A stretch of DNA of 64,000 bases from an uncultured Myxococcales bacterium (GCA_903847405.1 CAINDP010000099.1:1-64000), one strand, 5' to 3'. Positions 1-64,000 are shown, counted from the stretch's first letter. Numbers and translations are program-made. Notes: generated by a model not told the origin, from the sequence alone.

Positions 1-1420
1 GCCGATTCGTGCAATGGCGACGGGACCTGCACGAACACCATCACCGCCGGGAACTGCCTGATCGGCGGGACCTGCCAGGCGGTGAACGCCACCAACGGGA
101 TGTGCCTGGAGTGCGTGCCGGCGACCAGCCAGATCGCGTGGACCTATGTGACGGGCAAGACCTGCGACGACGGGGTCGCCTGCACCAGCACCGACAAGTG
201 CGTCGCGGGCGGGACCGGCGACACCGGGTGCGCCGGAACGACCTACAGTTGCGACGACGGAAAGGCCTGCACCGCCGATTCCTGCAACGGCGACGGGACC
301 TGCACCCACATCACCACCGCCGGAAACTGCCTGATCGGTGGCACGTGCTACGCGTCGAATTCCGCCAACGGAAAGTGCCTGGAATGCGTGCCGGCGACCA
401 GCCAGATCGCGTGGACCTACGTGACGAACAAGGCCTGCAACGACGGGATCGCCTGCACCAGCACCGACAAGTGCGTCGCGGGCGGGACCGGCGACGCCGG
501 GTGCGCCGGGACCACCTACAGTTGCGACGACAGCAAGGCCTGCACCGCCGATTCCTGCAACGGCGACGGGACCTGCACGAACACGATCACCGCCGGAAAC
601 TGCCTGATCGGCGGGACGTGCTACGCGACGAATGCCGCCAACGGAATGTGCCTGGAGTGCCTACCGTCCACCAGTCAGACCGCGTGGACCTACGTGACGA
701 ACAAGGCCTGCACCGACGGGCTCGCTTGCACCAGCACCGACAAGTGCGTCGCGGGCGGGACCGGCGACGCCGGGTGCGCGGGGACGACCTACAGTTGCGA
801 CGACGGAAAGGCCTGCACCGCCGATTCCTGCAACGGCGACGGGACCTGCACCCACATCACCACCGCCGGCAACTGCCTGATCGGCGGGACGTGCTACGCG
901 ACGAACGCCGCCAACGGGATGTGCCTGGAGTGCGTGCCGGCGACCAGCCAGACCGCGTGGACGTATGTGACGAACAAGACCTGCAACGACGGGGTCGCGT
1001 GCACCAGCACGGACAAGTGCGTCGCGGGCGGGAGCGGGGACGCGGGGTGTGCGGGGACGACCTACAGTTGCGACGACGGAAAGGCCTGCACCGCCGATTC
1101 CTGCAATGGCGACGGGACCTGCACGAACACGATCACTGCCGGAAACTGCCTGATCGGCGGGACGTGCCACGCGACCAGCGACGCCAACGGAAAGTGCCTG
1201 GAATGCGTTCCGGCGACCAACCCGACCGCGTGGACCTACGTGACGAACAAGTCCTGCGACGACGGGATCGCCTGCACCAGCACCGACAAGTGCGCCGCGG
1301 GTGGCACCGGCGACGCCGGGTGCGCCGGGACAACGTACCGCTGCGACGACGGATTCGACTGCACGTCGGACTCGTGCAGGGGCGACGGGACCTGCAGCTT
1401 CGTCCTGCAGGCCGCATGGT
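1..1420 (+). repeat. 273-bp in-frame tandem repeat array
   Basis: The landmark ACCTACAGTTGCGACGAC recurs at 241, 514, 787 and 1060, exactly 273 bases apart, and a diverged copy starts near 1333. Units differ by only a few per cent and keep the reading frame (91 codons). The array enters from outside the window, so its total length is unknown. Confidence 0.9.
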
Positions 1421-3204
1421 GCCTCATCGACGGGACCTGCGTGGCCGAGGGGATGCTCCACGGCATGTGCCAGACCTGCCGCCCCGCCGACGCCGACACC
1501 GCCTGGACCCTCGTCCCGGGCCAGGCCTGCGACGACGGCAACCCCTGCACCTCCGGGGACGCCTGCGCCGCGGGCGGCACCGGCGACGCCGCCTGCCACG
1601 GCACCGCGTACGACTGCGACGACGGGGTCGCGTGCACCGCGGATTCCTGCAATGGGGACGGGACTTGCACGAACGCCCTCGCCGACGGGTGGTGCGTGAT
1701 CGAAGGCGCCTGCGTGGCCTCCGGGACCGCCCGCGGGATGTGCGAAGAGTGCCGCCCCGCGACCCACACGTCGGCCTGGACGTATGTGGCGGGCAAGGCC
1801 TGCAACGACGGGGTCGCCTGCACCGCCGGGGACGCCTGCACCACCGGCGGGACCGGCAACGAGGGCTGTGCCGGGACGACCTACTCGTGCGACGACCTGC
1901 GCGCGTGCACGCAGGACACCTGCCTGGGGGACGGCACCTGCGCGAACACGCTGGAAGCCGGGTGGTGCCTCGTTTCCGGGACCTGTGTCGCCCGGGGCCA
2001 GGAGTCGGCGGGCGGGTGCCTGGCCTGCGACCCGACGGCGAACCCGGGGGCCTGGACCCCGAGACCCGACGACACGGCGTGCAACGACGAGGATCCGGCC
2101 ACCGGTGCCGACCGGTGCACGGCCGGGGCCTGTGCCGGTGTTCCGTGCTCCTGTCAGGCCGCGGACCCGTGCTGCGACGGCTGCCTGCCCCGTAACGAAG
2201 GCGGGGACTGCGAGGACGGCAGCGCCTGCACCGACCAGGACCAGTGTGTTGCGGGCCTATGCGCAGCCGGGGTCCAGAGGACCTGCCCGCCGCCGGCCAC
2301 GTGCCACGACGGCGGAACCTGCCAGCCGGCGACCGGAACCTGCACCCGGCCGGCATTGACCGATCAGAGCCCCTGCGACGACGGGGACCCGCTGACCACC
2401 GGAGACCGCTGCATCGCCGGGATGTGCGTCGGGATCGGGTGCACCTGCGCCGGGGTCGGGGCCTGCTGCGACGGCTGCCTGCCGCGCAACGAGGGGGGCC
2501 TCTGCGACGACGGTGACGGGTGCACGCCGGCGGACCACTGCGTGACCGGCGCCTGCGTCGGCGGCGAACCGATCGCCTGCCCGGCCCCGGCGACCTGCCG
2601 GCGACAGGGCACCTGCGACCCGGCGACCGGGACCTGCGGCCAGTCCCTGCTGGGGGCCGAGACGCCCTGCGACGACGAAGACCCGTGCACGGATCCGGAC
2701 CAGTGCACCGCCGACGGGACCTGTACCGGGCCGGTCGGCCCGGCGTGCCTGCCGGTGGACCCGGGCCCCGAGCCCATCCCGGACGAGGGGAGCGGCACGA
2801 GGGACGAGGGTACGGCCGACACAGGCCTGGAGGAGGTTGCCACGGACACGGTCGGCGAGAACGTGGCCGACGCCGTGGAGGACCCGGGCACGAAGGATCC
2901 GGGCCCCGCAGGCGAATTGCCCCAGGACGGCGGGACCACGGACCCGGGGACCGACCAGACGGTGGCCGACAACGTCGCGCCCCCCCGCGATCCGGGCACA
3001 GCGGAACTGGCCGGCGACGGCACCGTCACGATCCCGGATGCGGCCGTGGGCACGGACCCCGGCAGCCTCGCCGGAAAGGCAGGCGGCTGCACCGCGGGCG
3101 GCACCGGCGGCACGGGTGCCTTGCCCGTCCTGATGGCAGCGCTGTGGGGTATGGTCGCAGCCTGGCGGATCCGGAGGCGACCGCGGCACCCGGATCGGCC
3201 GTGA
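1..3204 (+). CDS. Cys-rich repeat surface protein with MYXO-CTERM anchor (5' end outside window)
   Basis: The frame is open from base 1, so the start lies upstream; 1067 residues are visible. The first 470 or so residues are near-identical 91-residue units, each with CDDG-x2-CT-type cysteine clusters and a CNGDGTCT motif. More diverged units of the same kind follow to about residue 930, then an acidic Asp/Gly/Pro/Thr-rich stalk (about 930-1020). The C-terminus is GGCTAGG, a hydrophobic helix and an Arg-rich end, which is the MYXO-CTERM sorting signal. Known of the signal: it marks proteins exported and anchored at the cell surface in Myxococcota. I infer a disulfide-rich extracellular fibre or adhesin; no catalytic domain is visible. 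The gene converges on the next gene with a 34-base gap. Confidence 0.85.
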   Translation, partial: ADSCNGDGTCTNTITAGNCLIGGTCQAVNATNGMCLECVPATSQIAWTYVTGKTCDDGVACTSTDKCVAGGTGDTGCAGTTYSCDDGKACTADSCNGDGTCTHITTAGNCLIGGTCYASNSANGKCLECVPATSQIAWTYVTNKACNDGIACTSTDKCVAGGTGDAGCAGTTYSCDDSKACTADSCNGDGTCTNTITAGNCLIGGTCYATNAANGMCLECLPSTSQTAWTYVTNKACTDGLACTSTDKCVAGGTGDAGCAGTTYSCDDGKACTADSCNGDGTCTHITTAGNCLIGGTCYATNAANGMCLECVPATSQTAWTYVTNKTCNDGVACTSTDKCVAGGSGDAGCAGTTYSCDDGKACTADSCNGDGTCTNTITAGNCLIGGTCHATSDANGKCLECVPATNPTAWTYVTNKSCDDGIACTSTDKCAAGGTGDAGCAGTTYRCDDGFDCTSDSCRGDGTCSFVLQAAWCLIDGTCVAEGMLHGMCQTCRPADADTAWTLVPGQACDDGNPCTSGDACAAGGTGDAACHGTAYDCDDGVACTADSCNGDGTCTNALADGWCVIEGACVASGTARGMCEECRPATHTSAWTYVAGKACNDGVACTAGDACTTGGTGNEGCAGTTYSCDDLRACTQDTCLGDGTCANTLEAGWCLVSGTCVARGQESAGGCLACDPTANPGAWTPRPDDTACNDEDPATGADRCTAGACAGVPCSCQAADPCCDGCLPRNEGGDCEDGSACTDQDQCVAGLCAAGVQRTCPPPATCHDGGTCQPATGTCTRPALTDQSPCDDGDPLTTGDRCIAGMCVGIGCTCAGVGACCDGCLPRNEGGLCDDGDGCTPADHCVTGACVGGEPIACPAPATCRRQGTCDPATGTCGQSLLGAETPCDDEDPCTDPDQCTADGTCTGPVGPACLPVDPGPEPIPDEGSGTRDEGTADTGLEEVATDTVGENVADAVEDPGTKDPGPAGELPQDGGTTDPGTDQTVADNVAPPRDPGTAELAGDGTVTIPDAAVGTDPGSLAGKAGGCTAGGTGGTGALPVLMAALWGMVAAWRIRRRPRHPDRP

Positions 3205-3238
3205 ACACGGTGCAGGGCGCTTGACGCCCGGCGACCCG

Positions 3239-3823
3239 TCAGTCCAGGACGGCGGCGGGCGCGCCCAATCCGAACCGGTCCTCCTTCGCCCTCAGGGCGA
3301 TGGCGACCACGGCGATCAACTCGGCGCGACGCATGCCGGCCTCCTTGGACGCCAGGTCCAGGGACTCCAGCACGGCGATCACGTTCTGCAACAGCGCGGC
3401 GTCCGCCTGGCTGTCGTTCTTCAACGAGTCCCGCAGCGCGAAGAGGTCTTCCTCCAGGAACCGGAACTCGTCGTTGCGCCGCAGTTTCCGCAACGCCCGG
3501 AAGTTCCCGGCGGCCATCGCGCGCAACATCCGGGACACCGCGACCACCGGCCCCACCGCACGGAACGACGAACGGATCGCGATGAACGCCAGGATCGCGA
3601 TCAGCACCAGCGTGATGGCGCCCAGCAGCAGGGTGCGCGGCAGTTCGTCCTTGGCCAGGGCCAGCAGGTCCTTCTGCTCGGCCAGCGCCTGCAGGTGCAC
3701 CGCCCCGATGGAAACGAAGGCCGCGATCACGGCCCCCACGACCAGCAGCATCTGCCGGGACTGGAAGTGGCTGTCCTCCCACGTCCGCTTGCGTCGGTCC
3801 ACACGGTTGCCGTCCGTATTCAT
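3239..3823 (-). CDS. Small membrane protein with HAMP-like segment
   Basis: The protein has 194 residues. Two hydrophobic segments (about 24-44 and 63-85) flank a short loop. A HAMP-like stretch follows (about 86-135: GPVVAVSRMLRAMAAGNF then NDEFRFLEEDL), then a helical tail. It resembles the membrane and HAMP part of a chemoreceptor or sensor kinase but has no kinase or methyl-accepting domain. I chose the ATG at 3823 because AGGAAGGA sits just upstream; an ATG 15 bases earlier lacks a comparable site. It lies 90 bases downstream of the PAS kinase on the same strand, so the two may be co-transcribed and work together. The function is unknown. Confidence 0.75.
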   Translation of the reverse strand: MNTDGNRVDRRKRTWEDSHFQSRQMLLVVGAVIAAFVSIGAVHLQALAEQKDLLALAKDELPRTLLLGAITLVLIAILAFIAIRSSFRAVGPVVAVSRMLRAMAAGNFRALRKLRRNDEFRFLEEDLFALRDSLKNDSQADAALLQNVIAVLESLDLASKEAGMRRAELIAVVAIALRAKEDRFGLGAPAAVLD

Positions 3824-3913
3824 GGTTCCTTCCTGCATGGAGGGCGGTCCCGGAATTTGGCCCGAGGGTAACCGGGGGGGCGCGGGAAGGGGTAGAAAAC
3901 GGCAATCCAGCGG

Positions 3914-6616
3914 TCAGTCTTCGTTTCGTCGATTCTTCAGCGCCACGGGAAGGGTGAACCGGAAGCAGGTCCCCCGGCCCAGCCCTTCGGACTCCACCCA
4001 GACGCGTCCTTCGTGGAGTTCCACGATGCGCTGGACGAGGGCCAACCCCAGGCCCGTGCCCTCGCTGGCGGGGTCCAGTTTCTGGAACAGCCCGAAGACC
4101 TTGCCCTGCAGGCGCGGTTCGATGCCGATGCCGTTGTCCCGAACGTAGAACACGGTTTCGGCCCCCAGCACCTGGGCGCCCAGTTCCAGCCGGGGCGCAG
4201 GTTGATCCCCCATGTACTTGACCGCATTCTCGACCAGGTTCTGCCAGACCTCCTCCAGCCTGGTGCGATCCCCGAAGAGGGTCATGGGGGGAGCCTGCAC
4301 CTGGATCGCGACGCCCCGGGTCGAAATCGCCCCGGCCACCGTCGCCAGGGCCCCCTGGATCAGGTCGTCGAGGGCCATCTGCACGGGAGTGCTCACGACC
4401 CGCCCGACCCGGGAAACCTCCAGCAGGTCTTCCAGGAGGTGCCCCATCCTTTCGGTCGCGTCGCGGATGAAGCCCAGATCCTGCGCGACCCGTTCGGTCC
4501 TGCCCTCTTCCAGATCCCGCTCGACGTATCCCAGGAACGTTCCGACCGTGACCAGAGGACTCTTGAGATCGTGGGATATCATGTCCGTGAACCGTTCCAT
4601 CTCCGCAGTCTTCTGCAGCAGTTCCAGTTCCCGGCGCTTGCCGTCCGTGATGTCCGCGAACACGGTGGCGAACTGGCCGGGACCGGGCGAGATCACGGAA
4701 ATGCGGAAGTGCCGGTCCAGAGCCGGGACGCTGGTCTCGAAGGTGCAGGGCGGGCCGCCCAGCGCGACCCGGCTGTATTCGTCGAGGTAGGGAGGCGCTT
4801 CCTGCCCGTAGAGCTCGGAGCCCAGACGCCCCGGCATTCGGGCCATGTCGAGTCCGGTGTGATGCGCGAAGGCCGGGTTCACGTCCAGGATGCGGTAGTC
4901 CACGACCTTTCCGGCCTCGTCGCGCACCAGTTCGCAAAGGGCGACGCCTTCCGCCAGGCTTTCCACCAGGGTCCGGAATTTCCGCTCGCTTGCATGCAGG
5001 GCCCCCTCCGCCCTGCGCTGCTCGGTCACGTCTTCATGCATCAGGACGTGGCTCTGGACCTGTCCATCCGTGCCGAAGATGGAAAATCCCACGGCGCGGA
5101 CCAGGACGGCAACGTCCGGGGCTTCCGGAAACTCGTCGTGGGCGTTGAAATACAGTTCCGGGAAGACCACGGTCTCGCCGTTCCTCAGGCGCTCCCACAG
5201 GGCACTCGTCCCCTGGTCCAGCAATGTCGGGGCGGTGAACAGGGAGTAGTCTGGAGGAGGGGTGGCTCCAAACAGTTTCCGGTACGCCGGATTGGCGCTG
5301 AGGGTTCGTCCCTCCCGGTCGAGGACCTGGATGGACATCGGGTTGTTGCCGATGACGGCGGCCAGGGCGGCCGATTCCGCAGACAGGGCCTCCTGGACAC
5401 GCTTGCGCTCGGTGATGTCGATCATCACGGTCAGGTAGTGCCGCCTCCCCTGGCTGCCGATCACTTCTCCCGAGAAAAGGCCGTCCAGGATCCTCCCGTC
5501 CTTGCGCCGGACCTGCATCTCGATGTCGCGGAACCGGCCGTGCCGCTCCAGTTGCGCCGCGGCTTCCTGCTGGCTCGCGGTCTGGACGACGATTCCGAGG
5601 TCGCCGTTGGTCCTGCCGATCACCTCCGCCCGGGTGAATCCGAGCGTGTCCAGCCAGGCCTCGTTGACATCGCTGAAGACCATGTCGGGCAGGGCCGACA
5701 TCGCCATCAGGGCGGGGTTGTTGCGGAACACCCGCTCGAACCGCTCCTGGGCTTCCTGCTCGGCGGCAAGGTTCCGGCAGATGCCGAAGATGCAGTCCCC
5801 GCCGTTCCACCGGCCGGACCGGACCCGGGTCTCCACCGGGACCAGTCCGCCGTCCTTGCGGGCCAGCGGCAGGGGACACGAGTCCCCCTCCCCTCGCAAC
5901 ATCGCGGCGAAGAGTTCCCGGGCCTCCGGGCGGCTGTCCGCCGGATGCAGGTCGAGGATGTGCATCTGCTTGAACTCGTCCGGAGAAAAGCCCAGGGTCT
6001 GCGTGAAGGCGGGGTTGGTGTACAGAACGCGCCCATCCGTCGTGCCCACGATGATCATGTCGGTCAGGGACTCGAAGAAGCTGCGGAAGTTGGACTCGCT
6101 CTCGTGCAGTGCCGCCTCGGCGCGCCTGCTGTCCGTGACGTCGCGGACCGTCGCCTGCAGGAACCGTTCACCGGCCAGTTCGACCCGGGTCAACAGCACG
6201 GTGGCGGGGAACTCCTCGCCCGTGATCCGCCGGTGCGTCCATTCGAAAAAGCGGAACCCCTCGTGCATCGCCGCGTCGATCTGTTCCCGGGCCTTTTCGG
6301 CCGAGACACGGCCGTCCGGCTGCGTTCGGGGCGACAGGTACCACGGCTGGGCCTGGAAGAATTCGTCGAGGCTCGATGCGCAGAACATCGCCAGGGCCGC
6401 CGGATTCGCCGAACTGAAGTTCCAGGACGGCGGTTCCAGCGTCACGATGGCGTCGCGGGAACTTTCGAAGAGGCCCCGGAACCTTTCCTCGCTGGCCCGC
6501 AACTTCTGCTGCGCCAGGTACAGGACCCGCGTCCGGTCCTCGATCAGGGCCTCGAGGATCTGGTTCTTGCGGAGGGCCCTGGCCAGGCGCCGCTCCAGGA
6601 CATCGGACGGCGTCAT
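3914..6616 (-). CDS. Multi-PAS sensor histidine kinase
   Basis: The protein has 900 residues and no signal peptide or clear membrane segment, so it is probably cytosolic. After an N-terminal coiled coil (1-45) come about five PAS domains (roughly 45-165, 175-295, 300-415, 425-545 and 555-670), recognisable by motifs such as TNPAFTQTLGF, DVNEAWLDTLGF and SANPAYRKLFG. The HisKA domain carries the phospho-acceptor His in MISHDLKSPL. The HATPase domain shows the N box (NLVENAVKYM), the G1 box (DNGIGIE) and the G2 box (GTGLGLALV). I chose the ATG at 6616, which has GGGAAGG upstream; an in-frame extension to 6748 lacks coding character. No response regulator is nearby, so it looks like an orphan kinase. 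The ligands are unknown. Confidence 0.93.
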   Translation of the reverse strand: MTPSDVLERRLARALRKNQILEALIEDRTRVLYLAQQKLRASEERFRGLFESSRDAIVTLEPPSWNFSSANPAALAMFCASSLDEFFQAQPWYLSPRTQPDGRVSAEKAREQIDAAMHEGFRFFEWTHRRITGEEFPATVLLTRVELAGERFLQATVRDVTDSRRAEAALHESESNFRSFFESLTDMIIVGTTDGRVLYTNPAFTQTLGFSPDEFKQMHILDLHPADSRPEARELFAAMLRGEGDSCPLPLARKDGGLVPVETRVRSGRWNGGDCIFGICRNLAAEQEAQERFERVFRNNPALMAMSALPDMVFSDVNEAWLDTLGFTRAEVIGRTNGDLGIVVQTASQQEAAAQLERHGRFRDIEMQVRRKDGRILDGLFSGEVIGSQGRRHYLTVMIDITERKRVQEALSAESAALAAVIGNNPMSIQVLDREGRTLSANPAYRKLFGATPPPDYSLFTAPTLLDQGTSALWERLRNGETVVFPELYFNAHDEFPEAPDVAVLVRAVGFSIFGTDGQVQSHVLMHEDVTEQRRAEGALHASERKFRTLVESLAEGVALCELVRDEAGKVVDYRILDVNPAFAHHTGLDMARMPGRLGSELYGQEAPPYLDEYSRVALGGPPCTFETSVPALDRHFRISVISPGPGQFATVFADITDGKRRELELLQKTAEMERFTDMISHDLKSPLVTVGTFLGYVERDLEEGRTERVAQDLGFIRDATERMGHLLEDLLEVSRVGRVVSTPVQMALDDLIQGALATVAGAISTRGVAIQVQAPPMTLFGDRTRLEEVWQNLVENAVKYMGDQPAPRLELGAQVLGAETVFYVRDNGIGIEPRLQGKVFGLFQKLDPASEGTGLGLALVQRIVELHEGRVWVESEGLGRGTCFRFTLPVALKNRRNED

Positions 6617-7013
6617 GACCTTCCCTCGCGTACGCACCCTGTGCCGGTCCGAATGATACCGTTCCCCTTGCCAGCGGACCCAGCGTTTTCTGAAGCAACG
6701 ATGATGCCATCCCCTGCCCGGGCGGAACCCGACATGTTGCGGATGCAAGCCCTTGATCTTCCGATGTCATGAACGAACCGCTTCCGAGCGACGCGCCCCG
6801 GGATTGGACGAAGGGAACCGGTTCCCGGAAGTCGTGCCCTTCCCGCGGGGGACGGATCGCGACGGGCAGGGTTCCCGGAATGGCGGTCAGGAATCCCCGG
6901 CTCGCCAGGTGCCTGGCCAGGTATTCGAAGTGGAGGGGAACATACCCGTCCCCGCCTTGACATCCGCGCCCTCCCGCTGAATCCTCAGTCCCGTCCCGGA
7001 GCCGAGAGATCCC

Positions 7014-7445
7014 ATGAAGGCCCTCCCGATCCTGCTGTCCCTGCTGGCCCTCGCGGCCTGCGGCGGCGCCCAGCGCACCGGCGACGAAAACCGCTCGGGC
7101 GCCACCGAACTGACGATCGGCCTCACCACCGACGACAAGGTGTCCGCGGGCGACGACGAGGTGGACTGGAAGCGGTTCCACGTCGCGGCCCCGACCACCG
7201 GCGTCGTGACGGTCTACTGGGACGAACCGGCGGTCGGCGCCCGCATCACGCTGCGGGACATGTTCGGGGCCCCCCTGGCCGAGGCGCGCCACACCCTGGG
7301 CACCCCGTCCGACGTGCTGCCCGAGGTCCGCTTGGGCGAAGGCACCTTCTACGTCGAGATCGTCGCCACCAAGGGCGCCTCCGTGTACACCGTCGAATTG
7401 ACGCTGGGCGGCCCCTCCTCGGCCGGAGTCCCGCGCCCCGAGTGA
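7014..7445 (+). CDS. Small predicted lipoprotein
   Basis: The protein has 143 residues with a lipoprotein signal peptide (MKALPILLSLLALAAC, Cys at 16). The mature part is rich in beta-strand patterns and contains a DEVDWKRFHV segment, reminiscent of pre-peptidase C-terminal (PPC-like) modules in which such a stretch leads into a beta-sandwich. I cannot assign a function. A TTGACA at 6957-6962 could be a -35 box, but the -10 candidate (AATCCT) is poor. It lies 240 bases upstream of the CIS operon on the same strand, though that operon appears to have its own promoter. Confidence 0.75.
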   Translation: MKALPILLSLLALAACGGAQRTGDENRSGATELTIGLTTDDKVSAGDDEVDWKRFHVAAPTTGVVTVYWDEPAVGARITLRDMFGAPLAEARHTLGTPSDVLPEVRLGEGTFYVEIVATKGASVYTVELTLGGPSSAGVPRPE

Positions 7446-7626
7446 CGCCCCGTTCCCCGACGACGCCCCAGTCGCCGCCGGGGGTTTTGGCGCCGCACCC
7501 CGTGGGGCCTCCCGTTTCCCTGGTGACTACAGACCCCACCCATGCCTCCCCCCACCCCCCCGTTCCACGCGGGGACATCCGGCCCCCAATTTCGTGTCAG
7601 AACAGGGTGTTCCGGACCCCCTCCAT

Positions 7627-7655
7627 TTGACAACCCCGACACACCCTGTTATCCC
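7627..7655 (+). promoter_or_regulatory. Promoter of the CIS operon
   Basis: A perfect TTGACA (7627-7632) is followed after 17 bases by TATCCC (7650-7655), with TG at 7647-7648 forming an extended -10. Transcription would start near 7662, about 24 bases before the DUF4255 gene. The surrounding 240-base gap is otherwise unremarkable. Confidence 0.6.
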
Positions 7656-7685
7656 TTCACTTCGTCCCGGAATCGGTATTTTTCG

Positions 7686-8276
7686 ATGAGCCAGTTCGAG
7701 GTGGTTCGCGACGTCGGAGAGTCCCTGAAGGAACTCCTGACGACCTCCTTCAAGGCCGCGGGCTACACCACCGTCACCGTGTCCAACGACCGCCCCAAGA
7801 AGGACAACGTCAAGTCCCTGCCGACGGTTTCGTCGTACCTGTACCACCTGTCCTACGCGCCCGGGCACAAGGAGCGCACTGATTCGCTGGTCACCACCTA
7901 CTCGAAGGACGGCCACCTGGTCGAGTACTACCAGGACGCCCCGATCTACCTCCACGCCCACTTCATCCTGTCGGTGTTCGGCAACACGCCGACGGAAGAA
8001 AACCTGCTGCTGGGCCTGGTCATCAAGACCGTCCTCGAGAACCCGATCCTGTTCGGCGACCAGTTGAAGGGGGATTCGTTCTACCCCGACGACCAGGTGA
8101 ACGTGTTTCCGAACCTCCAGGCGGACTTCAATGAATCCGTGTCCTTCTGGAGGAGCCTGAACGAGGAAGTGCGACCGTCGCTCTTCTACTACGTCCGGTT
8201 CCGCGTGGAATCGGAGCGACGGTCCGAGGATTTGTCGAGGGTGACTGGCAGGGATCTTGCAGTGCATCCGCGGTGA
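7686..8276 (+). CDS. DUF4255 family CIS tail-terminator (cap) protein
   Basis: The 196 residues match the DUF4255 (Pvc16/Afp16 N-terminal) family: an N-terminal helix (FEVVRDVGESLKELL), a central SYLYHLSYAP region and a C-terminal beta-rich part with SVSFWRSLNEEVRPSLFYYVRFRV. In known phage-tail-like particles the homologue caps the sheath and tube at the end away from the baseplate. I chose the ATG at 7686 because the in-frame extension upstream has no coding character and would overlap the promoter. It is the first gene of the CIS operon, 71 bases before sheath 1. Assignment to the family is firm; the role is inferred from the family. Confidence 0.88.
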   Translation: MSQFEVVRDVGESLKELLTTSFKAAGYTTVTVSNDRPKKDNVKSLPTVSSYLYHLSYAPGHKERTDSLVTTYSKDGHLVEYYQDAPIYLHAHFILSVFGNTPTEENLLLGLVIKTVLENPILFGDQLKGDSFYPDDQVNVFPNLQADFNESVSFWRSLNEEVRPSLFYYVRFRVESERRSEDLSRVTGRDLAVHPR

Positions 8277-8347
8277 TGGACACCGCTTGCACCGGGATCG
8301 GCCAGTCGACCCCCGGAGATGGGTAGGGAACCACCAAGGAGGCTCGA

Positions 8348-9514
8348 ATGGCCACGTCGTACCTGTCCCCCGGTGTCTATGTCGAGGAAGTCGACCGCGG
8401 CACCAAGCCCCTGGAAATGGTCGGCACCAGCACGGCCGCCTTCATCGGCGAGTGCAAGGCCGGCCCCGTGAACCAGCCCGTGCTGGTCACCAACTGGAGC
8501 CAGTACACCAAGCAGTTCGGCGACTTCCAGAACGCCGACTACCTGGCCCACGCCGTGTACGGCTTCTTCAACAACGGCGGCGGCCGGGCGTTCGTCCTGA
8601 ACGTCGGCACCCTCGAGCAGGCCAAGGAGCGCGGCGAGGACATCAACGGCAAGGCCGCGCTGTACATCGGCACCGACAACGGCCCCGGCACCCGCACCGG
8701 TCTGAAGGCCTTCGAGGACATCGAAGACATCAACATCGTCGCGGCGCCCGGCCAGACCGACCCCGTCATCCAGGACGCGGTCCTGTCGCACTGCGAAAAC
8801 ATGCGCTACCGCTTCGCCATCCTCGATTGCCCCGAAGTGATCGAAAAGGGCGGCGTGGACAAGATTCCGAAGCCCCGCGATTCCAAGTACGGCGGCTACT
8901 ACTTCCCCTGGCTGGAAGTCTACGATCCGGTGAAGGGCAACATCTTCCAGCCCCCGTCCGGGTTCATGGCCGGCGTCTACGCCCGCAGCGACGGCGAGCG
9001 CGGCGTCCACAAGGCGCCCGCGAACGAGGTCGTGCGCGGCGCGCTGGGCCTGCGCTACAGCATCACCAAGGGCGAGCAGGACCTGTTGAACCCCAAGGGG
9101 ATCAACTGCATCCGCGCGTTCCCGAACCGCGGGATCCGCGTGTGGGGCGCCCGCACGGTGTCCTCCGACGCGTCGTGGCGCTACGTCAACGTCCGCCGCC
9201 TGTTCAACATGGTCGAGCAGTCGATCGAGACGGGCACGCAGTGGGTCGTGTTCGAGCCGAACGATCCGCGCCTGTGGAAGCGGGTCACCCGCGACCTCAG
9301 CGCCTTCCTGCTGCGCCTGTGGCGCCAGGGCGCCCTGTTCGGCAAGACGCCGGAGGAAGCGTTCTACGTGAAGTGCGACGACGAGACCAACCCCCCGGAA
9401 GTGATCGACGCGGGCCAGATGATCGTCGAAATCGGCATGGCGCCCGTGAAGCCGGCGGAATTCGTGATCTTCCGCATCGGCCAGATGCCGGCCGGCGGCG
9501 AGGTGTCCGAGTAG
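8348..9514 (+). CDS. CIS contractile sheath protein 1 (short form)
   Basis: This is a 388-residue tail sheath protein. It opens with SPGVYVEEVDRGTKPLEMVGTSTAAFIG and ends with the conserved sheath C-terminal domain: HKAPANEVV, GINCIRAFPNRGIRVWGARTVSSD, then NPPEVIDAGQMIVEIGMAPVKPAEF. In known systems sheath subunits polymerise around the tube and contract to drive it through a membrane. AAGGAGG stands 5 bases before the ATG. It lacks the extra domain of about 200 residues present in the second sheath of this locus, so it is probably the main sheath subunit. Confidence 0.95.
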   Translation: MATSYLSPGVYVEEVDRGTKPLEMVGTSTAAFIGECKAGPVNQPVLVTNWSQYTKQFGDFQNADYLAHAVYGFFNNGGGRAFVLNVGTLEQAKERGEDINGKAALYIGTDNGPGTRTGLKAFEDIEDINIVAAPGQTDPVIQDAVLSHCENMRYRFAILDCPEVIEKGGVDKIPKPRDSKYGGYYFPWLEVYDPVKGNIFQPPSGFMAGVYARSDGERGVHKAPANEVVRGALGLRYSITKGEQDLLNPKGINCIRAFPNRGIRVWGARTVSSDASWRYVNVRRLFNMVEQSIETGTQWVVFEPNDPRLWKRVTRDLSAFLLRLWRQGALFGKTPEEAFYVKCDDETNPPEVIDAGQMIVEIGMAPVKPAEFVIFRIGQMPAGGEVSE

Positions 9515-9591
9515 CAGACCACGAATCCGTAGGAAGCGTCCCGGCGATGCCCCGGGGCGTGGTGGTTTACTGAAGGAACGGGAGGTTCAAG

Positions 9592-10023
9592 ATGCCCAAC
9601 CGGAGAAAGTTCGATCACATCGGGAATTTCAATTTCAAGGTGGAGATCGAGGGCGTGACGCAGGGCGCGTTCCGCAACGTCGAAGGCCTGGATTCGGAAA
9701 CGGAAATCGTCGAGTACCAGGACGGCGACGACCTGGTGCTGCGCAAGCGCCCCGGCCGCACCAAGTACAGCAACATCGTCCTGAAGCGCGGCTTCGTGAA
9801 CAGCGACGAGCTGTGGCAGTGGCGGAAGAAGGTCATCGAGGGCAAGGTCGAGCGCAAGTCGGGCTCGATCATCCTCTGCGCGGACGACAACAGCGAAGTC
9901 ATCCGCTACAACTTCTTCGAAGCCTGGCCCTGCAAGTGGAAGGGGTTCACCCTGGACGGCAAGGGCACGGACGTGAACGTCGAGGAAATGGAGCTCGCGG
10001 TCGAGAAGATCGAGCGCGCCTGA
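9592..10023 (+). CDS. CIS inner tube protein 1
   Basis: The protein has 143 residues of the phage tail tube family (TIGR02241-like). It starts with FDHIGNFNFKVEIEGVTQGAFRNVEGLDSETEIVEYQDGDD and continues with the strand pattern KYSNIVLKRGFVNSDELWQWRKKV. Homologues form hexameric rings stacked into the inner tube that the sheath expels. GGGAGG lies 6 bases before the start. The 77-base gap to sheath 1 and the order sheath then tube are typical of these operons. Confidence 0.93.
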   Translation: MPNRRKFDHIGNFNFKVEIEGVTQGAFRNVEGLDSETEIVEYQDGDDLVLRKRPGRTKYSNIVLKRGFVNSDELWQWRKKVIEGKVERKSGSIILCADDNSEVIRYNFFEAWPCKWKGFTLDGKGTDVNVEEMELAVEKIERA

Positions 10024-10040
10024 TCCCCGCAGGAGACACC

Positions 10041-10418
10041 ATGGCCTTCCGAACCGAGTTCGAGTTCACGCTGCCGCGAGGCTACGTGGACAAGGACGGC
10101 AAGGTCCACAAGAAGGGCGTCATGCGCCTGGCGACGGCGAAGGACGAAATCCTCCCCCTGCAGGACTACCGCGTCCAGCAGAATCGCGCCTACCTGGTCG
10201 TGATCCTGCTGTCCCGCGTGATCAGTCGCCTGGGGGACGTGAAGTCCATCAACCCGTCGGTCATCGAGGAGCTGTACGCCTCGGACCTGGCCTACCTGCA
10301 GGACTTCTACCGGCGCATCAACGAGGATGGTACCAGCCACGTCAAAGTCACCTGCCCGGAATGCAAGCATGCGTTCGAGGTCGACCTGGGAGGGGAACTA
10401 AGCGTGGGGGAATCGTAA
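10041..10418 (+). CDS. CIS-associated tail protein with C-terminal CxxC motif
   Basis: The protein has 125 residues: an N-terminal part that reads like phage tail-assembly or gp41-like proteins (EFTLPRGYVDKDGKVHKKGVM), a helical centre (VIEELYASDLAYLQDFYRRI) and a C-terminal CPEC followed by HAFEVDLGGE. Proteins of this layout sit after the tube gene in many CIS and phage-tail loci; the exact role is not established. Only one CxxC pair is present, so a full zinc ribbon would need a partner or dimer. AGGAGA lies 5 bases before the ATG. The 3' end overlaps the next gene. Confidence 0.8.
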   Translation: MAFRTEFEFTLPRGYVDKDGKVHKKGVMRLATAKDEILPLQDYRVQQNRAYLVVILLSRVISRLGDVKSINPSVIEELYASDLAYLQDFYRRINEDGTSHVKVTCPECKHAFEVDLGGELSVGES

Positions 10419-10579
10419 GCTACCCCCTGGACAAGCTGTACCAGGAGGTAGCTTACATCGCATACCATTTCCACTGGTCCCCGGACGAGGTCCTCGACAT
10501 GGAGCACCGGGAGCGCCAGATCTGGGTGCGTGAGATCTCCGAGATCAACAAGGAGATCAACACGACCCGGCAGGGCTAG
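10361..10579 (+). CDS. Small CIS protein (DUF6760-like)
   Basis: The core SYPLDKLYQEVAYIAYHFHW, then EVLDMEHRERQIWVREISEINKEI, matches a small helical family (DUF6760-like) found in CIS operons of Actinobacteria and Myxococcota. The only ATG in frame (10361) gives 72 residues and a 58-base overlap with the preceding gene. The conserved part begins only at about residue 20 (codon near 10418), so the real start may be a non-standard codon such as ATC at 10412, or the gene may be translationally coupled. The function in the particle is unknown. Confidence 0.7.
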   Translation: MQACVRGRPGRGTKRGGIVSYPLDKLYQEVAYIAYHFHWSPDEVLDMEHRERQIWVREISEINKEINTTRQG

Positions 10580-10583
10580 TCCC

Positions 10584-10604
10584 GGGAGCCCCTCGAGGGC
10601 TCCC
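10584..10604 (+). promoter_or_regulatory. Intra-operon hairpin in the CIS cluster
   Basis: GGGAGCCC (10584-10591), five loop bases and GGGCTCCC (10597-10604) form a perfect 8-bp stem just after the stop of the small tail gene. No T-run follows, so it is not a standard terminator. It could slow transcription or protect the upstream transcript end, separating the sheath 1/tube 1 part from the sheath 2 part. Confidence 0.45.
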
Positions 10605-10686
10605 CAGGCCGGTCGCGACCACCGCCGGGGCAGACGCGTCGCAGCTTCGTCCGCCCCGGCCCGCGACCCCACCACGGAGGCGAGCC

Positions 10687-12480
10687 GTGAGGTCCCCCGG
10701 ATCAGACATCCGTCCCCCTGGCGTCTATACCGAGCCCTCGGAGCGGCGCAACGAAGCCCTGTCGTTGATGCGCAGCGGGGTCCCGGGCTTCGTGGGCCTG
10801 GGCCGGCGGGGGCCCACCAACGTGCCGGTGAGGATCGCCTCGCCGGGGCAATTCACCACCGTGTTCGGCGAGTTGCCCGAGGGCGGCTTCCTGCAGCCTT
10901 CGATCGAGGCCTTCTTCGCCAACGGCGGGAAGGAGTGCTGGGTCGTGCGAGTGGCCCACCGGTCCGGTCGGTCCTTCGGCGAGCCGGCCGCGTGCGCCGC
11001 CCGGACGTTCCAGGACCGGCACGATCGGCCCGTCCTGCGGGTGGATGCGCTCAGCGAGGGGGCCTGGGGCAACGACCTCACGGTCACCTTCCGGCAGCGG
11101 ACGCCCCGGGCCCAGACCTTCCTGACGCTGGACGCGGCGGCCGGCGACGCCTCGGTCATGCTGCGTTCCACCCACGGGCTGCGGCCGGGCACGCTGCTGC
11201 GGCTGTACCGGGACGGGTTCGAGGCCTTCCGGGTCGTGACCGGCGTGTACGGAAAAACCGTGTCCTGGCGCGCCGATCAGCCCCTGCCCGAGGGCCTGCC
11301 GTCCAGCGCGCCGTCCTACGTCGAAACGGTGGAATTCGAACTGGACGTCGCGTCGCCGTTCCACCGGGAGTCCTTCACGGACCTGTCCCTGCACCCGGCC
11401 AGCCCGGGGTTCATCGAGCGCGTGGTGGCGGACCGGTCGCGCCTGGTCCGGGTGGCGGTGCTGGAGGCGGACGCGCTGGACCACCTGCCGTCGGGCCTGG
11501 ACCTGCCGGCCGACGTGGTCGCCGTGGCCCTGGAAGGCGGGATCGACGGCCTGTGGAACGTGACGCCCGACGACCTGATCGGCATGACGGGCGGGCCGGG
11601 GGAACAGACGGGACTGGCGGCCCTGGAGGTCGTGGACGAGGTCGACCTGATCGCGGTGCCGGACGCCCTGTGGCTGTACCGGCAGAACGCGGGCGGGGAC
11701 GGCAAGCCCTTCGCGACGCTGAAGGACGTGGAGGTGGTCCACGACGCGATGATTTCGCAGTGCGAACGGCTGAACGACCGGTTCGCGCTGCTGGACACGC
11801 CCTTCCCCGAGGACGCGAATCGGACCCGCGAGTACCGCCTGATGTTCGACTCGCGCCACGCGGCGCTGTACTTCCCGTGGATCGTGATGGACCGCAAGGG
11901 CACGCCGCTGAAGGTGCCGCCGGCGGGTCACGTGGCGGGGATCATCGCCCGGTGCGACGGGACGATCGGGATCCACAAGGCGCCGGCCAACGAGGTCCTG
12001 GTCGACGCGGACGATCTGACGGTCGTGCTGGTGGACGAGGACGTGGGCCAACTGAACGGCGAGGGCATCAACTGCCTGGTGTCCCAGGGCGTCCGGGGCC
12101 TGCGGGTCTGGGGCGCGCGGACGGTCAGCAGCGACGCGGCCTACCGGTACCTGAACGTGCGGCGCCAGTTGAACGCGATCCACAAGACGCTGTCCGGGGG
12201 CCTGCAGTGGGTGGTGTTCGAGCCCAACCAGCCTTCCCTGTGGAAGACGGTCCAGCGCAACGTGACGCAGTTCCTGATGGACCTGTGGCGACAGGGGTGG
12301 TTCCGGGGCGAGGCCCCCGAGGACGGCTTCTTCGTGAAGTGCGACGAGGAAACGAATCCTCCCGAGGAACGGGACGCCGGGCGCCTGGTGGTCGAGGTGG
12401 GCGTCGCCCCCGTTCGACCGGCCGAGTTCCTGGTGGTCCAGGTGGCCCAGGAGATGCATGGGACTCCTGAAGGCGGGTGA
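10687..12480 (+). CDS. CIS contractile sheath protein 2 (long form)
   Basis: This is a 597-residue sheath paralogue. The N-terminus (RSPGSDIRPPGVYTEPSE, then SLMRSGVPGFVGLGRRGPTN) and the C-terminal domain (HKAPANEVL, GINCLVSQGVRGLRVWGART, NPPEERDAGRLVVEVGVAPVRPAEF) parallel sheath 1. About 200 extra residues lie between, including WGNDLTVTFRQRTP. GTG at 10687 is the start, with GGAGG 6 bases upstream; the next in-frame ATG falls inside conserved sequence. In the Afp and PVC systems longer sheath variants occupy specialised positions, for example next to the baseplate. I infer the same here, given its position directly before tube 2 and the baseplate genes. Confidence 0.94.
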   Translation: MRSPGSDIRPPGVYTEPSERRNEALSLMRSGVPGFVGLGRRGPTNVPVRIASPGQFTTVFGELPEGGFLQPSIEAFFANGGKECWVVRVAHRSGRSFGEPAACAARTFQDRHDRPVLRVDALSEGAWGNDLTVTFRQRTPRAQTFLTLDAAAGDASVMLRSTHGLRPGTLLRLYRDGFEAFRVVTGVYGKTVSWRADQPLPEGLPSSAPSYVETVEFELDVASPFHRESFTDLSLHPASPGFIERVVADRSRLVRVAVLEADALDHLPSGLDLPADVVAVALEGGIDGLWNVTPDDLIGMTGGPGEQTGLAALEVVDEVDLIAVPDALWLYRQNAGGDGKPFATLKDVEVVHDAMISQCERLNDRFALLDTPFPEDANRTREYRLMFDSRHAALYFPWIVMDRKGTPLKVPPAGHVAGIIARCDGTIGIHKAPANEVLVDADDLTVVLVDEDVGQLNGEGINCLVSQGVRGLRVWGARTVSSDAAYRYLNVRRQLNAIHKTLSGGLQWVVFEPNQPSLWKTVQRNVTQFLMDLWRQGWFRGEAPEDGFFVKCDEETNPPEERDAGRLVVEVGVAPVRPAEFLVVQVAQEMHGTPEGG

Positions 12481-12488
12481 GGGCAGCG

Positions 12489-12968
12489 ATGGCGCAGCAG
12501 TCAGGCGGGGGAACCGGCGGCAAGGGACGGGCGGACCCGGACATCCCCTTTTCATTCTTCGTGGAAATCGACGGCATCCGGTGCGTGAAGTTCCGGGAGG
12601 CCAGCGGCCTGGAGTGGAAGGCCGACCCCGAATCCTTCAACGAGGGCGGCAACAACGCCGGCCAGGTCCACCTGGTGGGCCGCGGCAGTTTCACGCCCCT
12701 GAAGCTGAAGAAGGGCTTTTTCGCGGCATCCGGGGAGTTCTACGACTGGATGAAGTCCCTGATGGACGGCGGGTCCACGGCCATCAAGCGCGCGACGGTG
12801 TCGGTCGTGGTGCAGAACGAGGCCGGGGACGAGCTGGGCCGGTTCGACCTTTTCGGCGCCTTCATGACCCGGTACGCCGGCCCCGGGTTCAACGCCATGG
12901 ACGGCTCGGTGGCCTTCGAGGAAGTCGAGATCGTGTACGACCGGTTCGAGTACAAGCCGGCGAAGTGA
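12489..12968 (+). CDS. CIS inner tube protein 2
   Basis: The 159 residues belong to the tube family. A Gly-rich start precedes DIPFSFFVEIDGIRCVKFRE, then LKLKKGFFAASGEFYDWMKS and FEEVEIVYDRFEY. In Afp-type particles the second tube paralogue (Afp5/Pvc5) forms the first ring above the hub, and its position before the LysM and gpD genes fits that. I chose the ATG at 12489 (GTGAGGG upstream) over the GTG at 12477; either way the gene follows sheath 2 directly, so the two are probably translationally coupled. Confidence 0.9.
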   Translation: MAQQSGGGTGGKGRADPDIPFSFFVEIDGIRCVKFREASGLEWKADPESFNEGGNNAGQVHLVGRGSFTPLKLKKGFFAASGEFYDWMKSLMDGGSTAIKRATVSVVVQNEAGDELGRFDLFGAFMTRYAGPGFNAMDGSVAFEEVEIVYDRFEYKPAK

Positions 12969-12981
12969 CGGGGTGGGTTCC

Positions 12982-15900
12982 ATGGCGGACGACACGCGGC
13001 AATCCCCCCTGGGGATGCTGATCGTCGAATGGTCGGGCGCGTCGATGCTGGCCGGCGGGACTGCGCGTCCCTTCGGGGCCGAGGCGTGGTCGATCCTGCA
13101 GCGCCTGGCCCGTCCGGACGCGTCCGGCCCCGGCCTGATCCAGACCGATGCCACGGGGCTGGTGTCCGGCGTGGACGCGCTGCTGGAAGGCCGGGCGTCG
13201 GCGGGCACGCCCGATTTCTGGTCCCTGGCCGCGGACGCCCCCCAGCCCGAAATGCTCCGCCTGGAATCCCCGGCGCCCGAACCGGCGGTCACGGGTTCCT
13301 CCCGACCGATCGGGACCAGCCTGTTCCCGCCCCGGACGCGCGGCGCCGCGCCCCGGTCCGGCAGGACCCGGGCCCCGGGTGCGCCGGCCTCGACGGTGCC
13401 ATCGACGGATGAGGCGCCATCGAAGCCCGTGGCGCCGTCGCCGGTTCGCCCGGACGCGACGCCCCGCCAGACGATGATCCGCCCGGCGGCACCGGGGCCG
13501 GGAGTCCCCGGCGGGATGCCCGGACCGCGCCCCCGATCGTCCCTCCCGGCACGCGGGATCGCGGCCGCCGCGGCGCCCTCCCCGGCGACGCGGGCGGACC
13601 AGCGCCTGGGCCTGGGGGCGCAGGGCGAACTGATGGCCGCCCTGCGGCTGCGTCCCCCGGCTTCGACGCCCTCGACGGGCCCGTCGGCAGGCCCCGGGGC
13701 GCCCCAGGGCCGCAGCACCGGCCTCCTGTCCGTGCTGGACGTGCCCCGCCTGGCCGCTGCGGGCGGGCGTGTCGGCGAGCCCCCGGCCGGGACGGGCACC
13801 GATCGGCCGGTGTACGACCGCGCGACGCCCGACGCCCAGCAGACGCTGCTGGCGGGTCCGGCCCTGCCGGCCCCGGCGGACGAGTCCCCGACCACCACGA
13901 AGCCCCCGACGGCCGCCCGAGGCGCTTCCGCCCGCGAGCGGCCCCTCAAGTCGCCGCGGAAGGCCGACGTACCGGCCCCCGGGAATGCGCAGACCGGCCT
14001 GCCGTCGGCAACGGCAACGCCTGCCGCCGCGCCGCGGTCCACCTCGCGGAAGGCCGGGCCGGCGAATGCCCCTTCCCTGTCCTCATCGTCCCCGTCTCCG
14101 ACCTCCCCCGCCCCGTCCCGCGCCTCGACGCCCGACGCACGGCGGCCCCCGCCCTCCCACCCGGGCCTGGACGCCTCCTGGAACCCCGCGGACCAGGGCG
14201 CATCCGGCACCGACCCCCTCCTGCGCCGGATGGGGCCGTCCCTGGTGCGCCTGGCAGCCCCGGCCGACGCCCCCGAACCTGCGGCGGGCCGGACCTGGGC
14301 AGCGTCCGAGGGTGTTCTGGCCGACGCGTCGCTCCTGGCCCTCGGCCCCGATGGGGCCTCCCGGATCGCGCCCCCGGACGTGCCCCTGCCCCCTCGATCC
14401 GTCGGATCGACGGCGGCGCGCGGAGCCCCCTCCGGCTCGGGGTCCCCGGGTCCGCGGGTTCGGCCGAGTGCCCGGGACCTCCCCGCCGCGCTGCTGCACA
14501 TCGCGGGACGCCCCTCGACCGCCGCGACCGCCTCGTTCGCCGCACCGGGTGCCCCGGGACCCACCGCCCTCAGTCCCGTGCGCCCTGGAACCCCGACGCC
14601 CGGCGGGCAGCCGGCTTCCTCGACCCGTACCGCCCCCGGCGACACCGCCGGCGGGCCCGACCTGATGGCCGCGGTGCTGGCCCCGATGGGCCCGGCCCTG
14701 GCCCGTCTGTCCTCGCCCGAGGCCCTGCGTCGCCAGGTCGGTGCCGCCGATCCCTTCGCGTCGCTCCCGGCCCCGGCGGGATTCGACGGACGCTGGGACC
14801 TGCCCGGGGCGCCGGGCACCCTGATCGCCCTGCCGGTCGCAGCCGATGCCGACGTCGCCCCCGGATCGCTGACGGGCCCCGCCGCCCGACGCGCCGCGAC
14901 GCAGACGCCTCCGACCGGCGCACCCGGTTCCGTCGCCCGCAGTTCCACCTCCCCGGGATCGGCGGGGCTTCGGACGGCCGCCCCGTCCCGTCGCAACCTC
15001 CCCCTGGCATCGATGGTCCGGGCGGGACTTCGGGCCGCCGATCACCCCGTGTCGCGCACCGGCTTCGGCGTCCGGCCGGCGGCTTCGCCGCGCCGTGCCC
15101 CGGATTCCGCCTCCCCGTTCCCCCGGGTCGCCGGAATCGGGCGTCCGGCCCCGCTGGACGCGGCCGCTGCGGCATCGCCGGGCGGGTTCGGCAGCGCGGC
15201 CTTGGCGTCGGCAGGACATCCGCGGTCGGCCCTGGGGTCCGGCGAATCCGGCTACCAGCCGTTCGACCTCGTCGGCCTGCGATCCCCGCTGGTGACCGGC
15301 ACCGATCGCGCCTTCCCGGCCCCGGCGGCCCGTGCCGCCGAGGCCCTCGCGCCGCTGCGGGGAACGCTGGTCCGGTCCCTGGCCGCCCTGCCGCCCCCCG
15401 GGCCCGGCATCGAGGGACGGGCGCCGTCCGCCGACGCGCCCCGGCTGGCCGCGGCCGCAGGCACCTCGGACCTCGTGGAATGGATCCGGCTGCTGGGCGG
15501 GGGCCACCCCGCGGCGACTTCCCAGGACGCCCCGGTCACGGCCCGCGCTGCGGAGGGTATCGAGGCAGGCGCGCTGGTCGCGCCGGGCGCCGGACCCTCG
15601 GGGGACAGCTCCTTCGGCCTGCGGCTTCCCGGCGCCGGCCCCGCGATCGACCGGGTCCGCCCGGAAGGGATCCGGGGCGCCCCGCTGCCTGGGCTACCAT
15701 CGACTCCCGCGCCCGCGCCGCGGTTCGACGTGTCCCGGTCGGACCGCAGCCTGGTGTCGCCGGGCGGCGCCGGCGGGTTCCCGGGCACGTCCTTCGCCAG
15801 CCTCCTGGGGTCCGCCCCCCCGAGCCTGTCGGGGCCGACGTACCACGGGACCCATCCCCTGGTGTCCACGGCCATCGGCAGCGTGGCGGCGACGGCCCGG

Positions 15901-16074
15901 CTGGCGGCCACGATCGATACGCCCGCCGCAGCCCCGCCCCCCGGGACGGCCGCTGCGGAACCGGGCGCTCCCGGAGCCCGGGCCGTGGACCTGGACGGCC
16001 TGGCGGCGGAAATGTCGGAACGAATCCTCAGGCGCCTGAAGCGCGACAAGGAACGGAGGGGCTTCTATGGCTAG
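12982..16074 (+). CDS. Giant Ala/Pro/Ser/Gly-rich protein in the Afp6 position of the CIS
   Basis: The protein has 1030 residues. A folded-looking N-terminus (about 1-90, with GMLIVEWSGASMLAGG and FGAEAWSILQRLARP) precedes roughly 900 residues of Ala/Pro/Ser/Gly/Arg-rich, Cys-free sequence that is probably disordered. The last 30 residues form a charged amphipathic helix (LDGLAAEMSERILRRLKRDK). The ATG at 12982 has GGGGTGGG upstream; an in-frame GTG at 12973 is less likely. It sits between the second tube and the LysM gene, where Afp and PVC carry a very small protein (Afp6/Pvc6). Translation and an 8-base overlap with the next gene show it belongs to the operon. It may be a length ruler, chaperone tether or cargo scaffold; nothing in the sequence decides this. 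Confidence 0.8.
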   Translation: MADDTRQSPLGMLIVEWSGASMLAGGTARPFGAEAWSILQRLARPDASGPGLIQTDATGLVSGVDALLEGRASAGTPDFWSLAADAPQPEMLRLESPAPEPAVTGSSRPIGTSLFPPRTRGAAPRSGRTRAPGAPASTVPSTDEAPSKPVAPSPVRPDATPRQTMIRPAAPGPGVPGGMPGPRPRSSLPARGIAAAAAPSPATRADQRLGLGAQGELMAALRLRPPASTPSTGPSAGPGAPQGRSTGLLSVLDVPRLAAAGGRVGEPPAGTGTDRPVYDRATPDAQQTLLAGPALPAPADESPTTTKPPTAARGASARERPLKSPRKADVPAPGNAQTGLPSATATPAAAPRSTSRKAGPANAPSLSSSSPSPTSPAPSRASTPDARRPPPSHPGLDASWNPADQGASGTDPLLRRMGPSLVRLAAPADAPEPAAGRTWAASEGVLADASLLALGPDGASRIAPPDVPLPPRSVGSTAARGAPSGSGSPGPRVRPSARDLPAALLHIAGRPSTAATASFAAPGAPGPTALSPVRPGTPTPGGQPASSTRTAPGDTAGGPDLMAAVLAPMGPALARLSSPEALRRQVGAADPFASLPAPAGFDGRWDLPGAPGTLIALPVAADADVAPGSLTGPAARRAATQTPPTGAPGSVARSSTSPGSAGLRTAAPSRRNLPLASMVRAGLRAADHPVSRTGFGVRPAASPRRAPDSASPFPRVAGIGRPAPLDAAAAASPGGFGSAALASAGHPRSALGSGESGYQPFDLVGLRSPLVTGTDRAFPAPAARAAEALAPLRGTLVRSLAALPPPGPGIEGRAPSADAPRLAAAAGTSDLVEWIRLLGGGHPAATSQDAPVTARAAEGIEAGALVAPGAGPSGDSSFGLRLPGAGPAIDRVRPEGIRGAPLPGLPSTPAPAPRFDVSRSDRSLVSPGGAGGFPGTSFASLLGSAPPSLSGPTYHGTHPLVSTAIGSVAATARLAATIDTPAAAPPPGTAAAEPGAPGARAVDLDGLAAEMSERILRRLKRDKERRGFYG

Positions 16075-16798
16075 CAACACCCCGGGCGGTTCGGGAAGCG
16101 TCCCGGCCAAGGCGTTCCTCCACGTGGTGGATCGCGACTCCGGCAGCATGAAGCAGATCCTGTCGTCGTCCACCGCGTCCTCCGACGGGGGGGATTTCGT
16201 CTTCCACTACAACCCGGAAACGGTGTCGGTCGAAAAGCAGACGATGTTCCAGGAGCACCCGACCCAGGGGTCGGACTCGGGCGGGAAGGAGTGGACGCAC
16301 GGCAACAGCCGCACGCTGTCCATCAGCGAACTGTATTTCGACACCTACGAGGACAAGGAAAACGTCCGGACGAAGTACATCGACCGGCTGGAGGCCCTGG
16401 CGCACTTCGACCCGGAACTGCACCGCCCGCCGAAGCTGCTGTTCCTGTGGGGCAAGTTCATGGCGGAAAACGACGACTACAACTCGTGCCAGTGGTACCT
16501 GCGCAGCGTCAAGGTGACCTACGTGATGTTCCTGTCCGACGGCACGCCGGTCCGAGCCAAGGTGGAACTGTCCCTGGTCGAGGCGACCACGGTCGACCGC
16601 CAGCAGCAGAAGGATCCCCAGTCCCCGGACCACGCCAAGGTGTACACGGTGACCCGCGGGGACACGCTGCAGAGCATCGCGTACCGCGAGTATGACGACC
16701 CGTCCGAATGGCGCCGCATCGCCGAGGTGAACGCCATCGACGACCCGCTGAACATCGAGCCGGGGACGCGCCTGCTGGTGCCCCCGATCCTGAAGTGA
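16067..16798 (+). CDS. CIS baseplate protein with C-terminal LysM domain (Afp7/gp53-like)
   Basis: The protein has 243 residues. The N-terminal two thirds contain the CIS-specific domain (FVFHYNPETVSVEKQ, LSISELYFDTYEDKENVRTK, then RPPKLLFLWGKF). A LysM domain occupies about 187-243 (VYTVTRGDTLQSIAYREY ending LLVPPIL). In Afp and PVC the homologue bridges the tube and hub to the baseplate wedge. It overlaps the preceding gene by 8 bases and is followed 26 bases later by the hub gene. Confidence 0.92.
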   Translation: MASNTPGGSGSVPAKAFLHVVDRDSGSMKQILSSSTASSDGGDFVFHYNPETVSVEKQTMFQEHPTQGSDSGGKEWTHGNSRTLSISELYFDTYEDKENVRTKYIDRLEALAHFDPELHRPPKLLFLWGKFMAENDDYNSCQWYLRSVKVTYVMFLSDGTPVRAKVELSLVEATTVDRQQQKDPQSPDHAKVYTVTRGDTLQSIAYREYDDPSEWRRIAEVNAIDDPLNIEPGTRLLVPPILK

Positions 16799-16823
16799 CG
16801 GCCTCCGGCCGGGAGGAACCCCC

Positions 16824-18005
16824 ATGTCCCAGGGCACCGCGGGCACCGAAGACGTCCGGTCCTGCATCATCAAGATCGACGGGAAGACCCACGTGGAATC
16901 CACGGCGGGCGGCGCCGATCCCACGAACTTCGGCATCGCCGCCTACCTGGAATCGGTCCAGGTGGACAAGCGTCTGGACGCGCCGGACATGTTCAGCATC
17001 GAACTGGACATCAAGAGCGACGAAAAAATCCAGTACGTGGACGACCTCCAGGAGGGCAAGTCCGTCGAAATCCTGCTGGGCCCGGTGGGCAAGGAAAAGA
17101 CGGTCTTCCTGGGTGAAATCCACTACATCGAGCCCTGCTTCCGCCACGAGGGCGCCTCGACCGTGGTGATCGGCGGCTACGATCACTCCCACCGCCTCAC
17201 CCGGGGCACCACCTCCCGGACCTGGGGCGACGGCGTGAACGCCCAGGACCTGGTGCCGACCGCCGTCCGCGACGTCATCAGCAAGGCCGGCGACGTCGGC
17301 GGCACGCGGGACGGCCTTTCGGCATCCACCGTGGACACCCCCCGGGCGCAATCGTCCTACATCCCGCAGTTGAACGTGTCCGACTACCACTTCATGAAGT
17401 GGCTGGGCGCCGAAGCGGACCGGTCCGTCGAGGCCGACACCGTGGCCGACGACACGCAGATCCACTTCCGCCCGCCGAACCTGACCAAGCAGGCGGTCAA
17501 GACGCTGGTGCGGGACGCCCCCCGGGGGGACGACGAGTGCCTGGTGCGCGAGGCGCGCTTCAACCTCAGCACGGTACGCCAGGTGGCCCGGGTCGAGGTC
17601 CGGGGCTGGGACCCCAAGCGCAAGAAGGCCATCGTGGGCGTCGCGACCGCCCCGGGCTATGTCTTCGACGGGAAGGAAGGCTGGAAGGCCGCGGGCCTGG
17701 GGCTCTATGGTTCCGAGTCCGCCGGCAAGGTCCTGACCATCACCGACCGCCCCGTGGACAGCAAGGAGGAAGCCGACGCGCTGGCCAAGGCCATGTTCAC
17801 GCAGTTGTCGATGGATTTCCTGACGGGCGAAATCGACTTCACCGGCGACCCGACCCTGACTGCCGGGGACATCGTGGCGGTCCGGGGCTTCGGCAAGCGG
17901 TTCGACGGCAAGTACCTGGTCACCGCCTGCGCCCACGAGATGGTCCCGAAGACGATCGGGTACGTCACCCGCCTGAAGATCGCCCGGAACGCTGCGGGGG
18001 AGTAG
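16824..18005 (+). CDS. CIS hub protein, phage late control gpD / gp27 family
   Basis: The 393 residues match the gpD/gp27 hub fold: SVQVDKRLDAPDMFSIELD, GYDHSHRLTRGTTSRTW, NVSDYHFMKWLGAEAD, and the end GDIVAVRGFGKRFDGKYLVT with HEMVPKTIGYVTRLKI. In Afp8 or VgrG the hub is fused to a gp5-like spike; here the protein stops after the hub part, so a separate spike gene is needed. GGGAGGAA precedes the ATG. It is the last CIS gene: 21 bases downstream an unrelated gene begins on the other strand. Confidence 0.92.
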   Translation: MSQGTAGTEDVRSCIIKIDGKTHVESTAGGADPTNFGIAAYLESVQVDKRLDAPDMFSIELDIKSDEKIQYVDDLQEGKSVEILLGPVGKEKTVFLGEIHYIEPCFRHEGASTVVIGGYDHSHRLTRGTTSRTWGDGVNAQDLVPTAVRDVISKAGDVGGTRDGLSASTVDTPRAQSSYIPQLNVSDYHFMKWLGAEADRSVEADTVADDTQIHFRPPNLTKQAVKTLVRDAPRGDDECLVREARFNLSTVRQVARVEVRGWDPKRKKAIVGVATAPGYVFDGKEGWKAAGLGLYGSESAGKVLTITDRPVDSKEEADALAKAMFTQLSMDFLTGEIDFTGDPTLTAGDIVAVRGFGKRFDGKYLVTACAHEMVPKTIGYVTRLKIARNAAGE

Positions 18006-18025
18006 GTCGGCGCGGGACCGGGGCC

Positions 18026-18736
18026 TCAGCGGCCGAAACCGAACAGCTTCGTCGCCTCGTCCAGTTCCTTGGCCGTGATGCTGCCGACGCGGACGCAGCG
18101 CAGCCGCCCCTGGGGGTCCAGCAGCGCCTGCACGGGGAGCGTGGGGGGATTCGGGACGCCGATGCCGTTGTAGAAGGCGGCCCGCTCGGCCTCCTCGGCC
18201 ACCCAGAGGTAGTCCCCGGGAATCGCAGCGCCTTCGCCGGCCAGGAACTTGCGCAACTGGCGCTCGTCGTCGTCCACCGACAGGAACAGCACGCGCAGCA
18301 GCCCGCCGCCCTCGCGAACCTTCGAGGCCCAGGCGGCGATCTCGGGCATTTCCGCCTTGCAGGGCTTGCACCACGCGGCCCAGACGTTGATCCAGGTCCA
18401 CGGCTTCGCCGACAGCAGGGCCCCCGAGCGGACCTTCTGGCCCTTCGGCAGGCTGAACACGCGGGCGTTCGCCTCGGTGAACATCCGGTCGCACAACGGG
18501 CCCGAAGGCTCGGCCCCCTCGGCCCCGGCGGCCTTGGCCACCTCGGACAGGGACCCCTTTTCGGCCGCAGGTGCAGCCCCGGTGCCGGTCGGACCGGTCG
18601 CCTGGACACGCTCGAGGACCTGGGTCTTGGGAGGCGGAGCCACCGTGGTGATCGGGGTCGGCTTGACCAGCGGCCAGACGAACAGGAACAGGACGCCCAG
18701 GGCCGCGCCGACCAGCAGGAACCCGAAGATCTTCAC
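18026..18736 (-). CDS. TlpA-like membrane-anchored thioredoxin
   Basis: The protein has 236 residues: an N-terminal membrane anchor (2-22), a Pro/Ala linker, then a TlpA/ResA-type thioredoxin domain with active-site WAAWCKPCKAEMPE (Cys123, Cys126) and a cis-Pro region (NPPTLPVQALLDPQG). The domain would face the periplasm and act on disulfides in exported proteins or cytochromes. Translation starts at GTG (18736) with GGAGG upstream. It is the last gene of a three-gene run with the OmpA-like and VKOR genes. Confidence 0.88.
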   Translation of the reverse strand: MKIFGFLLVGAALGVLFLFVWPLVKPTPITTVAPPPKTQVLERVQATGPTGTGAAPAAEKGSLSEVAKAAGAEGAEPSGPLCDRMFTEANARVFSLPKGQKVRSGALLSAKPWTWINVWAAWCKPCKAEMPEIAAWASKVREGGGLLRVLFLSVDDDERQLRKFLAGEGAAIPGDYLWVAEEAERAAFYNGIGVPNPPTLPVQALLDPQGRLRCVRVGSITAKELDEATKLFGFGR

Positions 18737-18767
18737 GAGACCTCCACGGACGGAAGGAGGGGGAGCG

Positions 18768-19505
18768 TCACAGGCGGCAGTCGATCCACGAGATGACGGC
18801 CGAGCGGTTCAGTTCCTTGGACATCTGCAGGTCCTCGGCCTTGGTCCGCTGCTCCTTCTGGCACTCCTCGACCGGACGCGACAGGTTCCAGCTGCAGAAC
18901 TCCTTGTCCAGCTGCGCGTATTCCTCGCCCAGCCACAGGAGGCCCAGCTTCTGGTCCAGTTCCGTGTCCTTGAAGCGCTCCTGCAGGTAGAACAGCACCG
19001 AGTTCGCACGCTTGTGCGAGTACATGCGGTTCTTTTCCGTGGTGTCGTCCGTCGAGGCGCGGGCGACCACGAAGAAGTAGGAGGCGCCGCGCTGGTCGGC
19101 CCACATCTTTTCCAGCAGCGCCTTCGAGCCGGCGTCCAGTTCGTCCTTTTCCGGGTCGAACAGGATGATGCCCGCGCGCTTGTCCAGGGACTTGAACAGG
19201 GTGTTGAAGTCCGCGTCGCTGATCTGGGCCACGTTCCGCAGCTCGTTCGGCTGGCAGCCGCGACGGCCGCCCCCGATCAGGCCGCAGTTCGTCAGCACCC
19301 GGCGCAGGACCGTCTTCAACTCGTCCGTGCAGTAGGCCACTTCGGCCTTCGACGCAATCAGCGGCGCGGGCTTCTTCTGGCCTTCCAGGGACTCGCCCGT
19401 TTCCAGGCGGTGGGCCGCGGCCTGGACCATCGAGCGGGTGCCCGTGCCCAGCGCCACCAGCAGAACGATCATCACAACGGCATTGAGGATCCAGGCGATC
19501 TTCAT
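18768..19505 (-). CDS. Membrane-anchored protein with OmpA-like domain
   Basis: The protein has 245 residues: one N-terminal membrane segment (4-24), then a periplasmic region. Residues about 110-180 resemble an OmpA peptidoglycan-binding domain (GIILFDPEKDELDAGSKALL, then ARASTDDTTEKNRMYSHKRANSVLFYL), though the match is imperfect. About seven Cys residues lie in the periplasmic part (CTDE, NCG, GCQ, FCSW, ECQ, DCRL), which suits a substrate or partner of the flanking thiol enzymes. GGAGG stands 6 bases before the ATG, and 12 bases separate it from the VKOR gene. Confidence 0.7.
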   Translation of the reverse strand: MKIAWILNAVVMIVLLVALGTGTRSMVQAAAHRLETGESLEGQKKPAPLIASKAEVAYCTDELKTVLRRVLTNCGLIGGGRRGCQPNELRNVAQISDADFNTLFKSLDKRAGIILFDPEKDELDAGSKALLEKMWADQRGASYFFVVARASTDDTTEKNRMYSHKRANSVLFYLQERFKDTELDQKLGLLWLGEEYAQLDKEFCSWNLSRPVEECQKEQRTKAEDLQMSKELNRSAVISWIDCRL

Positions 19506-19517
19506 GGGAGTCCTCCC

Positions 19518-20756
19518 CTACTTCGTGCCCAGGAGCCGGGTCATGGCGTAGTCGAGGCCCAGGTCGGTGTCCTCGTCACACAGCCGCGCGCCATTGACGT
19601 AGAGCTGCGGCGTCAGCACCGGCAGGCTCTGGTCCACGGCCCAGTTCAACGTCTTGTTCAGCGCGATCTTCGTGTCGGGCGAATCCAGGCAGTCCTTGAC
19701 CTGCGGATACGCCTTCAGGACCGCATCCCGGATGCGGGCGGACGGGTTGTCCGCCTTGTCCTTCGGCCGGAAGTCCTTCTGGTTCGCGTACGACCAATCG
19801 AGGATCTCGCCGGCCTTGTCCTTCGCGCAGATCATCGCCTTGGCCAGCACGCAGGCGCCGGGGTGCATGGAGTCGGTCATCATCCAGTTGCACTCGGCAT
19901 CCAGCGGCAGGATGGCGACCTTGAAGCTCATCTTGGACGCGAAGGGCGCGTCCTGGATGCGCTTGTGGAACGCCGCGCACGCCGGGCAGAGCGGATCCAC
20001 GACCAGGATCGATTCGGTCCCGGCCTGGGCGGCCGGCTTCCCGATCGGGATCAGCACGTTGTTCTTGTCTTCCTTGCTCTTCAGCGTGCCGCACTCGCTG
20101 ATGTACTTCGTGTAGTCCGGCACGGTCTTCAGGAACAGGCCGACGGGCAGCAGCGTGGCCAGGCCCATCTCGGCCAGCACCACCAGGATCGCGATGATGT
20201 TCGCGGTGCCGCTGGGCTTGTCGCCGGCCTCGGCCGAGCGGCGCCGGTCGCCGATGGACGACACGAACACCAGCGCGGCGCCCAGGGCCAGGATGCCCGA
20301 GGCGATGTAGGTGCCGACGCAGGTCTTGCAGAACTCGTGCAGCTTGCTGACCGAGATGCTGAAGAAGGCCAGCGAGGCCGCGACGGCCGCGATCGCCACC
20401 AGCAGCAGGCCGATGTTCACCGCGAGGTGATGGCCCTTACGGCTGACGATGCCCCACAGCGACAGGGCCAGGCCGAAGCCGAACAGCCCCACGGCGAACA
20501 GGGACCACGGCACGCCGCCCCAGTACCGATCCCGCCAGAACGAGGAATACGGCGAGAACATCGCGACCTTGCACCCTTCGGCGCCCTGCTCCAGCATGGT
20601 CGTCTCGGTCAGGCCCGGCAGGAGCGAACAACTGACGGGATGCAGTTGGCGATCCAGGTGGGCCACGAAATCCGAGGTCGAATAGCCGGAGTAGAACAGG
20701 CCGAGGGCCGCCCCGACCAGGGCGATTGCGAAGAACAGGTAGGTCTTCTTGCTCAT
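19518..20756 (-). CDS. VKOR-DsbA-like fusion, disulfide-bond generating enzyme
   Basis: The protein has 412 residues. Residues 1-170 form a vitamin K epoxide reductase domain: several membrane helices, loop cysteines (Cys43 and Cys62, with GCKVAMFSPYSSF and GGVPWS) and the active-site CKTC (143-146). A further membrane helix (about 187-209) leads to a DsbA-like thioredoxin domain with CPAC (257-260) and a late cis-Pro region (VLTPQLYVNG). Known of the family: VKOR passes electrons to quinone while the thioredoxin domain oxidises substrates, replacing DsbB and DsbA. It is first in the three-gene operon. A TACAAT on the minus strand (20809-20804) could be the -10 box, but no good -35 fits. Confidence 0.9.
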   Translation of the reverse strand: MSKKTYLFFAIALVGAALGLFYSGYSTSDFVAHLDRQLHPVSCSLLPGLTETTMLEQGAEGCKVAMFSPYSSFWRDRYWGGVPWSLFAVGLFGFGLALSLWGIVSRKGHHLAVNIGLLLVAIAAVAASLAFFSISVSKLHEFCKTCVGTYIASGILALGAALVFVSSIGDRRRSAEAGDKPSGTANIIAILVVLAEMGLATLLPVGLFLKTVPDYTKYISECGTLKSKEDKNNVLIPIGKPAAQAGTESILVVDPLCPACAAFHKRIQDAPFASKMSFKVAILPLDAECNWMMTDSMHPGACVLAKAMICAKDKAGEILDWSYANQKDFRPKDKADNPSARIRDAVLKAYPQVKDCLDSPDTKIALNKTLNWAVDQSLPVLTPQLYVNGARLCDEDTDLGLDYAMTRLLGTK

Positions 20757-20928
20757 GTCTCCCCCATCATCCGCCCAGGGGGGCGGTGGTCGATTCCGGC
20801 GCGATTGTACGTCCGTTCCTGGGAGACGGCGTAGTTTTCAACAATCCCGGCCTCGTAGGCGGTGCGGGAACCGCGAAGGGCGAGGCTGCGAGGGGACTTC
20901 CGAGGTCCGGCCGGATTCCCGGGATGCC

Positions 20929-20957
20929 TTGACGCCCCGCCGGGCATGACCTACCGT
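20929..20957 (+). promoter_or_regulatory. Promoter of the small membrane protein gene
   Basis: TTGACG (20929-20934), 17 bases, TACCGT (20952-20957). Predicted start near 20964, about 23 bases before the ATG at 20987. Confidence 0.55.
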
Positions 20958-20986
20958 CAACCCGAGCAGACACCACGGGGCCTGGG

Positions 20987-21235
20987 ATGTTCGGTTCGGG
21001 CGTGTACGCGGGCTGGATCGTCGTGGACCTGCGGGCCCTCCTGGCCCTGGTCCTGCTGGCCGCGGGGGTTTCCCTGCTGCTGCTGGGCTTGCTGGTGCGC
21101 CGCCGGGCGTGGCACGAGTACGTGACGCTGTTCGTGGCTCTGTCGTCGATCCTGCTGGTGGCGGGGTTCGTGCTGCTGCAGACCGCGCTGAATCACCCGG
21201 TGGTGGTGGAGCGGGACTTCTTCCCCTTGCGGTAG
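20987..21235 (+). CDS. Small two-helix membrane protein
   Basis: The protein has 82 residues and is almost entirely membrane-associated, with helices at about 15-36 and 46-67 separated by a basic loop (VRRRAWHEY). No family is recognised. The promoter just upstream and the uniform GC3 codon use support it as a real gene. Its last 43 bases overlap the 3' end of lnt on the opposite strand. Confidence 0.6.
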   Translation: MFGSGVYAGWIVVDLRALLALVLLAAGVSLLLLGLLVRRRAWHEYVTLFVALSSILLVAGFVLLQTALNHPVVVERDFFPLR

Positions 21236-22788
21236 GCGACCAGCGCGGCGAACAGGGCCGCCACCGTCGCCGCGAAACACGCCCACGCGAAGGCCCTGCC
21301 GACGACGGCGAAGACCGTGCGCTCCGGGTCCGTCGGGACCGGGACCTCCACCACCACGGTCGCGCGCTCGTAGACGCCGGTCTCGCCGACCAGGTCCCCG
21401 GAGGCCCGCACCACGGCGCTGATGCCGGTCATGGTGGCGCGCACGACCGGGCGGCGCAGCTCGACCGCCCGCGGAACCTGGTCCATCAGGTGCTGGCGGG
21501 GCGCCCCCGACGTGCCGAACCACCCGTCGTTGGTCACGTTCAGGATCAGGCCCGCGTCCACCGCCACCACGGCCTCCCGGGTCAACCCGGCCTGGACCGC
21601 CTCGTAGCAGACCGACGGCGCCGCGACGTGGCCCGCGATCGTGAAGGCCCCGAAGGCCTCGCCCTCCCGGAGGTTCCCGACGCCCGGAACGCGGCCCTTC
21701 AGCCAAGGGAACGTGTCGGACAGCGGCATGTACTCGCCGAAGGCCAGCAACAGGCGCTTGTCGTACCGGTTGGCCTCCTCCCCGTCGGGACCCAGCATCA
21801 GCATCGAATTGCGGCCGCGCTCGTCCGGACGCGTGATGGCGCCGAAGACCAGCGGGATGCCGACCTCGCGGACCATTTCCTTCACCAACCGGGCGGCCCG
21901 CACCTGGTACGTCACCGCGCCGGCGCCGGTCGTTGCGACCCACTCGTAGGGGAAGGCCCCCTCGGGCCAGATCACGGCGTCCACGCCCGTCCGATCGGCG
22001 GTCCGGCTCATCGCGATCAACCGATCCACGAGGCCGTCCCGGACCTTCGGGTCCCGGCTGCGGCGCTCGTCGGGCCGGGCGTCGGGCTGCACCAGCAGCA
22101 GGCGCAGGACCGGCGCCGCGGCCTCGTCCTCCCGAACGGACTGCAGCCGCACCGCGCCGTAGGCCAGCCAGGCCGCCAGCAGCACGATCGCGACCCCGCC
22201 GGGAAGAAGGGAGGGGCGCCGCCGGGCCCACAGGTCCCGCAGGGCCAGCGCGATGGCCGTGGACACCGCGACCGTCACGTACGTGGCGCCCTCGATGCCG
22301 GTGACGTCGGCCCCCTGGATCAGCAGAGGCACGCGCCAGTAGGTATTGCCGAGGGTGAACGGGAACAGGTGCGGCCCGACGAAGTCCACGGCCACGACCG
22401 CCGCGGGGGCCAGCAGCACGGCCGCCCAGGCCGGGAGGGGCAGCCGGAGGATCGTCCGCAGCGCCACGGCCATCGCCGCCCCGTTCAGGCCGTAGACGAT
22501 CGCGTAGGCGCCCAGGACCAGCGCCGCAGCCCACGTCGGGAACTGGGCCAGGTTGACGGCGGTCGGGACGATCCAGTGGAAGATGCCGGCCAGCGACACC
22601 GCCCCGGTGATCCACCCGGTCAGCAGCGCGCCGCGAAGCCCCAGGGACGGCACCGCGACCAGCAGGGGCACCAGGGCGATCGGCGCGACGACCCACCAGC
22701 CCAGATCGGGGAAGGGGAGGATGGTGAGGACTCCCGACCCGACGCCCGCGGCGACGATCGGAAGGACGCGGCGCATGAACCTACTCAT
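21193..22788 (-). CDS. lnt: Apolipoprotein N-acyltransferase
   Basis: The 531 residues comprise N-terminal membrane helices (about 1-215) and a C-terminal nitrilase domain. The catalytic triad is visible: Glu276 (WPEGAF), Lys344 (YDKRLLLAFGEYMP) and Cys394 (SVCYEA), at spacings like E. coli Lnt (267/335/387). It transfers the third acyl chain to the N-terminal Cys of lipoproteins at the inner membrane, which fits the several lipoproteins in this window. Its start overlaps the TPR gene by 8 bases, so it is the last gene of the clpX-HIT-TPR-lnt run. Confidence 0.95.
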   Translation of the reverse strand: MSRFMRRVLPIVAAGVGSGVLTILPFPDLGWWVVAPIALVPLLVAVPSLGLRGALLTGWITGAVSLAGIFHWIVPTAVNLAQFPTWAAALVLGAYAIVYGLNGAAMAVALRTILRLPLPAWAAVLLAPAAVVAVDFVGPHLFPFTLGNTYWRVPLLIQGADVTGIEGATYVTVAVSTAIALALRDLWARRRPSLLPGGVAIVLLAAWLAYGAVRLQSVREDEAAAPVLRLLLVQPDARPDERRSRDPKVRDGLVDRLIAMSRTADRTGVDAVIWPEGAFPYEWVATTGAGAVTYQVRAARLVKEMVREVGIPLVFGAITRPDERGRNSMLMLGPDGEEANRYDKRLLLAFGEYMPLSDTFPWLKGRVPGVGNLREGEAFGAFTIAGHVAAPSVCYEAVQAGLTREAVVAVDAGLILNVTNDGWFGTSGAPRQHLMDQVPRAVELRRPVVRATMTGISAVVRASGDLVGETGVYERATVVVEVPVPTDPERTVFAVVGRAFAWACFAATVAALFAALVAYRKGKKSRSTTTG

Positions 22789-23524
22789 CCATCTTGCGCA
22801 GGTGGCCGCAGGCCTGCTTGATCCCGGCCTGGCACGCCTTCTTCAGCTCGACCCGGGCGGCGTCCTTGTCGCCCTTTTCCTTCAGCGCCAGGCCCAGCCC
22901 GAACTGCGCCTCGGTGTAGTCCGGCTTGATGGCCAGCGCCTTGCGGTAGTTGTCGGCGGCGCCGGCGTATTCCTTCTTGCGCCACAGGATGCCGGCGGAC
23001 TTGAACGCCGCCTCGGACGACTTGGGGTTCACCTTCAGGGCGACCTGGAACAGCTTGAGGGCCCCGTCCAGATCGTCCTTTTCGACCGCGATGGCGGCCA
23101 GGCCCATGTGCGAGGAATAGTCCTTCTTGTCGATGGCCAGCGCGGCCTTGAACTCCTTTTCCGCCCGGTCGTAGAAGCGCAGGCGCCGGTACACGTCGCC
23201 CAGGCCGCCGTGGGCAGCCCGGTCCCGCGGGCTCAGCGCCAGCGCCGCCTCGTAGGCCGCCTGGGCCTCGGGCAGCCGGTTCAGCCAGTCGTAGGCATAG
23301 GCCATGTTCAACTGGTACTTGAAGATCTTCGGCTCCAGCACGGCGGCCTTCTGGAAGCGGGACAGCGCCTCGGCCAGTTTCCCGTCGTCTCCCGACTTCC
23401 GGGACTCCTCGCCCAGCTTCACGCCTTCCTTGTAGAACCCTTCCGACACGCCCGACTGCGCCCGGACCGCCGGCGCGGCGCCCAGGACCACGACCGCCGC
23501 CACAATTGCCACCCGACGGATCAT
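22781..23524 (-). CDS. Exported TPR-repeat protein
   Basis: The protein has 247 residues: a cleavable signal peptide (MIRRVAIVAAVVVLGAAPAVRAQ) and then about five tetratricopeptide repeats, for example AEKEFKAALAIDKKDYSSHMG and ALKLFQVALKVNPKSSEAAF. TPR proteins scaffold other proteins; no partner can be named. The ATG at 23524 shares one base with the stop of the HIT gene. Longer in-frame starts would run through the HIT gene and are rejected. Confidence 0.85.
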   Translation of the reverse strand: MIRRVAIVAAVVVLGAAPAVRAQSGVSEGFYKEGVKLGEESRKSGDDGKLAEALSRFQKAAVLEPKIFKYQLNMAYAYDWLNRLPEAQAAYEAALALSPRDRAAHGGLGDVYRRLRFYDRAEKEFKAALAIDKKDYSSHMGLAAIAVEKDDLDGALKLFQVALKVNPKSSEAAFKSAGILWRKKEYAGAADNYRKALAIKPDYTEAQFGLGLALKEKGDKDAARVELKKACQAGIKQACGHLRKMDE

Positions 23525-24027
23525 CACCGTACCTCCTCGACTGCGTCCAGGGCCGCGAATGCCGCGACCAGGCGCCCGTGCGTCACTTCCAGCGCCTCGG
23601 GAATCACCCGTGTTTCGCCCAGAACGGGCACGAAATTGTTGTCGCCGGTCCACCGGGGCACCACGTGCATGTGGCAGTGGTCCGCGATGCCGGCGCCCGC
23701 CGCCCGCCCGACGTTCATGCCGATGTTGAACCCTTGCGGGTGGTAGGTCGCTTCCAGGGCCCGCACCGCCCGCTGCACCAGGTCGCCGATCTCGGCCCAT
23801 TCCGCGGGTTCCAGATCGACCGGCGTCGCGACGTGGCGATAGGGGACCACCATCAGGTGGCCCGACGTGTAGGGGAAGCGGTTCAGGATCACGAAGGCCC
23901 GCAGGCCCAGGTGGACCGTGAGGGTCTCGGCCGACACCCCGCGGCCCGGAAAGTCGCAGAAGATGCAGCCCGCCACGGTTCCCTGGTTCATGTATGCCAT
24001 TCGCCATGGCGCGAAAATCGTCTTCAC
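23524..24027 (-). CDS. HIT family hydrolase/phosphorylase
   Basis: The 167 residues carry the HIT motif HCHMHVVPRW (His117, 119 and 121), the family active site for nucleotidyl transfer. An N-terminal CIFC (21-24) and the MKTIFAPWRM start resemble the Ap4A phosphorylase-like branch that binds zinc. The substrate is probably a dinucleoside polyphosphate or a nucleotide conjugate. It starts 13 bases after the clpX stop and ends in a one-base stop/start overlap with the TPR gene. Confidence 0.9.
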   Translation of the reverse strand: MKTIFAPWRMAYMNQGTVAGCIFCDFPGRGVSAETLTVHLGLRAFVILNRFPYTSGHLMVVPYRHVATPVDLEPAEWAEIGDLVQRAVRALEATYHPQGFNIGMNVGRAAGAGIADHCHMHVVPRWTGDNNFVPVLGETRVIPEALEVTHGRLVAAFAALDAVEEVR

Positions 24028-24040
24028 GCCCCTGATGCCC

Positions 24041-25300
24041 TCAAGCGGACTTGGCGTCCTCTCCCATCACCATGAGGGGGCGCGTGCCCTGCAGCACGGA
24101 CTCCTCGTTGACGACGACTTCCTTCACGTTTTCCTCGCCGGGGACCTCGTACATGACGTCCAGCATCACCCGTTCGAGGATGGACCGCAGGCCGCGGGCG
24201 CCGGAGCCGCGCGTGACCGCCTGGCGGGCGATGGCCCGCAGGGCGCTGTCGGTGAACTGCAGGTCCACGCCGTCCATTTCCAGCATCCACTTGTACTGGC
24301 GGGCCAGGGCGTTCCGCGGTTCGGTCAGGATGCGGACCAGGGCGTCCTCGTCCAGTTCCGACAGGGGGGCGGCGACCGCGAACCGGCCGACGAACTCGGG
24401 GATCAGGCCGAAATGGATCAGGTCCTCGGGCTGGATGTCCCGGAGGATTTCGCCCACGTCCCGCTTGCCGCCGCGGGCAGGCGTGGACCCGAAGCCGATG
24501 GACCCGCCGCGCAGGCGGCCCTCGACGACCTTGTCCAGCCCGACGAAGGCGCCGCCGCAGATGAACAGGATGTCGGTCGTGTCGACCGGGACGTATTCCT
24601 GCTGGGGATGCTTGCGGCCGCCCTTGGGGGGAACGTTCGCGATGGTCCCCTCGAGGATCTTCAGCAGGGCCTGCTGGACGCCCTCGCCGGACACGTCGCG
24701 GGTGATGCTGGGGCTGTCGCCCTTGCGCGCGATCTTGTCGATTTCGTCCACGTAGATGATGCCGCGCTTGCAGGCGTCCACGTCCCAGTCGGCGTTCTGC
24801 AGCAGGGCCAGGATGATGTTCTCGACATCCTCGCCCACGTACCCGGCTTCCGTCAGCGACGTGGCGTCCACCATCGCGAACGGCACGCGCAGGATGCGGG
24901 CCAGCGTCTGGGCCAGCAGCGTCTTGCCCGAGCCCGTGGGGCCCATCAGCAGGATGTTGCTCTTCGACAGTTCCACGTCGCCGGGGCGGCGCTTGGTGCG
25001 CGACTCGATGCGCTTGTAGTGGTTGTACACCGCCACGGCCAGCACGCGCTTGGCGTGGTCCTGACCGACGACGTACTCGTCCAGCGTCTTGACGATGTCC
25101 CGGGGCTTCGGCAGGCCGGGGGCGCGCGAGGGCTTGCGCTCACGCTCGGTTTCCGCGGCCATGATGTCGTTGCACAGGGCGACGCACTCGTCGCAGATGT
25201 AGACGTTCGGCCCGGCGATCAACCGCCGGGACTGGCTCTTGGCCTTTCCGCAGAAACTGCAGAACAGCGTGTCGCGCTGGGTATCCTTTCGCTTGTCCAC
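24041..25300 (-). CDS. clpX: ATP-dependent Clp protease ATP-binding subunit ClpX
   Basis: The protein has 419 residues: the N-terminal zinc-binding domain (Cys14, 17, 36 and 39), Walker A GPTGSGKT, Walker [14 protein letters not shown], the pore/RKH region ([11 protein letters not shown]) and sensor-2 [12 protein letters not shown]. It unfolds tagged proteins and feeds them to ClpP. No clpP or tig is adjacent, unlike the common tig-clpP-clpX order; instead it heads the run with HIT, TPR and lnt. Confidence 0.97.
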
Positions 25301-25390
25301 GGGGACCTATCCTCCGACCCGATGCGACCGGGGGTCAACCCGGCACGAGGGACTGCATTGTACCTCCGGAGCGTCCGGGGCGCAAAAGGC

Positions 25391-25876
25391 CTAGCCCGGA
25401 GGGATTGTACCGAAGTGCAGGCAGAGGTCGTTGCCCTCCCAGTAGAAGTCGGGGATCCGGACCGTTTCGGGATAGCCGATCTTCGCGTAGAACGCCCGCG
25501 TCTTGGCGTACTCGGGCAGGCTGGACGTCTCGATCCGGACGATCCGGCCGTCCTCGGCACGAATCCGGCGTTCCATCTCGCGAACCAGCAGCGAACCCAG
25601 GCCCGCCCGCTGGATGTCCGGGTCCACGGCCATCCAGTACAGGTCGTACGACCACTTCGTGAAGGGCGTCAGGCCCCACAGGATGTACCCGGAAAGGCGA
25701 TCGTCGGTGCGCGTGACCGCGATCCGGTAGGTGGTTCCGGGCACCGGGTTCAGGGCCTCGTCGGCCAGTTCCCGCGCGATGTCCACCTCCTCTTCCGTGA
25801 ACACGCCGGTCCGGCGCAGCACCTCCACGATGGGGTCCAGATCCTCGGAGCGGCCGCCGTCGATCGTCGTCGTCAT
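25391..25876 (-). CDS. GNAT family N-acetyltransferase
   Basis: The protein has 161 residues with the acetyl-CoA-binding motif QRAGLGSLLVREMERRI and the C-terminal ARAFYAKIGY-like motif (TRAFYAKIGYPE). Its ATG overlaps the stop of the ATP-grasp gene as ATGA, so the two are translationally coupled and probably act in one pathway. The acceptor substrate is unknown. The 90 bases to clpX hold no obvious signal. Confidence 0.85.
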   Translation of the reverse strand: MTTTIDGGRSEDLDPIVEVLRRTGVFTEEEVDIARELADEALNPVPGTTYRIAVTRTDDRLSGYILWGLTPFTKWSYDLYWMAVDPDIQRAGLGSLLVREMERRIRAEDGRIVRIETSSLPEYAKTRAFYAKIGYPETVRIPDFYWEGNDLCLHFGTIPPG

Positions 25877-26952
25877 GTTGTCGGTCCCCTTTCCAGCGCC
25901 CGTTTCGCCCGTGCCATCGCGAAACCGGCGACACGCGCCACCAGGTCCGGATGCTCGATCCCCTGTCGTTCGGCCTGGCGTGAAATCCCGGTTCCGGGCG
26001 CCAGGTCGGAATTCGGATTCACCTCGATCACCCGGGGCATCCCCTGGGCGTCCAGCCGCATGTCCACGCGGCCGTAGTCCCGCACGCCCATCACGCGGAA
26101 GGCGTTCAGCGCGACGCACAGCACGCGCCGTTCCAGGGCCGGGTCCAGTTCGGCGCGCCGGGACACGGTTCCCGTGAATTCCGGCGAGTCCTCGTCCCAC
26201 TTGGCCTTGTACGTGACGATGTGGGGCACGCCCTCGGGAAACCCGGTGAAGTCGATTTCGGCCGGCCACAGGGTCGTCAGTTCCCGGTCACCGAACACCG
26301 CGACGTTGATTTCCCGTCCCGGCAGGTATTCCTGGAGGATGGCGCCGCCTCCGTAGGTGGCGCACAGGTGGCGAACCCGGCGGGCCAGCGCCTGGGCATC
26401 GTGGACCACCGACCCCTCGTCGATGCCCACCGACCCGTCGGTCCGTCGCGGCTTGACGAAGGCCGGGAACGGAAACGGCCGATCGGCGTTCGTCGCGTCA
26501 CGAACCTCCGAACGCGGCACGGGGACGCCGTTGCGGGCCAGGTGGCGCATGCACAGGCCCTTGTCCAGGCAGGCCCGCAGCACGGCGGCAGGCGACCCGG
26601 TGAACGCCACGCCCTGCCGTTCCAGCAGTGCGGCCACGGCGGGTTCCCACGTTTCCTTGCCCTTGAGGGATTCGATGAGGTTGAAGACCACCGACGGACG
26701 TTCGACGGACAGCATCGTGCGGATGTCGGCAAGGTTCCTGGCCAGGCACAGGCGGGCGTCCGGGTAGCCGCGGGTCCGCAGGCCGTCCCGGATGTCCGTG
26801 GCGGCCTCGATGACCTCCCGGACGTCGGGACGATCGCCGCCGGGAGCCTCCCGGTCGTCGCTGGCCAGAACGACCAGTCGGGAGCCCGTCGGTTCCCTGT
26901 CGAAAACCGCGGTGGAGAAACGTTCACTTTCCGGGAGAGGGGAGGTTTCCAT
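25873..26952 (-). CDS. ATP-grasp ligase, D-alanine-D-alanine ligase-like
   Basis: The protein has 359 residues. ATP-grasp features include FPAFVKPRRTDGSVGI (nucleotide-binding Lys), ILQEYLPGREINVAVFGD and the metal site RVDMRLDAQGMPRVIEVNPN. The fold is that of D-Ala-D-Ala ligase, but the usual N-terminal G-x-S-x-E substrate motif is not evident, so a different amino acid or peptide substrate is likely. I chose the ATG at 26952; a GTG at 27030 would add 26 residues of doubtful coding quality. No strong ribosome-binding site decides the start. It is coupled to the downstream GNAT gene. Confidence 0.8.
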   Translation of the reverse strand: METSPLPESERFSTAVFDREPTGSRLVVLASDDREAPGGDRPDVREVIEAATDIRDGLRTRGYPDARLCLARNLADIRTMLSVERPSVVFNLIESLKGKETWEPAVAALLERQGVAFTGSPAAVLRACLDKGLCMRHLARNGVPVPRSEVRDATNADRPFPFPAFVKPRRTDGSVGIDEGSVVHDAQALARRVRHLCATYGGGAILQEYLPGREINVAVFGDRELTTLWPAEIDFTGFPEGVPHIVTYKAKWDEDSPEFTGTVSRRAELDPALERRVLCVALNAFRVMGVRDYGRVDMRLDAQGMPRVIEVNPNSDLAPGTGISRQAERQGIEHPDLVARVAGFAMARAKRALERGPTT

Positions 26953-27221
26953 CGGTAGACCAACGGTCCGAGGTCCCTTGCAGGACAGACTCTCGACAGG
27001 GGCGTTGTCCGGATTCACTTGTATGTGCACCGACTTGGCAAGGAACCCAACAATGCGACAGCCCCCAGTACCAAGAGAACCACCGGGGTTCTTCTGTCCT
27101 CAGAACTGTCGAAGAAATGTAGCATGGAACATCGACGACCACGGAGGGAGGTTCGTTCTCCGGGTTTCATCGTAGAATCGCCCGCGACCGACGGCCCCAT
27201 GTCCTGGAAGGAGCGTCCACC

Positions 27222-29216
27222 GTGCCGACCGATGGAAACCCCGCGGGAAACCCCTTGCCGATCCTGCGGGACCGGGGTGGCGAGCGCAACCTCTTTTCGC
27301 TGGAGATGGGTCCGGACGGCGTCCGCCTGCGCCTGGGGAGCGCGGTCCTGGAGGACTGGCTGGTCATCCGGGACCTGGTCCTGCTGGTGCCCCACGTTCC
27401 CCGGTCCTTCGACTACACCGCCGGGCCGCGATCCCTGCAATCCGCCCTGACGCACCTGGAAGGCGTCGTCCTGGAACTGCGCCTGGACGGGCTGGTGTCC
27501 CGGTTCGGGAGCGTGCCGGGAATCACGGTCGCCGGGTTCAGGGCCCTGGACGGTCGGATCGCCGTGTCGGGCACCGTGGACGAGGCGCCCTTCACCCTGC
27601 GGCTGGCCCTGGGGATGCCGGGAGTCGAGGGAACCGGCGACGTCGCCGTGCGGTTCGAGGATCCGCGGGTCTACGGGTGGATCGGACGGTCCTGGGATCG
27701 GCTGGGTCCGGCCCTGGGCAGCGCGCTCCCGGCCGTCCTTCGCGTCGACGTGGATCGGAACCGGGCGATCGTGGACGTCCTGCGTCCCGCGCTGATGCCG
27801 CTGCTGGCCGGGATGGGATGCAAGGTGCCCCTGGTGGACGGGGTCGAACTGTCGTCGGTCCAGATCCGGGACGGAAGGGTTTCGCTGCGGTTCGGGAAGG
27901 CGTCGTCGCCCTCGCGGACGGGAGCGAAAGAATCCGAGGAACGGACGGAATTTCCCCGGGACCCGGAAGCCGACGCCAGGCTTGCCCTGCGGGACCTGGC
28001 CCAGGGCGCGGATGCCGCCGAGGCGGGCGCCCGGCTGCTGACGAACGGCGTCGCTTCGCCGCGCCTGTGGCCCGAGGTCCTGGTCGCGGCGCGGACCCTG
28101 GGTGAGGATCGTCCCGAATGGGTGCTGCCGCATCTGGTGGGCGTCCTGCTGGCGTCCCGCATGCCGGAACTCGTGTCCCCGGGGGACGTCGCCGCCCTGG
28201 CCCGGCGCCTGCTGACGGCCGTGGAGGCGTCGGGCGACGTGGCGGACCTGGCGCTGGCAGGCCGCCTGGTCGCGACGGTCACGTTCGATCTGGAGCCCGG
28301 GGAAGCCCTGGCGCTGGTGGACGCCGTTCGTGCCCGGGGCGTGTCGGACCCGGTCGTGCTGGAGGCTGCGGCCCTGGCCCTGGACCGCCTGGGGCGGGGC
28401 GTCGAGGCGCGGGCGGTCCGGGCGCGCCTGCTGGCCCTGGCGCCGGCGGGTCGGACCAGCGAGATCCTGCGGTCGGTGGTGGATCGGCTGGATCGGGCGG
28501 GCCTGGAGGGCGTCGCGAACGCCTGGCTGGACGAAACGCTGGCACGGTGCGACGAGGGTCGGTTCGGTGCCGAGGGGGCTGCGATCCGGCGCCGGACGCA
28601 GTTGCTGTGCGCCGCCCGGGAATCGCTGGCGGGCGATGCGGGAGGCCGGCGCCGGTTGCTGGACCTGCTGCGGCAGGATCCGTCCGACCGGGAGGCCCTG
28701 GACCTGCTGGCCGTCACCGCCCGGACCGATCGCGAGGCGGCCGAGGCCGTGGCGCGCCTGCGGGAAGCCGCGGACGGAGCGACCGGGATCCTGCGGTCGG
28801 GATTGCTGCGGGACGCGGCCCGGGTCACGGCCGATCGCCTCGGGCTGCGGCGCCAGGCGGTCCTGCTGCTGGAAGAAGCCCTGGAGGCCGCGCCCCGGGA
28901 CGTCGAGGCGGCGGATGCCCTGGATCGCCTGTGCACGGAACTCGGCCTGGACGATCGGCGCCTGGTCCTGGCCCGCGTGCGGCTGTCCTGGACCGGGGAT
29001 CCCGAGGCCCGGGTGGAGGCCCTCCTCCGGGTAGCCCGCCTGGCCGAAAAGACCGGAGCGGTGGACGAGGCGGCGCGCTCCGTCGCGGAAATCCTGCGCT
29101 GCGACCCGACCAATCGCGAGGCACTCGAAACGGGCATCCGGGTCTTTGCCGCAGCCGGCGACGAGGCCGCCCTGGTCGCAGCCTGGGACACGCTCTTGGA
29201 TCTGGACGCCCGCTGA
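27222..29216 (+). CDS. Uncharacterised large protein with C-terminal TPR-like region
   Basis: The protein has 664 residues and no signal peptide. Residues about 1-225 are beta-rich and resemble no family I can name (FSLEMGPDGVRLRLGSAVL, then FDYTAGPRSLQSALTHLEGV). After an acidic linker (about 232-255), residues 255-664 are Ala/Leu/Arg-rich helical repeats that read as diverged TPR units (VLLLEEALEAAPRDVEAADAL). The start is GTG with AAGGAG 8 bases upstream. A -10-like TAGAAT lies at 27173-27178. It is followed 55 bases later by the PEGA-like gene, so the two may form an operon. Confidence 0.75.
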   Translation: MPTDGNPAGNPLPILRDRGGERNLFSLEMGPDGVRLRLGSAVLEDWLVIRDLVLLVPHVPRSFDYTAGPRSLQSALTHLEGVVLELRLDGLVSRFGSVPGITVAGFRALDGRIAVSGTVDEAPFTLRLALGMPGVEGTGDVAVRFEDPRVYGWIGRSWDRLGPALGSALPAVLRVDVDRNRAIVDVLRPALMPLLAGMGCKVPLVDGVELSSVQIRDGRVSLRFGKASSPSRTGAKESEERTEFPRDPEADARLALRDLAQGADAAEAGARLLTNGVASPRLWPEVLVAARTLGEDRPEWVLPHLVGVLLASRMPELVSPGDVAALARRLLTAVEASGDVADLALAGRLVATVTFDLEPGEALALVDAVRARGVSDPVVLEAAALALDRLGRGVEARAVRARLLALAPAGRTSEILRSVVDRLDRAGLEGVANAWLDETLARCDEGRFGAEGAAIRRRTQLLCAARESLAGDAGGRRRLLDLLRQDPSDREALDLLAVTARTDREAAEAVARLREAADGATGILRSGLLRDAARVTADRLGLRRQAVLLLEEALEAAPRDVEAADALDRLCTELGLDDRRLVLARVRLSWTGDPEARVEALLRVARLAEKTGAVDEAARSVAEILRCDPTNREALETGIRVFAAAGDEAALVAAWDTLLDLDAR

Positions 29217-29271
29217 ACCTAAACTTACCCCCCATGTGCATCCGAAACAGAATCCCTGCGGAGTTTCGGCC

Positions 29272-30627
29272 ATGGCCAAGATTCATCGTGTGATACCCCC
29301 CATTCTGGTGCCCGTGGTGCTTGCGACGGTCTGGGCCGTTCCGGTCCGGGCCGAGGCCCCCCGTCCGCGGGCGCTGGTCCTGCTGGACCGGGAGCCGGCG
29401 GATGCGCGGATCGCCGGAGCGCAGATCCGCCTGGCCCGAACGCGCCTGGAGTCCGCCTGGCGGGTCGAGGACGCCGCGTCCCTGGCCGGCCTCGCCTGGC
29501 CCGATCCGGCGTGTGATCCGGGCCCGCGGGACGAGCGCGCCGGACGGGTGCTCCAGGGGCTGCGGGGAGGTACGACGCGGTTCTACGACGAGACCGATGT
29601 CGAGGGGGCCCGCGGCGCCCTCCAGCCCGCGATCGACACGTTCCTGGAGGCCCCCTGCATCTTCGCGGCCGATCCTCGCGGCCGGGTCGAGGCGGCGGGC
29701 GGCGCCGTCCTGCTGCTGCGCCTGCACCTGCTGGCCGGAAGGCCCGAGGCCGCCGCGGACCTGGGGCGACGCCTGCTGCGGACGTTCGGGGCCGACGAGC
29801 TGGCCGCGGTGGACGTGCCTCCCGAGGTCACCGAGTTCCTGGACCGGGTCGGCGAGGACGCCGGGGCCGCCCTGGTGCCGCTGGAAGTGGTCGTGACCGG
29901 GGCCTCCCCGGGGGCGATCGTGCTGGTCGACGGCCGCCTCCTGCCGTCGAGGTCCACGACGGCGCGGGTGTCCCGGGGGATTCACGGGGTCACGATCCTG
30001 GCCGGAGGCAGCGCCCGGACCCGGCGCGTCCGGGTCGAGGGGCCCGACCGGGTCGTGCTGGACCTGGCTCTGTCGTCCGCCGTGCGGCCCGGTCCCGAAG
30101 GAACGCTGGTCGCCGCGGCGCCGGCCGAACTGGCCGGCGGTCTGGCGGGACGCCTGTCGGTCCTGACCGGGTGCACCGTCGTTCAGTTGTCGGGTGCCGG
30201 CGGCGTCGGTCCCGTCGAGGCATCGGTGGTGGCGGACCCGGGCGACCGGGCCCTTCCGGGCGTCGTGCTGCGCCTGGAGGCCGCGGGTGCCGACGGGACC
30301 GTGGTGGCCCTGGCGTCGGGTCCCCTGGTGCGCCGCAAGGCCTGGCCCTGGCCCTGGGTGACCGGTGCGGCGACCGCGGGCCTCCTGGCCGCGGGCATCG
30401 TGCTGAACGTCCAGGCGAACCAGGCCGCCGATTCGGTGAACGCCGGAACGAACCGCCTGGACGACTGGCGCAGCCGCCGGGCCGGATCCATCGCCTGCTA
30501 CGCACTGGCCGCCGCGGCCGGCGCCGGGACCGTCGTGCTGGCGATCCTGGGTCGTCCCACCCCCCAGCGGGTCGTGCTGGCGCCGCTTCCGGGAGGGGCG
30601 GTGGCGGGGTTCCAGGGGACCTTCTAG
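29272..30627 (+). CDS. Exported protein with PEGA-like domain and C-terminal membrane segments
   Basis: The protein has 451 residues: a signal peptide (ending PVRAEA, about 28), a helical region, then a PEGA-like segment about 203-265 (PGAIVLVDGRLLPSR, RVSRGIHGVTILAGG). Two hydrophobic segments lie near the C-terminus (about 363-380 and 405-425). Such proteins are common among myxobacterial periplasmic proteins of unknown role. The ATG at 29272 begins the signal peptide; earlier in-frame codons overlap the preceding gene. Confidence 0.75.
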   Translation: MAKIHRVIPPILVPVVLATVWAVPVRAEAPRPRALVLLDREPADARIAGAQIRLARTRLESAWRVEDAASLAGLAWPDPACDPGPRDERAGRVLQGLRGGTTRFYDETDVEGARGALQPAIDTFLEAPCIFAADPRGRVEAAGGAVLLLRLHLLAGRPEAAADLGRRLLRTFGADELAAVDVPPEVTEFLDRVGEDAGAALVPLEVVVTGASPGAIVLVDGRLLPSRSTTARVSRGIHGVTILAGGSARTRRVRVEGPDRVVLDLALSSAVRPGPEGTLVAAAPAELAGGLAGRLSVLTGCTVVQLSGAGGVGPVEASVVADPGDRALPGVVLRLEAAGADGTVVALASGPLVRRKAWPWPWVTGAATAGLLAAGIVLNVQANQAADSVNAGTNRLDDWRSRRAGSIACYALAAAAGAGTVVLAILGRPTPQRVVLAPLPGGAVAGFQGTF

Positions 30628-30659
30628 CGAAGCCTGGGGCCCGATGCGGGTCCCGGAAT

Positions 30660-30688
30660 TTGCGTGGCCCGGATCGAATACCTATAGT
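30660..30688 (+). promoter_or_regulatory. Promoter of the 62-residue protein gene
   Basis: TTGCGT (30660-30665), 17 bases, TATAGT (30683-30688). The predicted start near 30695 leaves an 18-base leader. Confidence 0.5.
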
Positions 30689-30712
30689 GTTTTGGGGACG
30701 AGGCTGGGCGCC

Positions 30713-30901
30713 ATGTTGGACGGATTCATCATCCAGAGGATTCGGGACGAGGAAGAAGAGCGGCGGAATCGCCAGTCCCGACGCCCCTTCCTGGAGGTCC
30801 CGCGCACCAATCGCGACGGCCCCGAACTGACCGACGAGCAGGAAACGCCCTCGTCCGACCGGGGCGTCACGATCATCGAGCCGGACGAGGACCAGTTCTG
30901 A
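30713..30901 (+). CDS. Small charged hypothetical protein
   Basis: The protein has 62 residues: an amphipathic basic-acidic N-terminus (MLDGFIIQRIRDEEEERRNR) and an acidic end (IIEPDEDQF). No membrane segment or family motif is seen. The well-placed promoter and strong GC3 bias argue it is expressed. The ATG at 30713 is preferred over one at 30644 because the promoter -10 box lies between them. Confidence 0.6.
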   Translation: MLDGFIIQRIRDEEEERRNRQSRRPFLEVPRTNRDGPELTDEQETPSSDRGVTIIEPDEDQF

Positions 30902-30976
30902 GGGGTCCGCCTCCGTTCCACCCCGCTTTCCGCCTGATGCTTGTGAACCGTGGTCGCCCGGGAACGCGGCGTGCGG

Positions 30977-31192
30977 TCAGGGCACCCCGCCCGGGGGGGA
31001 GCAGGGGCCGCCGAACATGGACCAGACCACCGCGGCGACGATCGCCGTCACGGTCAGCCAGAATTTCACGCCGATCGGTTTCCGGGGTTCGGACTGGCCC
31101 TCGACGTCCCGTCGGATTCGCGCCAGTTCCATCATGAGGGACGCCATGTCCGGCGGGGGCTTGGAGCCTGGAGCCTTCATTTCAGATCCCAT
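30977..31192 (-). CDS. Small single-pass membrane protein
   Basis: The protein has 71 residues: a short helical N-terminal half (MASLMMELARIRRDVEG), one membrane helix (about 44-60, FWLTVTAIVAAVVWSMF) and a GPCSPPG tail. The function is unknown. GGAGG stands 4 bases before the ATG and a promoter lies just upstream on the same strand. It is divergent from the RodZ-like gene. Confidence 0.6.
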   Translation of the reverse strand: MGSEMKAPGSKPPPDMASLMMELARIRRDVEGQSEPRKPIGVKFWLTVTAIVAAVVWSMFGGPCSPPGGVP

Positions 31193-31210
31193 GGGACCTC
31201 CATGGTCCTG

Positions 31211-31239
31211 ATTCTGCGGGAGGGCGCTCTTCGATGCAA
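31211..31239 (-). promoter_or_regulatory. Promoter of the small membrane protein gene (minus strand)
   Basis: On the minus strand TTGCAT (31239-31234), 17 bases, CAGAAT (31216-31211). The predicted start near 31204 gives a leader just long enough for the GGAGG site. Confidence 0.5.
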
Positions 31240-31260
31240 CCGTCGAGGTACCGGAGATCG

Positions 31261-31289
31261 TTGACAGGTAGCAGTGGCGTTGCTAGTCT
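31261..31289 (+). promoter_or_regulatory. Extended -10 promoter of the RodZ-like gene
   Basis: A perfect TTGACA (31261-31266), 17 bases, TAGTCT (31284-31289), with TG at 31281-31282 for an extended -10. The predicted start near 31296 coincides with the first ATG at 31297, suggesting a leaderless transcript. Confidence 0.6.
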
Positions 31290-31296
31290 GCCCCCG

Positions 31297-31791
31297 ATGG
31301 AACACGGACAGGCGCCGATGGGGGAGCTGGGCCGGTATCTCGTCGCGGGACGGGAGCAGGCAGGGATCGGCCTGGACCAGATCGCCCGTTCGACCCGGAT
31401 CCCGCTCACGGTGCTCACTGCCCTGGAGGCCGAGCGCTGGGACGAGCTGCCCCAGTCCGTCTATGTCCGCGGATTCGTCACGTCATACTGCAAGGCCGTC
31501 AACCTCGACCCGGCGCGCGGCCTTGACGCCCTGTCGGTCGGCCTGCGCAGCCGGATCGAAGGGCCCAATCGCGCCCCGCCCCCCGTTCCGGTCGGCTCGG
31601 GCAGCCTGTCGGTGGGCCCGCGGGCGTCCGGCGCCCTGAACTGGACCTACATCGCGATCCTCCTGGTCTTCGTGGTGGGTATCGTCGTCGCGCTGCTGAC
31701 GGTCGGTACCGGCGGCCACAGCGACGTGTCGCGGGCCGGCGGTTCGACGCTGCCCGGGTACCACCGCAGCGGCTCCGTCGAGGTCAACTGA
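31297..31791 (+). CDS. RodZ-like helix-turn-helix membrane protein
   Basis: The protein has 164 residues: an N-terminal Xre/RodZ-type helix-turn-helix (about 8-75, with GLDQIARSTRIPLTVLTALE and VYVRGFVTSYCKAV), a Pro/Ser linker and one membrane helix (about 113-134). The periplasmic tail is short, about 30 residues, without the large beta domain of full RodZ. RodZ links MreB to the wall-elongation machinery; a truncated family member may do this or act as a membrane-bound regulator. The start may be 31297 or 31318 (8 residues in). It is followed after 6 bases by recO. Confidence 0.82.
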   Translation: MEHGQAPMGELGRYLVAGREQAGIGLDQIARSTRIPLTVLTALEAERWDELPQSVYVRGFVTSYCKAVNLDPARGLDALSVGLRSRIEGPNRAPPPVPVGSGSLSVGPRASGALNWTYIAILLVFVVGIVVALLTVGTGGHSDVSRAGGSTLPGYHRSGSVEVN

Positions 31792-31797
31792 TCCCCC

Positions 31798-32517
31798 ATG
31801 GCCGAAACGGTCGAAACCCCCGCCCTCGTCCTGGACAGGATTCCGTACGGCGAAGCCGACCTCATCCTCCACCTCCTGACCCGGGATCACGGGATCGTGT
31901 CGGCCCTGGCCCGGGGGGCCCGGGGCAGCCGCCGCCGGTTCGCCGGGGGCGTGGACCTGTTCGTGGTGGCGGACGTGCGGTTCCGGCCCGCCGGGGCGCG
32001 GTCCTCCCTGGCGTCCCTGGCCGGCTCCGAGCCGGTGCGGTCCTTCCCGGGGCTGTTCGACGCCCTGGATCGGCTGGAGGCGGGACAGGCGATGCTGGTG
32101 CTGGCGCGGGACCTCCTGCGGGACGCGCCTGCCGGCGAGGCCACCTTCTTCCGGGTGGTGGAGGCCCTGGCCAGGCTGGAAACCGCGTCGCCCGGGCAGA
32201 CCGCCGGGGAAGTCCTGGCGCTGGCCGTCGCCCTGCTGTCCGACCTGGGGCATCCGCCGGCCGACGAGTCGTGCCCTGCCTGCGGTGAAACCGTGGGGGC
32301 GTCCGGGGTGGTCGCGGTGGCTCCCGACGGGGCGATGCTGTGCGGACGATGCGCCCCCCCCGGGGCGGCGCGCTTTTCCGCGGCCCTGCTGGGAGGGGCT
32401 TCCCTGGAGGGGGACGTGCCGGACCCGGCGCCCGCCCGCGCCGACGTCCTGTCGCTGGTGGCGGCCCTGGTGTCGGGGGTCCTGGGACGGCGATGGCGGG
32501 TGCGGATCGACCTGTGA
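31798..32517 (+). CDS. recO: DNA repair protein RecO
   Basis: The 239 residues have the RecO layout: an N-terminal OB fold (TPALVLDRIPYGEADLILHLLTRDHG, then ARGARGSRRRFAGG), a helical domain and the zinc-finger CPAC ... CGRC (about 162-183). RecO helps load RecA with RecF and RecR during gap repair. It lies 6 bases after the RodZ-like gene and likely shares its transcript. Confidence 0.93.
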   Translation: MAETVETPALVLDRIPYGEADLILHLLTRDHGIVSALARGARGSRRRFAGGVDLFVVADVRFRPAGARSSLASLAGSEPVRSFPGLFDALDRLEAGQAMLVLARDLLRDAPAGEATFFRVVEALARLETASPGQTAGEVLALAVALLSDLGHPPADESCPACGETVGASGVVAVAPDGAMLCGRCAPPGAARFSAALLGGASLEGDVPDPAPARADVLSLVAALVSGVLGRRWRVRIDL

Positions 32518-32536
32518 AGGCGGTCCCCGGGCGGCG

Positions 32537-34105
32537 TCAGGCGCGGGGGCGCCGCCGCAGTCGGGCCAGGCCGACGGACACCCCCAGCAGCAGCACCAGC
32601 AGCGCCACCGGGGCATCGGACCCGCCGGCCGCGCATCCGGACGACGCCCGGGCGGCCTCCTGGCAGTCGGCCTCGTCGATCGTGCCGTCGCAGTCGTTGT
32701 CGACCCCGTCCCCGCAGGCCTCGGTCGTCGCGGGGCCCGGGGAGGCCATGCAGGTCACGGACAGGGCGTCCTCCGCGCACCGCAACTTGCCCACGGCCCG
32801 GCAGGCGCCCAGGCCCACCCAGCAGTTTTCGCCCACCGGGAAGCCTTCGTCGATGTCCCCGTCGCAGTCGTTGTCGATCCGGTCGCCGCACCGCTCGGAT
32901 TCCGGGAGGCCCGGATCGACGTCGCACCGCGTCCCGCCCTCGGGATTGCAGATCCGGTGGCCGGCCCGGGCGCAGGCCCCCAGGCCCGCCGCGCAGTCCT
33001 GGCCCAGGGCGAAGTCCTCGTCGGTGAACCCGTTGCAGTTGTCGTCCAGCCCGTTGCACCGCTCGGGGCCGGCGAGGGAGGTCGTGCCGTCCACGAGGGT
33101 CGAGCAGGTGGCCGCGAGGGTGAGGGGCGAGCATACGACCGTCCCGGCCCCGCAGACGCCGGGCCCGATGCACGCGGCGCCCAGGGCCAGCCCCTTCCAC
33201 TGGAGGTCCTCGTCGGTCAGCCCGTCGCAGTCGTTGTCCAGCCCGTCGCAGCGGGTTTCGACCGCCTGGTGGCTGGACGGGTAGTCGCACGCGAAGCCCG
33301 CCGCCCCGTCGCACCGCGCGACCACGACCGCGCACACGCCCAGGTCCAGGCAGACCGGCAGGGGCGGCACGTCCTCGTCGGTGAGTCCGTCGCAGTCGTC
33401 ATCGACCCCGTTGCACAGTTCGGGCATGCCCGGGCCGACCGAGGCGTTGGTGTCGTCGCAGTCGTCCTGGTCCTCCGCCAACCCGTCCCCGTCGTTGTCG
33501 CAATATTCGTTGCTGCCGGCGGGCGTGCCGCGATCCACGCCCGTCCCGTAGGGGTTCCGGCCCGGGCACCACTCCTTGAAGCCGGTCCCGTCGGGGGCCG
33601 GGGGTTCCAGGGACCACGAGCGGCCCGGCTCGATCCGATCCGCGACGCCGTTGCCCCAGGTGGCGAAATCCACGGCCGTGTTGTTCCACAGCAGCAGCAG
33701 GAACTCGCCCTCCTGGGCCAGCAGCAGGTCGCTGCCGTAGGCGTACCCGACCGGGACGCCGCCGTTCTGGGTGGGTTCGGCCAGGCGCCCCATGACCAGC
33801 GTGCCCGCCGGGTCCAGGATCAGCGGCTGGGAGGGGCTGATGACGTGGAAGCCGCCCGACCGGGTGGTCAGGACCATGCCCTGGAGGTTCACCGATTCGG
33901 AACCCAGGTTCGCGATTTCGATCCACTGGCCCGTGTCGGCCGGTGCGCCGACGGGATCGACCATGACCTCGGTCACGACCGCCAGCTGCCAGAACTTCGG
34001 ATCGAACTGGTAGGGAGGGTTGTCGGCCAGGGCCATGCCGGGCGTCGCCACCCCCGCCGCGACGGGCAGGATCGACAGGGCGAAGACGGCAAGGAAGGTC
34101 CGCAT
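32537..34105 (-). CDS. Lamin-tail plus MopE-like Cys-rich surface protein with MYXO-CTERM
   Basis: The protein has 522 residues: a signal peptide (about 1-27), then a lamin-tail-like domain (about 40-165, VVTEVMVDPVGAPADTGQWI, IANLGSESVNLQGM). About five MopE-type metal-binding repeats follow (CNGVDDDCDGLTDED, CDGLDNDCDGLTDED and similar). It ends in SSGCAAGG, a hydrophobic helix and RLRRRPRA, a MYXO-CTERM anchor. MopE-type repeats are linked with copper or calcium binding at the cell surface in other bacteria. Its promoter is very close to the ATG (see 34115). It is divergent from the outer-membrane protein gene. Confidence 0.85.
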   Translation of the reverse strand: MRTFLAVFALSILPVAAGVATPGMALADNPPYQFDPKFWQLAVVTEVMVDPVGAPADTGQWIEIANLGSESVNLQGMVLTTRSGGFHVISPSQPLILDPAGTLVMGRLAEPTQNGGVPVGYAYGSDLLLAQEGEFLLLLWNNTAVDFATWGNGVADRIEPGRSWSLEPPAPDGTGFKEWCPGRNPYGTGVDRGTPAGSNEYCDNDGDGLAEDQDDCDDTNASVGPGMPELCNGVDDDCDGLTDEDVPPLPVCLDLGVCAVVVARCDGAAGFACDYPSSHQAVETRCDGLDNDCDGLTDEDLQWKGLALGAACIGPGVCGAGTVVCSPLTLAATCSTLVDGTTSLAGPERCNGLDDNCNGFTDEDFALGQDCAAGLGACARAGHRICNPEGGTRCDVDPGLPESERCGDRIDNDCDGDIDEGFPVGENCWVGLGACRAVGKLRCAEDALSVTCMASPGPATTEACGDGVDNDCDGTIDEADCQEAARASSGCAAGGSDAPVALLVLLLGVSVGLARLRRRPRA

Positions 34106-34114
34106 GGCACAGGG

Positions 34115-34144
34115 ATCCTAGCGAAACGGAGGGCGTTACGCCAA
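34115..34144 (-). promoter_or_regulatory. Promoter of the MopE-like gene (minus strand)
   Basis: TTGGCG (34144-34139), 18 bases, TAGGAT (34120-34115) on the minus strand. The predicted start lies within about 5 bases of the ATG at 34105, and no ribosome-binding site is visible, so the message may be leaderless. Confidence 0.45.
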
Positions 34145-34157
34145 GCCCGCGTCCGCG

Positions 34158-34186
34158 TTGACATTGGGGTGGTTCCACCGTAGCAT
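34158..34186 (+). promoter_or_regulatory. Promoter of the TIGR04551-like gene
   Basis: A perfect TTGACA (34158-34163), 17 bases, TAGCAT (34181-34186). The predicted start near 34193 gives an 18-base leader holding the purine-rich GGGGGG before GTG. Confidence 0.65.
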
Positions 34187-34210
34187 CCGACGTTCGATTC
34201 GGGGGGAACC

Positions 34211-35965
34211 GTGCGACGCTCGGGGGGTCATGTCTGGATCGCGGCCGGGATGGTCCTGGCCCTGGCCTCCACGGCACGGGCGGAAACCACCGCGCCGACG
34301 GCCGCCGCTCCGGCCGCCGCCGAGGTTCCCGCGGCTGCGGCGAAGCCCATCGAGAACTCCGACGCGGGCATCCCGATCCTGCCGCTGGTCACGCTGCACA
34401 ACCGCGGGTCGTTCCGGTTCCGGATGAACACGTTCTTCCGGCCGGACCTGGGCCTGCCGGCCGACAGCACCGTGGACCCGTCCTGCGCCCCGGCCACCAG
34501 TTCGGCCACGCCCCGGGCCAAATCGTACACCGACCGCCGCACCACGGTGCCGACCGCCAACATCCGGCTGCGCTGGGAACCGACGTTGCGCATCGCCGAA
34601 ATCGTGACGGTCAACGCGATCGTGGACGCCCTGGACAACCTGGTCCTGGGGCAGACGCCGACCACGGACTCCGTGGCCGCGCCGCTGTCGGTCTTCTCCC
34701 GCTCGCAGCGCGCACCCACCCTCCTCACCGCGTTCAAGAACTCGGTGAGGGTCAAGGCGGCGTGGGCGGAACTGAACCTGCTGGACATCGTCCAGGTGGC
34801 GGGCGGCCGCATGCCCGAGCATTTCGGCCTGGGCATCGTCCGCAGCGGCGGCCGGGACCCCGACTCGGATTTCGGCGACTACGTCGACGGCATCTTCGGC
34901 AAGATCAACCTGGGCATCACGTGGCTGCGCCTGGGCCTGGAGTTCCCGGGCGAGGGCGTGACGTCCGCGGGACCTTACGGCTACTACGTCCAGCCCTACG
35001 ACCTGGACCAGTCCGACGACGGCTACCGGTGGGTCTTCGGCGTGGACACGACCCCGTCCCGCAAGTCGGAATTCGACGCGCGGGCCCTGCGCCTGGCCGA
35101 GCACAAGCCGGTCTGGGACTGGGGTTGGTACAACGCCATCACCATGCAGAAGATCTCGTCGGACCTCGTCATCGGGGGGTCGGGCGCGGCCGGCACGCAG
35201 CCCAGCCTGATCGGCCAGGCCTACGACGACTACACGCTGGTTCCCCGGGACGCCTTCTTCTGGACGCCCAGCCTGTGGGGAAAGGTGGTCGTCAAGCCCC
35301 GGGCCGACATGACCCTGCGGGTCGAGGCCGAGGCCGCCATGACCTACGGGTACGTGGGCTACGTCCAGAGCGAGCGCGAAACCACCAAGTCCCGCAAGGA
35401 TTTCCTGTCGTTCGGCGCCGCGCTGGAAGCCCAGTTGGACTTCGGTCGCAACCAGGTCAAGCTGATGACGGGCGTCGCATCGGGCGGCAACACGCTGGGC
35501 TCCTGGGGCATCCTGGACCAGAACATCCTGGCCGCGTCCAGTTCCGCCTGCTACAACCGCGAGCACCCCACGCTGTTCCGGACCAAGAACATCCACCACT
35601 TCGTGTTCAACCGGGACTACCGGGTCGACTCGATCCTGTTCCGGGAGGTCATCGGGTCGGTGACGAACGCCTTCTACTTCAAGCCGTCCTACGACCGCAC
35701 GTTCTATGACGAGGGCGACTGGAAGGTCGGCGGCGGGCTGTCCCTCCTGGCGGCCTTCGCGTCCATCCCCGAGGGCACCCCGGGCGGCACGCGCCCCCTG
35801 GGCGTCGAAGGCGGGCTGGACATCTGGGCCAAGTGGGGCCGGTACATCTCCCTCCGAGCCGACGGCAACGTCCTGTTCCCCCTCTCCGGCCTCGACGCCC
35901 CGAACGACGGCGCCACGCCCCAGACCGCCGGCGCCCTCCGCATCCAGGCCATCGCCTCCTTCTGA
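34211..35965 (+). CDS. Outer-membrane beta-barrel protein, TIGR04551-like
   Basis: The protein has 584 residues: a signal peptide (about 1-24), an Ala/Pro linker, then a barrel-like sequence with alternating aromatic residues from GSFRFRMNTFFRPDLG to the end (ALRIQAIASF). Segments such as VAGGRMPEHFGLGIVRSGGRDPDSDFGDYVDGIFG fit the TIGR04551 family of myxobacterial outer-membrane proteins; I recognise this by overall pattern rather than a diagnostic motif. The start is GTG at 34211, after a G-run. The function is presumably a porin or structural barrel. Confidence 0.75.
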   Translation: MRRSGGHVWIAAGMVLALASTARAETTAPTAAAPAAAEVPAAAAKPIENSDAGIPILPLVTLHNRGSFRFRMNTFFRPDLGLPADSTVDPSCAPATSSATPRAKSYTDRRTTVPTANIRLRWEPTLRIAEIVTVNAIVDALDNLVLGQTPTTDSVAAPLSVFSRSQRAPTLLTAFKNSVRVKAAWAELNLLDIVQVAGGRMPEHFGLGIVRSGGRDPDSDFGDYVDGIFGKINLGITWLRLGLEFPGEGVTSAGPYGYYVQPYDLDQSDDGYRWVFGVDTTPSRKSEFDARALRLAEHKPVWDWGWYNAITMQKISSDLVIGGSGAAGTQPSLIGQAYDDYTLVPRDAFFWTPSLWGKVVVKPRADMTLRVEAEAAMTYGYVGYVQSERETTKSRKDFLSFGAALEAQLDFGRNQVKLMTGVASGGNTLGSWGILDQNILAASSSACYNREHPTLFRTKNIHHFVFNRDYRVDSILFREVIGSVTNAFYFKPSYDRTFYDEGDWKVGGGLSLLAAFASIPEGTPGGTRPLGVEGGLDIWAKWGRYISLRADGNVLFPLSGLDAPNDGATPQTAGALRIQAIASF

Positions 35966-36343
35966 CGACCTCCCAATCCTGATGCCCATCCCGCGAAAAT
36001 GGTTCCAGCCTCCAAAAAATGGGGACAGACACCATTTCTTTGTCCGCGTGTCCCAAAGCCAGAACCGCCCCCCTGCAAGGGATGGGTCGCCGCACTCGAG
36101 AAGCACGCCCGTCCTCGGCCGACAGACGCAACACATCAGAACGAAAGGGAGTCCTCCCGCCGGGGCGAAATCGGTGTCTGTCCCCATTTCCGGCAGGCGA
36201 CCGAGGGCCGGGGGCCGGGAGTGCCGCGGAGGGGCTCCGCAGCCGGCGGCACCTTGAGGGGGCACCCCCGGACCCCGGCCCACCACAAACTCACACCCTC
36301 ATTTGCAGGGCGAGGAACTGGGAGTTGACTGGGACGGTGGGAC
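35966..36343. other. 378-bp intergenic region with lower GC
   Basis: No gene is seen between the convergent outer-membrane and M23 genes. The region holds the inverted repeat pair described at 36017-36189 and is poorer in GC than its surroundings. The right part (36190-36343) contains G- and C-runs without a clear terminator or coding frame. Confidence 0.7.
36017..36189. repeat. 173-bp element bounded by a 17-bp perfect inverted repeat (REP-like)
   Basis: AAATGGGGACAGACACC at 36017-36033 and its exact reverse complement at 36173-36189 enclose 139 bases. The sequence resembles dispersed palindromic (REP-type) elements moved by RAYT transposases in several proteobacterial lineages; that link rests on memory of the motif. 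No transposase is nearby. Confidence 0.65.
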
Positions 36344-37681
36344 TTAGGACTGCGTGGAGTCGGTGCCCTTGACGGGAAGGGCCTTCAGGCGACCCACGAG
36401 GTTCCCTACGTGGGCCTTGAAGTCGTTCAGTTGTTCCTCGGGCAGGTGCTGGCCCCGGGCTTCCTGGAGCGCCCGGGGGTGCACGAACTGGCCGTCCTTC
36501 GCCACGGCGAAGTGCAGGTGCGGGCCCGTCGAACGACCGGTGGAACCGACCGCCGCGATCAGCATCCGCTTGGGAACCTTGTCGCCGACCTTGAGGCCCT
36601 TGGTGTAGGACGACAGGTGCGCATAGTACGTCTGCAGGCCGTTGTCGTGCTGCAGCACGATCGTGTTGCCCGCCGCTCCCCGCTTCCCCAGGGCCACGAT
36701 CTTCCCGTCGCCGACCGCGTAGACCGGCGTGCCCTTGGGGGCCGCGTAGTCCATGGCCCGGTGGGGCGTGTAGGCGTGGAGGATCGGGTGCAGCCGCCGC
36801 AGCGTGAAGTCCGAGGAGATGCGCGTGTACTTCAGCGGGCTGCGCAGGAAGATGCGCTCGGCCGCGTTGCCGTCCGCGTCGTAGTACCGGACCTGGCCGT
36901 CCGCCCCGTCGACCGCGAAGGCCGAGGCACTGGCCAGGCGGCCTTCGTACGTCATCCCGTGGACGCGGCCGTACCGCAGGAAGCGCCCGCCGGCGCTTTC
37001 CTTGTCGATGATGACGCGCAGCACGTCGCCGCGACGGCTGTCCGTGAAGAAGTCCACCTGGGCGCCCAGCAGGTCGGCGGCGACCGGCGCCAGGGCTAGG
37101 TCCGCGCCGCAGCGCTGCAGGCTTTCATACAAGGAACCGCGCACCACGCATGCGAACTCGACCGTTTCCTTGTCCGTCGCGATTTCCTGGCGGCGGGCCG
37201 TGAAGCCGTCGTTGTCGCGGCTGGCCTCGACATACGTGGTTTCGTCCACCGGGAGGGTCACGGTGTGCACGGTGCCGTCCGGAAGCAGGCCGGCGACGAT
37301 CTTCTGGCCGGCCCGGAGGGTGCGCATGTCCAGATGGCGTGCGGAGGCGTTCAAAGCGGCCTGCGCGCTGGCCGGGTTCGCGCCCAGGCGCACCAGGACC
37401 TGCGCCGGGGTTTCGCCGCGGGCGAGGGTGCCTTCGACCGTGCGGGTCGTCGGGGTTTCCGGCTGCGCGACCGAGGCCTGGAGGGCCTCTGCCGGAAGGA
37501 TTTCGACCGGCTTCGCCAGCCGTTCGTCCAGCGTGGGCTGGGGCACGGCGTCGCCGTGGAAAAAGACCAGCCAGTTGGCGACCACGATGGCGATCACGAA
37601 GCCCGCGGACGCCAGCAGGTTGAGCCCGCCGCGACGGGGAGCGTGGACGCCTCGAAGGTACAAAGGCTTTTCGTAGGTCAA
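36344..37681 (-). CDS. M23 family peptidoglycan endopeptidase, membrane-anchored
   Basis: The protein has 445 residues: one N-terminal membrane helix (about 18-40), a LysM-like/linker region and an OapA-like domain, then a C-terminal M23 domain. The zinc motifs are HRAMDYAAPKGTPVYAV and GPHLHFAV, with YYAHLSSYTKGLKVGDKV between. It would cut peptide cross-bridges in the wall. I chose the TTG at 37681 because GGAGG sits 4 bases upstream. ATGs at 37747 or 37789 would add 22-36 residues without a ribosome-binding site and with poorer coding character. Confidence 0.88.
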   Translation of the reverse strand: MTYEKPLYLRGVHAPRRGGLNLLASAGFVIAIVVANWLVFFHGDAVPQPTLDERLAKPVEILPAEALQASVAQPETPTTRTVEGTLARGETPAQVLVRLGANPASAQAALNASARHLDMRTLRAGQKIVAGLLPDGTVHTVTLPVDETTYVEASRDNDGFTARRQEIATDKETVEFACVVRGSLYESLQRCGADLALAPVAADLLGAQVDFFTDSRRGDVLRVIIDKESAGGRFLRYGRVHGMTYEGRLASASAFAVDGADGQVRYYDADGNAAERIFLRSPLKYTRISSDFTLRRLHPILHAYTPHRAMDYAAPKGTPVYAVGDGKIVALGKRGAAGNTIVLQHDNGLQTYYAHLSSYTKGLKVGDKVPKRMLIAAVGSTGRSTGPHLHFAVAKDGQFVHPRALQEARGQHLPEEQLNDFKAHVGNLVGRLKALPVKGTDSTQS

Positions 37682-37772
37682 CGGTCCTCCGCGCGCCGGG
37701 TCCGGTTTGTTCAACCATTCCGGCGCATTACACCCCACTTCCGACATTGGGTCGGACCCGGGGCAACACGTA

Positions 37773-37802
37773 CAGGTACCACCGGTCACTGGGGGCTGTC
37801 AA
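37773..37802 (-). promoter_or_regulatory. Promoter of the M23 peptidase gene (minus strand)
   Basis: A perfect TTGACA (37802-37797), 18 bases, TACCTG (37778-37773), with TGG just before the -10. The start near 37766 leaves an 85-base leader to the TTG start. Confidence 0.45.
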
Positions 37803-37878
37803 CCGGTACTGCCGGAACGCCAGGAGGGGCGAGGGAACCAGTCCGGGGGCCGATCGGGCGGAAAAGTTTCGCAAACAG

Positions 37879-37908
37879 TTGAAACCCCCCGCCGGATTCC
37901 TTTACAAT
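37879..37908 (+). promoter_or_regulatory. Strong promoter of the Cys-rich lipoprotein gene
   Basis: TTGAAA (37879-37884), 18 bases, TACAAT (37903-37908): five of six matches to each sigma-70 box. The start near 37915 leaves about 41 bases to the ATG, containing AAGGAG at 37943-37948. Confidence 0.7.
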
Positions 37909-37955
37909 CCGCGAGGCTTGTTTCCCAGGGCAGGGTCCTGATAAGGAGTGGAACG

Positions 37956-39674
37956 ATGAAGAAGTTGTCGGTTTTGTCGGTGACGCTGCTCGTCGCCGGG
38001 GCGCTGAGTGCCTGCAGCAGCAGCACCAGCACCAAGTGTACGACCAGTTCTCAGTGTACGGCGGGCAACGTCTGCCAGACCGAGAAGTGCGTCGAGCGTC
38101 CCTGCAACGGCACCGCCGACTGCAACACTCCGGACATCTGCGTCGACGGCGCGGCCCTGGGGATGGACGCTGCGAAGCGCTTCTGCACCGCGCTGCAGTG
38201 CGGCGAAGGCCTGCCCTGCCCGAACGGACAGGACTGCCTGGGCGGCATCTGCATTCCCGGCACCACCGACGTCATCGAAACCGACACGGTCGGCGACACT
38301 CCCGACCGCGACGTACCGGGTGAAGACACCGCGACGGACCCGGGCACGGACGTGCCGGTCGTCATCGGCGTGGACTGCAAGGCCTGTTCGTCCGACGCGG
38401 ACTGCGGCGGCACGGCGAAGTGCCTGCCGGTCGGCGCCACCAAGCACTGCCTGTCGGCATGCACGGACGACGGCGACTGCCCGCGCTCCTTCATCTGCTA
38501 CGCCGCTTCCACGGCCAGCAAGTCCTGCCTGCCCGTGTCCTACAACTGCGTGGCCTGCGCGGTGGAAACCCCCTGCGAGGCCAACAAGGTCTGCGACTTC
38601 GTGTCCGCGACCTGCAAGGAAGGCAACCCGGTGTGCGGGAAGTGCACGTACGACTTCGATTGCGCCGCGGGCCTGCGCTGCTACAAGACCACCGGATCCG
38701 CGACCGGCGCCTGCGTCGCCGAATGCACGGACTCCTGCACGGACAGCGACTTCACCTGCGGCACCACCGAGAAGGGCGTGCAGCTCTGCCAGCCCAAGGA
38801 CCCGACGAAGTGCGGCGGCTGCGAAGCCCCGACCCCGTTCCCGTCCCCCGACGGCCTGTCGTGCTTCGGTTGCCTGAACAACAGCCACTGCACCGTTCAG
38901 GGCGAAACCTGCAACATGAACACCCACGCCTGCACGCCCGACAACGTCTGCCCCGGCCAGCGCCAGTGCCCGGCCGACAGCGGCAACTGCCAGGATTGCT
39001 GCGAGGACGCGGACTGCCCCGACGTCGACGGCGTCGCCACGGGCCCCTGCACCGCCAACAAGTGCGTCAACCAGATCGACCCCTGCAACGGCCAGTGCTC
39101 GGGCACGCAGTTCCCGGTCTGCAAGACCATCAATGGGATTCCGCAGTGCGTGCAGTGCGAGGCCACCTCGGATTGCGCCAGCCTGGGCGACGCCAGTTGC
39201 ACCTGCAGCGGCGACCCGACGTACACCTGCCTGACCCCCGACGGCAACGTGTGCCAGCCCCCGACCTGCGGCGCGATCTGCAGCACCGACGCGGACTGCC
39301 CCCCGGACGCCAACGGCGGTTCGTTGCTGTGCAGCGGCGCGGTCAACGGGTTCTGCTACAACCCGACGGGCGCCTGTGACGGCTCGACCTCCTGCTGCGG
39401 CGCCGGCCAGTCCTGCTTCGACATCATCTCCTCGCTGTTCGGCGGCATGGGCATGCCCGGCGGCGGCGCCATGCCCGGCATGGGCGGCTACTGCACGTGC
39501 GACGATTCCCACGCCTGCATGGGCGGCAAGCCCTGCACCAGCACCGACGGGCTGTGCAGCATCCCGATCCTGTCCGACATGCTGTGCCCCGGCGGCGTGA
39601 AGCCCTCGACCATGCCGGACAAGGTCTGCGTCGACATCATGGAACTGCTCAGCGGCCTGCTCGGCGGCATCTAG
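37956..39674 (+). CDS. Large Cys-rich surface lipoprotein
   Basis: The protein has 572 residues. A lipoprotein signal (MKKLSVLSVTLLVAGALSAC, Cys at 20) is followed by many short Cys-rich units of the type CTTSSQCTAGNVCQTEKC, an Asp/Thr/Pro-rich acidic linker (about 105-130) and further Cys modules to the end. About one residue in ten is Cys, so extensive disulfide bonding is expected. Similar proteins are numerous in Myxococcota; no function is known. With a strong promoter, good AAGGAG site and clear terminator, it looks like a highly expressed single-gene unit. Confidence 0.85.
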   Translation: MKKLSVLSVTLLVAGALSACSSSTSTKCTTSSQCTAGNVCQTEKCVERPCNGTADCNTPDICVDGAALGMDAAKRFCTALQCGEGLPCPNGQDCLGGICIPGTTDVIETDTVGDTPDRDVPGEDTATDPGTDVPVVIGVDCKACSSDADCGGTAKCLPVGATKHCLSACTDDGDCPRSFICYAASTASKSCLPVSYNCVACAVETPCEANKVCDFVSATCKEGNPVCGKCTYDFDCAAGLRCYKTTGSATGACVAECTDSCTDSDFTCGTTEKGVQLCQPKDPTKCGGCEAPTPFPSPDGLSCFGCLNNSHCTVQGETCNMNTHACTPDNVCPGQRQCPADSGNCQDCCEDADCPDVDGVATGPCTANKCVNQIDPCNGQCSGTQFPVCKTINGIPQCVQCEATSDCASLGDASCTCSGDPTYTCLTPDGNVCQPPTCGAICSTDADCPPDANGGSLLCSGAVNGFCYNPTGACDGSTSCCGAGQSCFDIISSLFGGMGMPGGGAMPGMGGYCTCDDSHACMGGKPCTSTDGLCSIPILSDMLCPGGVKPSTMPDKVCVDIMELLSGLLGGI

Positions 39675-39688
39675 TCCTCGGACTTCGA

Positions 39689-39722
39689 CCCGGCCGGACG
39701 GCCTGTCCGGCCGGGTTTCTTC
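39689..39722 (+). terminator. Rho-independent terminator after the Cys-rich lipoprotein
   Basis: CCCGGCCGGAC (39689-39699), five loop bases, GTCCGGCCGGG (39705-39715): a perfect 11-bp stem followed by TTTCTT. It lies 15 bases after the stop codon. Confidence 0.8.
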
Positions 39723-39793
39723 CCCCTCCCCGCTTTTCCTTAGAATTGAACAGATGAAGAAAGAGGGCGGACGGGTCCGTGGGCCTGGGGGCC

Positions 39794-39823
39794 GGGCACG
39801 GGTACGGGTACGGGTACGGGTAC
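39794..39823. repeat. GGGTAC hexanucleotide microsatellite
   Basis: Four exact GGGTAC units (39800-39823) are preceded by one GGGCAC variant (39794-39799). The array is intergenic, between the terminator and the 3' end of the RibBA gene. A related degenerate CGGGTA-type run lies at 51951-51980 inside the btuF-like gene. Confidence 0.85.
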
Positions 39824-39848
39824 GGTGGGGATGACTGCTGCGGGGGCG

Positions 39849-41060
39849 TTAACTGTCGAGCAGGTGCCCCATGCGGGAGCGCTTGGTTTCCAGGTAGCGG
39901 CGATCCTTTTCGTGGCGGGGCTCGATGACCAGCGGGACGCGTTCGACGACCTCGAGGCCGTAGCCCGAGATGCCCACGATCTTCTTGGGATTGTTGGTCA
40001 GCAACCGCATCTGGCGGACGCCCAGGTGGGCCAGGATCTGCGCCCCGATGCCGTAGTCCCTAAGGTCCGCGTCGAAGCCCAGGTGCGTGTTCGCCTCGAC
40101 GGTGTCCAGGCCGTCGTCCTGCAGCGCGTAGGCGCGGACCTTGTTGAGGATCCCGATGCCGCGCCCCTCCTGCCGCAGGTACACCAGCGCGCCGCCCTCG
40201 ACGGCGATGCGGGCCAGGGCCGCCTGCAACTGCGGTCCGCAATCGCACCGCTGGGAGTGGAACACGTCGCCGGTCAGGCACTCGCTGTGGACCCGGACCA
40301 GGGTGGGCCGATCCGAGGCGATGTCGCCCCGGACCATCGCGATGTGGGCGGTGGAGGCCAGGGAGTCCTCGTAGATCAGGCACGTGAACTGGCCATGGGC
40401 GGTCTGGATCGTCGCCCGGCCCACCTGGCGCACCAGCAGTTCCTTGCGGTACCGGAACGCGATCAGATCGGCCACGCTGATGATCGGGATGCCCTGCGCC
40501 TCGCCCAGGGCCCGCAGGGCGTCCATCTGCGCCGGTTCGCCCGCGTCGTCCAGGATCTGGCAGACCACCGCCGCCGGCTTCAGGCCCGCCAGGCGCGCCA
40601 GGTCCGCCGCGGCTTCGGTCTGGCCGGCGCGCTTCAGCACGCCGCCCGGCACCGACCGCAGCGGAAACACGTGGCCCGGGACCACGAAGTCGTCCATCAC
40701 GACGTCGTCCCGCAGCAGGGCCTCCACGGTCCGGGCGCGGTCGAAGGCGGAAATGCCCGTCGAGGTCCCGATCCGGGCGTCCACGGACACGGTGAAGGCC
40801 GCGCCGAAGTGGGCGGTGTTGCGGTGGGACATCATGGGGATGCCGATGCGGTCCACGGACTCGGCGCTCATCGCGACGCAGACCAGGCCCGAGGCGATCT
40901 TGGTGATGCGGTTGATGGCGTCGGGGGTGGCCATTTCGGCCGCCAGGCAGAGGTCGCCTTCGTTTTCGCGGGACTCGTCGTCGACGATGATGACCATCCG
41001 GCCCAGGCGGAACGCCCCGATGGCCTCGTCGATGGTTGCGCTGCCGTGCCGCGGTGCCAT
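39849..41060 (-). CDS. ribBA: Bifunctional DHBP synthase / GTP cyclohydrolase II (riboflavin synthesis)
   Basis: The protein has 403 residues. The N-terminal RibB domain (about 1-205) shows [17 protein letters not shown] and [22 protein letters not shown]. The C-terminal RibA domain shows the zinc ligands [15 protein letters not shown] and [14 protein letters not shown]. It makes the two precursors of riboflavin from ribulose 5-phosphate and GTP. The ATG at 41060 begins the conserved domain. A TACAAT on the minus strand (41122-41117) is a possible -10 box. No FMN riboswitch is seen upstream. Confidence 0.95.
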
Positions 41061-41169
41061 GCCCGTCCTCCCCGGCGCCCCTGCGCCCGCCCGGGCCGTC
41101 TGGCCGGGGCGGCGGGATTGTACATCAAGAGGAGGCGTGTTGCAGACCCTCCGGCCTTCGGCCTCCGGG

Positions 41170-41198
41170 TTGCCTTCGCATGATCCATGGAGTACCAT
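41170..41198 (+). promoter_or_regulatory. Promoter of the PpiD-like gene
   Basis: TTGCCT (41170-41175), 17 bases, TACCAT (41193-41198). The predicted start near 41205 is followed by GGAGGAA and the ATG at 41232. Confidence 0.55.
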
Positions 41199-41231
41199 CC
41201 TGCGGCCCAATGGCCGGAGGAACGGGGCCCT

Positions 41232-43097
41232 ATGCTGGCAGGTCTTCGTAAACATTCGCGTTCTGTGATCATTTATGTCCTCTTCGGGATCATCATCGTG
41301 GTGTTCGTGTTCACCTTCAACATGGGGAGCACGGACGTCGGATGCGGAGGTGGGCAGGGGACAACCGTCTCGGACACATCCCTGGCTGTTGTCGGGAAGA
41401 CCAGCGTGGACGGGTCGATGATGGCCATGGGCCTCGCGCTGACCGCCGAGGCTCCGTCGCCGTCCACCGGCATGGACCCGAAGGCGTTCCAGGCCGAGAT
41501 GGTGTACCGGTCGACCCGGTTCGCGCGCCTGCGCGGCGAGCCGAAGTACGCCCCGTACATCCCGGACCCGCGGATGGTGTCCGAGCTGAAGGTCCGCAAG
41601 GTCGCCGACGACCTCGCCGAAACGCTCCTGGTTTCGGACGAAGCCGAAAAGCTGGGCCTGCGGGCGTCTCCGGACGAGATCCGCAGCCGCATCGTCGGCG
41701 ACTTCACGGATCCGTCCAACGGGCAGTTCCGGAAGAAGACGTACGAAAACTACGTGCGCTATGGCCTCCGGACGTCGCTGGGCCGCTTCGAGGAGTTCGT
41801 CGGTCGCGAGATCCTTCGCGAAAAGATGATCGACCTGGTGACGGCGGGCGTGGCGGTGTCGGATCGCGAGGCGCGCTATGTCGCGTCGCAGCGCAAGGCT
41901 AGCCGCACGTATGACTACCTCGAGGTGGACCCCCAGATCCTCGCCGAGGTCCTGAAGCCCGCGCCCGCCCAGGCGGCGTCCTGGCTGGCCGCGAACGAGG
42001 AACTGGCGAAGAAGTTCTTCGAGGAGCACCAGGCCGAGTACCAGCGCGACGAAGCGTTCGACTACCACGTGATCCGCGTGTCCGCGCCCTCGCGCCGCAT
42101 GATGGCGTCCTTCGACGATCCCGAGCAGTTGGCCAGCCTGAAGGCGGCCCGCGACGACGCGAAGGCGCGTGCCATCGACGTCGCGGCGGCGCTGCAGGGC
42201 AAGACCGGCGACGCCCTCGTGGCGGCGTTCACCGAGCAGGTCGCCAAGGCGTCCGACGACCAGTTGACCAAGGAGCGCGCCGGTCGCGTCGAGGCTCCGC
42301 TGCCTGCCCAGGCCGTGGCGTCCCTGACGGATCCGGCGGTCGCGGCGGCCCTGTCCCGGCTGCAGCCGCGCACGGCCTCCGGCGTGATCGAAGGCGACCA
42401 GGGCTTCTTCCTGGTCCTGCTGCAGGGCATCCAGCCGAAGCAGGAGCGGTCGTTCGAGGACGTGAAGGTCGAGGTCGCGGCGACGATGATCGCCCGCGAC
42501 GGCGCCAAGACCAGGGCCGCGATGGTGGCGAACGACGTCCTGGCCCGGCTGCAGGCCGACGCCACGAAGTCGCTGGCCGACATCGCCGCCGAGGCGAACG
42601 CCGCCTTTGCGCCGGCCACCCCGGTGCAGGTCGGCGAGACCGGCGCCGTGCCCACGATGCCCGCGTCCCTGTCGGGGCTGGCGGACTACACCCCCGGCTC
42701 GCTGCCCGGCCTGGGCGAGTCGCCCGAACTGGCTGGTGCGGCCGAGGCCCTGACCGCCGACCGTCCCGTGGCCCCGAAGGTGTTCACCCTGCCCGGCGCG
42801 GAGCGGCTGGTGGTGCTGCGCCTGAAGGGTTCGACCGCGGCCGGGGAGCCCACCGCCGACGAGATCGCGGCCGCCAAGGCCGAGTTCCTGCCGCTGAAGA
42901 AGCAGGGCTACTGGCGCGAGTGGTACAACGCCCTGAAGACCAAGGCGGCTGCCGACGGCCGGTTCGTCGAGAAGGAGCCCCTGCAGGCGATGGTTCGGGA
43001 CGAGGCGCGCACCCGCGAGGAGGCCCTCATCCAGAAGCTGACCGGCGGCAAGGGCCTGAAGGCAAAGCCCCCGGTCCCCGCAAACGACGGCGAATGA
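41232..43097 (+). CDS. PpiD/SurA-like periplasmic folding factor
   Basis: The protein has 621 residues: one N-terminal membrane helix (about 12-30, [19 protein letters not shown]), a SurA/PpiD N-terminal helical region and a parvulin-like domain (about 265-425, [13 protein letters not shown] to [20 protein letters not shown]). The layout is that of PpiD, a membrane-anchored chaperone for proteins leaving the Sec translocon. Whether prolyl isomerase activity is retained cannot be judged. GGAGGAA stands 9 bases before the ATG. Confidence 0.88.
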
Positions 43098-43196
43098 CCC
43101 GTTCCTCCTTGCTTCTTTCCCCGCAGTTCTGACAGGATCCCGCAAAACCGGCCCGCTGAGGGCCCGGACGGACTCAAGCGAAGGCGGAGGCGATTC

Positions 43197-44066
43197 ATGG
43201 CGAAGGTCCTGATCAACGAGCCCATCGCGCCCGACGTGTTCCGCATGGTGGTGGTGGCCCCGGACGTGGCGCGGTACCGCAAGGCCGGGCAGTTCGTCAT
43301 CGTGCGGCCGGGTGCGGGGAAGGAACGGATCCCCCTGACCATCGCCGATGCGGACGCGACCACGGGCGCCGTGACGCTGATCTACCAGGTGGTGGGCCGG
43401 ACGACGGCCGTAATGAGCCTGATCGAGCCCGGTGGCCAGTTGACGGACATCGCCGGCCCTCTGGGACAGCCGACGCACATCGCGAAGGTGGGCACGGTGG
43501 TCATGGTCGGAGGCGGCATCGGCGTCGCCCCGTCCCATCCCATCGCCCAGGCCATGAAGGCGGCGGGCAACAAGGTCATCACGATCATGGGCGCCCGGCG
43601 GAAGGACCTCTTCATCATGGAGGCCGAGATGCGGGCCGCCAGTGACGAGGTGATCCTGATGTCGGACGACGGTTCGTACGGCGAGAAGGGCTTCGTGACC
43701 GACGCGCTGCGGCGGCTGCTGGACGGCGGCGAGAAGGTGGACCTGGTGGTCGCCATCGGGCCGCCGATCATGATGAAGATGGTATCGCTGCTGACGAAGG
43801 GATACGGCGTCCACACGCTGGTCAGCCTGAACACCATCATGGTGGACGGCACCGGGATGTGCGGCGGGTGCCGCGTCACGGTCGGCGGCGAATCGCGGTT
43901 CGTGTGCGTGGACGGGCCCGAGTTCGACGGGCACCTGGTGGACTTCGACGAGATGATGCGGCGCCAGCGGATGTACGTGGCCTACGAAAAGGAGGCCTAC
44001 GAGGCCTTCAAGAGCGGGCACAAGTGCAGGCTGGAGGCTGTTGCGAAGGAGGCCCACCATGGCTGA
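43197..44066 (+). CDS. NfnA-like ferredoxin/NADPH oxidoreductase small subunit
   Basis: The 289 residues match the sulfide/dihydroorotate dehydrogenase-like FAD/NAD family: an FAD domain ([19 protein letters not shown]), a nucleotide site [15 protein letters not shown] and a C-terminal [2Fe-2S] site (Asp217, Cys222, Cys225, Cys237; [19 protein letters not shown]). In the Nfn complex this subunit oxidises NADH and bifurcates electrons to ferredoxin and NADP. It overlaps the next gene by 8 bases, the usual nfnA-nfnB arrangement. Confidence 0.9.
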
Positions 44067-45495
44067 GGGTTTGACCAACAAGGAACGGCTGCAGATTCCC
44101 CCGACCCCGATGGCGGAGCAGTCCCCCGAGGAGCGTCGGCACAACATCCTGGAGGTGCCGCTGGGGTACACGCCCGAGCAGGCGATGACCGAGGCCAAGC
44201 GCTGCCTGATGTGCAAGAACACGTTCTGCGTGACGGGCTGCCCGGTGTCGGTGGACATCCCGGGCTTCATCGGCCTGGTGGCCGAGGGGAAGTTCCACGA
44301 GGCCGCGCGGAAGATCAAGGAAACGAACTGCCTGCCCGCGGTCTGCGGGCGCGTCTGCCCCCAGGAAGACCAGTGCCAGGTCGTCTGCATGGTCGCGAAA
44401 TCCCTGAAGGACACGGCGAAGAGCGTGCAGATCGGCAAGCTGGAGCGCTTCGTCGCCGACTGGGACATGGCGAACCATCCGGAAGCGGACTTCACCCCGG
44501 TCCCCAGTTCGGGCCACAAGGTGGCGGTCGTCGGCGCCGGACCCGCGGGCCTGACGTGCGCGGGCGACCTGCTGGCGCAGGGCCATGACGTGACGATGTA
44601 CGAGGCCCTGCACCGGGCCGGCGGCGTGCTGGTGTACGGGATCCCGGAGTTCCGGCTGCCCAAGGCGATCGTCGAGCGCGAGGTCGAGGGCCTGATCCAG
44701 CGGGGCCTGCACCTGGAGTGCAACGTCGCGGTGGGCAAGTCCAAGGGCATCCAGGACCTGTTCGACGAGGGGTTCGAGGCGATCTTCGTCGCCACCGGCG
44801 CGGGCCTGCCGATGTTCAAGAAGATCCCCGGCGAGAACCTGCTGGGCGTGTACTCGGCGAACGAGTACCTGACCCGCGCGAACCTGATGGACGCCTACGG
44901 CTTCCCGGAACGGTCCGACACGCCGATCCTGCGCGGCAAGCACGTGGTCGTGTTCGGCGGCGGCAACGTGGCCATGGACTCGGCCCGCACGGCCCTGCGC
45001 CTGGGCGCGGAAACGTCGACGATCCTGTACCGCCGGTCCCTGGCCGAGATGCCCGCCCGCGTGGAGGAAGTCCACCACGCCAAGCAGGAAGGCGTCGAGT
45101 TCCGGATGCTGCAGGATTCCATCGAGATCCTGGGCGACGAGAATTCCTGGGTCACCGGCGTGAAGTGCCTGCGCATGGAACTGGGCGAGCCCGACGCCAG
45201 CGGCCGTCGTCGTCCCGTTCCCGTCGTCGGCAGCGAGTTCGTGATCCCGGCCGACGTCGTGGTCGTGTCCATCGGCAACGGCCCGAACCCCCTGGTTCCC
45301 CGGTCGACCCCGCAGATCCAGACGAACAAGTGGGGCAACATCACCGCGGACAAGGACTCGGCCAAGACCACCATGCCGGGCGTGTGGGCCGGCGGCGACA
45401 TCGTGCTGGGGGCCGCGACCGTCATCCTGGCCATGGGCGAGGGGCGCAAGGCGGCGAAGTCCATGCACGAGTTCCTCGAAACCGGCGTCTGGTAG
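44059..45495 (+). CDS. NfnB-like / GltA-type NADPH oxidoreductase large subunit
   Basis: The protein has 478 residues. N-terminal cysteine motifs ([21 protein letters not shown] and [12 protein letters not shown]) would bind [4Fe-4S] clusters. An FAD site ([15 protein letters not shown]) and an NADPH site ([21 protein letters not shown]) follow. The family covers glutamate synthase small subunits and NfnB; the partner gene makes Nfn the better reading, since no glutamate synthase large subunit is nearby. AAGGAGG stands before the ATG at 44059. Confidence 0.9.
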
Positions 45496-45527
45496 GCCCA
45501 GGCCCGTTTCACCACGCACCCCGTCCC

Positions 45528-45556
45528 TTGCATCCATCCACCCCATCCCGTAGCCT
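45528..45556 (+). promoter_or_regulatory. Promoter upstream of the 277-residue membrane protein gene
   Basis: TTGCAT (45528-45533), 17 bases, TAGCCT (45551-45556). Predicted start near 45563. Confidence 0.45.
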
Positions 45557-45607
45557 CCCTTCATCGACCCCCGTTGGGCGGGCCGACCCCCATCACGGCG
45601 GGATCCC

Positions 45608-46441
45608 GTGGAGTTCGTCGTCGGCCTGCTGTCGTTCCTGATCGTCGGCGCCTGGGCGGCCGTGGCCCTCCAGCGCGGGGGACGGGTTCGCGAGGCGTCC
45701 CTGTGGACGGCGATCGGGCTGCAGGCGGGGGTCCTGGCCAGCCTGTGGCTGGACTGGGGCTACAGTTGGGTCGATGAAACCGCGATGCACATGGCTCTGG
45801 AGTCGAACGTCTGGGTGGCGGTCCCCCACGGGCTGGCCCTGCTGTGCCTGCTGGGGCTGATGCGCTGGGGGCGCGACTTCGCGCCATGGGCGTCGGTGCT
45901 GTCCGCGCTGCAGGGGGCGCTGTTCGTCCCCGTGCTGCTGCAGGTCGAGCGCAACACGTCGATGTCGTTCCTGGCCCTGGCGCCCATCCTGGCGATGTTC
46001 GCGGCCGTCCTGGCGTCCTTCCTGTTCCTTCCCAGCGCCTGCGTCGTCATCCCCGAACCCGGATCCCGCTGGCACCGGATCGCCTTCGGCCCCCGGAAGG
46101 GCCTGATCGCGGCCATCGAGGGCCTGGGGGACCTGGGCCTGGACGTCCGGGCGCCGGGGTCGGTCTTCGAGTCCGGGGCGGCGGCCGGCCGGATGGGCCG
46201 GGTGGGCGTGGAGGTGTCGACGGTCCCGGCGCTGTTCCCGCCCGCCTACGGACTGCGGGTGCGCCTGGTCGGGCCGGCGCAGGCCCCGGGGGCCCTGCCG
46301 GACCTTCCGGGGTTCGCACAGCGGGAGCGGTTGCGGGTCGTGGACGGCACGGTCGAGTACGAGGGGTGGACCGCGTCGGGCTTTTCCGTCGAGCCGGCGC
46401 GCCTGCAGGCCTTCGTCCGCGGGCTGGCCGAGGGGGCGTAG
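45608..46441 (+). CDS. Uncharacterised four-helix membrane protein
   Basis: The protein has 277 residues. Four hydrophobic segments (about 3-22, 34-51, 71-87, 120-146) are followed by a soluble C-terminal domain of about 125 residues (RIAFGPRKGLIAAIEGLGDLGL onward). I recognise no family. The start is GTG at 45608, with a likely promoter upstream. The domain order suggests a membrane protein with a cytosolic or periplasmic sensor-like part. Confidence 0.65.
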   Translation: MEFVVGLLSFLIVGAWAAVALQRGGRVREASLWTAIGLQAGVLASLWLDWGYSWVDETAMHMALESNVWVAVPHGLALLCLLGLMRWGRDFAPWASVLSALQGALFVPVLLQVERNTSMSFLALAPILAMFAAVLASFLFLPSACVVIPEPGSRWHRIAFGPRKGLIAAIEGLGDLGLDVRAPGSVFESGAAAGRMGRVGVEVSTVPALFPPAYGLRVRLVGPAQAPGALPDLPGFAQRERLRVVDGTVEYEGWTASGFSVEPARLQAFVRGLAEGA

Positions 46442-46468
46442 AGGGCGTCGGGGCCGGGCGCTGGCGAC

Positions 46469-46858
46469 CTACGCCGGCATGTCCGCCCGGAGGTGCTCCT
46501 GGGCCACCAGGGCCTTCAGGAACACCGCGAAGCGCAGGCGGACGTCGGTCTGTGCCGGAAAGCGGTCCACCAGCAGCGTCGCGATGTCCTCCCCGGTTCT
46601 GGCCCCGTCGCACAGCATCCAGGCCGCGGACCCCAGGTCGTCCAGCCGGATCCCGAAATCGGGCCGCCGCAGCAAGGGCATCAGCAGGCGTCGCAACAAC
46701 CTGCCGTCGAAGCGGGGCACGCGGATCGACACCCGGCCGTCGGCGCCCTGGTTGAACGGGCGGAGGGGGGTCAACCGGCACGCCAGCAGGCCGTCGACCC
46801 AGGCCGGCACGGCGCCCACGAACGGGGGGGCATCGGGGGTGGGCACGTCGTCGCGCAT
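46469..46858 (-). CDS. PqqD-like small protein
   Basis: The protein has 129 residues. The region about 55-122 (RRPDFGIRLDDLGSAAWMLCDGARTGEDIATLLVDRF) fits the PqqD fold, a winged helix that presents peptides to radical-SAM enzymes in RiPP pathways, or occurs alone in envelope loci. No radical-SAM, precursor or transporter gene is adjacent. The ATG at 46858 is preceded by GAGGGAGAA. Confidence 0.7.
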   Translation of the reverse strand: MRDDVPTPDAPPFVGAVPAWVDGLLACRLTPLRPFNQGADGRVSIRVPRFDGRLLRRLLMPLLRRPDFGIRLDDLGSAAWMLCDGARTGEDIATLLVDRFPAQTDVRLRFAVFLKALVAQEHLRADMPA

Positions 46859-46961
46859 CGGTTTCTCCCTCGGGCCGGTACCAGATACCACCGACGGGGG
46901 TGCCCGTCCAGGCGCGGCCTTGCCCCGGGCGCACCCCCCGGCCGCCGGAGGCCCCGCTGCC

Positions 46962-46991
46962 TTGCGCGACCGCTTGGGCCCGTGGCATGAT
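46962..46991 (+). promoter_or_regulatory. Promoter of the M20 peptidase gene
   Basis: TTGCGC (46962-46967), 18 bases, CATGAT (46986-46991). The predicted start near 46999 gives a short leader with AGGAGGGTG before the ATG at 47017. Confidence 0.45.
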
Positions 46992-47016
46992 GCGCCCGTC
47001 CACAGGAGGGTGACCC

Positions 47017-48342
47017 ATGTCGGCCCGCAAGAAGGCGTCCAAGGATCCATCCCCGTTCGGCCGGGCGGCAGCCTGGATCGACAACGCCACCGACGGGGTG
47101 ATCGCCCTCCAGGGGGAACTGGTCAAGCGGAACGCGGTCGGCCCGCTGAACGGCGGCCCCGGCGAACTGGAGAAGGCCGATTTCGTCGAGTCCTGGATGG
47201 CCGGCCAGGGCTTCCCCCCCGTCCGCCGCCTGACGTCCATGGACAACGGCGTGCCGCGGCCGAACCTCGCCGTGATCCTTCCGGGCCGCGACCATTCGCG
47301 CCGGCTGTGGGTGATGGCGCACCTGGACGTCGTCCCGGCGGGCGAAGCGTCCCTGTGGAAGAGCGAGCCCTTCGTGCTGCGCGTCGAGGGGGACAAGCTG
47401 GTCGGCCGGGGCGTCGAGGACAACCACCAGGGCATCGTGTGCGCGCTGCTGGCGGCCAAGGCCCTGCTGGTCGCCGGCGTCGTGCCCGAGTGCGACGTGG
47501 GCCTGCTGTTCGTGTCCGACGAGGAGACGGGCAGCATCCACGGGCTGCGCTGGCTGCTGGACCACCACAAGGAACTGTTCGGGCCCCAGGACGCGTTCCT
47601 GGTCCCCGACGCGGGGAACGAGGACGGCACGCTGGTGGAGGTTTCCGAAAAGGCCATCCTGTGGCTGCGGCTGAAGACGCTGGGCAAGCAGGTCCACGCC
47701 AGCACGCCGCACCTGGGCCGCAACGCCATGACGGCCGGGGCGCACCTGGTCGTGCGCCTGAACGAACTGTACCAGCGGTTCGACGCCCGGGACCCGCTGT
47801 TCGACCCGCCGTCGTCCACCTTCGAGCCGACCAAGCACGACGCCAACGTCCCGAACGTCAACACGATCCCGGGCGAGGACGTGTTCTACCTGGACTGCCG
47901 GATCCTGCCCTCGGTGTCCGTGGAGGCGGTGCAACTGGCCGTCCGCGAGATCGCCAGCGAAGTGTCCCGCCAGAACCGCGTCGTCGTGAACGTGGACGTG
48001 ATCCAGCGCGAGGATGCGGCCCCGGCCACGCCGCCCACGGCCGACCTGGTCCAGAAGACGATCAAGTCGATCCGGAAGGTCTACAACGTGGACGCCCGTC
48101 CCAAGGGCATCGGCGGCGGCACCGTGGCGGCGTATCTGCGCCGGCTGGGCTGGCCGGTCGTGGTGTGGGCCCGGCAGGACGAAACCGCCCACCAGCCCAA
48201 CGAGTACGTGTGGATCCCGAACATCCTGGGCGACGCGAAGGTGTTCGTGGACCTGATGATCGGCGAGCAGCCCCCGGCCCCGGCCGTGGTCGAGGCCGTC
48301 GAGGGTGTCGAGGGTGTGATCGAGGAGGCCGTCGAGGCCTGA
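47017..48342 (+). CDS. M20 family metallopeptidase
   Basis: The protein has 441 residues with the M20 zinc ligands and base: His102-Asp104 (MAHLDVVPAGE), Asp135 (GRGVEDNHQG) and Glu169-Glu170 (VSDEETGS). A dimerisation domain sits in the middle, and GIGGGTVAAYLRRLG and DETAHQPNEYVWI lie near the end. Members cut peptides or N-acyl amino acids (DapE, ArgE, PepV relatives); the substrate is not evident. The last 18 residues are a Val/Glu/Ala repeat (VVEAVEGVEGVIEEAVEA). The M24 peptidase starts 17 bases later, so the two may work together on peptides. Confidence 0.9.
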   Translation: MSARKKASKDPSPFGRAAAWIDNATDGVIALQGELVKRNAVGPLNGGPGELEKADFVESWMAGQGFPPVRRLTSMDNGVPRPNLAVILPGRDHSRRLWVMAHLDVVPAGEASLWKSEPFVLRVEGDKLVGRGVEDNHQGIVCALLAAKALLVAGVVPECDVGLLFVSDEETGSIHGLRWLLDHHKELFGPQDAFLVPDAGNEDGTLVEVSEKAILWLRLKTLGKQVHASTPHLGRNAMTAGAHLVVRLNELYQRFDARDPLFDPPSSTFEPTKHDANVPNVNTIPGEDVFYLDCRILPSVSVEAVQLAVREIASEVSRQNRVVVNVDVIQREDAAPATPPTADLVQKTIKSIRKVYNVDARPKGIGGGTVAAYLRRLGWPVVVWARQDETAHQPNEYVWIPNILGDAKVFVDLMIGEQPPAPAVVEAVEGVEGVIEEAVEA

Positions 48343-48359
48343 CGACGCAAGGAGGACCC

Positions 48360-49535
48360 ATGGACCAGGGTGCGCTGCAGGCGGCGATCCGGACCGCCGG
48401 TTTCGATGGGTGGCTGTTCTGCGACTTCCACAACCGGGACGCGCTGGCGTACCGCATCCTGGGCATGGACTTCGGCAAGTTCACGTCGCGGCGCTGGTTC
48501 TACCTGGTGCCGGCGGCGGGCGAGCCCGTGCGCCTGGTCAGCCGGGTCGAGCCGTCGCGCCTGGACGATCTGCCGGGGGAAAAGCGCCAGTACCTGTCGT
48601 GGGGCGACCTGCTGGAGTCGTTGAAGGTCCTGGTGGGCGGGAAGCGCATCGCGATGCAGTGGTCCCCCGACGACGCCATTCCCTACGTCAGCACCGTGGA
48701 CGGCGGCATGGTGGACCTGGTCCGCTCGGCCGGCGCCACCGTGGTGTCGTCCGCCGACCTGGTCCAGGTCTTCGAGGCGGTCATCGACGAGGCGGGCTAC
48801 CAGTCCCACCTGTCGGCGGGCACGCGGGTCCACGCCATCAAGGACGAGGCCTTCGCGTCGATCCGCGAGGCGCTGGCGACCGGCCGCGAACTGACCGAGT
48901 TCGACGTCCAGCAGTTCATCGTCCGGCGCTTCGACGAGGAGGGCCTGACCTGCCATCGCGAGTGGCCGATCGTGGGCGTGAACGACCATCCGGCCGACCC
49001 GCACTTCGAGCCGACGCCGCAGAACGCCCGGGTGATCAAGCATGGCGACACGTTCCTGATCGACCTGTGGGCGTGCGACAAGGCGCCCGGCAGCATCTGG
49101 CACGACATCACGTGGTGCGGGTTCGCGGGCGACACGCCCCCGGCGGCCTACGTGGAAATCTTCAACGTGGTGCGCGACGCCCGGGATGCGGCGGTGGCGT
49201 TCGCCGCGCGGCGTTTCGAAACGGGCGAGGGCTGCGCCGGCTGGGAAGTGGACGACGCGTGCCGGGCCGTGGTGAAGGCCGCGGGCTACGGCGACTTCTT
49301 CATCCACCGGACGGGGCATTCCATCGGGACCGCGGTCCACGGCAACGGCGTGAACATCGACAACCTGGAAACCCGCGACCTGCGCCGCCTGGTGCCGGGC
49401 ATCTGCTTTTCGGTGGAGCCGGGCATCTACCTGCCGGGCCGGATGGCGGTGCGGTCCGAGGTGGACGTGTTCGTGCGCCACGACGGCGTCGTCGAGGTCA
49501 CGGGCCCTGCCCAGCGGGACTTGATCCTGGTGTGA
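48360..49535 (+). CDS. M24 family Xaa-Pro aminopeptidase-like metallopeptidase
   Basis: The protein has 391 residues: an N-terminal creatinase-like domain and a C-terminal pita-bread domain. The five metal ligands are visible: Asp235 and Asp249 (FLIDLWACD, WHDITW), His320 (HRTGHSIG), Glu353 (FSVEPGIYL) and Glu367 (VRSEVDVFV). It resembles aminopeptidase P or prolidase. AAGGAGG precedes the ATG at 48360. It follows the M20 peptidase closely. Confidence 0.92.
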   Translation: MDQGALQAAIRTAGFDGWLFCDFHNRDALAYRILGMDFGKFTSRRWFYLVPAAGEPVRLVSRVEPSRLDDLPGEKRQYLSWGDLLESLKVLVGGKRIAMQWSPDDAIPYVSTVDGGMVDLVRSAGATVVSSADLVQVFEAVIDEAGYQSHLSAGTRVHAIKDEAFASIREALATGRELTEFDVQQFIVRRFDEEGLTCHREWPIVGVNDHPADPHFEPTPQNARVIKHGDTFLIDLWACDKAPGSIWHDITWCGFAGDTPPAAYVEIFNVVRDARDAAVAFAARRFETGEGCAGWEVDDACRAVVKAAGYGDFFIHRTGHSIGTAVHGNGVNIDNLETRDLRRLVPGICFSVEPGIYLPGRMAVRSEVDVFVRHDGVVEVTGPAQRDLILV

Positions 49536-49549
49536 CCCGGCGACACGCA

Positions 49550-49579
49550 ATGGCACCCGGCCCGGGAGGCGGGTACAAT
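49550..49579 (+). promoter_or_regulatory. Promoter of the 151-residue lipoprotein gene
   Basis: ATGGCA (49550-49555), 18 bases, TACAAT (49574-49579). The predicted start near 49586 leaves about 26 bases with TTGGAGGAA before the ATG at 49612. Confidence 0.5.
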
Positions 49580-49611
49580 CGGCCCCGGACGTGGTTGTTT
49601 TGGAGGAATCG

Positions 49612-50067
49612 ATGAGGCATCCGATCCGGTTCGTTGCGATGATGGCGGTCCTGGCGTTGGCGATCGGCGTCGGGTGCGGCAAGTCCGAGCCCCCGAAGAA
49701 GACCGAAGCGGCCCCCGCCGCCGCCCCGGCCCCTGCCGAAGCCCCGAAGCCCGCGGCCGTCGTGACGCCCCCGGCGGGCCAGCCCGCTGCCGAGGCCGCG
49801 AAGGGCGCCGAGGCGGGCGAGGCCGGCGAGGCCCCCGCCCCCAGGGCCGCCGAGGCCGCCCCGGCGGTGGACAAGGACAAGCTGGCGAAGGCCTACCTGG
49901 CGGTGTACTGCGCCCAGAAGAAGGGCGAAATGGACAAGATCCTGGGGATCTACAAGGAATTCGGGTTCGACACGCCCCAGTCCTTCACCAAGACCTGGAT
50001 CGAGGCCGCCAAGGACACGGACTGGGTCACGAAGATTGCCCACGACGTCGGGAAGAAGTGCCCGTGA
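49612..50067 (+). CDS. Small lipoprotein with Ala/Pro-rich linker
   Basis: The protein has 151 residues: a lipoprotein signal (ending IGVGC, Cys at 22), an Ala/Pro/Glu-rich linker (about 25-85) and a small helical C-terminal domain (VDKDKLAKAYLAVYCAQKKGEMDKI). The C-terminal domain repeats a pattern of helices with two Cys (CAQ and KKCP). The function is unknown. The last 41 bases overlap the 3' end of the btuD-like gene on the opposite strand. Confidence 0.75.
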   Translation: MRHPIRFVAMMAVLALAIGVGCGKSEPPKKTEAAPAAAPAPAEAPKPAAVVTPPAGQPAAEAAKGAEAGEAGEAPAPRAAEAAPAVDKDKLAKAYLAVYCAQKKGEMDKILGIYKEFGFDTPQSFTKTWIEAAKDTDWVTKIAHDVGKKCP

Positions 50068-50881
50068 CGGGTTCCCCCTCCCGCCCCATCGGAACCACGA
50101 ACAACCTCCCGTTCACCTCGTTGCGGCCGATGTAGAGGTCGCAGCCGAAGGTTTCCCGCAAGGTCGTCCAGCGCATCACCTCCTCGGGGTCGCCGACCGC
50201 GCGGATGGCGCCGTCCCGCATCAGCACGATGCGATCGCAGGCCAGCAGCGCGACGTTCAGGTCGTGGATGGCGGCCACGACGGCCACGCCCTGGGTTCGG
50301 GCCAGATCCGCGACGCGATAGACCAGGGACACGGCGTGGGCGACGTCGAGGTTTGCCGTGGGCTCGTCCAGCAGCAACAGGCGCGGTTCCTGGGCCAGGG
50401 CCCGGGCCACCAGCACGCGGCGCTGCTCGCCGGCGGACAGTTCCTGGTAGGGACGCCGGGCGAAGGGCGTCGCCTCGGCGATCTCGAGGGCGCGGCGCAC
50501 GGCCGTCCGGTCGTCGTCGGACTCGAAGAGGCCCTTCAGGCGCGCGGTGCGGCCCAGGGCGACGAAGTCCAGCACGGTCATCGGGAAGCCCACGGCCAGG
50601 GAGGCCGGGACCAGGGCGACGGTCCGGGCCACGGTCGGGCGGGAGGCCCGGGCCGGGTCGAATCCGGCGGTGCGGACGGACCCGGCGGTCGGCGTGATGA
50701 GGCCCGCCGCCAGGCGCAGGAGGGTCGACTTCCCGGCGCCGTTGGGCCCGATGATGCCCACGAACTCGCCGGGCGCCACCACGAGGTGGGCGTCGAGGAC
50801 CGCGGGGGCGGCGGCGCCCGGGTAGGCGAAGGTGGCGCCTTCCAGGCGCAGGGGCGTGGTGTTGGCGGGGGCGGGAGTCAC
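50027..50881 (-). CDS. btuD: Cobalamin-type ABC transporter ATPase
   Basis: The 284 residues carry Walker A GPNGAGKST, signature LSAGEQRRVLVARALA and Walker B LLLLDEPTANLD, the BtuD/FhuC/FepC subfamily pattern. It powers import by the BtuC-like permease. Translation starts at GTG (50881), overlapping the permease stop as GTGA. The substrate is inferred from the riboswitch at the head of the operon. Confidence 0.92.
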   Translation of the reverse strand: MTPAPANTTPLRLEGATFAYPGAAAPAVLDAHLVVAPGEFVGIIGPNGAGKSTLLRLAAGLITPTAGSVRTAGFDPARASRPTVARTVALVPASLAVGFPMTVLDFVALGRTARLKGLFESDDDRTAVRRALEIAEATPFARRPYQELSAGEQRRVLVARALAQEPRLLLLDEPTANLDVAHAVSLVYRVADLARTQGVAVVAAIHDLNVALLACDRIVLMRDGAIRAVGDPEEVMRWTTLRETFGCDLYIGRNEVNGRLFVVPMGREGEPVTGTSSRRRGQSS

Positions 50882-51891
50882 GGCCGGTCGCCTCCGCGCT
50901 TGAGGAGCCAGATGAAGGCGGGCCCGCCGATGAGGGCCGTCAGGACGCCCACCGGCGCCTCGGTGTCGAAGACCGGGAACATCAGGCGCGTCAGGAGGTC
51001 GGCCAGGACCAGGAATGCGGCGCCCAGGAGGGCGCTGCCGGGGATCGTGACGCGGTGGTCCGAACCCACCAGGGCCCGGACCGCGTGGGGAACGATCAGG
51101 CCGACGAAGCCGATCATGCCCGCCACCGACACGGCGGCGGCGACCAGCAGCGATCCCGCCAGGAACACCCGGCGGGTCGTCCGGCCGGGGTCGACGCCCA
51201 CGGCGGCCGCGTCCTCCTCGCCCAGGGCCAGGGCGTTCAAGGCGGGGGCCGACGCGAACAGCATGCCCAGCGCGAAGAGGGCCACGGCCAGGGTGCCCAG
51301 GATGGCGCCGGGGCTGCGGACGTCCGACGACAGGGTGCCCATCAGCCACAGCAGCATTTCCTGGGCCTTTTCGGCCCGGACCACGGACTTCAGGAACATG
51401 ATGGCGGCCGAGGCGATGGTGTTGAACACGACGCCGACCAGCAGGACCTCGTAGGCCCGCATCCGGCCCCGGCGGTCCCGGGACAGGCGCCAGGTCAGCG
51501 CGACGGCGCCCAGGCCGCCCAGGAAGGCCGCGGCGGACACGCCCGCGTGGCCCAGCAGGGCGATGCCCGGGATGACCAGGGCCAGCGTGCCGCCCAGGGC
51601 CGCGCCGCCGGCGACGCCGATCACGTACGGGTCCGCCAGGGGGTTCGACAGGACGGCCTGGAACACCAGGCCCGAGGCCGACAGCGAGGCGCCGACGATG
51701 GCCGCCAGGATCGTGCGCGGCAGGCGCTCGTGCAGCAGGACCAGGCGGTCGGCCGGGGCGCTGCCGGTCAGGGCCCCCAGGAGGTCCAGCGGCGTCGCGC
51801 CGAGGGCCAGGGACAGCAGCACGGAGGCGCCCAGCAGGACCGCGAGGCCCGCGAAGAAGGCCGGAATGCGGGGGCGGGACACCAGGTTCAT
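50878..51891 (-). CDS. btuC: Cobalamin-type ABC transporter permease (FecCD/BtuC family)
   Basis: The protein has 337 residues with about ten membrane helices and family motifs such as LPRTILAAIVGASLSASGLVFQ, NPLADPYVIGVAGGAALG and GLIVPHAVRALVGSDHR. It would form the inner-membrane channel with the ATPase encoded by the overlapping next gene. It lies 48 bases after the binding-protein gene. Confidence 0.94.
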   Translation of the reverse strand: MNLVSRPRIPAFFAGLAVLLGASVLLSLALGATPLDLLGALTGSAPADRLVLLHERLPRTILAAIVGASLSASGLVFQAVLSNPLADPYVIGVAGGAALGGTLALVIPGIALLGHAGVSAAAFLGGLGAVALTWRLSRDRRGRMRAYEVLLVGVVFNTIASAAIMFLKSVVRAEKAQEMLLWLMGTLSSDVRSPGAILGTLAVALFALGMLFASAPALNALALGEEDAAAVGVDPGRTTRRVFLAGSLLVAAAVSVAGMIGFVGLIVPHAVRALVGSDHRVTIPGSALLGAAFLVLADLLTRLMFPVFDTEAPVGVLTALIGGPAFIWLLKRGGDRP

Positions 51892-51939
51892 GGAACCCTC
51901 GATTGGGGAAACGCACGCTAGCCCCGTGCGGGGGGCGCG

Positions 51940-52809
51940 TCAAGGTGGCGCGGGTGCGGGCTCGGGTACGGGTGCGGGGTTTACCGCCCGCACGATCTGA
52001 TCCGCCAGGTCCAGGGCGGCCTTGCCGGTCCCGGGACCCGGCCGCAGGAGGGCCTCGTCCCGGACCCGCACGACGCGCCCTTCCCGGGCCGCGGTCAGCC
52101 CGGCGTCGGCCAGGTGGGCCGGGAGGTCGCCAGCCTCCAGGGCACCGTCCACGACGACATCCGGCGCGGCGCGAATCACCTGTTCCAGGGACCACGTCGG
52201 GTAGGGCATCGTGTCCGACGACGCGGCGTTCGTCACTCCCATCCGGGCCAGCAGGTCGCCCAGGTACGAGGACCGGGCAGCCACCACCAGGGGATTCCGC
52301 CCGACCACCATCAGCACCGTGATCGGCGGCGTCCTTGCGGCCCGCCCCGCCAGGATGGCCAGGTCCGCCCGGTACGACGCGGCCAGGGCCTCGGCCGCCG
52401 CCTCGCGCCCGACGCCCGCGCCGATCGCCCGGATGCCCGTTTCCACGTCGTCGGCCGTTTCGAACACGACGGGGACCCGGCGCACGCCCGAGGCATCCAG
52501 CATGTCCGCCAGGTGTCCCCGGAGGACCGAGGGCGAGCCCACCACGATATCCGGCCGGGCCGCCAGGACCGCTTCCAGCGAAACGTCCAGGATGCCGCCC
52601 ACCCGGGGGACGGCCTTCGCTGCGTCGGGGCGATCGCAGTACCGCGTTGCGCCCACCAGGTTGGGGCCCACGCCCAGGGCGAACAGGATTTCGGTGGCAT
52701 TGGGTTGCAGGGACACGATCCGCGGGCGGGGGCCCTGGGCCGCCGGCGGCGGGGGCTTGCAGGCTCCGGCGAGGACCAGGGACAGCAGGATTGCCAGGGA
52801 ACGGGCCAT
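51940..52809 (-). CDS. btuF: Cobalamin-type periplasmic binding lipoprotein (BtuF-like)
   Basis: The 289 residues carry a lipoprotein-like signal (LSLVLAGACKP, Cys at 17). The mature protein has the two-lobed BtuF/FepB pattern: RIVSLQPNATEILFALG, VGATRYCDRP and VVVDGALEAGDL. It would deliver the substrate to BtuC. The Pro/Ala-rich tail is encoded by a degenerate CGGGTA-type repeat. The ATG directly follows the TAG of the propeller gene with no gap. Confidence 0.88.
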   Translation of the reverse strand: MARSLAILLSLVLAGACKPPPPAAQGPRPRIVSLQPNATEILFALGVGPNLVGATRYCDRPDAAKAVPRVGGILDVSLEAVLAARPDIVVGSPSVLRGHLADMLDASGVRRVPVVFETADDVETGIRAIGAGVGREAAAEALAASYRADLAILAGRAARTPPITVLMVVGRNPLVVAARSSYLGDLLARMGVTNAASSDTMPYPTWSLEQVIRAAPDVVVDGALEAGDLPAHLADAGLTAAREGRVVRVRDEALLRPGPGTGKAALDLADQIVRAVNPAPVPEPAPAPP

Positions 52810-54024
52810 CTAGCGCACCTCCCGAACGATGGCGGCGGTGTCCAGGTCCACCACGAACAGGCTGGCGGACTGCTGGCCCGTGATCGCGGCCATCGTCCGG
52901 GAGCCGTCGGCGTAGACCGCGATGTCGTAGGGATTGGTCCCCGTCGGGAGGATGGCGACCTTGCCCTGCAGGCGCCCGGTGTTCGGGTCCAGGGCCGTGA
53001 CGTTGTTGTCCCCGGAGTTCACGACCAGCAGCCGGTCGCCGTCCAGCAGCAGGCGGTTGGGGTACAGGCCGGTCGTCGCGAAGTCGTTGCGCACCCCGGC
53101 GGGGCCCTGGGCGGAATCGACGGCCGAGATCGACGAGGCGAGGCCCAGCAGCACGTAGACGTCGGGGCTGGCGCCGGGGCGCAGGGCGATGTCCTGGACG
53201 CCGACGGACTGGGTGCCGGTTCCGACCGGGAAGGGGACCAGGTAGGCCGGGCTGAGGTCGCCCGTCGTCCCGTCCAGGACCACCACCGCGTTGTTTTCGA
53301 ACCGGCCCGCCAGCAGCGTGCCGCCCGGGCCGGGCCGGACCACGATGGTGTCCTGGGCGTCCAGGTCCCCCAGCGCCACCGGGTTCGTGGTTCCCCGAAG
53401 GACCGTGCCGGCGTCCAGATCCACCAGCAGAACCGCCGGCGCGGTGCCGCTGCCCAGCCAGACCCGGCGGCCGTCGGCCGACAGGGCGAGGGAGGACGGG
53501 TAGCCCACCAGGGGGTGCACCGTGGACGCCGGGACCGGGATTTCCCGGACGAGGGCCGGTTGCCCCGCGGCGGCCCGGGCGGCGTCCAGGACCACCACCG
53601 AGCCGTCGCCGGCGGGCCGGACGGTGGTCCCGTCGAAGGCCGTGGCGCCCGAACACAGCACGACGACCCGGTCGCCCGCGGCGGCGACGACCTGGGGGTT
53701 CCGGGCGGACACCGGGATCCGTTCCAGGATGCCGCCGTCGGCCAGCCGGACGACGGTCACGAAGCCGGGGCCGTAGACCAGCGTCTGGCCGGACCAGCCG
53801 ACGTTCGGGTTGGCGACGAAGGCGATCCCGCGGGATACGGCCACGCCCTGGGGGGACGCGAAGGAGGCCTCCGGGAGGCCCGTGCCGGGGTCCGACGCGG
53901 GGATGTCGAAGTTCCCCGGCAGTTCGGTCTGCGGCATCTGGTCGCAGCCGGCCAGCGCCAGGACCATCCCGGCCGCCAGCACTGCCGCCGCCGCGTTCGC
54001 CCTCCCCAGGTTCCTGCGCACCAT
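52810..54024 (-). CDS. Beta-propeller lipoprotein in the cobalamin operon (BtuG-like candidate)
   Basis: The protein has 404 residues: a lipoprotein signal (lipobox LAGC, Cys27), then YncE/NHL-like propeller sequence with repeated blade motifs such as SPQGVAVSRGIAFVAN, YPSSLALSADGRRVWLG, NRLLLDGDRLLVVNSGDNNVTAL and NPYDIAVYADGSRTMAA. It lies between btuB and btuF with no gap to btuF and 26 bases to btuB. In Bacteroides a propeller lipoprotein, BtuG, binds B12 at the surface together with BtuB. Operon position and fold make a similar role here plausible; homology to BtuG itself is not shown. An Asp follows the lipid Cys, which in E. coli keeps lipoproteins in the inner membrane, so surface display is uncertain. 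Confidence 0.75.
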   Translation of the reverse strand: MVRRNLGRANAAAAVLAAGMVLALAGCDQMPQTELPGNFDIPASDPGTGLPEASFASPQGVAVSRGIAFVANPNVGWSGQTLVYGPGFVTVVRLADGGILERIPVSARNPQVVAAAGDRVVVLCSGATAFDGTTVRPAGDGSVVVLDAARAAAGQPALVREIPVPASTVHPLVGYPSSLALSADGRRVWLGSGTAPAVLLVDLDAGTVLRGTTNPVALGDLDAQDTIVVRPGPGGTLLAGRFENNAVVVLDGTTGDLSPAYLVPFPVGTGTQSVGVQDIALRPGASPDVYVLLGLASSISAVDSAQGPAGVRNDFATTGLYPNRLLLDGDRLLVVNSGDNNVTALDPNTGRLQGKVAILPTGTNPYDIAVYADGSRTMAAITGQQSASLFVVDLDTAAIVREVR

Positions 54025-54050
54025 CCCTCGTCCTCCCGGCCGCCGGCCCG

Positions 54051-55952
54051 TCACAGGTCCAGTCGAATCGATCCGTACAGGGACCACCCGGGCAGCGGCG
54101 ACTGCAGGAAGTCCACCGCGTCCCGGTCGTTCGTCAGGTTCATCCCGTCCAGGGCCAGCGCGACCCCCCGGGCGGGCCGCAGTTCGACCCGGGCGTCCAG
54201 CCGGAAGCGCCCCGCCTCGGACAGCGAGCCGTAGCGGTCCAGCGTGAACGCCGACTGCCACGAGGGCAGGATCGCCACCCGCAGGGGTCCGACCTCGACT
54301 GCCGCCTCGCCCGCCACCCGGTGTTCGGGGCGTCCCGGCAGGGGCTTCCCGGTGTCGGTGGTCCGGGCATGCAGGAAGGTGTAGGACGCCCGGGCCGACA
54401 GCCACCTCCACCGTCCCTCTGCGGACGTTTCCACGCCGCGCATCGTCGCGCCGCCCGAGTTTTCGGCCCGGACCAGGAAGGCGGACCGCGGCAGGAACAC
54501 GACCAGGTTCCGGGCGCGGTTCTCGAAGTACGCCGCCTTGATGCTCCAGCCGGCGCCCGTGGCCTCGATCCCGGCGTCCCAGGTCAGGGCGTCCTCGGGC
54601 TGGAGGTCCGGGTTCCCCTGGACGTAGCCGGCGTCGAAGTACAGTTCCTCGAGGGTCGGCAGGCGGAACGCCCGGGCCACGTTGGCGGTGATCCGGAAGG
54701 GGCCGAAGGGACGCAGGAAGGCCCCGGCCCGCGGCAGGGCCCGGACGCCGAAGCCCTCGTCCCATTCGACGCGAACGTCGGCCTCGATCCCCCACCAGCC
54801 GCCCGGCCGCCCGACGCGACTTCCCACGCGGCCCGCCGCGGTCGTCCGCCGGGGTTCATAGGAGGCCTGGCTCTTGCGCTGCACGTCGCCCCGGTCCCAG
54901 GTGAACGAGGCCCCGGCGGACAGGGACGCCAGGTCCCAGGGCGCGACCTCGGCCTCGGCCTCGCCGCCCAGGCCCCAGGCGACCAGCCGGGTATCGACGG
55001 CGGGACCCATCGGCGGCGCCGCGTCGGCGAAGGCGAAGCCCAGGCGACGCACCCAGGCCCGGACGGCCGACGAGCCCCCGCGGCCGAACAGCCGGGGGCC
55101 CTCGTAGGACAGTCGCGCGATCAGGCGATCGTTGCGCTGGCGGGCGGTGGTCGACGGGAACTGCTCCAGGCCGGGGACGTCCCGTTCTTCCCGGAGGCCC
55201 TCCAGCAGCAGGCCCCATCGATGCCCCGGCGCCGGCTCGAAGCCGGCCCGCGCCAGGCCCTCGACCGCCAGGGAGGCGTTGTGATCCCGCTGCCGGGTCC
55301 GGCCGTTCGCGTCCCGGAACGTGTAGTCCCCGGTCGAGGTCAGGATCCCGGCGGACGCCATCCCGCCGAACCGCCCCGAGGTCCCGCCGGCCGCGGCCTT
55401 CAGGCGGTGCGTTCCGAAGGACCCGAACAGGGTCGAGGCCCGGAGGAAGGGGCCGTCGAGGGGATCGGGGATCACGGCCCGGAGGACCCCGCCCACGGCG
55501 TCGGTGCCGTTGCGAGCCGAGGCGCCGCCCCGCTGCAGTTCCAGGGCGTCCAGGGGCAGCAGGGACAGCGCCGCAAGGTCCGCGCCGCCCAGGAACGGCG
55601 AGTTCAGGGGCACGCCGTCCAGCGTCGCCAGCGTTCCCTGGGGGTCGGCGCCCCGGACCGACAGGGACGCGGCCTGTCCGGGACCGCCGGCCTGCCGGAC
55701 GTGGGCCCCGGGCGTCCGGTCCACGGCCTGGGCCGGCCCGTTGGGCGCCTCGAGGTCGGCGGGGGTGGTGATGCGCTGGGTGGCCGCGACCGCGTCCTTC
55801 CGATCGGCGGTCGCCTCGACCTCCACCGGCGGAACCACGACGGCCTCCTGGGCCAAGGCGAGGGCGGGCAGCAGGGCCATGGCGAGGAGGCAGGGGGCCA
55901 CCAAGGGGGCAACAGCCCGCCGAAACGACGGATGGGGTGGGTCGAGCCTCAC
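54051..55952 (-). CDS. btuB: TonB-dependent cobalamin receptor (BtuB-like)
   Basis: The protein has 633 residues: a signal peptide (through LALAQ), a TonB box region, a plug domain (TPADLEAPNGPAQAVDRTPG, VRQAGGPGQAASLSVRGADPQGTLATLDGVPLNS) and a beta-barrel ending GWSLYGSIRLDL with a C-terminal hydrophobic residue as barrels have. I chose GTG at 55952 (AGAGGCG upstream); the frame is open further upstream but runs into the riboswitch. B12 as substrate is inferred from the riboswitch and the btuFCD genes. Confidence 0.9.
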   Translation of the reverse strand: MRLDPPHPSFRRAVAPLVAPCLLAMALLPALALAQEAVVVPPVEVEATADRKDAVAATQRITTPADLEAPNGPAQAVDRTPGAHVRQAGGPGQAASLSVRGADPQGTLATLDGVPLNSPFLGGADLAALSLLPLDALELQRGGASARNGTDAVGGVLRAVIPDPLDGPFLRASTLFGSFGTHRLKAAAGGTSGRFGGMASAGILTSTGDYTFRDANGRTRQRDHNASLAVEGLARAGFEPAPGHRWGLLLEGLREERDVPGLEQFPSTTARQRNDRLIARLSYEGPRLFGRGGSSAVRAWVRRLGFAFADAAPPMGPAVDTRLVAWGLGGEAEAEVAPWDLASLSAGASFTWDRGDVQRKSQASYEPRRTTAAGRVGSRVGRPGGWWGIEADVRVEWDEGFGVRALPRAGAFLRPFGPFRITANVARAFRLPTLEELYFDAGYVQGNPDLQPEDALTWDAGIEATGAGWSIKAAYFENRARNLVVFLPRSAFLVRAENSGGATMRGVETSAEGRWRWLSARASYTFLHARTTDTGKPLPGRPEHRVAGEAAVEVGPLRVAILPSWQSAFTLDRYGSLSEAGRFRLDARVELRPARGVALALDGMNLTNDRDAVDFLQSPLPGWSLYGSIRLDL

Positions 55953-56020
55953 GGGGCGCCTCTTGTCCTCGAAGAGGTTGACCGGGGCGAAGGCGGGGGA
56001 GCCGTCGCGCACCGGGCCAT

Positions 56021-56255
56021 CCTGCGGGCAGGTCTCCTGGCTTGGGGGCCGGGGCGCACCCGATCGGGCGTCCCCAGGAACCGTTCGCCTTCCCAGGGTC
56101 GCCCCCGGTGGCCTCGGAACGGTTCCCGGCCGTGAGGCGCGCCGCATCGGCGACGCCCGTCCGGCCTGCTCCCTTACAGTGGCGGGACCGCGCGGGATTC
56201 ACACCCGCTTCCCTCGAGGACGGGGGTCCTCCCCGTCCACCCGCAAGGGGATTCC
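56021..56255 (-). promoter_or_regulatory. Cobalamin riboswitch
   Basis: On the minus strand the B12 box AGCCAGGAGACCTGCC (56042-56027) is exact. Further upstream come GCCACTGTAAGG (56184-56173) and GGGTGTGAATCCCGC (near 56208-56194), the other hallmark segments of the class. The 5' and 3' limits are approximate. It sits about 70 bases before btuB and would switch off the operon when adenosylcobalamin is bound. Of the 388-base gap between btuB and the Kazal-like gene, this accounts for most; the rest holds the promoter. Confidence 0.95.
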
Positions 56256-56262
56256 GGGGCGA

Positions 56263-56291
56263 ACGTTGTCATGGAGAAGGGTGGAAGTCAA
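56263..56291 (-). promoter_or_regulatory. Promoter of the cobalamin operon (minus strand)
   Basis: TTGACT (56291-56286), 17 bases, CAACGT (56268-56263). The -10 match is weak, but the predicted start near 56256 coincides with the 5' edge of the riboswitch. Confidence 0.4.
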
Positions 56292-56340
56292 ACGGGGGAT
56301 CCGAGGGACCTTGGGGGTCGGCGTGGGAGGGGCGGAGCGG

Positions 56341-57771
56341 CTACGGGCAGGCGCCGACCGTGGAGGTCTCGCCGAAGCACTTGGTCGGGAAGCAGGAGGT
56401 CGGGTAGGTGATGCCGTCGGCGCCGCAGTGCACGCCGTCCTCGGTCCCGGCCTTCGGGCTGGCGATGGTGCCGCACTGGGTCGTGCAGAACGAACACTGG
56501 CCGGCCGTGCCGATGCTGGTCCCGGCAAGGCACGTCTCGAAGCAGGCGTTCTGGTACGTCGTGTTGGCGGCGCAGACCGGCGACAGGGTCGTCGGGCACT
56601 GCTCGCAGATGCGCGTGCAGGCGCCGGTGTGCAGGACGCCGCCGTGGCAGGCGGCCTGGCAGGCGTTGGCGTAGGTCTTGCCGTCGTTGCCGCAGACCGC
56701 CGTGCCGGTCGTGGGGCAGGGCGAGGCGCCGTGGCACAGGGCGGTGCACTGGTTCGGGTAGGCGTTGCCGTCGTTGCCGCATACCTCGACCATCGGGTCG
56801 CTGTCGCACTGCGGGCAGCAGAAGCCCGCGTAGGCGATCTGCTTGGTCCCCGTGCCGCAGGTCGTGGCCGCGCAGGCGTTGCCGTACGTGATGTTGTCCT
56901 CGCCGCAGACCGGCGAGCAGGTGGTCGGGCAGGACGGGCAGAAGCCCTGGCCCAGGCACTCGCCGCGGCACGCCCGGGTGGCCCCGGCGCCGCAGGTCGC
57001 CAGCGAGCACTGGTTGTCGTACGTCTTGTTGTCGCTGCCGCAGACCTTGTCCTCGGGCTGGCCCAGGCAGGCCTCGCACACCGGCGGCGGGCAGATCCCG
57101 AAGTTCTGGATCTTCGTGTCGTAGGTGAACAGGCAGTTGAGGGCATCCTTCATCGCGCAGACGTCGGCGAAGTCGGTCTTGACGCCGGCGTTGTCGCCGC
57201 AGACCGGGCCGCACGTCGCGAACGACAGGCGCTCGCATTCCGCGGTCTTGTCGCAGGGGCAGACGGCGCACTCGCCGCGCCAGGTGTAGTAGTTGGCCTC
57301 GGGCAGGTCCACGCAGTCCGTCTTGTCGCCCGTGCAGCCTACGCAGTTGGGGCCCGGGGCGCAGAGGGCGCACTTCGCGCAGACGTCGCTCTTGAACTCG
57401 GTCCGTGCCAGGCCGGGGAGGGGACCCTGGAGGCAGACTTCCGCGCCCACGACGGTCTCGTTGCAGGGACACTGCGACGGCAGCACTTCCACGCCGGGGT
57501 CTGTCGGTTCGATGGTTTCCCCGTCCGGGATGCCTTCGTCCGGAACTTCCACGTCGACCACCACGCCCTCTTCCGCCTGGTCGTCCCGATCCACGGTGCC
57601 ATCCACCGGCACGTCGACGGTCGTTCCGTCCGGCACGTCCGATTCGATCAATTCGACGTCATCGACATCCTCGATCGGGATGTCCGTCGGCGCCGAACTG
57701 CCACCGCAGGCCAGGGCCAACACGAGGACGGCGGCCCACAGGGGCGAACGAAGCGTGGATCGAACGGTCAT
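56341..57771 (-). CDS. Cys-rich lipoprotein with multiple Kazal-like domains
   Basis: The protein has 476 residues: a lipoprotein signal (LVLALACGG), an acidic Asp/Val/Pro-rich linker (about 25-95) and about six Kazal-like modules, each with a V/HCGxDGxTYxNxC motif (VCGSDNKTYDNQC, VCGEDNITYGNAC, VCGNDGKTYANAC and others). Kazal domains inhibit serine proteases; bacterial multi-Kazal lipoproteins may protect the surface or be structural. GGAGG stands 6 bases before the ATG at 57771; an ATG 12 bases earlier is less well placed. It follows the outer-membrane protein gene by 55 bases. Confidence 0.85.
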   Translation of the reverse strand: MTVRSTLRSPLWAAVLVLALACGGSSAPTDIPIEDVDDVELIESDVPDGTTVDVPVDGTVDRDDQAEEGVVVDVEVPDEGIPDGETIEPTDPGVEVLPSQCPCNETVVGAEVCLQGPLPGLARTEFKSDVCAKCALCAPGPNCVGCTGDKTDCVDLPEANYYTWRGECAVCPCDKTAECERLSFATCGPVCGDNAGVKTDFADVCAMKDALNCLFTYDTKIQNFGICPPPVCEACLGQPEDKVCGSDNKTYDNQCSLATCGAGATRACRGECLGQGFCPSCPTTCSPVCGEDNITYGNACAATTCGTGTKQIAYAGFCCPQCDSDPMVEVCGNDGNAYPNQCTALCHGASPCPTTGTAVCGNDGKTYANACQAACHGGVLHTGACTRICEQCPTTLSPVCAANTTYQNACFETCLAGTSIGTAGQCSFCTTQCGTIASPKAGTEDGVHCGADGITYPTSCFPTKCFGETSTVGACP

Positions 57772-57826
57772 GGCAGCCTCCAAGACAAAAAGGTGCGCCG
57801 GTCATAGTGTACGGCACCCGCCCGCA

Positions 57827-58756
57827 TCAGGGCAAGAACACTCGGAACGAGGATTCGATCATCCAGTCGGACACGTGCGTGACGTCGTGGGCATAGCCGA
57901 CGTCCACGCCCACGTACTTCGACACGTAGCCGAGGCCGGCCGAGATGCGCATCTGCGTGTGGTCGAAGGTGCCGACCCGGTCCCAGACGAACCCGGCCCG
58001 CAGGGCGATCATCTGCGCCAGGGTCAGTTCCAGGCCCGCCATCGGACTGGGGGTGACCGTATTCGTCCCCTTGGACTCGAGGTCGAGGTCCACGTCCACG
58101 CCGAAGTGCAGGATCGAATAGTTGATGCCCAGGCCGATGCCCACCGAGCGGGGGGCGATGGGGCGCCGGACCAGCAGGTTGGCGCCGCCCTTCACCTTCT
58201 GCATCGTGATGATGTTCTGGGCGGCCACGCCGATGTAGAAGAGATCGTTGAAGCCCACCAGGACACCCAGGTCCATGGACGGGGCCCACTTGTTCAAATC
58301 GTTGATGCCGCCCGACGCGTCCTGCTCCACCTTCATGTACCGGAAGCCGCCGCCGTAGCAGAACTGGATGCTCTTGGACCGGAACTGGGAGGCCACGGCG
58401 AACCGCAGGTCGTGGGTCTGGGTATTCATCCCGCCCTTGTCGGCGTACGAATAGGAATACCCCGCGCCGCCGGCCAGTTCCTGGTTGGTCTTGGAATCCA
58501 CGAACGACAGGTGGCCGTTGTGCCCGTTGGCGAACGACTTGTACCCGTAGCCGAGGTCGATGGCGTAGCTCATGGTCTGGGCCATGCCCGCCGGGTTGAA
58601 GTACAGGCCCGACGTGCCCATGCCCAGGGCCCGGACGGCGTCGCCCATGCCCAGGGCCCGGGCCGGTGCACCGTTCTCCCGGGCGAGGGCGGGCGTTGTC
58701 GCCAGCGCCAGGGCGGCGACGATTCCGAAGATGCCTGAAACACGCGCGAACCGCAT
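57827..58756 (-). CDS. Outer-membrane protein of the PorV/UPF0164-like type
   Basis: The protein has 309 residues: a signal peptide (ending ALARE) and a beta-barrel-like body. The start of the mature protein (ARALGMGDAVRALGMGTSGLYFNPAGMAQ) is the motif of PorV/PorQ-like and UPF0164 barrels. The C-terminus ends in SSFRVFLP, an amphipathic strand. It may anchor or help export surface proteins such as the Kazal-like lipoprotein encoded next to it. A well-formed promoter lies upstream. Confidence 0.8.
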   Translation of the reverse strand: MRFARVSGIFGIVAALALATTPALARENGAPARALGMGDAVRALGMGTSGLYFNPAGMAQTMSYAIDLGYGYKSFANGHNGHLSFVDSKTNQELAGGAGYSYSYADKGGMNTQTHDLRFAVASQFRSKSIQFCYGGGFRYMKVEQDASGGINDLNKWAPSMDLGVLVGFNDLFYIGVAAQNIITMQKVKGGANLLVRRPIAPRSVGIGLGINYSILHFGVDVDLDLESKGTNTVTPSPMAGLELTLAQMIALRAGFVWDRVGTFDHTQMRISAGLGYVSKYVGVDVGYAHDVTHVSDWMIESSFRVFLP

Positions 58757-58776
58757 GGAGTCCTCCCGACGGGACG

Positions 58777-58805
58777 ACGGTATGCCGCGGTCGTGGGAGT
58801 GTCAA
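58777..58805 (-). promoter_or_regulatory. Promoter of the PorV-like gene (minus strand)
   Basis: A perfect TTGACA (58805-58800), 17 bases, TACCGT (58782-58777). The start near 58770 leaves a 14-base leader containing GGAGGA. Confidence 0.6.
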
Positions 58806-58907
58806 GAAAGCGGCCCCGGGGCTGGCCCGAGCGCGGCAACTGTGGCGGATACTGGATTCGCGGGGCCGGCCGTGGCAGGATCGCGCCGCCCCTCACGGAG
58901 GCATCCC

Positions 58908-59627
58908 ATGGCCGATCGTCGCGTCGTGATCGTCATTCCCACCTACAACGAGGCCGAAAACATCGGCCTGATCATCCCGGCGATCCACCAGGTCGTCCCG
59001 GCGGCGGACATCCTGGTGGTGGACGATTCGTCGCCGGACGGGACCGGGCGGATCGTCGAGGGCCTGGCCGCGGCCGACCCGCGGGTCCGCCTGCTGTCCC
59101 GGGCGGGCAAGCAGGGCCTGGGCAAGGCCTACGTGGCGGGGTTCCGGGAGTGCCTGGACCGGGGCTACGACGTCATCGTGCAGATGGACTGCGACTTCAG
59201 CCACCCGCCGCACTACCTCGTGGACGTGCTGGCGGGCCTGGACCGGGCCGACGTCGTCATCGGCTCGCGGTACGTGAAGGGCGGCGAAACCGAGCACTGG
59301 CCGCTGAAGCGCAAGATCCTCAGCATGGGCGGGAACCTGTACGCCCGGGTGATCCTGGGCGTGCCGGTCATCGACCTGACGGGCGGCTTCAAGGCCTGGA
59401 AGCGCGAGGTCCTGGAGGCCATCGCGCTGGAGGAGGTCGGCGCCGCCGGCTACGCCTTCCAGATGGAAATGAACTTCCGGGCGCACCGGCGCGGATTCCG
59501 GATCATCGAGGTCCCCATCACGTTCCCCGATCGCACCCGCGGCGAGTCCAAGCTGGGCAGCGGGATTTTCTGGGAGTCGTTGAAGATGCCCTGGCGCCTG
59601 CGGTTCGGCGGGCGCAAGACGTCCTGA
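58908..59627 (+). CDS. Polyprenol-phosphate mannosyltransferase-like glycosyltransferase (GT2)
   Basis: The protein has 239 residues with no membrane helices. It shows the GT2 start VVIVIPTYNEAENIG, the nucleotide motif DILVVDDSSPDGTG, the metal site MDCDFSHPP and the dolichol-phosphate-mannose-synthase signature VIGSRYVKGGE. DPM-synthase-like enzymes charge a lipid carrier with a sugar for later transfer. GGAGG stands 7 bases before the ATG. The gene ends 4 bases before the stop of the convergent ArsA-like gene. Confidence 0.92.
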   Translation: MADRRVVIVIPTYNEAENIGLIIPAIHQVVPAADILVVDDSSPDGTGRIVEGLAAADPRVRLLSRAGKQGLGKAYVAGFRECLDRGYDVIVQMDCDFSHPPHYLVDVLAGLDRADVVIGSRYVKGGETEHWPLKRKILSMGGNLYARVILGVPVIDLTGGFKAWKREVLEAIALEEVGAAGYAFQMEMNFRAHRRGFRIIEVPITFPDRTRGESKLGSGIFWESLKMPWRLRFGGRKTS

Positions 59628-59631
59628 CGGT

Positions 59632-60795
59632 TCAGATTGCGGCGTCCAGGTACCCTACCAGCGTCGCCAGCGCGGTCAGATCGCGCAGTTCCCCCCGCAT
59701 CAACGGGATCGCCACCACCGGTACCGGCGCCACGGCCTCCCGCACCTCGGCGACCCGGCCGGCATCCTCGGTGGCGTCCTCCCGGTATTCCAGGGCCAGG
59801 ACTCCGGCCTCGGTGGCCAGGCGGGCCAGGGCCTCCCGGTCCACGATCTGCAGGGCCGGCTCGGCCAGCAGCGTTTCCCGGAGGGCATCGACGTCCACCT
59901 CGGCTCCCTGGGGCAGCGCGCACCCGGGCGGGGGCCAGGCGTGGACCCGGTTGACCAGGATCACCGACGGCAGCAGGCCGCGACGGGCCAGTTCGTCCGC
60001 CGCGTCCCGCAGGCGGGTGGCGGCCCCCGGCTGGGGCCGGCCGACCAGCACGGTCGCGGTGCTCTTGCCGGACAGCAGCGCCTTGACCCGGACGGCCCGC
60101 TCCCGGAACCCGTCGAAGAGGGGCGAAAACGCCAGCAGGAAATCCAGGGTGGCCAGGAACGTGTCCTCGCCCGCGAACTTGCCGATGCCCTTCAGGACCA
60201 CGCTGCGCCAGCGCACGGCGCCCAGCCCCACGCGCGACAGTCCCGCCGAGGCGCCCACGAACAGGCGGAAGGCCTCGGATCCCAGCAGGCCGTCCAGCCG
60301 GTCCGGCGCGTCCAGGAAGTCCAGCGCGTGCCGCTCGGGGGGCGTGTCCAGCACCACCAGGTCGTAGCGGCCGGACTCCAGGGCCTCCAGCAGGCGCTCC
60401 ATGGCCATGTACTCGTGGGTGCCGGCCATGCGGGTCACGGCCTTGCGATAGAACACGTTGTCCATGATGCGGCGGCGGGCCTCGTCGGAGGGCGCGACGC
60501 GGTTGACCAGGCGGTCCAGTTCGGTCGCGGCGTCCAGCACCATGGCCGACAGGGCGCCGCCGGTCGCGACGGGCCCCAGCGCGCCCAGGGGCACGGGCTC
60601 CTCGACGCCCGGCCGGCCCGACAGCCCCAGGGCGTCCTTCAGGCGGTTGGCGGGATCCACGGTGACGGCCAGCACCCGTCGGCCCGACAGGGCCAGGCGG
60701 GTCGCGATCGCTGCGGCGACCGTGGTCTTGCCGACCCCGCCGTCCCCCAGGACCACCAGGACCTGCCGGTCCCGGGCCAGGGCCATCACGTCCAT
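59632..60795 (-). CDS. ArsA/GET3-like P-loop ATPase
   Basis: The protein has 387 residues: deviant Walker A GDGGVGKTT (Lys23), DPANRLKDALG, the switch-like DLVVLDTPPERHALDFLDAP and a C-terminal LVNRV motif. The family includes arsenite pump ATPases and tail-anchored protein chaperones. No ars genes are present. It starts 32 bases after the mutase gene and is probably co-transcribed, in the place where the mutase GTPase chaperone MeaB might be expected. Confidence 0.85.
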   Translation of the reverse strand: MDVMALARDRQVLVVLGDGGVGKTTVAAAIATRLALSGRRVLAVTVDPANRLKDALGLSGRPGVEEPVPLGALGPVATGGALSAMVLDAATELDRLVNRVAPSDEARRRIMDNVFYRKAVTRMAGTHEYMAMERLLEALESGRYDLVVLDTPPERHALDFLDAPDRLDGLLGSEAFRLFVGASAGLSRVGLGAVRWRSVVLKGIGKFAGEDTFLATLDFLLAFSPLFDGFRERAVRVKALLSGKSTATVLVGRPQPGAATRLRDAADELARRGLLPSVILVNRVHAWPPPGCALPQGAEVDVDALRETLLAEPALQIVDREALARLATEAGVLALEYREDATEDAGRVAEVREAVAPVPVVAIPLMRGELRDLTALATLVGYLDAAI

Positions 60796-60827
60796 GGATC
60801 GCCTCCCCGTCCCAAGGGACCCGGAAC

Positions 60828-62519
60828 CTACCGTGCCCCCGCGGGCCGTGCCCGTCCGTAACTGGCTTCCAGGGCCCGCGCGATTTCCCCCAGCGTGGCG
60901 CGGCTGCGGACGGCTTCGACGATGGTGGGCACCACCTCGCCGTTGCCTGCCGCCGCCGCGGTGACCCGGGCCAGGGCCGCCTGGGTCGCCTGCTGGTTTC
61001 GCGCGGCCCGGAACCGTCGCATCTGGTCGCAGCGTCCGGCCTCCAGGGCCTCGGCCGCCTCCGGGGGACGATCCCCTCCCGCGGGCCGGGGCGTCAGCGC
61101 CCCCCGATCGGCCTCGGGCCCCTGTTCCCGGTGGCAGTTGAGGCCCACGATGCGGTGTTTCCCGGAGTCGATCGCCCGCTGGGCGCGATAGGCCGAGTCG
61201 TCGATCTGCCGCTGGATCCAGCCGTCCTCGATGCACCGGACCACGCCGCCCAGGGCCTCGATCCGGTCCACCAGGGCCAGGGCATCCCGGACGATGCGAT
61301 CGGTCATCGCCTCGACCAGGTACGAGCCCCCCAGGGGATCCACCACGTCGCGGACATGGGACTCCTCGGCGATGACCTGCTGGGTGCGCAGGGCCAGGTG
61401 GGCCGTGGCCTCCGAAGGCAGGGACAGGGCCTCGTCCAGCGCGTTGGTGTGCAGCGACTGGGTTCCGCCCAGCACCCCGGCCAGCGCCTGGAGCGTCACG
61501 CGGACCACGTTGTTTTCGGGTTGCTGGGCCGTCAGGGTGCTCCCGCCGGTCTGGGTGTGGAAGCGGATGGCCATCGATCGGGGGTCTTTCGCGCCCAGGT
61601 GATCCTTCATCACGGTGGCCCAGGCGACCCGGGCCGCCCGGAACTTCGCGATTTCCTCGAAGAAATTGTTGTGGCAGGCGAAGAAGAACGACAGGCGGGG
61701 CGCGAAGGCGTCCACGTCCAGTCCCCGGGCGACCACCGCCCGGACATACGTCAGGCCGTTGGCCAGCGTGAAGCCGACTTCCTGCACGGCGTCCGCCCCG
61801 GCCTCGCGGATGTGGTAGCCGCTGATGCTGATCGAGTGGAACTGCGGCATCGTCCGCTGCAGGTGGACGACGAGGTCCGCGGCCAGGGCCAGGCTGGGCC
61901 GCGGGGGATAGATGTAGGTCCCGCGCGCCACGTACTCCTTCAGCACGTCGTTCTGGACCGTGCCCTCCAGGCGGGCCGGGTCCATGCCCCGCTCCTCGGC
62001 GACGACCTGCAGCATCCCGACCAGGATCGGGGCGGTCGCGTTGGCCGTGATGGAAATCGACACCCGGTCCAGCGGGATGCCGTCGAAGATGCGCGCCAGA
62101 TCGTCCACGGTGGCCACCGACACGCCGGCCCGGCCCACCTCGCCGACCGCCCGGGGATCGTCGGGGTCCATCCCCATCTGGGTCGGCAGGTCGAAGGCCA
62201 TCGACAGGCCGGTCTGGCCCCGTTCCAGCAGGTACCGGAACCGGCCGTTCGTGTCGTCGGACGTCCCGAAGCCGGCGTACTGGCGCATGGTCCAGGTGCG
62301 GCCCCGGTACATGGTGGCGAAGACGCCGCGCCGGTAGGGCGGGCGCCCGGGGAGGTCCGGGGCGGCATCGCTTTCGCCCGGGCGCGGATCGACGAACAGG
62401 AAGGGCTGGGACTCGCCCGTGGACAGGGTGTGCGTGCCGTCGTCCGGCAGGAAGCCCTCGGAGTCCGCCCCCGCGTCCCGGAAGAAGCGCCGCAGTTCCT
62501 CGTTCCGGTCCCCGCTCAT
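60828..62519 (-). CDS. Methylmalonyl-CoA mutase, catalytic (large) subunit
   Basis: The protein has 563 residues, covering the acyl-CoA-binding TIM-barrel domain ([72 protein letters not shown]). Counting from His236 (equivalent to His244 of the Propionibacterium enzyme), Tyr81, Arg79, Arg199 and Arg275 fall where Tyr89, Arg87, Arg207 and Arg283 lie, as expected for methylmalonyl-CoA. The position equivalent to Tyr75 is Phe67. The C-terminal B12-binding domain is absent, so a separate small subunit is needed and is not in the window. It follows the biotin-carrier gene by 10 bases. Confidence 0.9.
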
Positions 62520-62529
62520 CGATTCTCCG

Positions 62530-63123
62530 TCAATCCAGCCGGACCAGGACCCCGTCGCGTTCCACCCGATCGCCCTCGCCCACCAGGACCTCGGTCACCT
62601 GGCCGTCCCGCGGGGCCCGGACCTCGTCTTCCATCTTCATGGCTTCCAGGACCAGCAGCGGCTGCCCCTTCACGACCCGATCCCCGACCGCCACCCGGAT
62701 GTGGACGACCCGTCCGGCCATGCGCGCCGCCACCCGGCCCGTCTGGGCCTCGGGCATCGCCGGCGCGACGGAGCCGATGCGCCGGGGCGACACGAACAGG
62801 CTGTGGGTCCCCACCACGACCTCGGTCAGGGGACCCGTGGGGCCGACGGCAGGCACCACGACGCGCCCCGACGGCAGCATCAGGCCGACGGTTCCGTGCA
62901 GCCGCAGCACCTTGAGGGGCACGCGGGACTCGCCGACGCGCACCCAGATCCACGCGTCGTCCGCGCCCTCGATCACGGCATGAAGTGTGGTGTCGGCCCG
63001 CGTGCGAACCTCGACCCGGGTGCGCCGGTGCTCGGCGGCGACCTTCGTCGTCCCGGCGTCGGGCCCGTCCTCGGGCAGCAGCGTCCCCGGGACGACCGGG
63101 ACCTCGGTTTGCTTGCAGCTCAT
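62530..63123 (-). CDS. Biotin carboxyl carrier protein
   Basis: The protein has 197 residues. The C-terminal 75 residues form a biotinyl domain with EAMKMEDEV (biotinylated Lys163). The N-terminal 110 residues are a beta-rich extension with no clear family. It would carry CO2 between the adjacent biotin carboxylase and a carboxyltransferase outside the window, probably for propionyl-CoA or acetyl-CoA carboxylation. Position beside a mutase points to propionyl-CoA. The ATG is close to the end of the biotin carboxylase gene (see the frameshift note). Confidence 0.9.
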   Translation of the reverse strand: MSCKQTEVPVVPGTLLPEDGPDAGTTKVAAEHRRTRVEVRTRADTTLHAVIEGADDAWIWVRVGESRVPLKVLRLHGTVGLMLPSGRVVVPAVGPTGPLTEVVVGTHSLFVSPRRIGSVAPAMPEAQTGRVAARMAGRVVHIRVAVGDRVVKGQPLLVLEAMKMEDEVRAPRDGQVTEVLVGEGDRVERDGVLVRLD

Positions 63124-63130
63124 CGGCCGC

Positions 63131-64000
63131 TCACCCTCTGCGCCAGGAAGGCGCTGATCCCGTTGCCCGGCGCCACGCCGACGGTCCGGGCGACGACGGT
63201 GCGATCGTCGTCCCCGCCGGCGCCGAATCCATCAAGGACCGTGCCGCCACCGCGGCGGCCACGTCCTCCACGGACACCACGTCCGCGGCCGGCAGGGGCC
63301 CGATGCGGACCACCAGGCCCGTGTCGTAGGTCCCCGCCCGGAACTCCCGGGACGCCAGGACGTGGCGCAGGAACGGGAGATTGTGGCGCACGCCGCCGAT
63401 CTCGAATTCCCCCAGCGCCCGTTCCATCCGGGAAATCGCCTCGGGCCGGGTGCGGCCCCAGACCGTGACCTTCGCCAGCAGGGTGTCGTAGTACGAGCAG
63501 ACCTCGCCGCCCTCCTCGACCCCGTCGTCCACCCGCACGAAGGGTCCCAGGGGGGGGCGGTACCGGAACAGCCGGCCCGGCGAGGCCACGAAGCCGTTGT
63601 AGGGATCCTCGGCGCACACCCGGCACTCGATCGCGGCGCCCCGGGGCACCAGGTCCTCCTGCCGCCAGGGCAGCGGTTCACCCAGCGCGATCCGGATCTG
63701 GGCCTGGACCAGGTCCACGCCCAGGACGGCCTCGGTCACCGCGTGCTCGACCTGGAGGCGCGTGTTCATTTCCAGGAAGTGGAAGGCGCCGGCCGGGTCC
63801 ACGAGGTACTCGACCGTGCCGGCCCCCTCGTAGCCCAAGGACGTGACGGCCCGCAGGGTCGCCTGGTACATCGCCTGGCGCAGCAGCGGGTCCAGGCCCG
63901 GGTCCGGCGCCTCCTCGATCACCTTCTGGTGGCGGCGCTGGACCGAGCAGACACGCTCGCCCAGGTGCACGACGTCCCCCCGGCCGTCGGCCAGGAACTG
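63131..64000 (-). CDS. Biotin carboxylase subunit, C-terminal part (5' end outside window)
   Basis: The frame is open to base 64000. Visible motifs are the ATP-grasp end LEMNTRLQVEHAVTEAVLGVDLV, the biotin carboxylase C-domain (GAAIECRVCAEDPYNGFVASPG, YYDTLLAKVTVWG) and RAGTYDTGLV. It carboxylates biotin on the carrier protein encoded next. The last 33 or so residues before the stop at 63131 look unlike the family and are Ser/Pro-rich. The neighbouring frame over the same bases reads VLDGFGAGGDD ... NGISAFLAQRVSGR and ends in an ATGA overlap with the carrier gene, so a one-base frameshift near 63230 is likely. Confidence 0.9.
   Translation of the reverse strand, partial: QFLADGRGDVVHLGERVCSVQRRHQKVIEEAPDPGLDPLLRQAMYQATLRAVTSLGYEGAGTVEYLVDPAGAFHFLEMNTRLQVEHAVTEAVLGVDLVQAQIRIALGEPLPWRQEDLVPRGAAIECRVCAEDPYNGFVASPGRLFRYRPPLGPFVRVDDGVEEGGEVCSYYDTLLAKVTVWGRTRPEAISRMERALGEFEIGGVRHNLPFLRHVLASREFRAGTYDTGLVVRIGPLPAADVVSVEDVAAAVAARSLMDSAPAGTTIAPSSPGPSAWRRATGSAPSWRRG

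Follow-up and report, generated by a model that had tools for sequence, protein, structure and literature searches.

Does a propeller lipoprotein encoded within a cobalamin (B12) uptake operon of an uncultured Myxococcales bacterium act as a counterpart of BtuG, the seven-bladed partner of BtuB in Bacteroides? One study describes BtuG as confined to Bacteroidetes (PMC6143338) and another reports it absent from other BtuB users (PMC12751083); a literature search turned up neither a permuted BtuG nor BtuG-like propellers from Myxococcota. The operon lies in a stretch of 64,000 nucleotides, referred to here as the window, for which a preliminary description had proposed a BtuG counterpart outside Bacteroidota, with a convergent YncE-like propeller as the fall-back. 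The analysis places the window protein as a BtuG-like, B12-regulated partner of BtuB and not as part of the BtuG family in its present definition.

The cobalamin uptake operon

The operon is read from the minus strand in the order cobalamin riboswitch, btuB, propeller lipoprotein, btuF, btuC and btuD, with intergenic gaps between the five genes of 26, 0, 48 and -4 bases; this order and spacing, already given in the preliminary description, agree with the coordinates and with the Rfam, Pfam and NCBIfam assignments. The leader carries a cobalamin riboswitch aptamer (RF00174, 56010-56259, minus strand), which scores 47.8 bits, above the gathering score of 31.5 bits, and is recovered again in a whole-genome search. 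The B12 box earlier noticed upstream of btuB is present inside this match and legible in the DNA as AAGCCAGGAGACCTGCC. The btuB gene (54051-55952, minus strand, GTG start assumed) encodes a TonB-dependent cobalamin receptor with TonB receptor and plug domains, its best NCBIfam model being TIGR01779 ‘TonB-B12’, and is followed by the propeller gene (52810-54024, minus strand). The remaining genes, all on the same strand, encode the cobalamin-binding periplasmic protein BtuF (51940-52809; Peripla_BP_2 in Pfam, BtuF best in NCBIfam), the permease BtuC (50878-51891; FecCD in Pfam, BtuC best in NCBIfam) and the ATPase BtuD (50027-50881; corrinoid ABC ATPase in Pfam and NCBIfam). Since their scores fall far under the curated equivalog cut-offs, the proteins flanking the propeller are considered divergent Btu proteins. 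A B12-dependent methionine synthase domain was found in the genome of the window and CbiD gave no match there; the genome therefore depends on B12 and may lack the means to produce it, so that uptake matters.

Two further features of this region were recorded. An ARAGORN call of a tRNA-Ser inside btuB, antisense to it (54566-54660, plus strand), lacks Rfam support and is probably spurious. Upstream of the operon and on its strand, 56341-57783 encodes a Cys-rich protein of Kazal-like repeats, the start of which resembles that of a lipoprotein.

The propeller lipoprotein

The propeller gene, present in single copy in the genome, encodes a BtuG-like protein of 404 amino acids, for which alignment and AlphaFold2 give seven blades in the order 1-2-3-4-5-6-7, termed type I. 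The AlphaFold2 model, built with 12 orthologues in the alignment, has a pLDDT of 87.6 and a pTM of 0.85. A LAGC lipobox (53944-53955, minus strand) contains the lipidated Cys27, with Asp at +2, and this Cys is invariant in the 12-sequence alignment of orthologues. Across 23 type I sequences, the loop positions conserved at 80% or more (10 of 10) all sit in the D-A and B-C loops and thus on one face, whereas the A-B and C-D loops of the other face, with 55 positions scored, contain none. Conservation of one face is partly common to YVTN propellers; therefore it supports a pocket and does not identify the ligand. Proteins throughout the family are acidic, a property shared with the B12 face of BtuG2 (PMC10404256), and counterparts of the Trp and Tyr residues which narrow the pocket of BtuG2 are not evident among the conserved columns.

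Other known propellers and accessory lipoproteins resemble the window protein in part. The E. coli YncE/YVTN propellers (3VGZ, 1L0Q) share its fold, but the window protein reaches 24 bits against the YncE equivalog NF052280, the cut-off of which is 400, and we know of no link between YncE and btuB or cobalamin riboswitches. XusB of Bacteroides (DUF4374; PMC13142918) is likewise a propeller lipoprotein that forms a lid on a TonB-dependent transporter; it captures iron siderophores, however, and DUF4374 is not among the Pfam matches of the window propeller. BtuJ/DUF4465, BtuH and BtuK are, similarly, accessory B12-binding lipoproteins of riboswitch operons, with DUF4465 reported in Myxococcota too, but they belong to protein families other than that of the window propeller (PMC13398666, PMC12751083).

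Distribution of the family across Myxococcota

The window propeller is one of a family spread across Myxococcota, in which the arrangement of riboswitch, btuB and propeller is conserved. Within the order of the window, a homologue occurs in 13 of 14 genomes, and every one with upstream DNA present sits directly behind btuB, the two genes usually almost touching. A riboswitch lies upstream of 11 of these 13 propeller loci, including one below the gathering score (L048), the remaining two being truncated at contig ends. Because genomes of the order contain 0-2 RF00174 matches each, yet 11 of 13 loci have one upstream, the link between riboswitch and propeller is not chance. In the rest of the class, a riboswitch above threshold accompanies nine of ten loci. 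Sampling of the phylum recovered the family in 63 of 379 genomes; at the further loci so obtained, a riboswitch falls within the fetched stretch in 17 of 36, and btuB is mostly adjacent, either in front or divergent. The preliminary description had suggested checking whether the family co-occurs with B12 riboswitches across Myxococcota, and this is what is found: at 53 of 59 loci the propeller gene lies near a cobalamin riboswitch, btuB or btuFCD, and at 37 the riboswitch is present, so the family lies mostly within B12 operons and not outside them. The six loci without such context include two where the contig ends at the propeller (L071, L154) and one on a contig of 4.4 kb (L152).

Of the 58 loci fetched, 40 have a btuB gene no more than 350 bp from the propeller. 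At five loci (L138-L141, L146) the propeller gene and btuB lie in opposite orientations, divergent or convergent, and no riboswitch was found nearby. A profile search of genome contigs with a narrower alignment returned close homologues only, whose named records come from Myxococcales or Myxococcota, or else from metagenome assemblies bearing the label Deltaproteobacteria or Oligoflexales, while the plasmid records searched for homologues of either blade order gave no match.

Two circular permutants

Blade order is not uniform within the phylum. In several Myxococcota families (f19, f48 and f42), the profile of the window family matches in two pieces, with the last quarter of the profile coming first in the gene. 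The 21 proteins of this kind that were collected, nearly all with a lipobox, are termed type P; their motifs run in the order of window blades 6-7 and then 1-5, giving a blade order of 6-7-1-2-3-4-5 in place of 1-7. In a profile-profile comparison with hhalign, blades 1-5 of type I match the C-terminal two thirds of type P (residues 138-394) at 30% identity and an E-value of 1.7e-48. Rotated so as to begin at blade 6, the type I profile matches type P as one domain of 335 residues and 208 bits, as opposed to 249 residues and 140 bits unrotated, and among the seven rotations the single-domain optimum falls exactly at the start of blade 6. At the level of sequence, the two types are accordingly a genuine circular permutation of each other and not the outcome of loose repeat matching.

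In a tree of the partner BtuBs, type I and type P split at a single branch (SH-aLRT 99), with one change between types as compared with a mean of 13 after shuffling. As the BtuB tree separates the types by one branch, the permutation probably happened once and would have been passed on together with btuB. Tandem propellers are present in two type I genomes (L075:6008-8451 and L071:234-2732, the latter one open frame of 833 residues); these are possible intermediates, representing a duplication of the kind through which permutations can arise.

Relation to BtuG and origin of the cassette

BtuG1, BtuG2 and BtuG3 of Bacteroides (DUF5074; PDB 3DSM, 8BLW, 8PTD, 8PTF; PMC6143338, PMC10404256) resemble the Myxococcota proteins as seven-bladed propeller lipoproteins encoded beside btuB with a riboswitch upstream, and they are the best structural matches in the PDB of the type P relatives. 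They differ in belonging to another phylum and in the pocket aromatic residues described above. The blade order of the window protein is permuted with respect to type P; the permutation is claimed, from sequence, between the two Myxococcota types and not between the window protein and BtuG itself. The BtuGs differ also in matching DUF5074 (PF16819), their family in Pfam: three Bacteroidota BtuGs used as controls, whose loci have the same order of riboswitch, btuB and propeller, match it at 40-52 bits (cut-off 27.2), whereas neither the window propeller nor any type I or type P protein examined gave a match. The window protein is thus outside the sole existing sequence definition of BtuG. Of the counterpart put forward in the preliminary description, the functional analogy is well supported through the conserved riboswitch-btuB-propeller arrangement, but the absent DUF5074 match sets the protein apart from the family proper.

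Remote sequence similarity to BtuG does exist, with E-values of roughly 1e-9 to 1e-11 in small searches, and ordinary YVTN, NHL and YncE propellers in the PDB are matched by profile searches at similar values. In rotation searches against the three BtuGs, type P aligns best in its natural order (39.0) and type I best unrotated (48.4), which leaves the register to BtuG ambiguous. Among the BtuGs themselves, a BtuG1 fragment (PDB 8PTF/8BLW) aligns to the BtuG2 and BtuG3 chains (8PUJ/3DSM) with a shift of approximately one blade; these paralogues may differ in register, or the shift may reflect repeat ambiguity.

Predicted structures divide by type. The type P AlphaFold2 model (seven blades, pLDDT 89.6), compared with 350,542 PDB chains, ranks two BtuG-cyanocobalamin entries first and second, 8PTF (E 8e-13) and 8PTD (1.3e-11), which give identical sequence alignments, apparently represent the same sequence and are counted once; 8BLW (BtuB1-BtuG1) follows 18th and 3DSM 37th. 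Some 1,460 chains are significant matches of this model, of which perhaps 15 are BtuG, and on that assumption the chance of a BtuG at rank 1 is about 1%. The Foldseek search with the type I model of the window itself has generic propellers only among its top 50 matches, BtuG being absent from these. The structural comparison suggested in the preliminary description therefore favours BtuG for the type P relatives and not for the window protein, and the permutation may account in part for the failure of the type I model to rank it.

The partner receptors provide a further line of evidence. In a small tree of BtuBs, those with a propeller partner form one group spanning Bacteroidota and Myxococcota, separate from the BtuBs of the E. 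coli type (SH-aLRT 99); in AU tests a grouping of Bacteroidota with Proteobacteria is rejected (p 0.008) and one of Myxococcota with Proteobacteria nearly so (p 0.055), on a sample with few proteobacterial rows and a long Bacteroidota branch. The competing account of origin is that Myxococcota recruited a YVTN/YncE-like propeller independently to a position next to btuB, where it binds cobalamin without descending from a cassette shared with BtuG, an account which concerns origin and not function and is compatible with a capture role. It draws on the commonness of propellers, the ambiguous register, the missing DUF5074 match and the behaviour of the window propeller alone, which by sequence has YncE as its best PDB match and otherwise meets generic models (PQQ_2, YncE, YVTN repeat), all below cut-off. 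Against it stand the first rank of BtuG for the type P structure, the gene order and riboswitch common to both phyla, and the grouping of the propeller-partnered BtuBs, so that convergent recruitment, the earlier fall-back, is now rather unlikely and common descent with the BtuB-BtuG cassette appears the likelier of the two. A fuller version of common descent, which falls somewhat short of probable, is that the BtuB-propeller cassette is older than Bacteroidota and shared with Myxococcota, where one natural permutation would have shifted the point of membrane attachment by two blades without loss of the pocket face or of the partnership with BtuB.

Proposed function

By analogy with BtuG of Bacteroides, the window propeller probably works as a cobalamin capture lipoprotein dedicated to BtuB, an assessment that applies to the capture role and not to common descent. 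BtuG binds cobalamin with femto- to picomolar affinity and forms a stable complex with BtuB, the B12 being displaced by the BtuB loop EL8; capture, surface exposure and a lid-like action on BtuB are ascribed to the window protein because of this analogy (PMC6143338, PMC10404256). When cobalamin is scarce, the riboswitch would permit expression of the operon and BtuB and the propeller would be made together. The lipid-anchored propeller would then bind cobalamin on its conserved face, around the central pocket, and pass it to BtuB, from which BtuF and BtuCD would carry it inward.

The main mechanistic rival is a lipoprotein facing the periplasm, which would take cobalamin from BtuB and hand it to BtuF without forming a surface lid. 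The propeller gene touches btuF in the window (gap 0), and at four loci (L124-L126, L150) the propeller adjoins btuFCD instead of btuB. The Asp at +2 is shared by the window protein and its nearest relative, and Asp at this position is an inner-membrane retention signal in enterobacteria; to our knowledge, moreover, no surface-export signal has been recognised in Myxococcota lipoproteins. In Bacteroidota, LES serves as the surface-export signal (PMC6143338), and none is known for the Myxococcota propellers. Most orthologues, however, carry Glu or another residue at +2, btuB is a far more constant neighbour than btuFCD, many loci pair btuB and propeller without adjacent btuFCD, and the solved structures nearest type P are surface BtuGs, all of which renders periplasmic hand-over improbable relative to capture at the surface. 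That the propeller is instead a BamB-like assembly or stability factor of BtuB without ligand binding, as its tight linkage to btuB and a weak, sub-threshold PQQ_2/BamB match might suggest, is very improbable given the concentration of conserved loop positions on one face and a single-copy gene under a cobalamin riboswitch.

A second riboswitch-linked lipoprotein family

Homologues of a LIC13354-family exoprotein and a LIC_13355-family lipoprotein (LIC_13354/LIC_13355) were also observed directly behind cobalamin riboswitches. In the genome of the window, one such locus (L003:1638-2983, on contig C138) matches the LIC_13355-family model NF033170 at 171 bits and lies behind a second RF00174 match at C138:55915-56037. 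Further homologues occur at L020, L021, L022, L035, L038, L039, L045, L046, L081, L128 and L134, and in several genomes genes of this type are found inside the btuB-propeller operon. The Leptospira LIC_13355 has been studied as an adhesin, with B12 not mentioned there (PMC11891782); the genomic position of the Myxococcota homologues suggests a role in B12 acquisition for these families.

Implications for cobalamin capture

The presence of a B12-regulated propeller partner of BtuB across Myxococcota would extend lipoprotein-assisted B12 capture to settings other than the gut, and suggests that capture by propellers is older and more widespread than the gut bacteria once thought to be its sole holders. 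The pair formed by type I and type P makes it possible to test directly which elements of the lid model are sensitive to the position of the tether and, if the cassette does predate Bacteroidota, the permuted propeller would constitute a natural experiment on the hinging of the lid.
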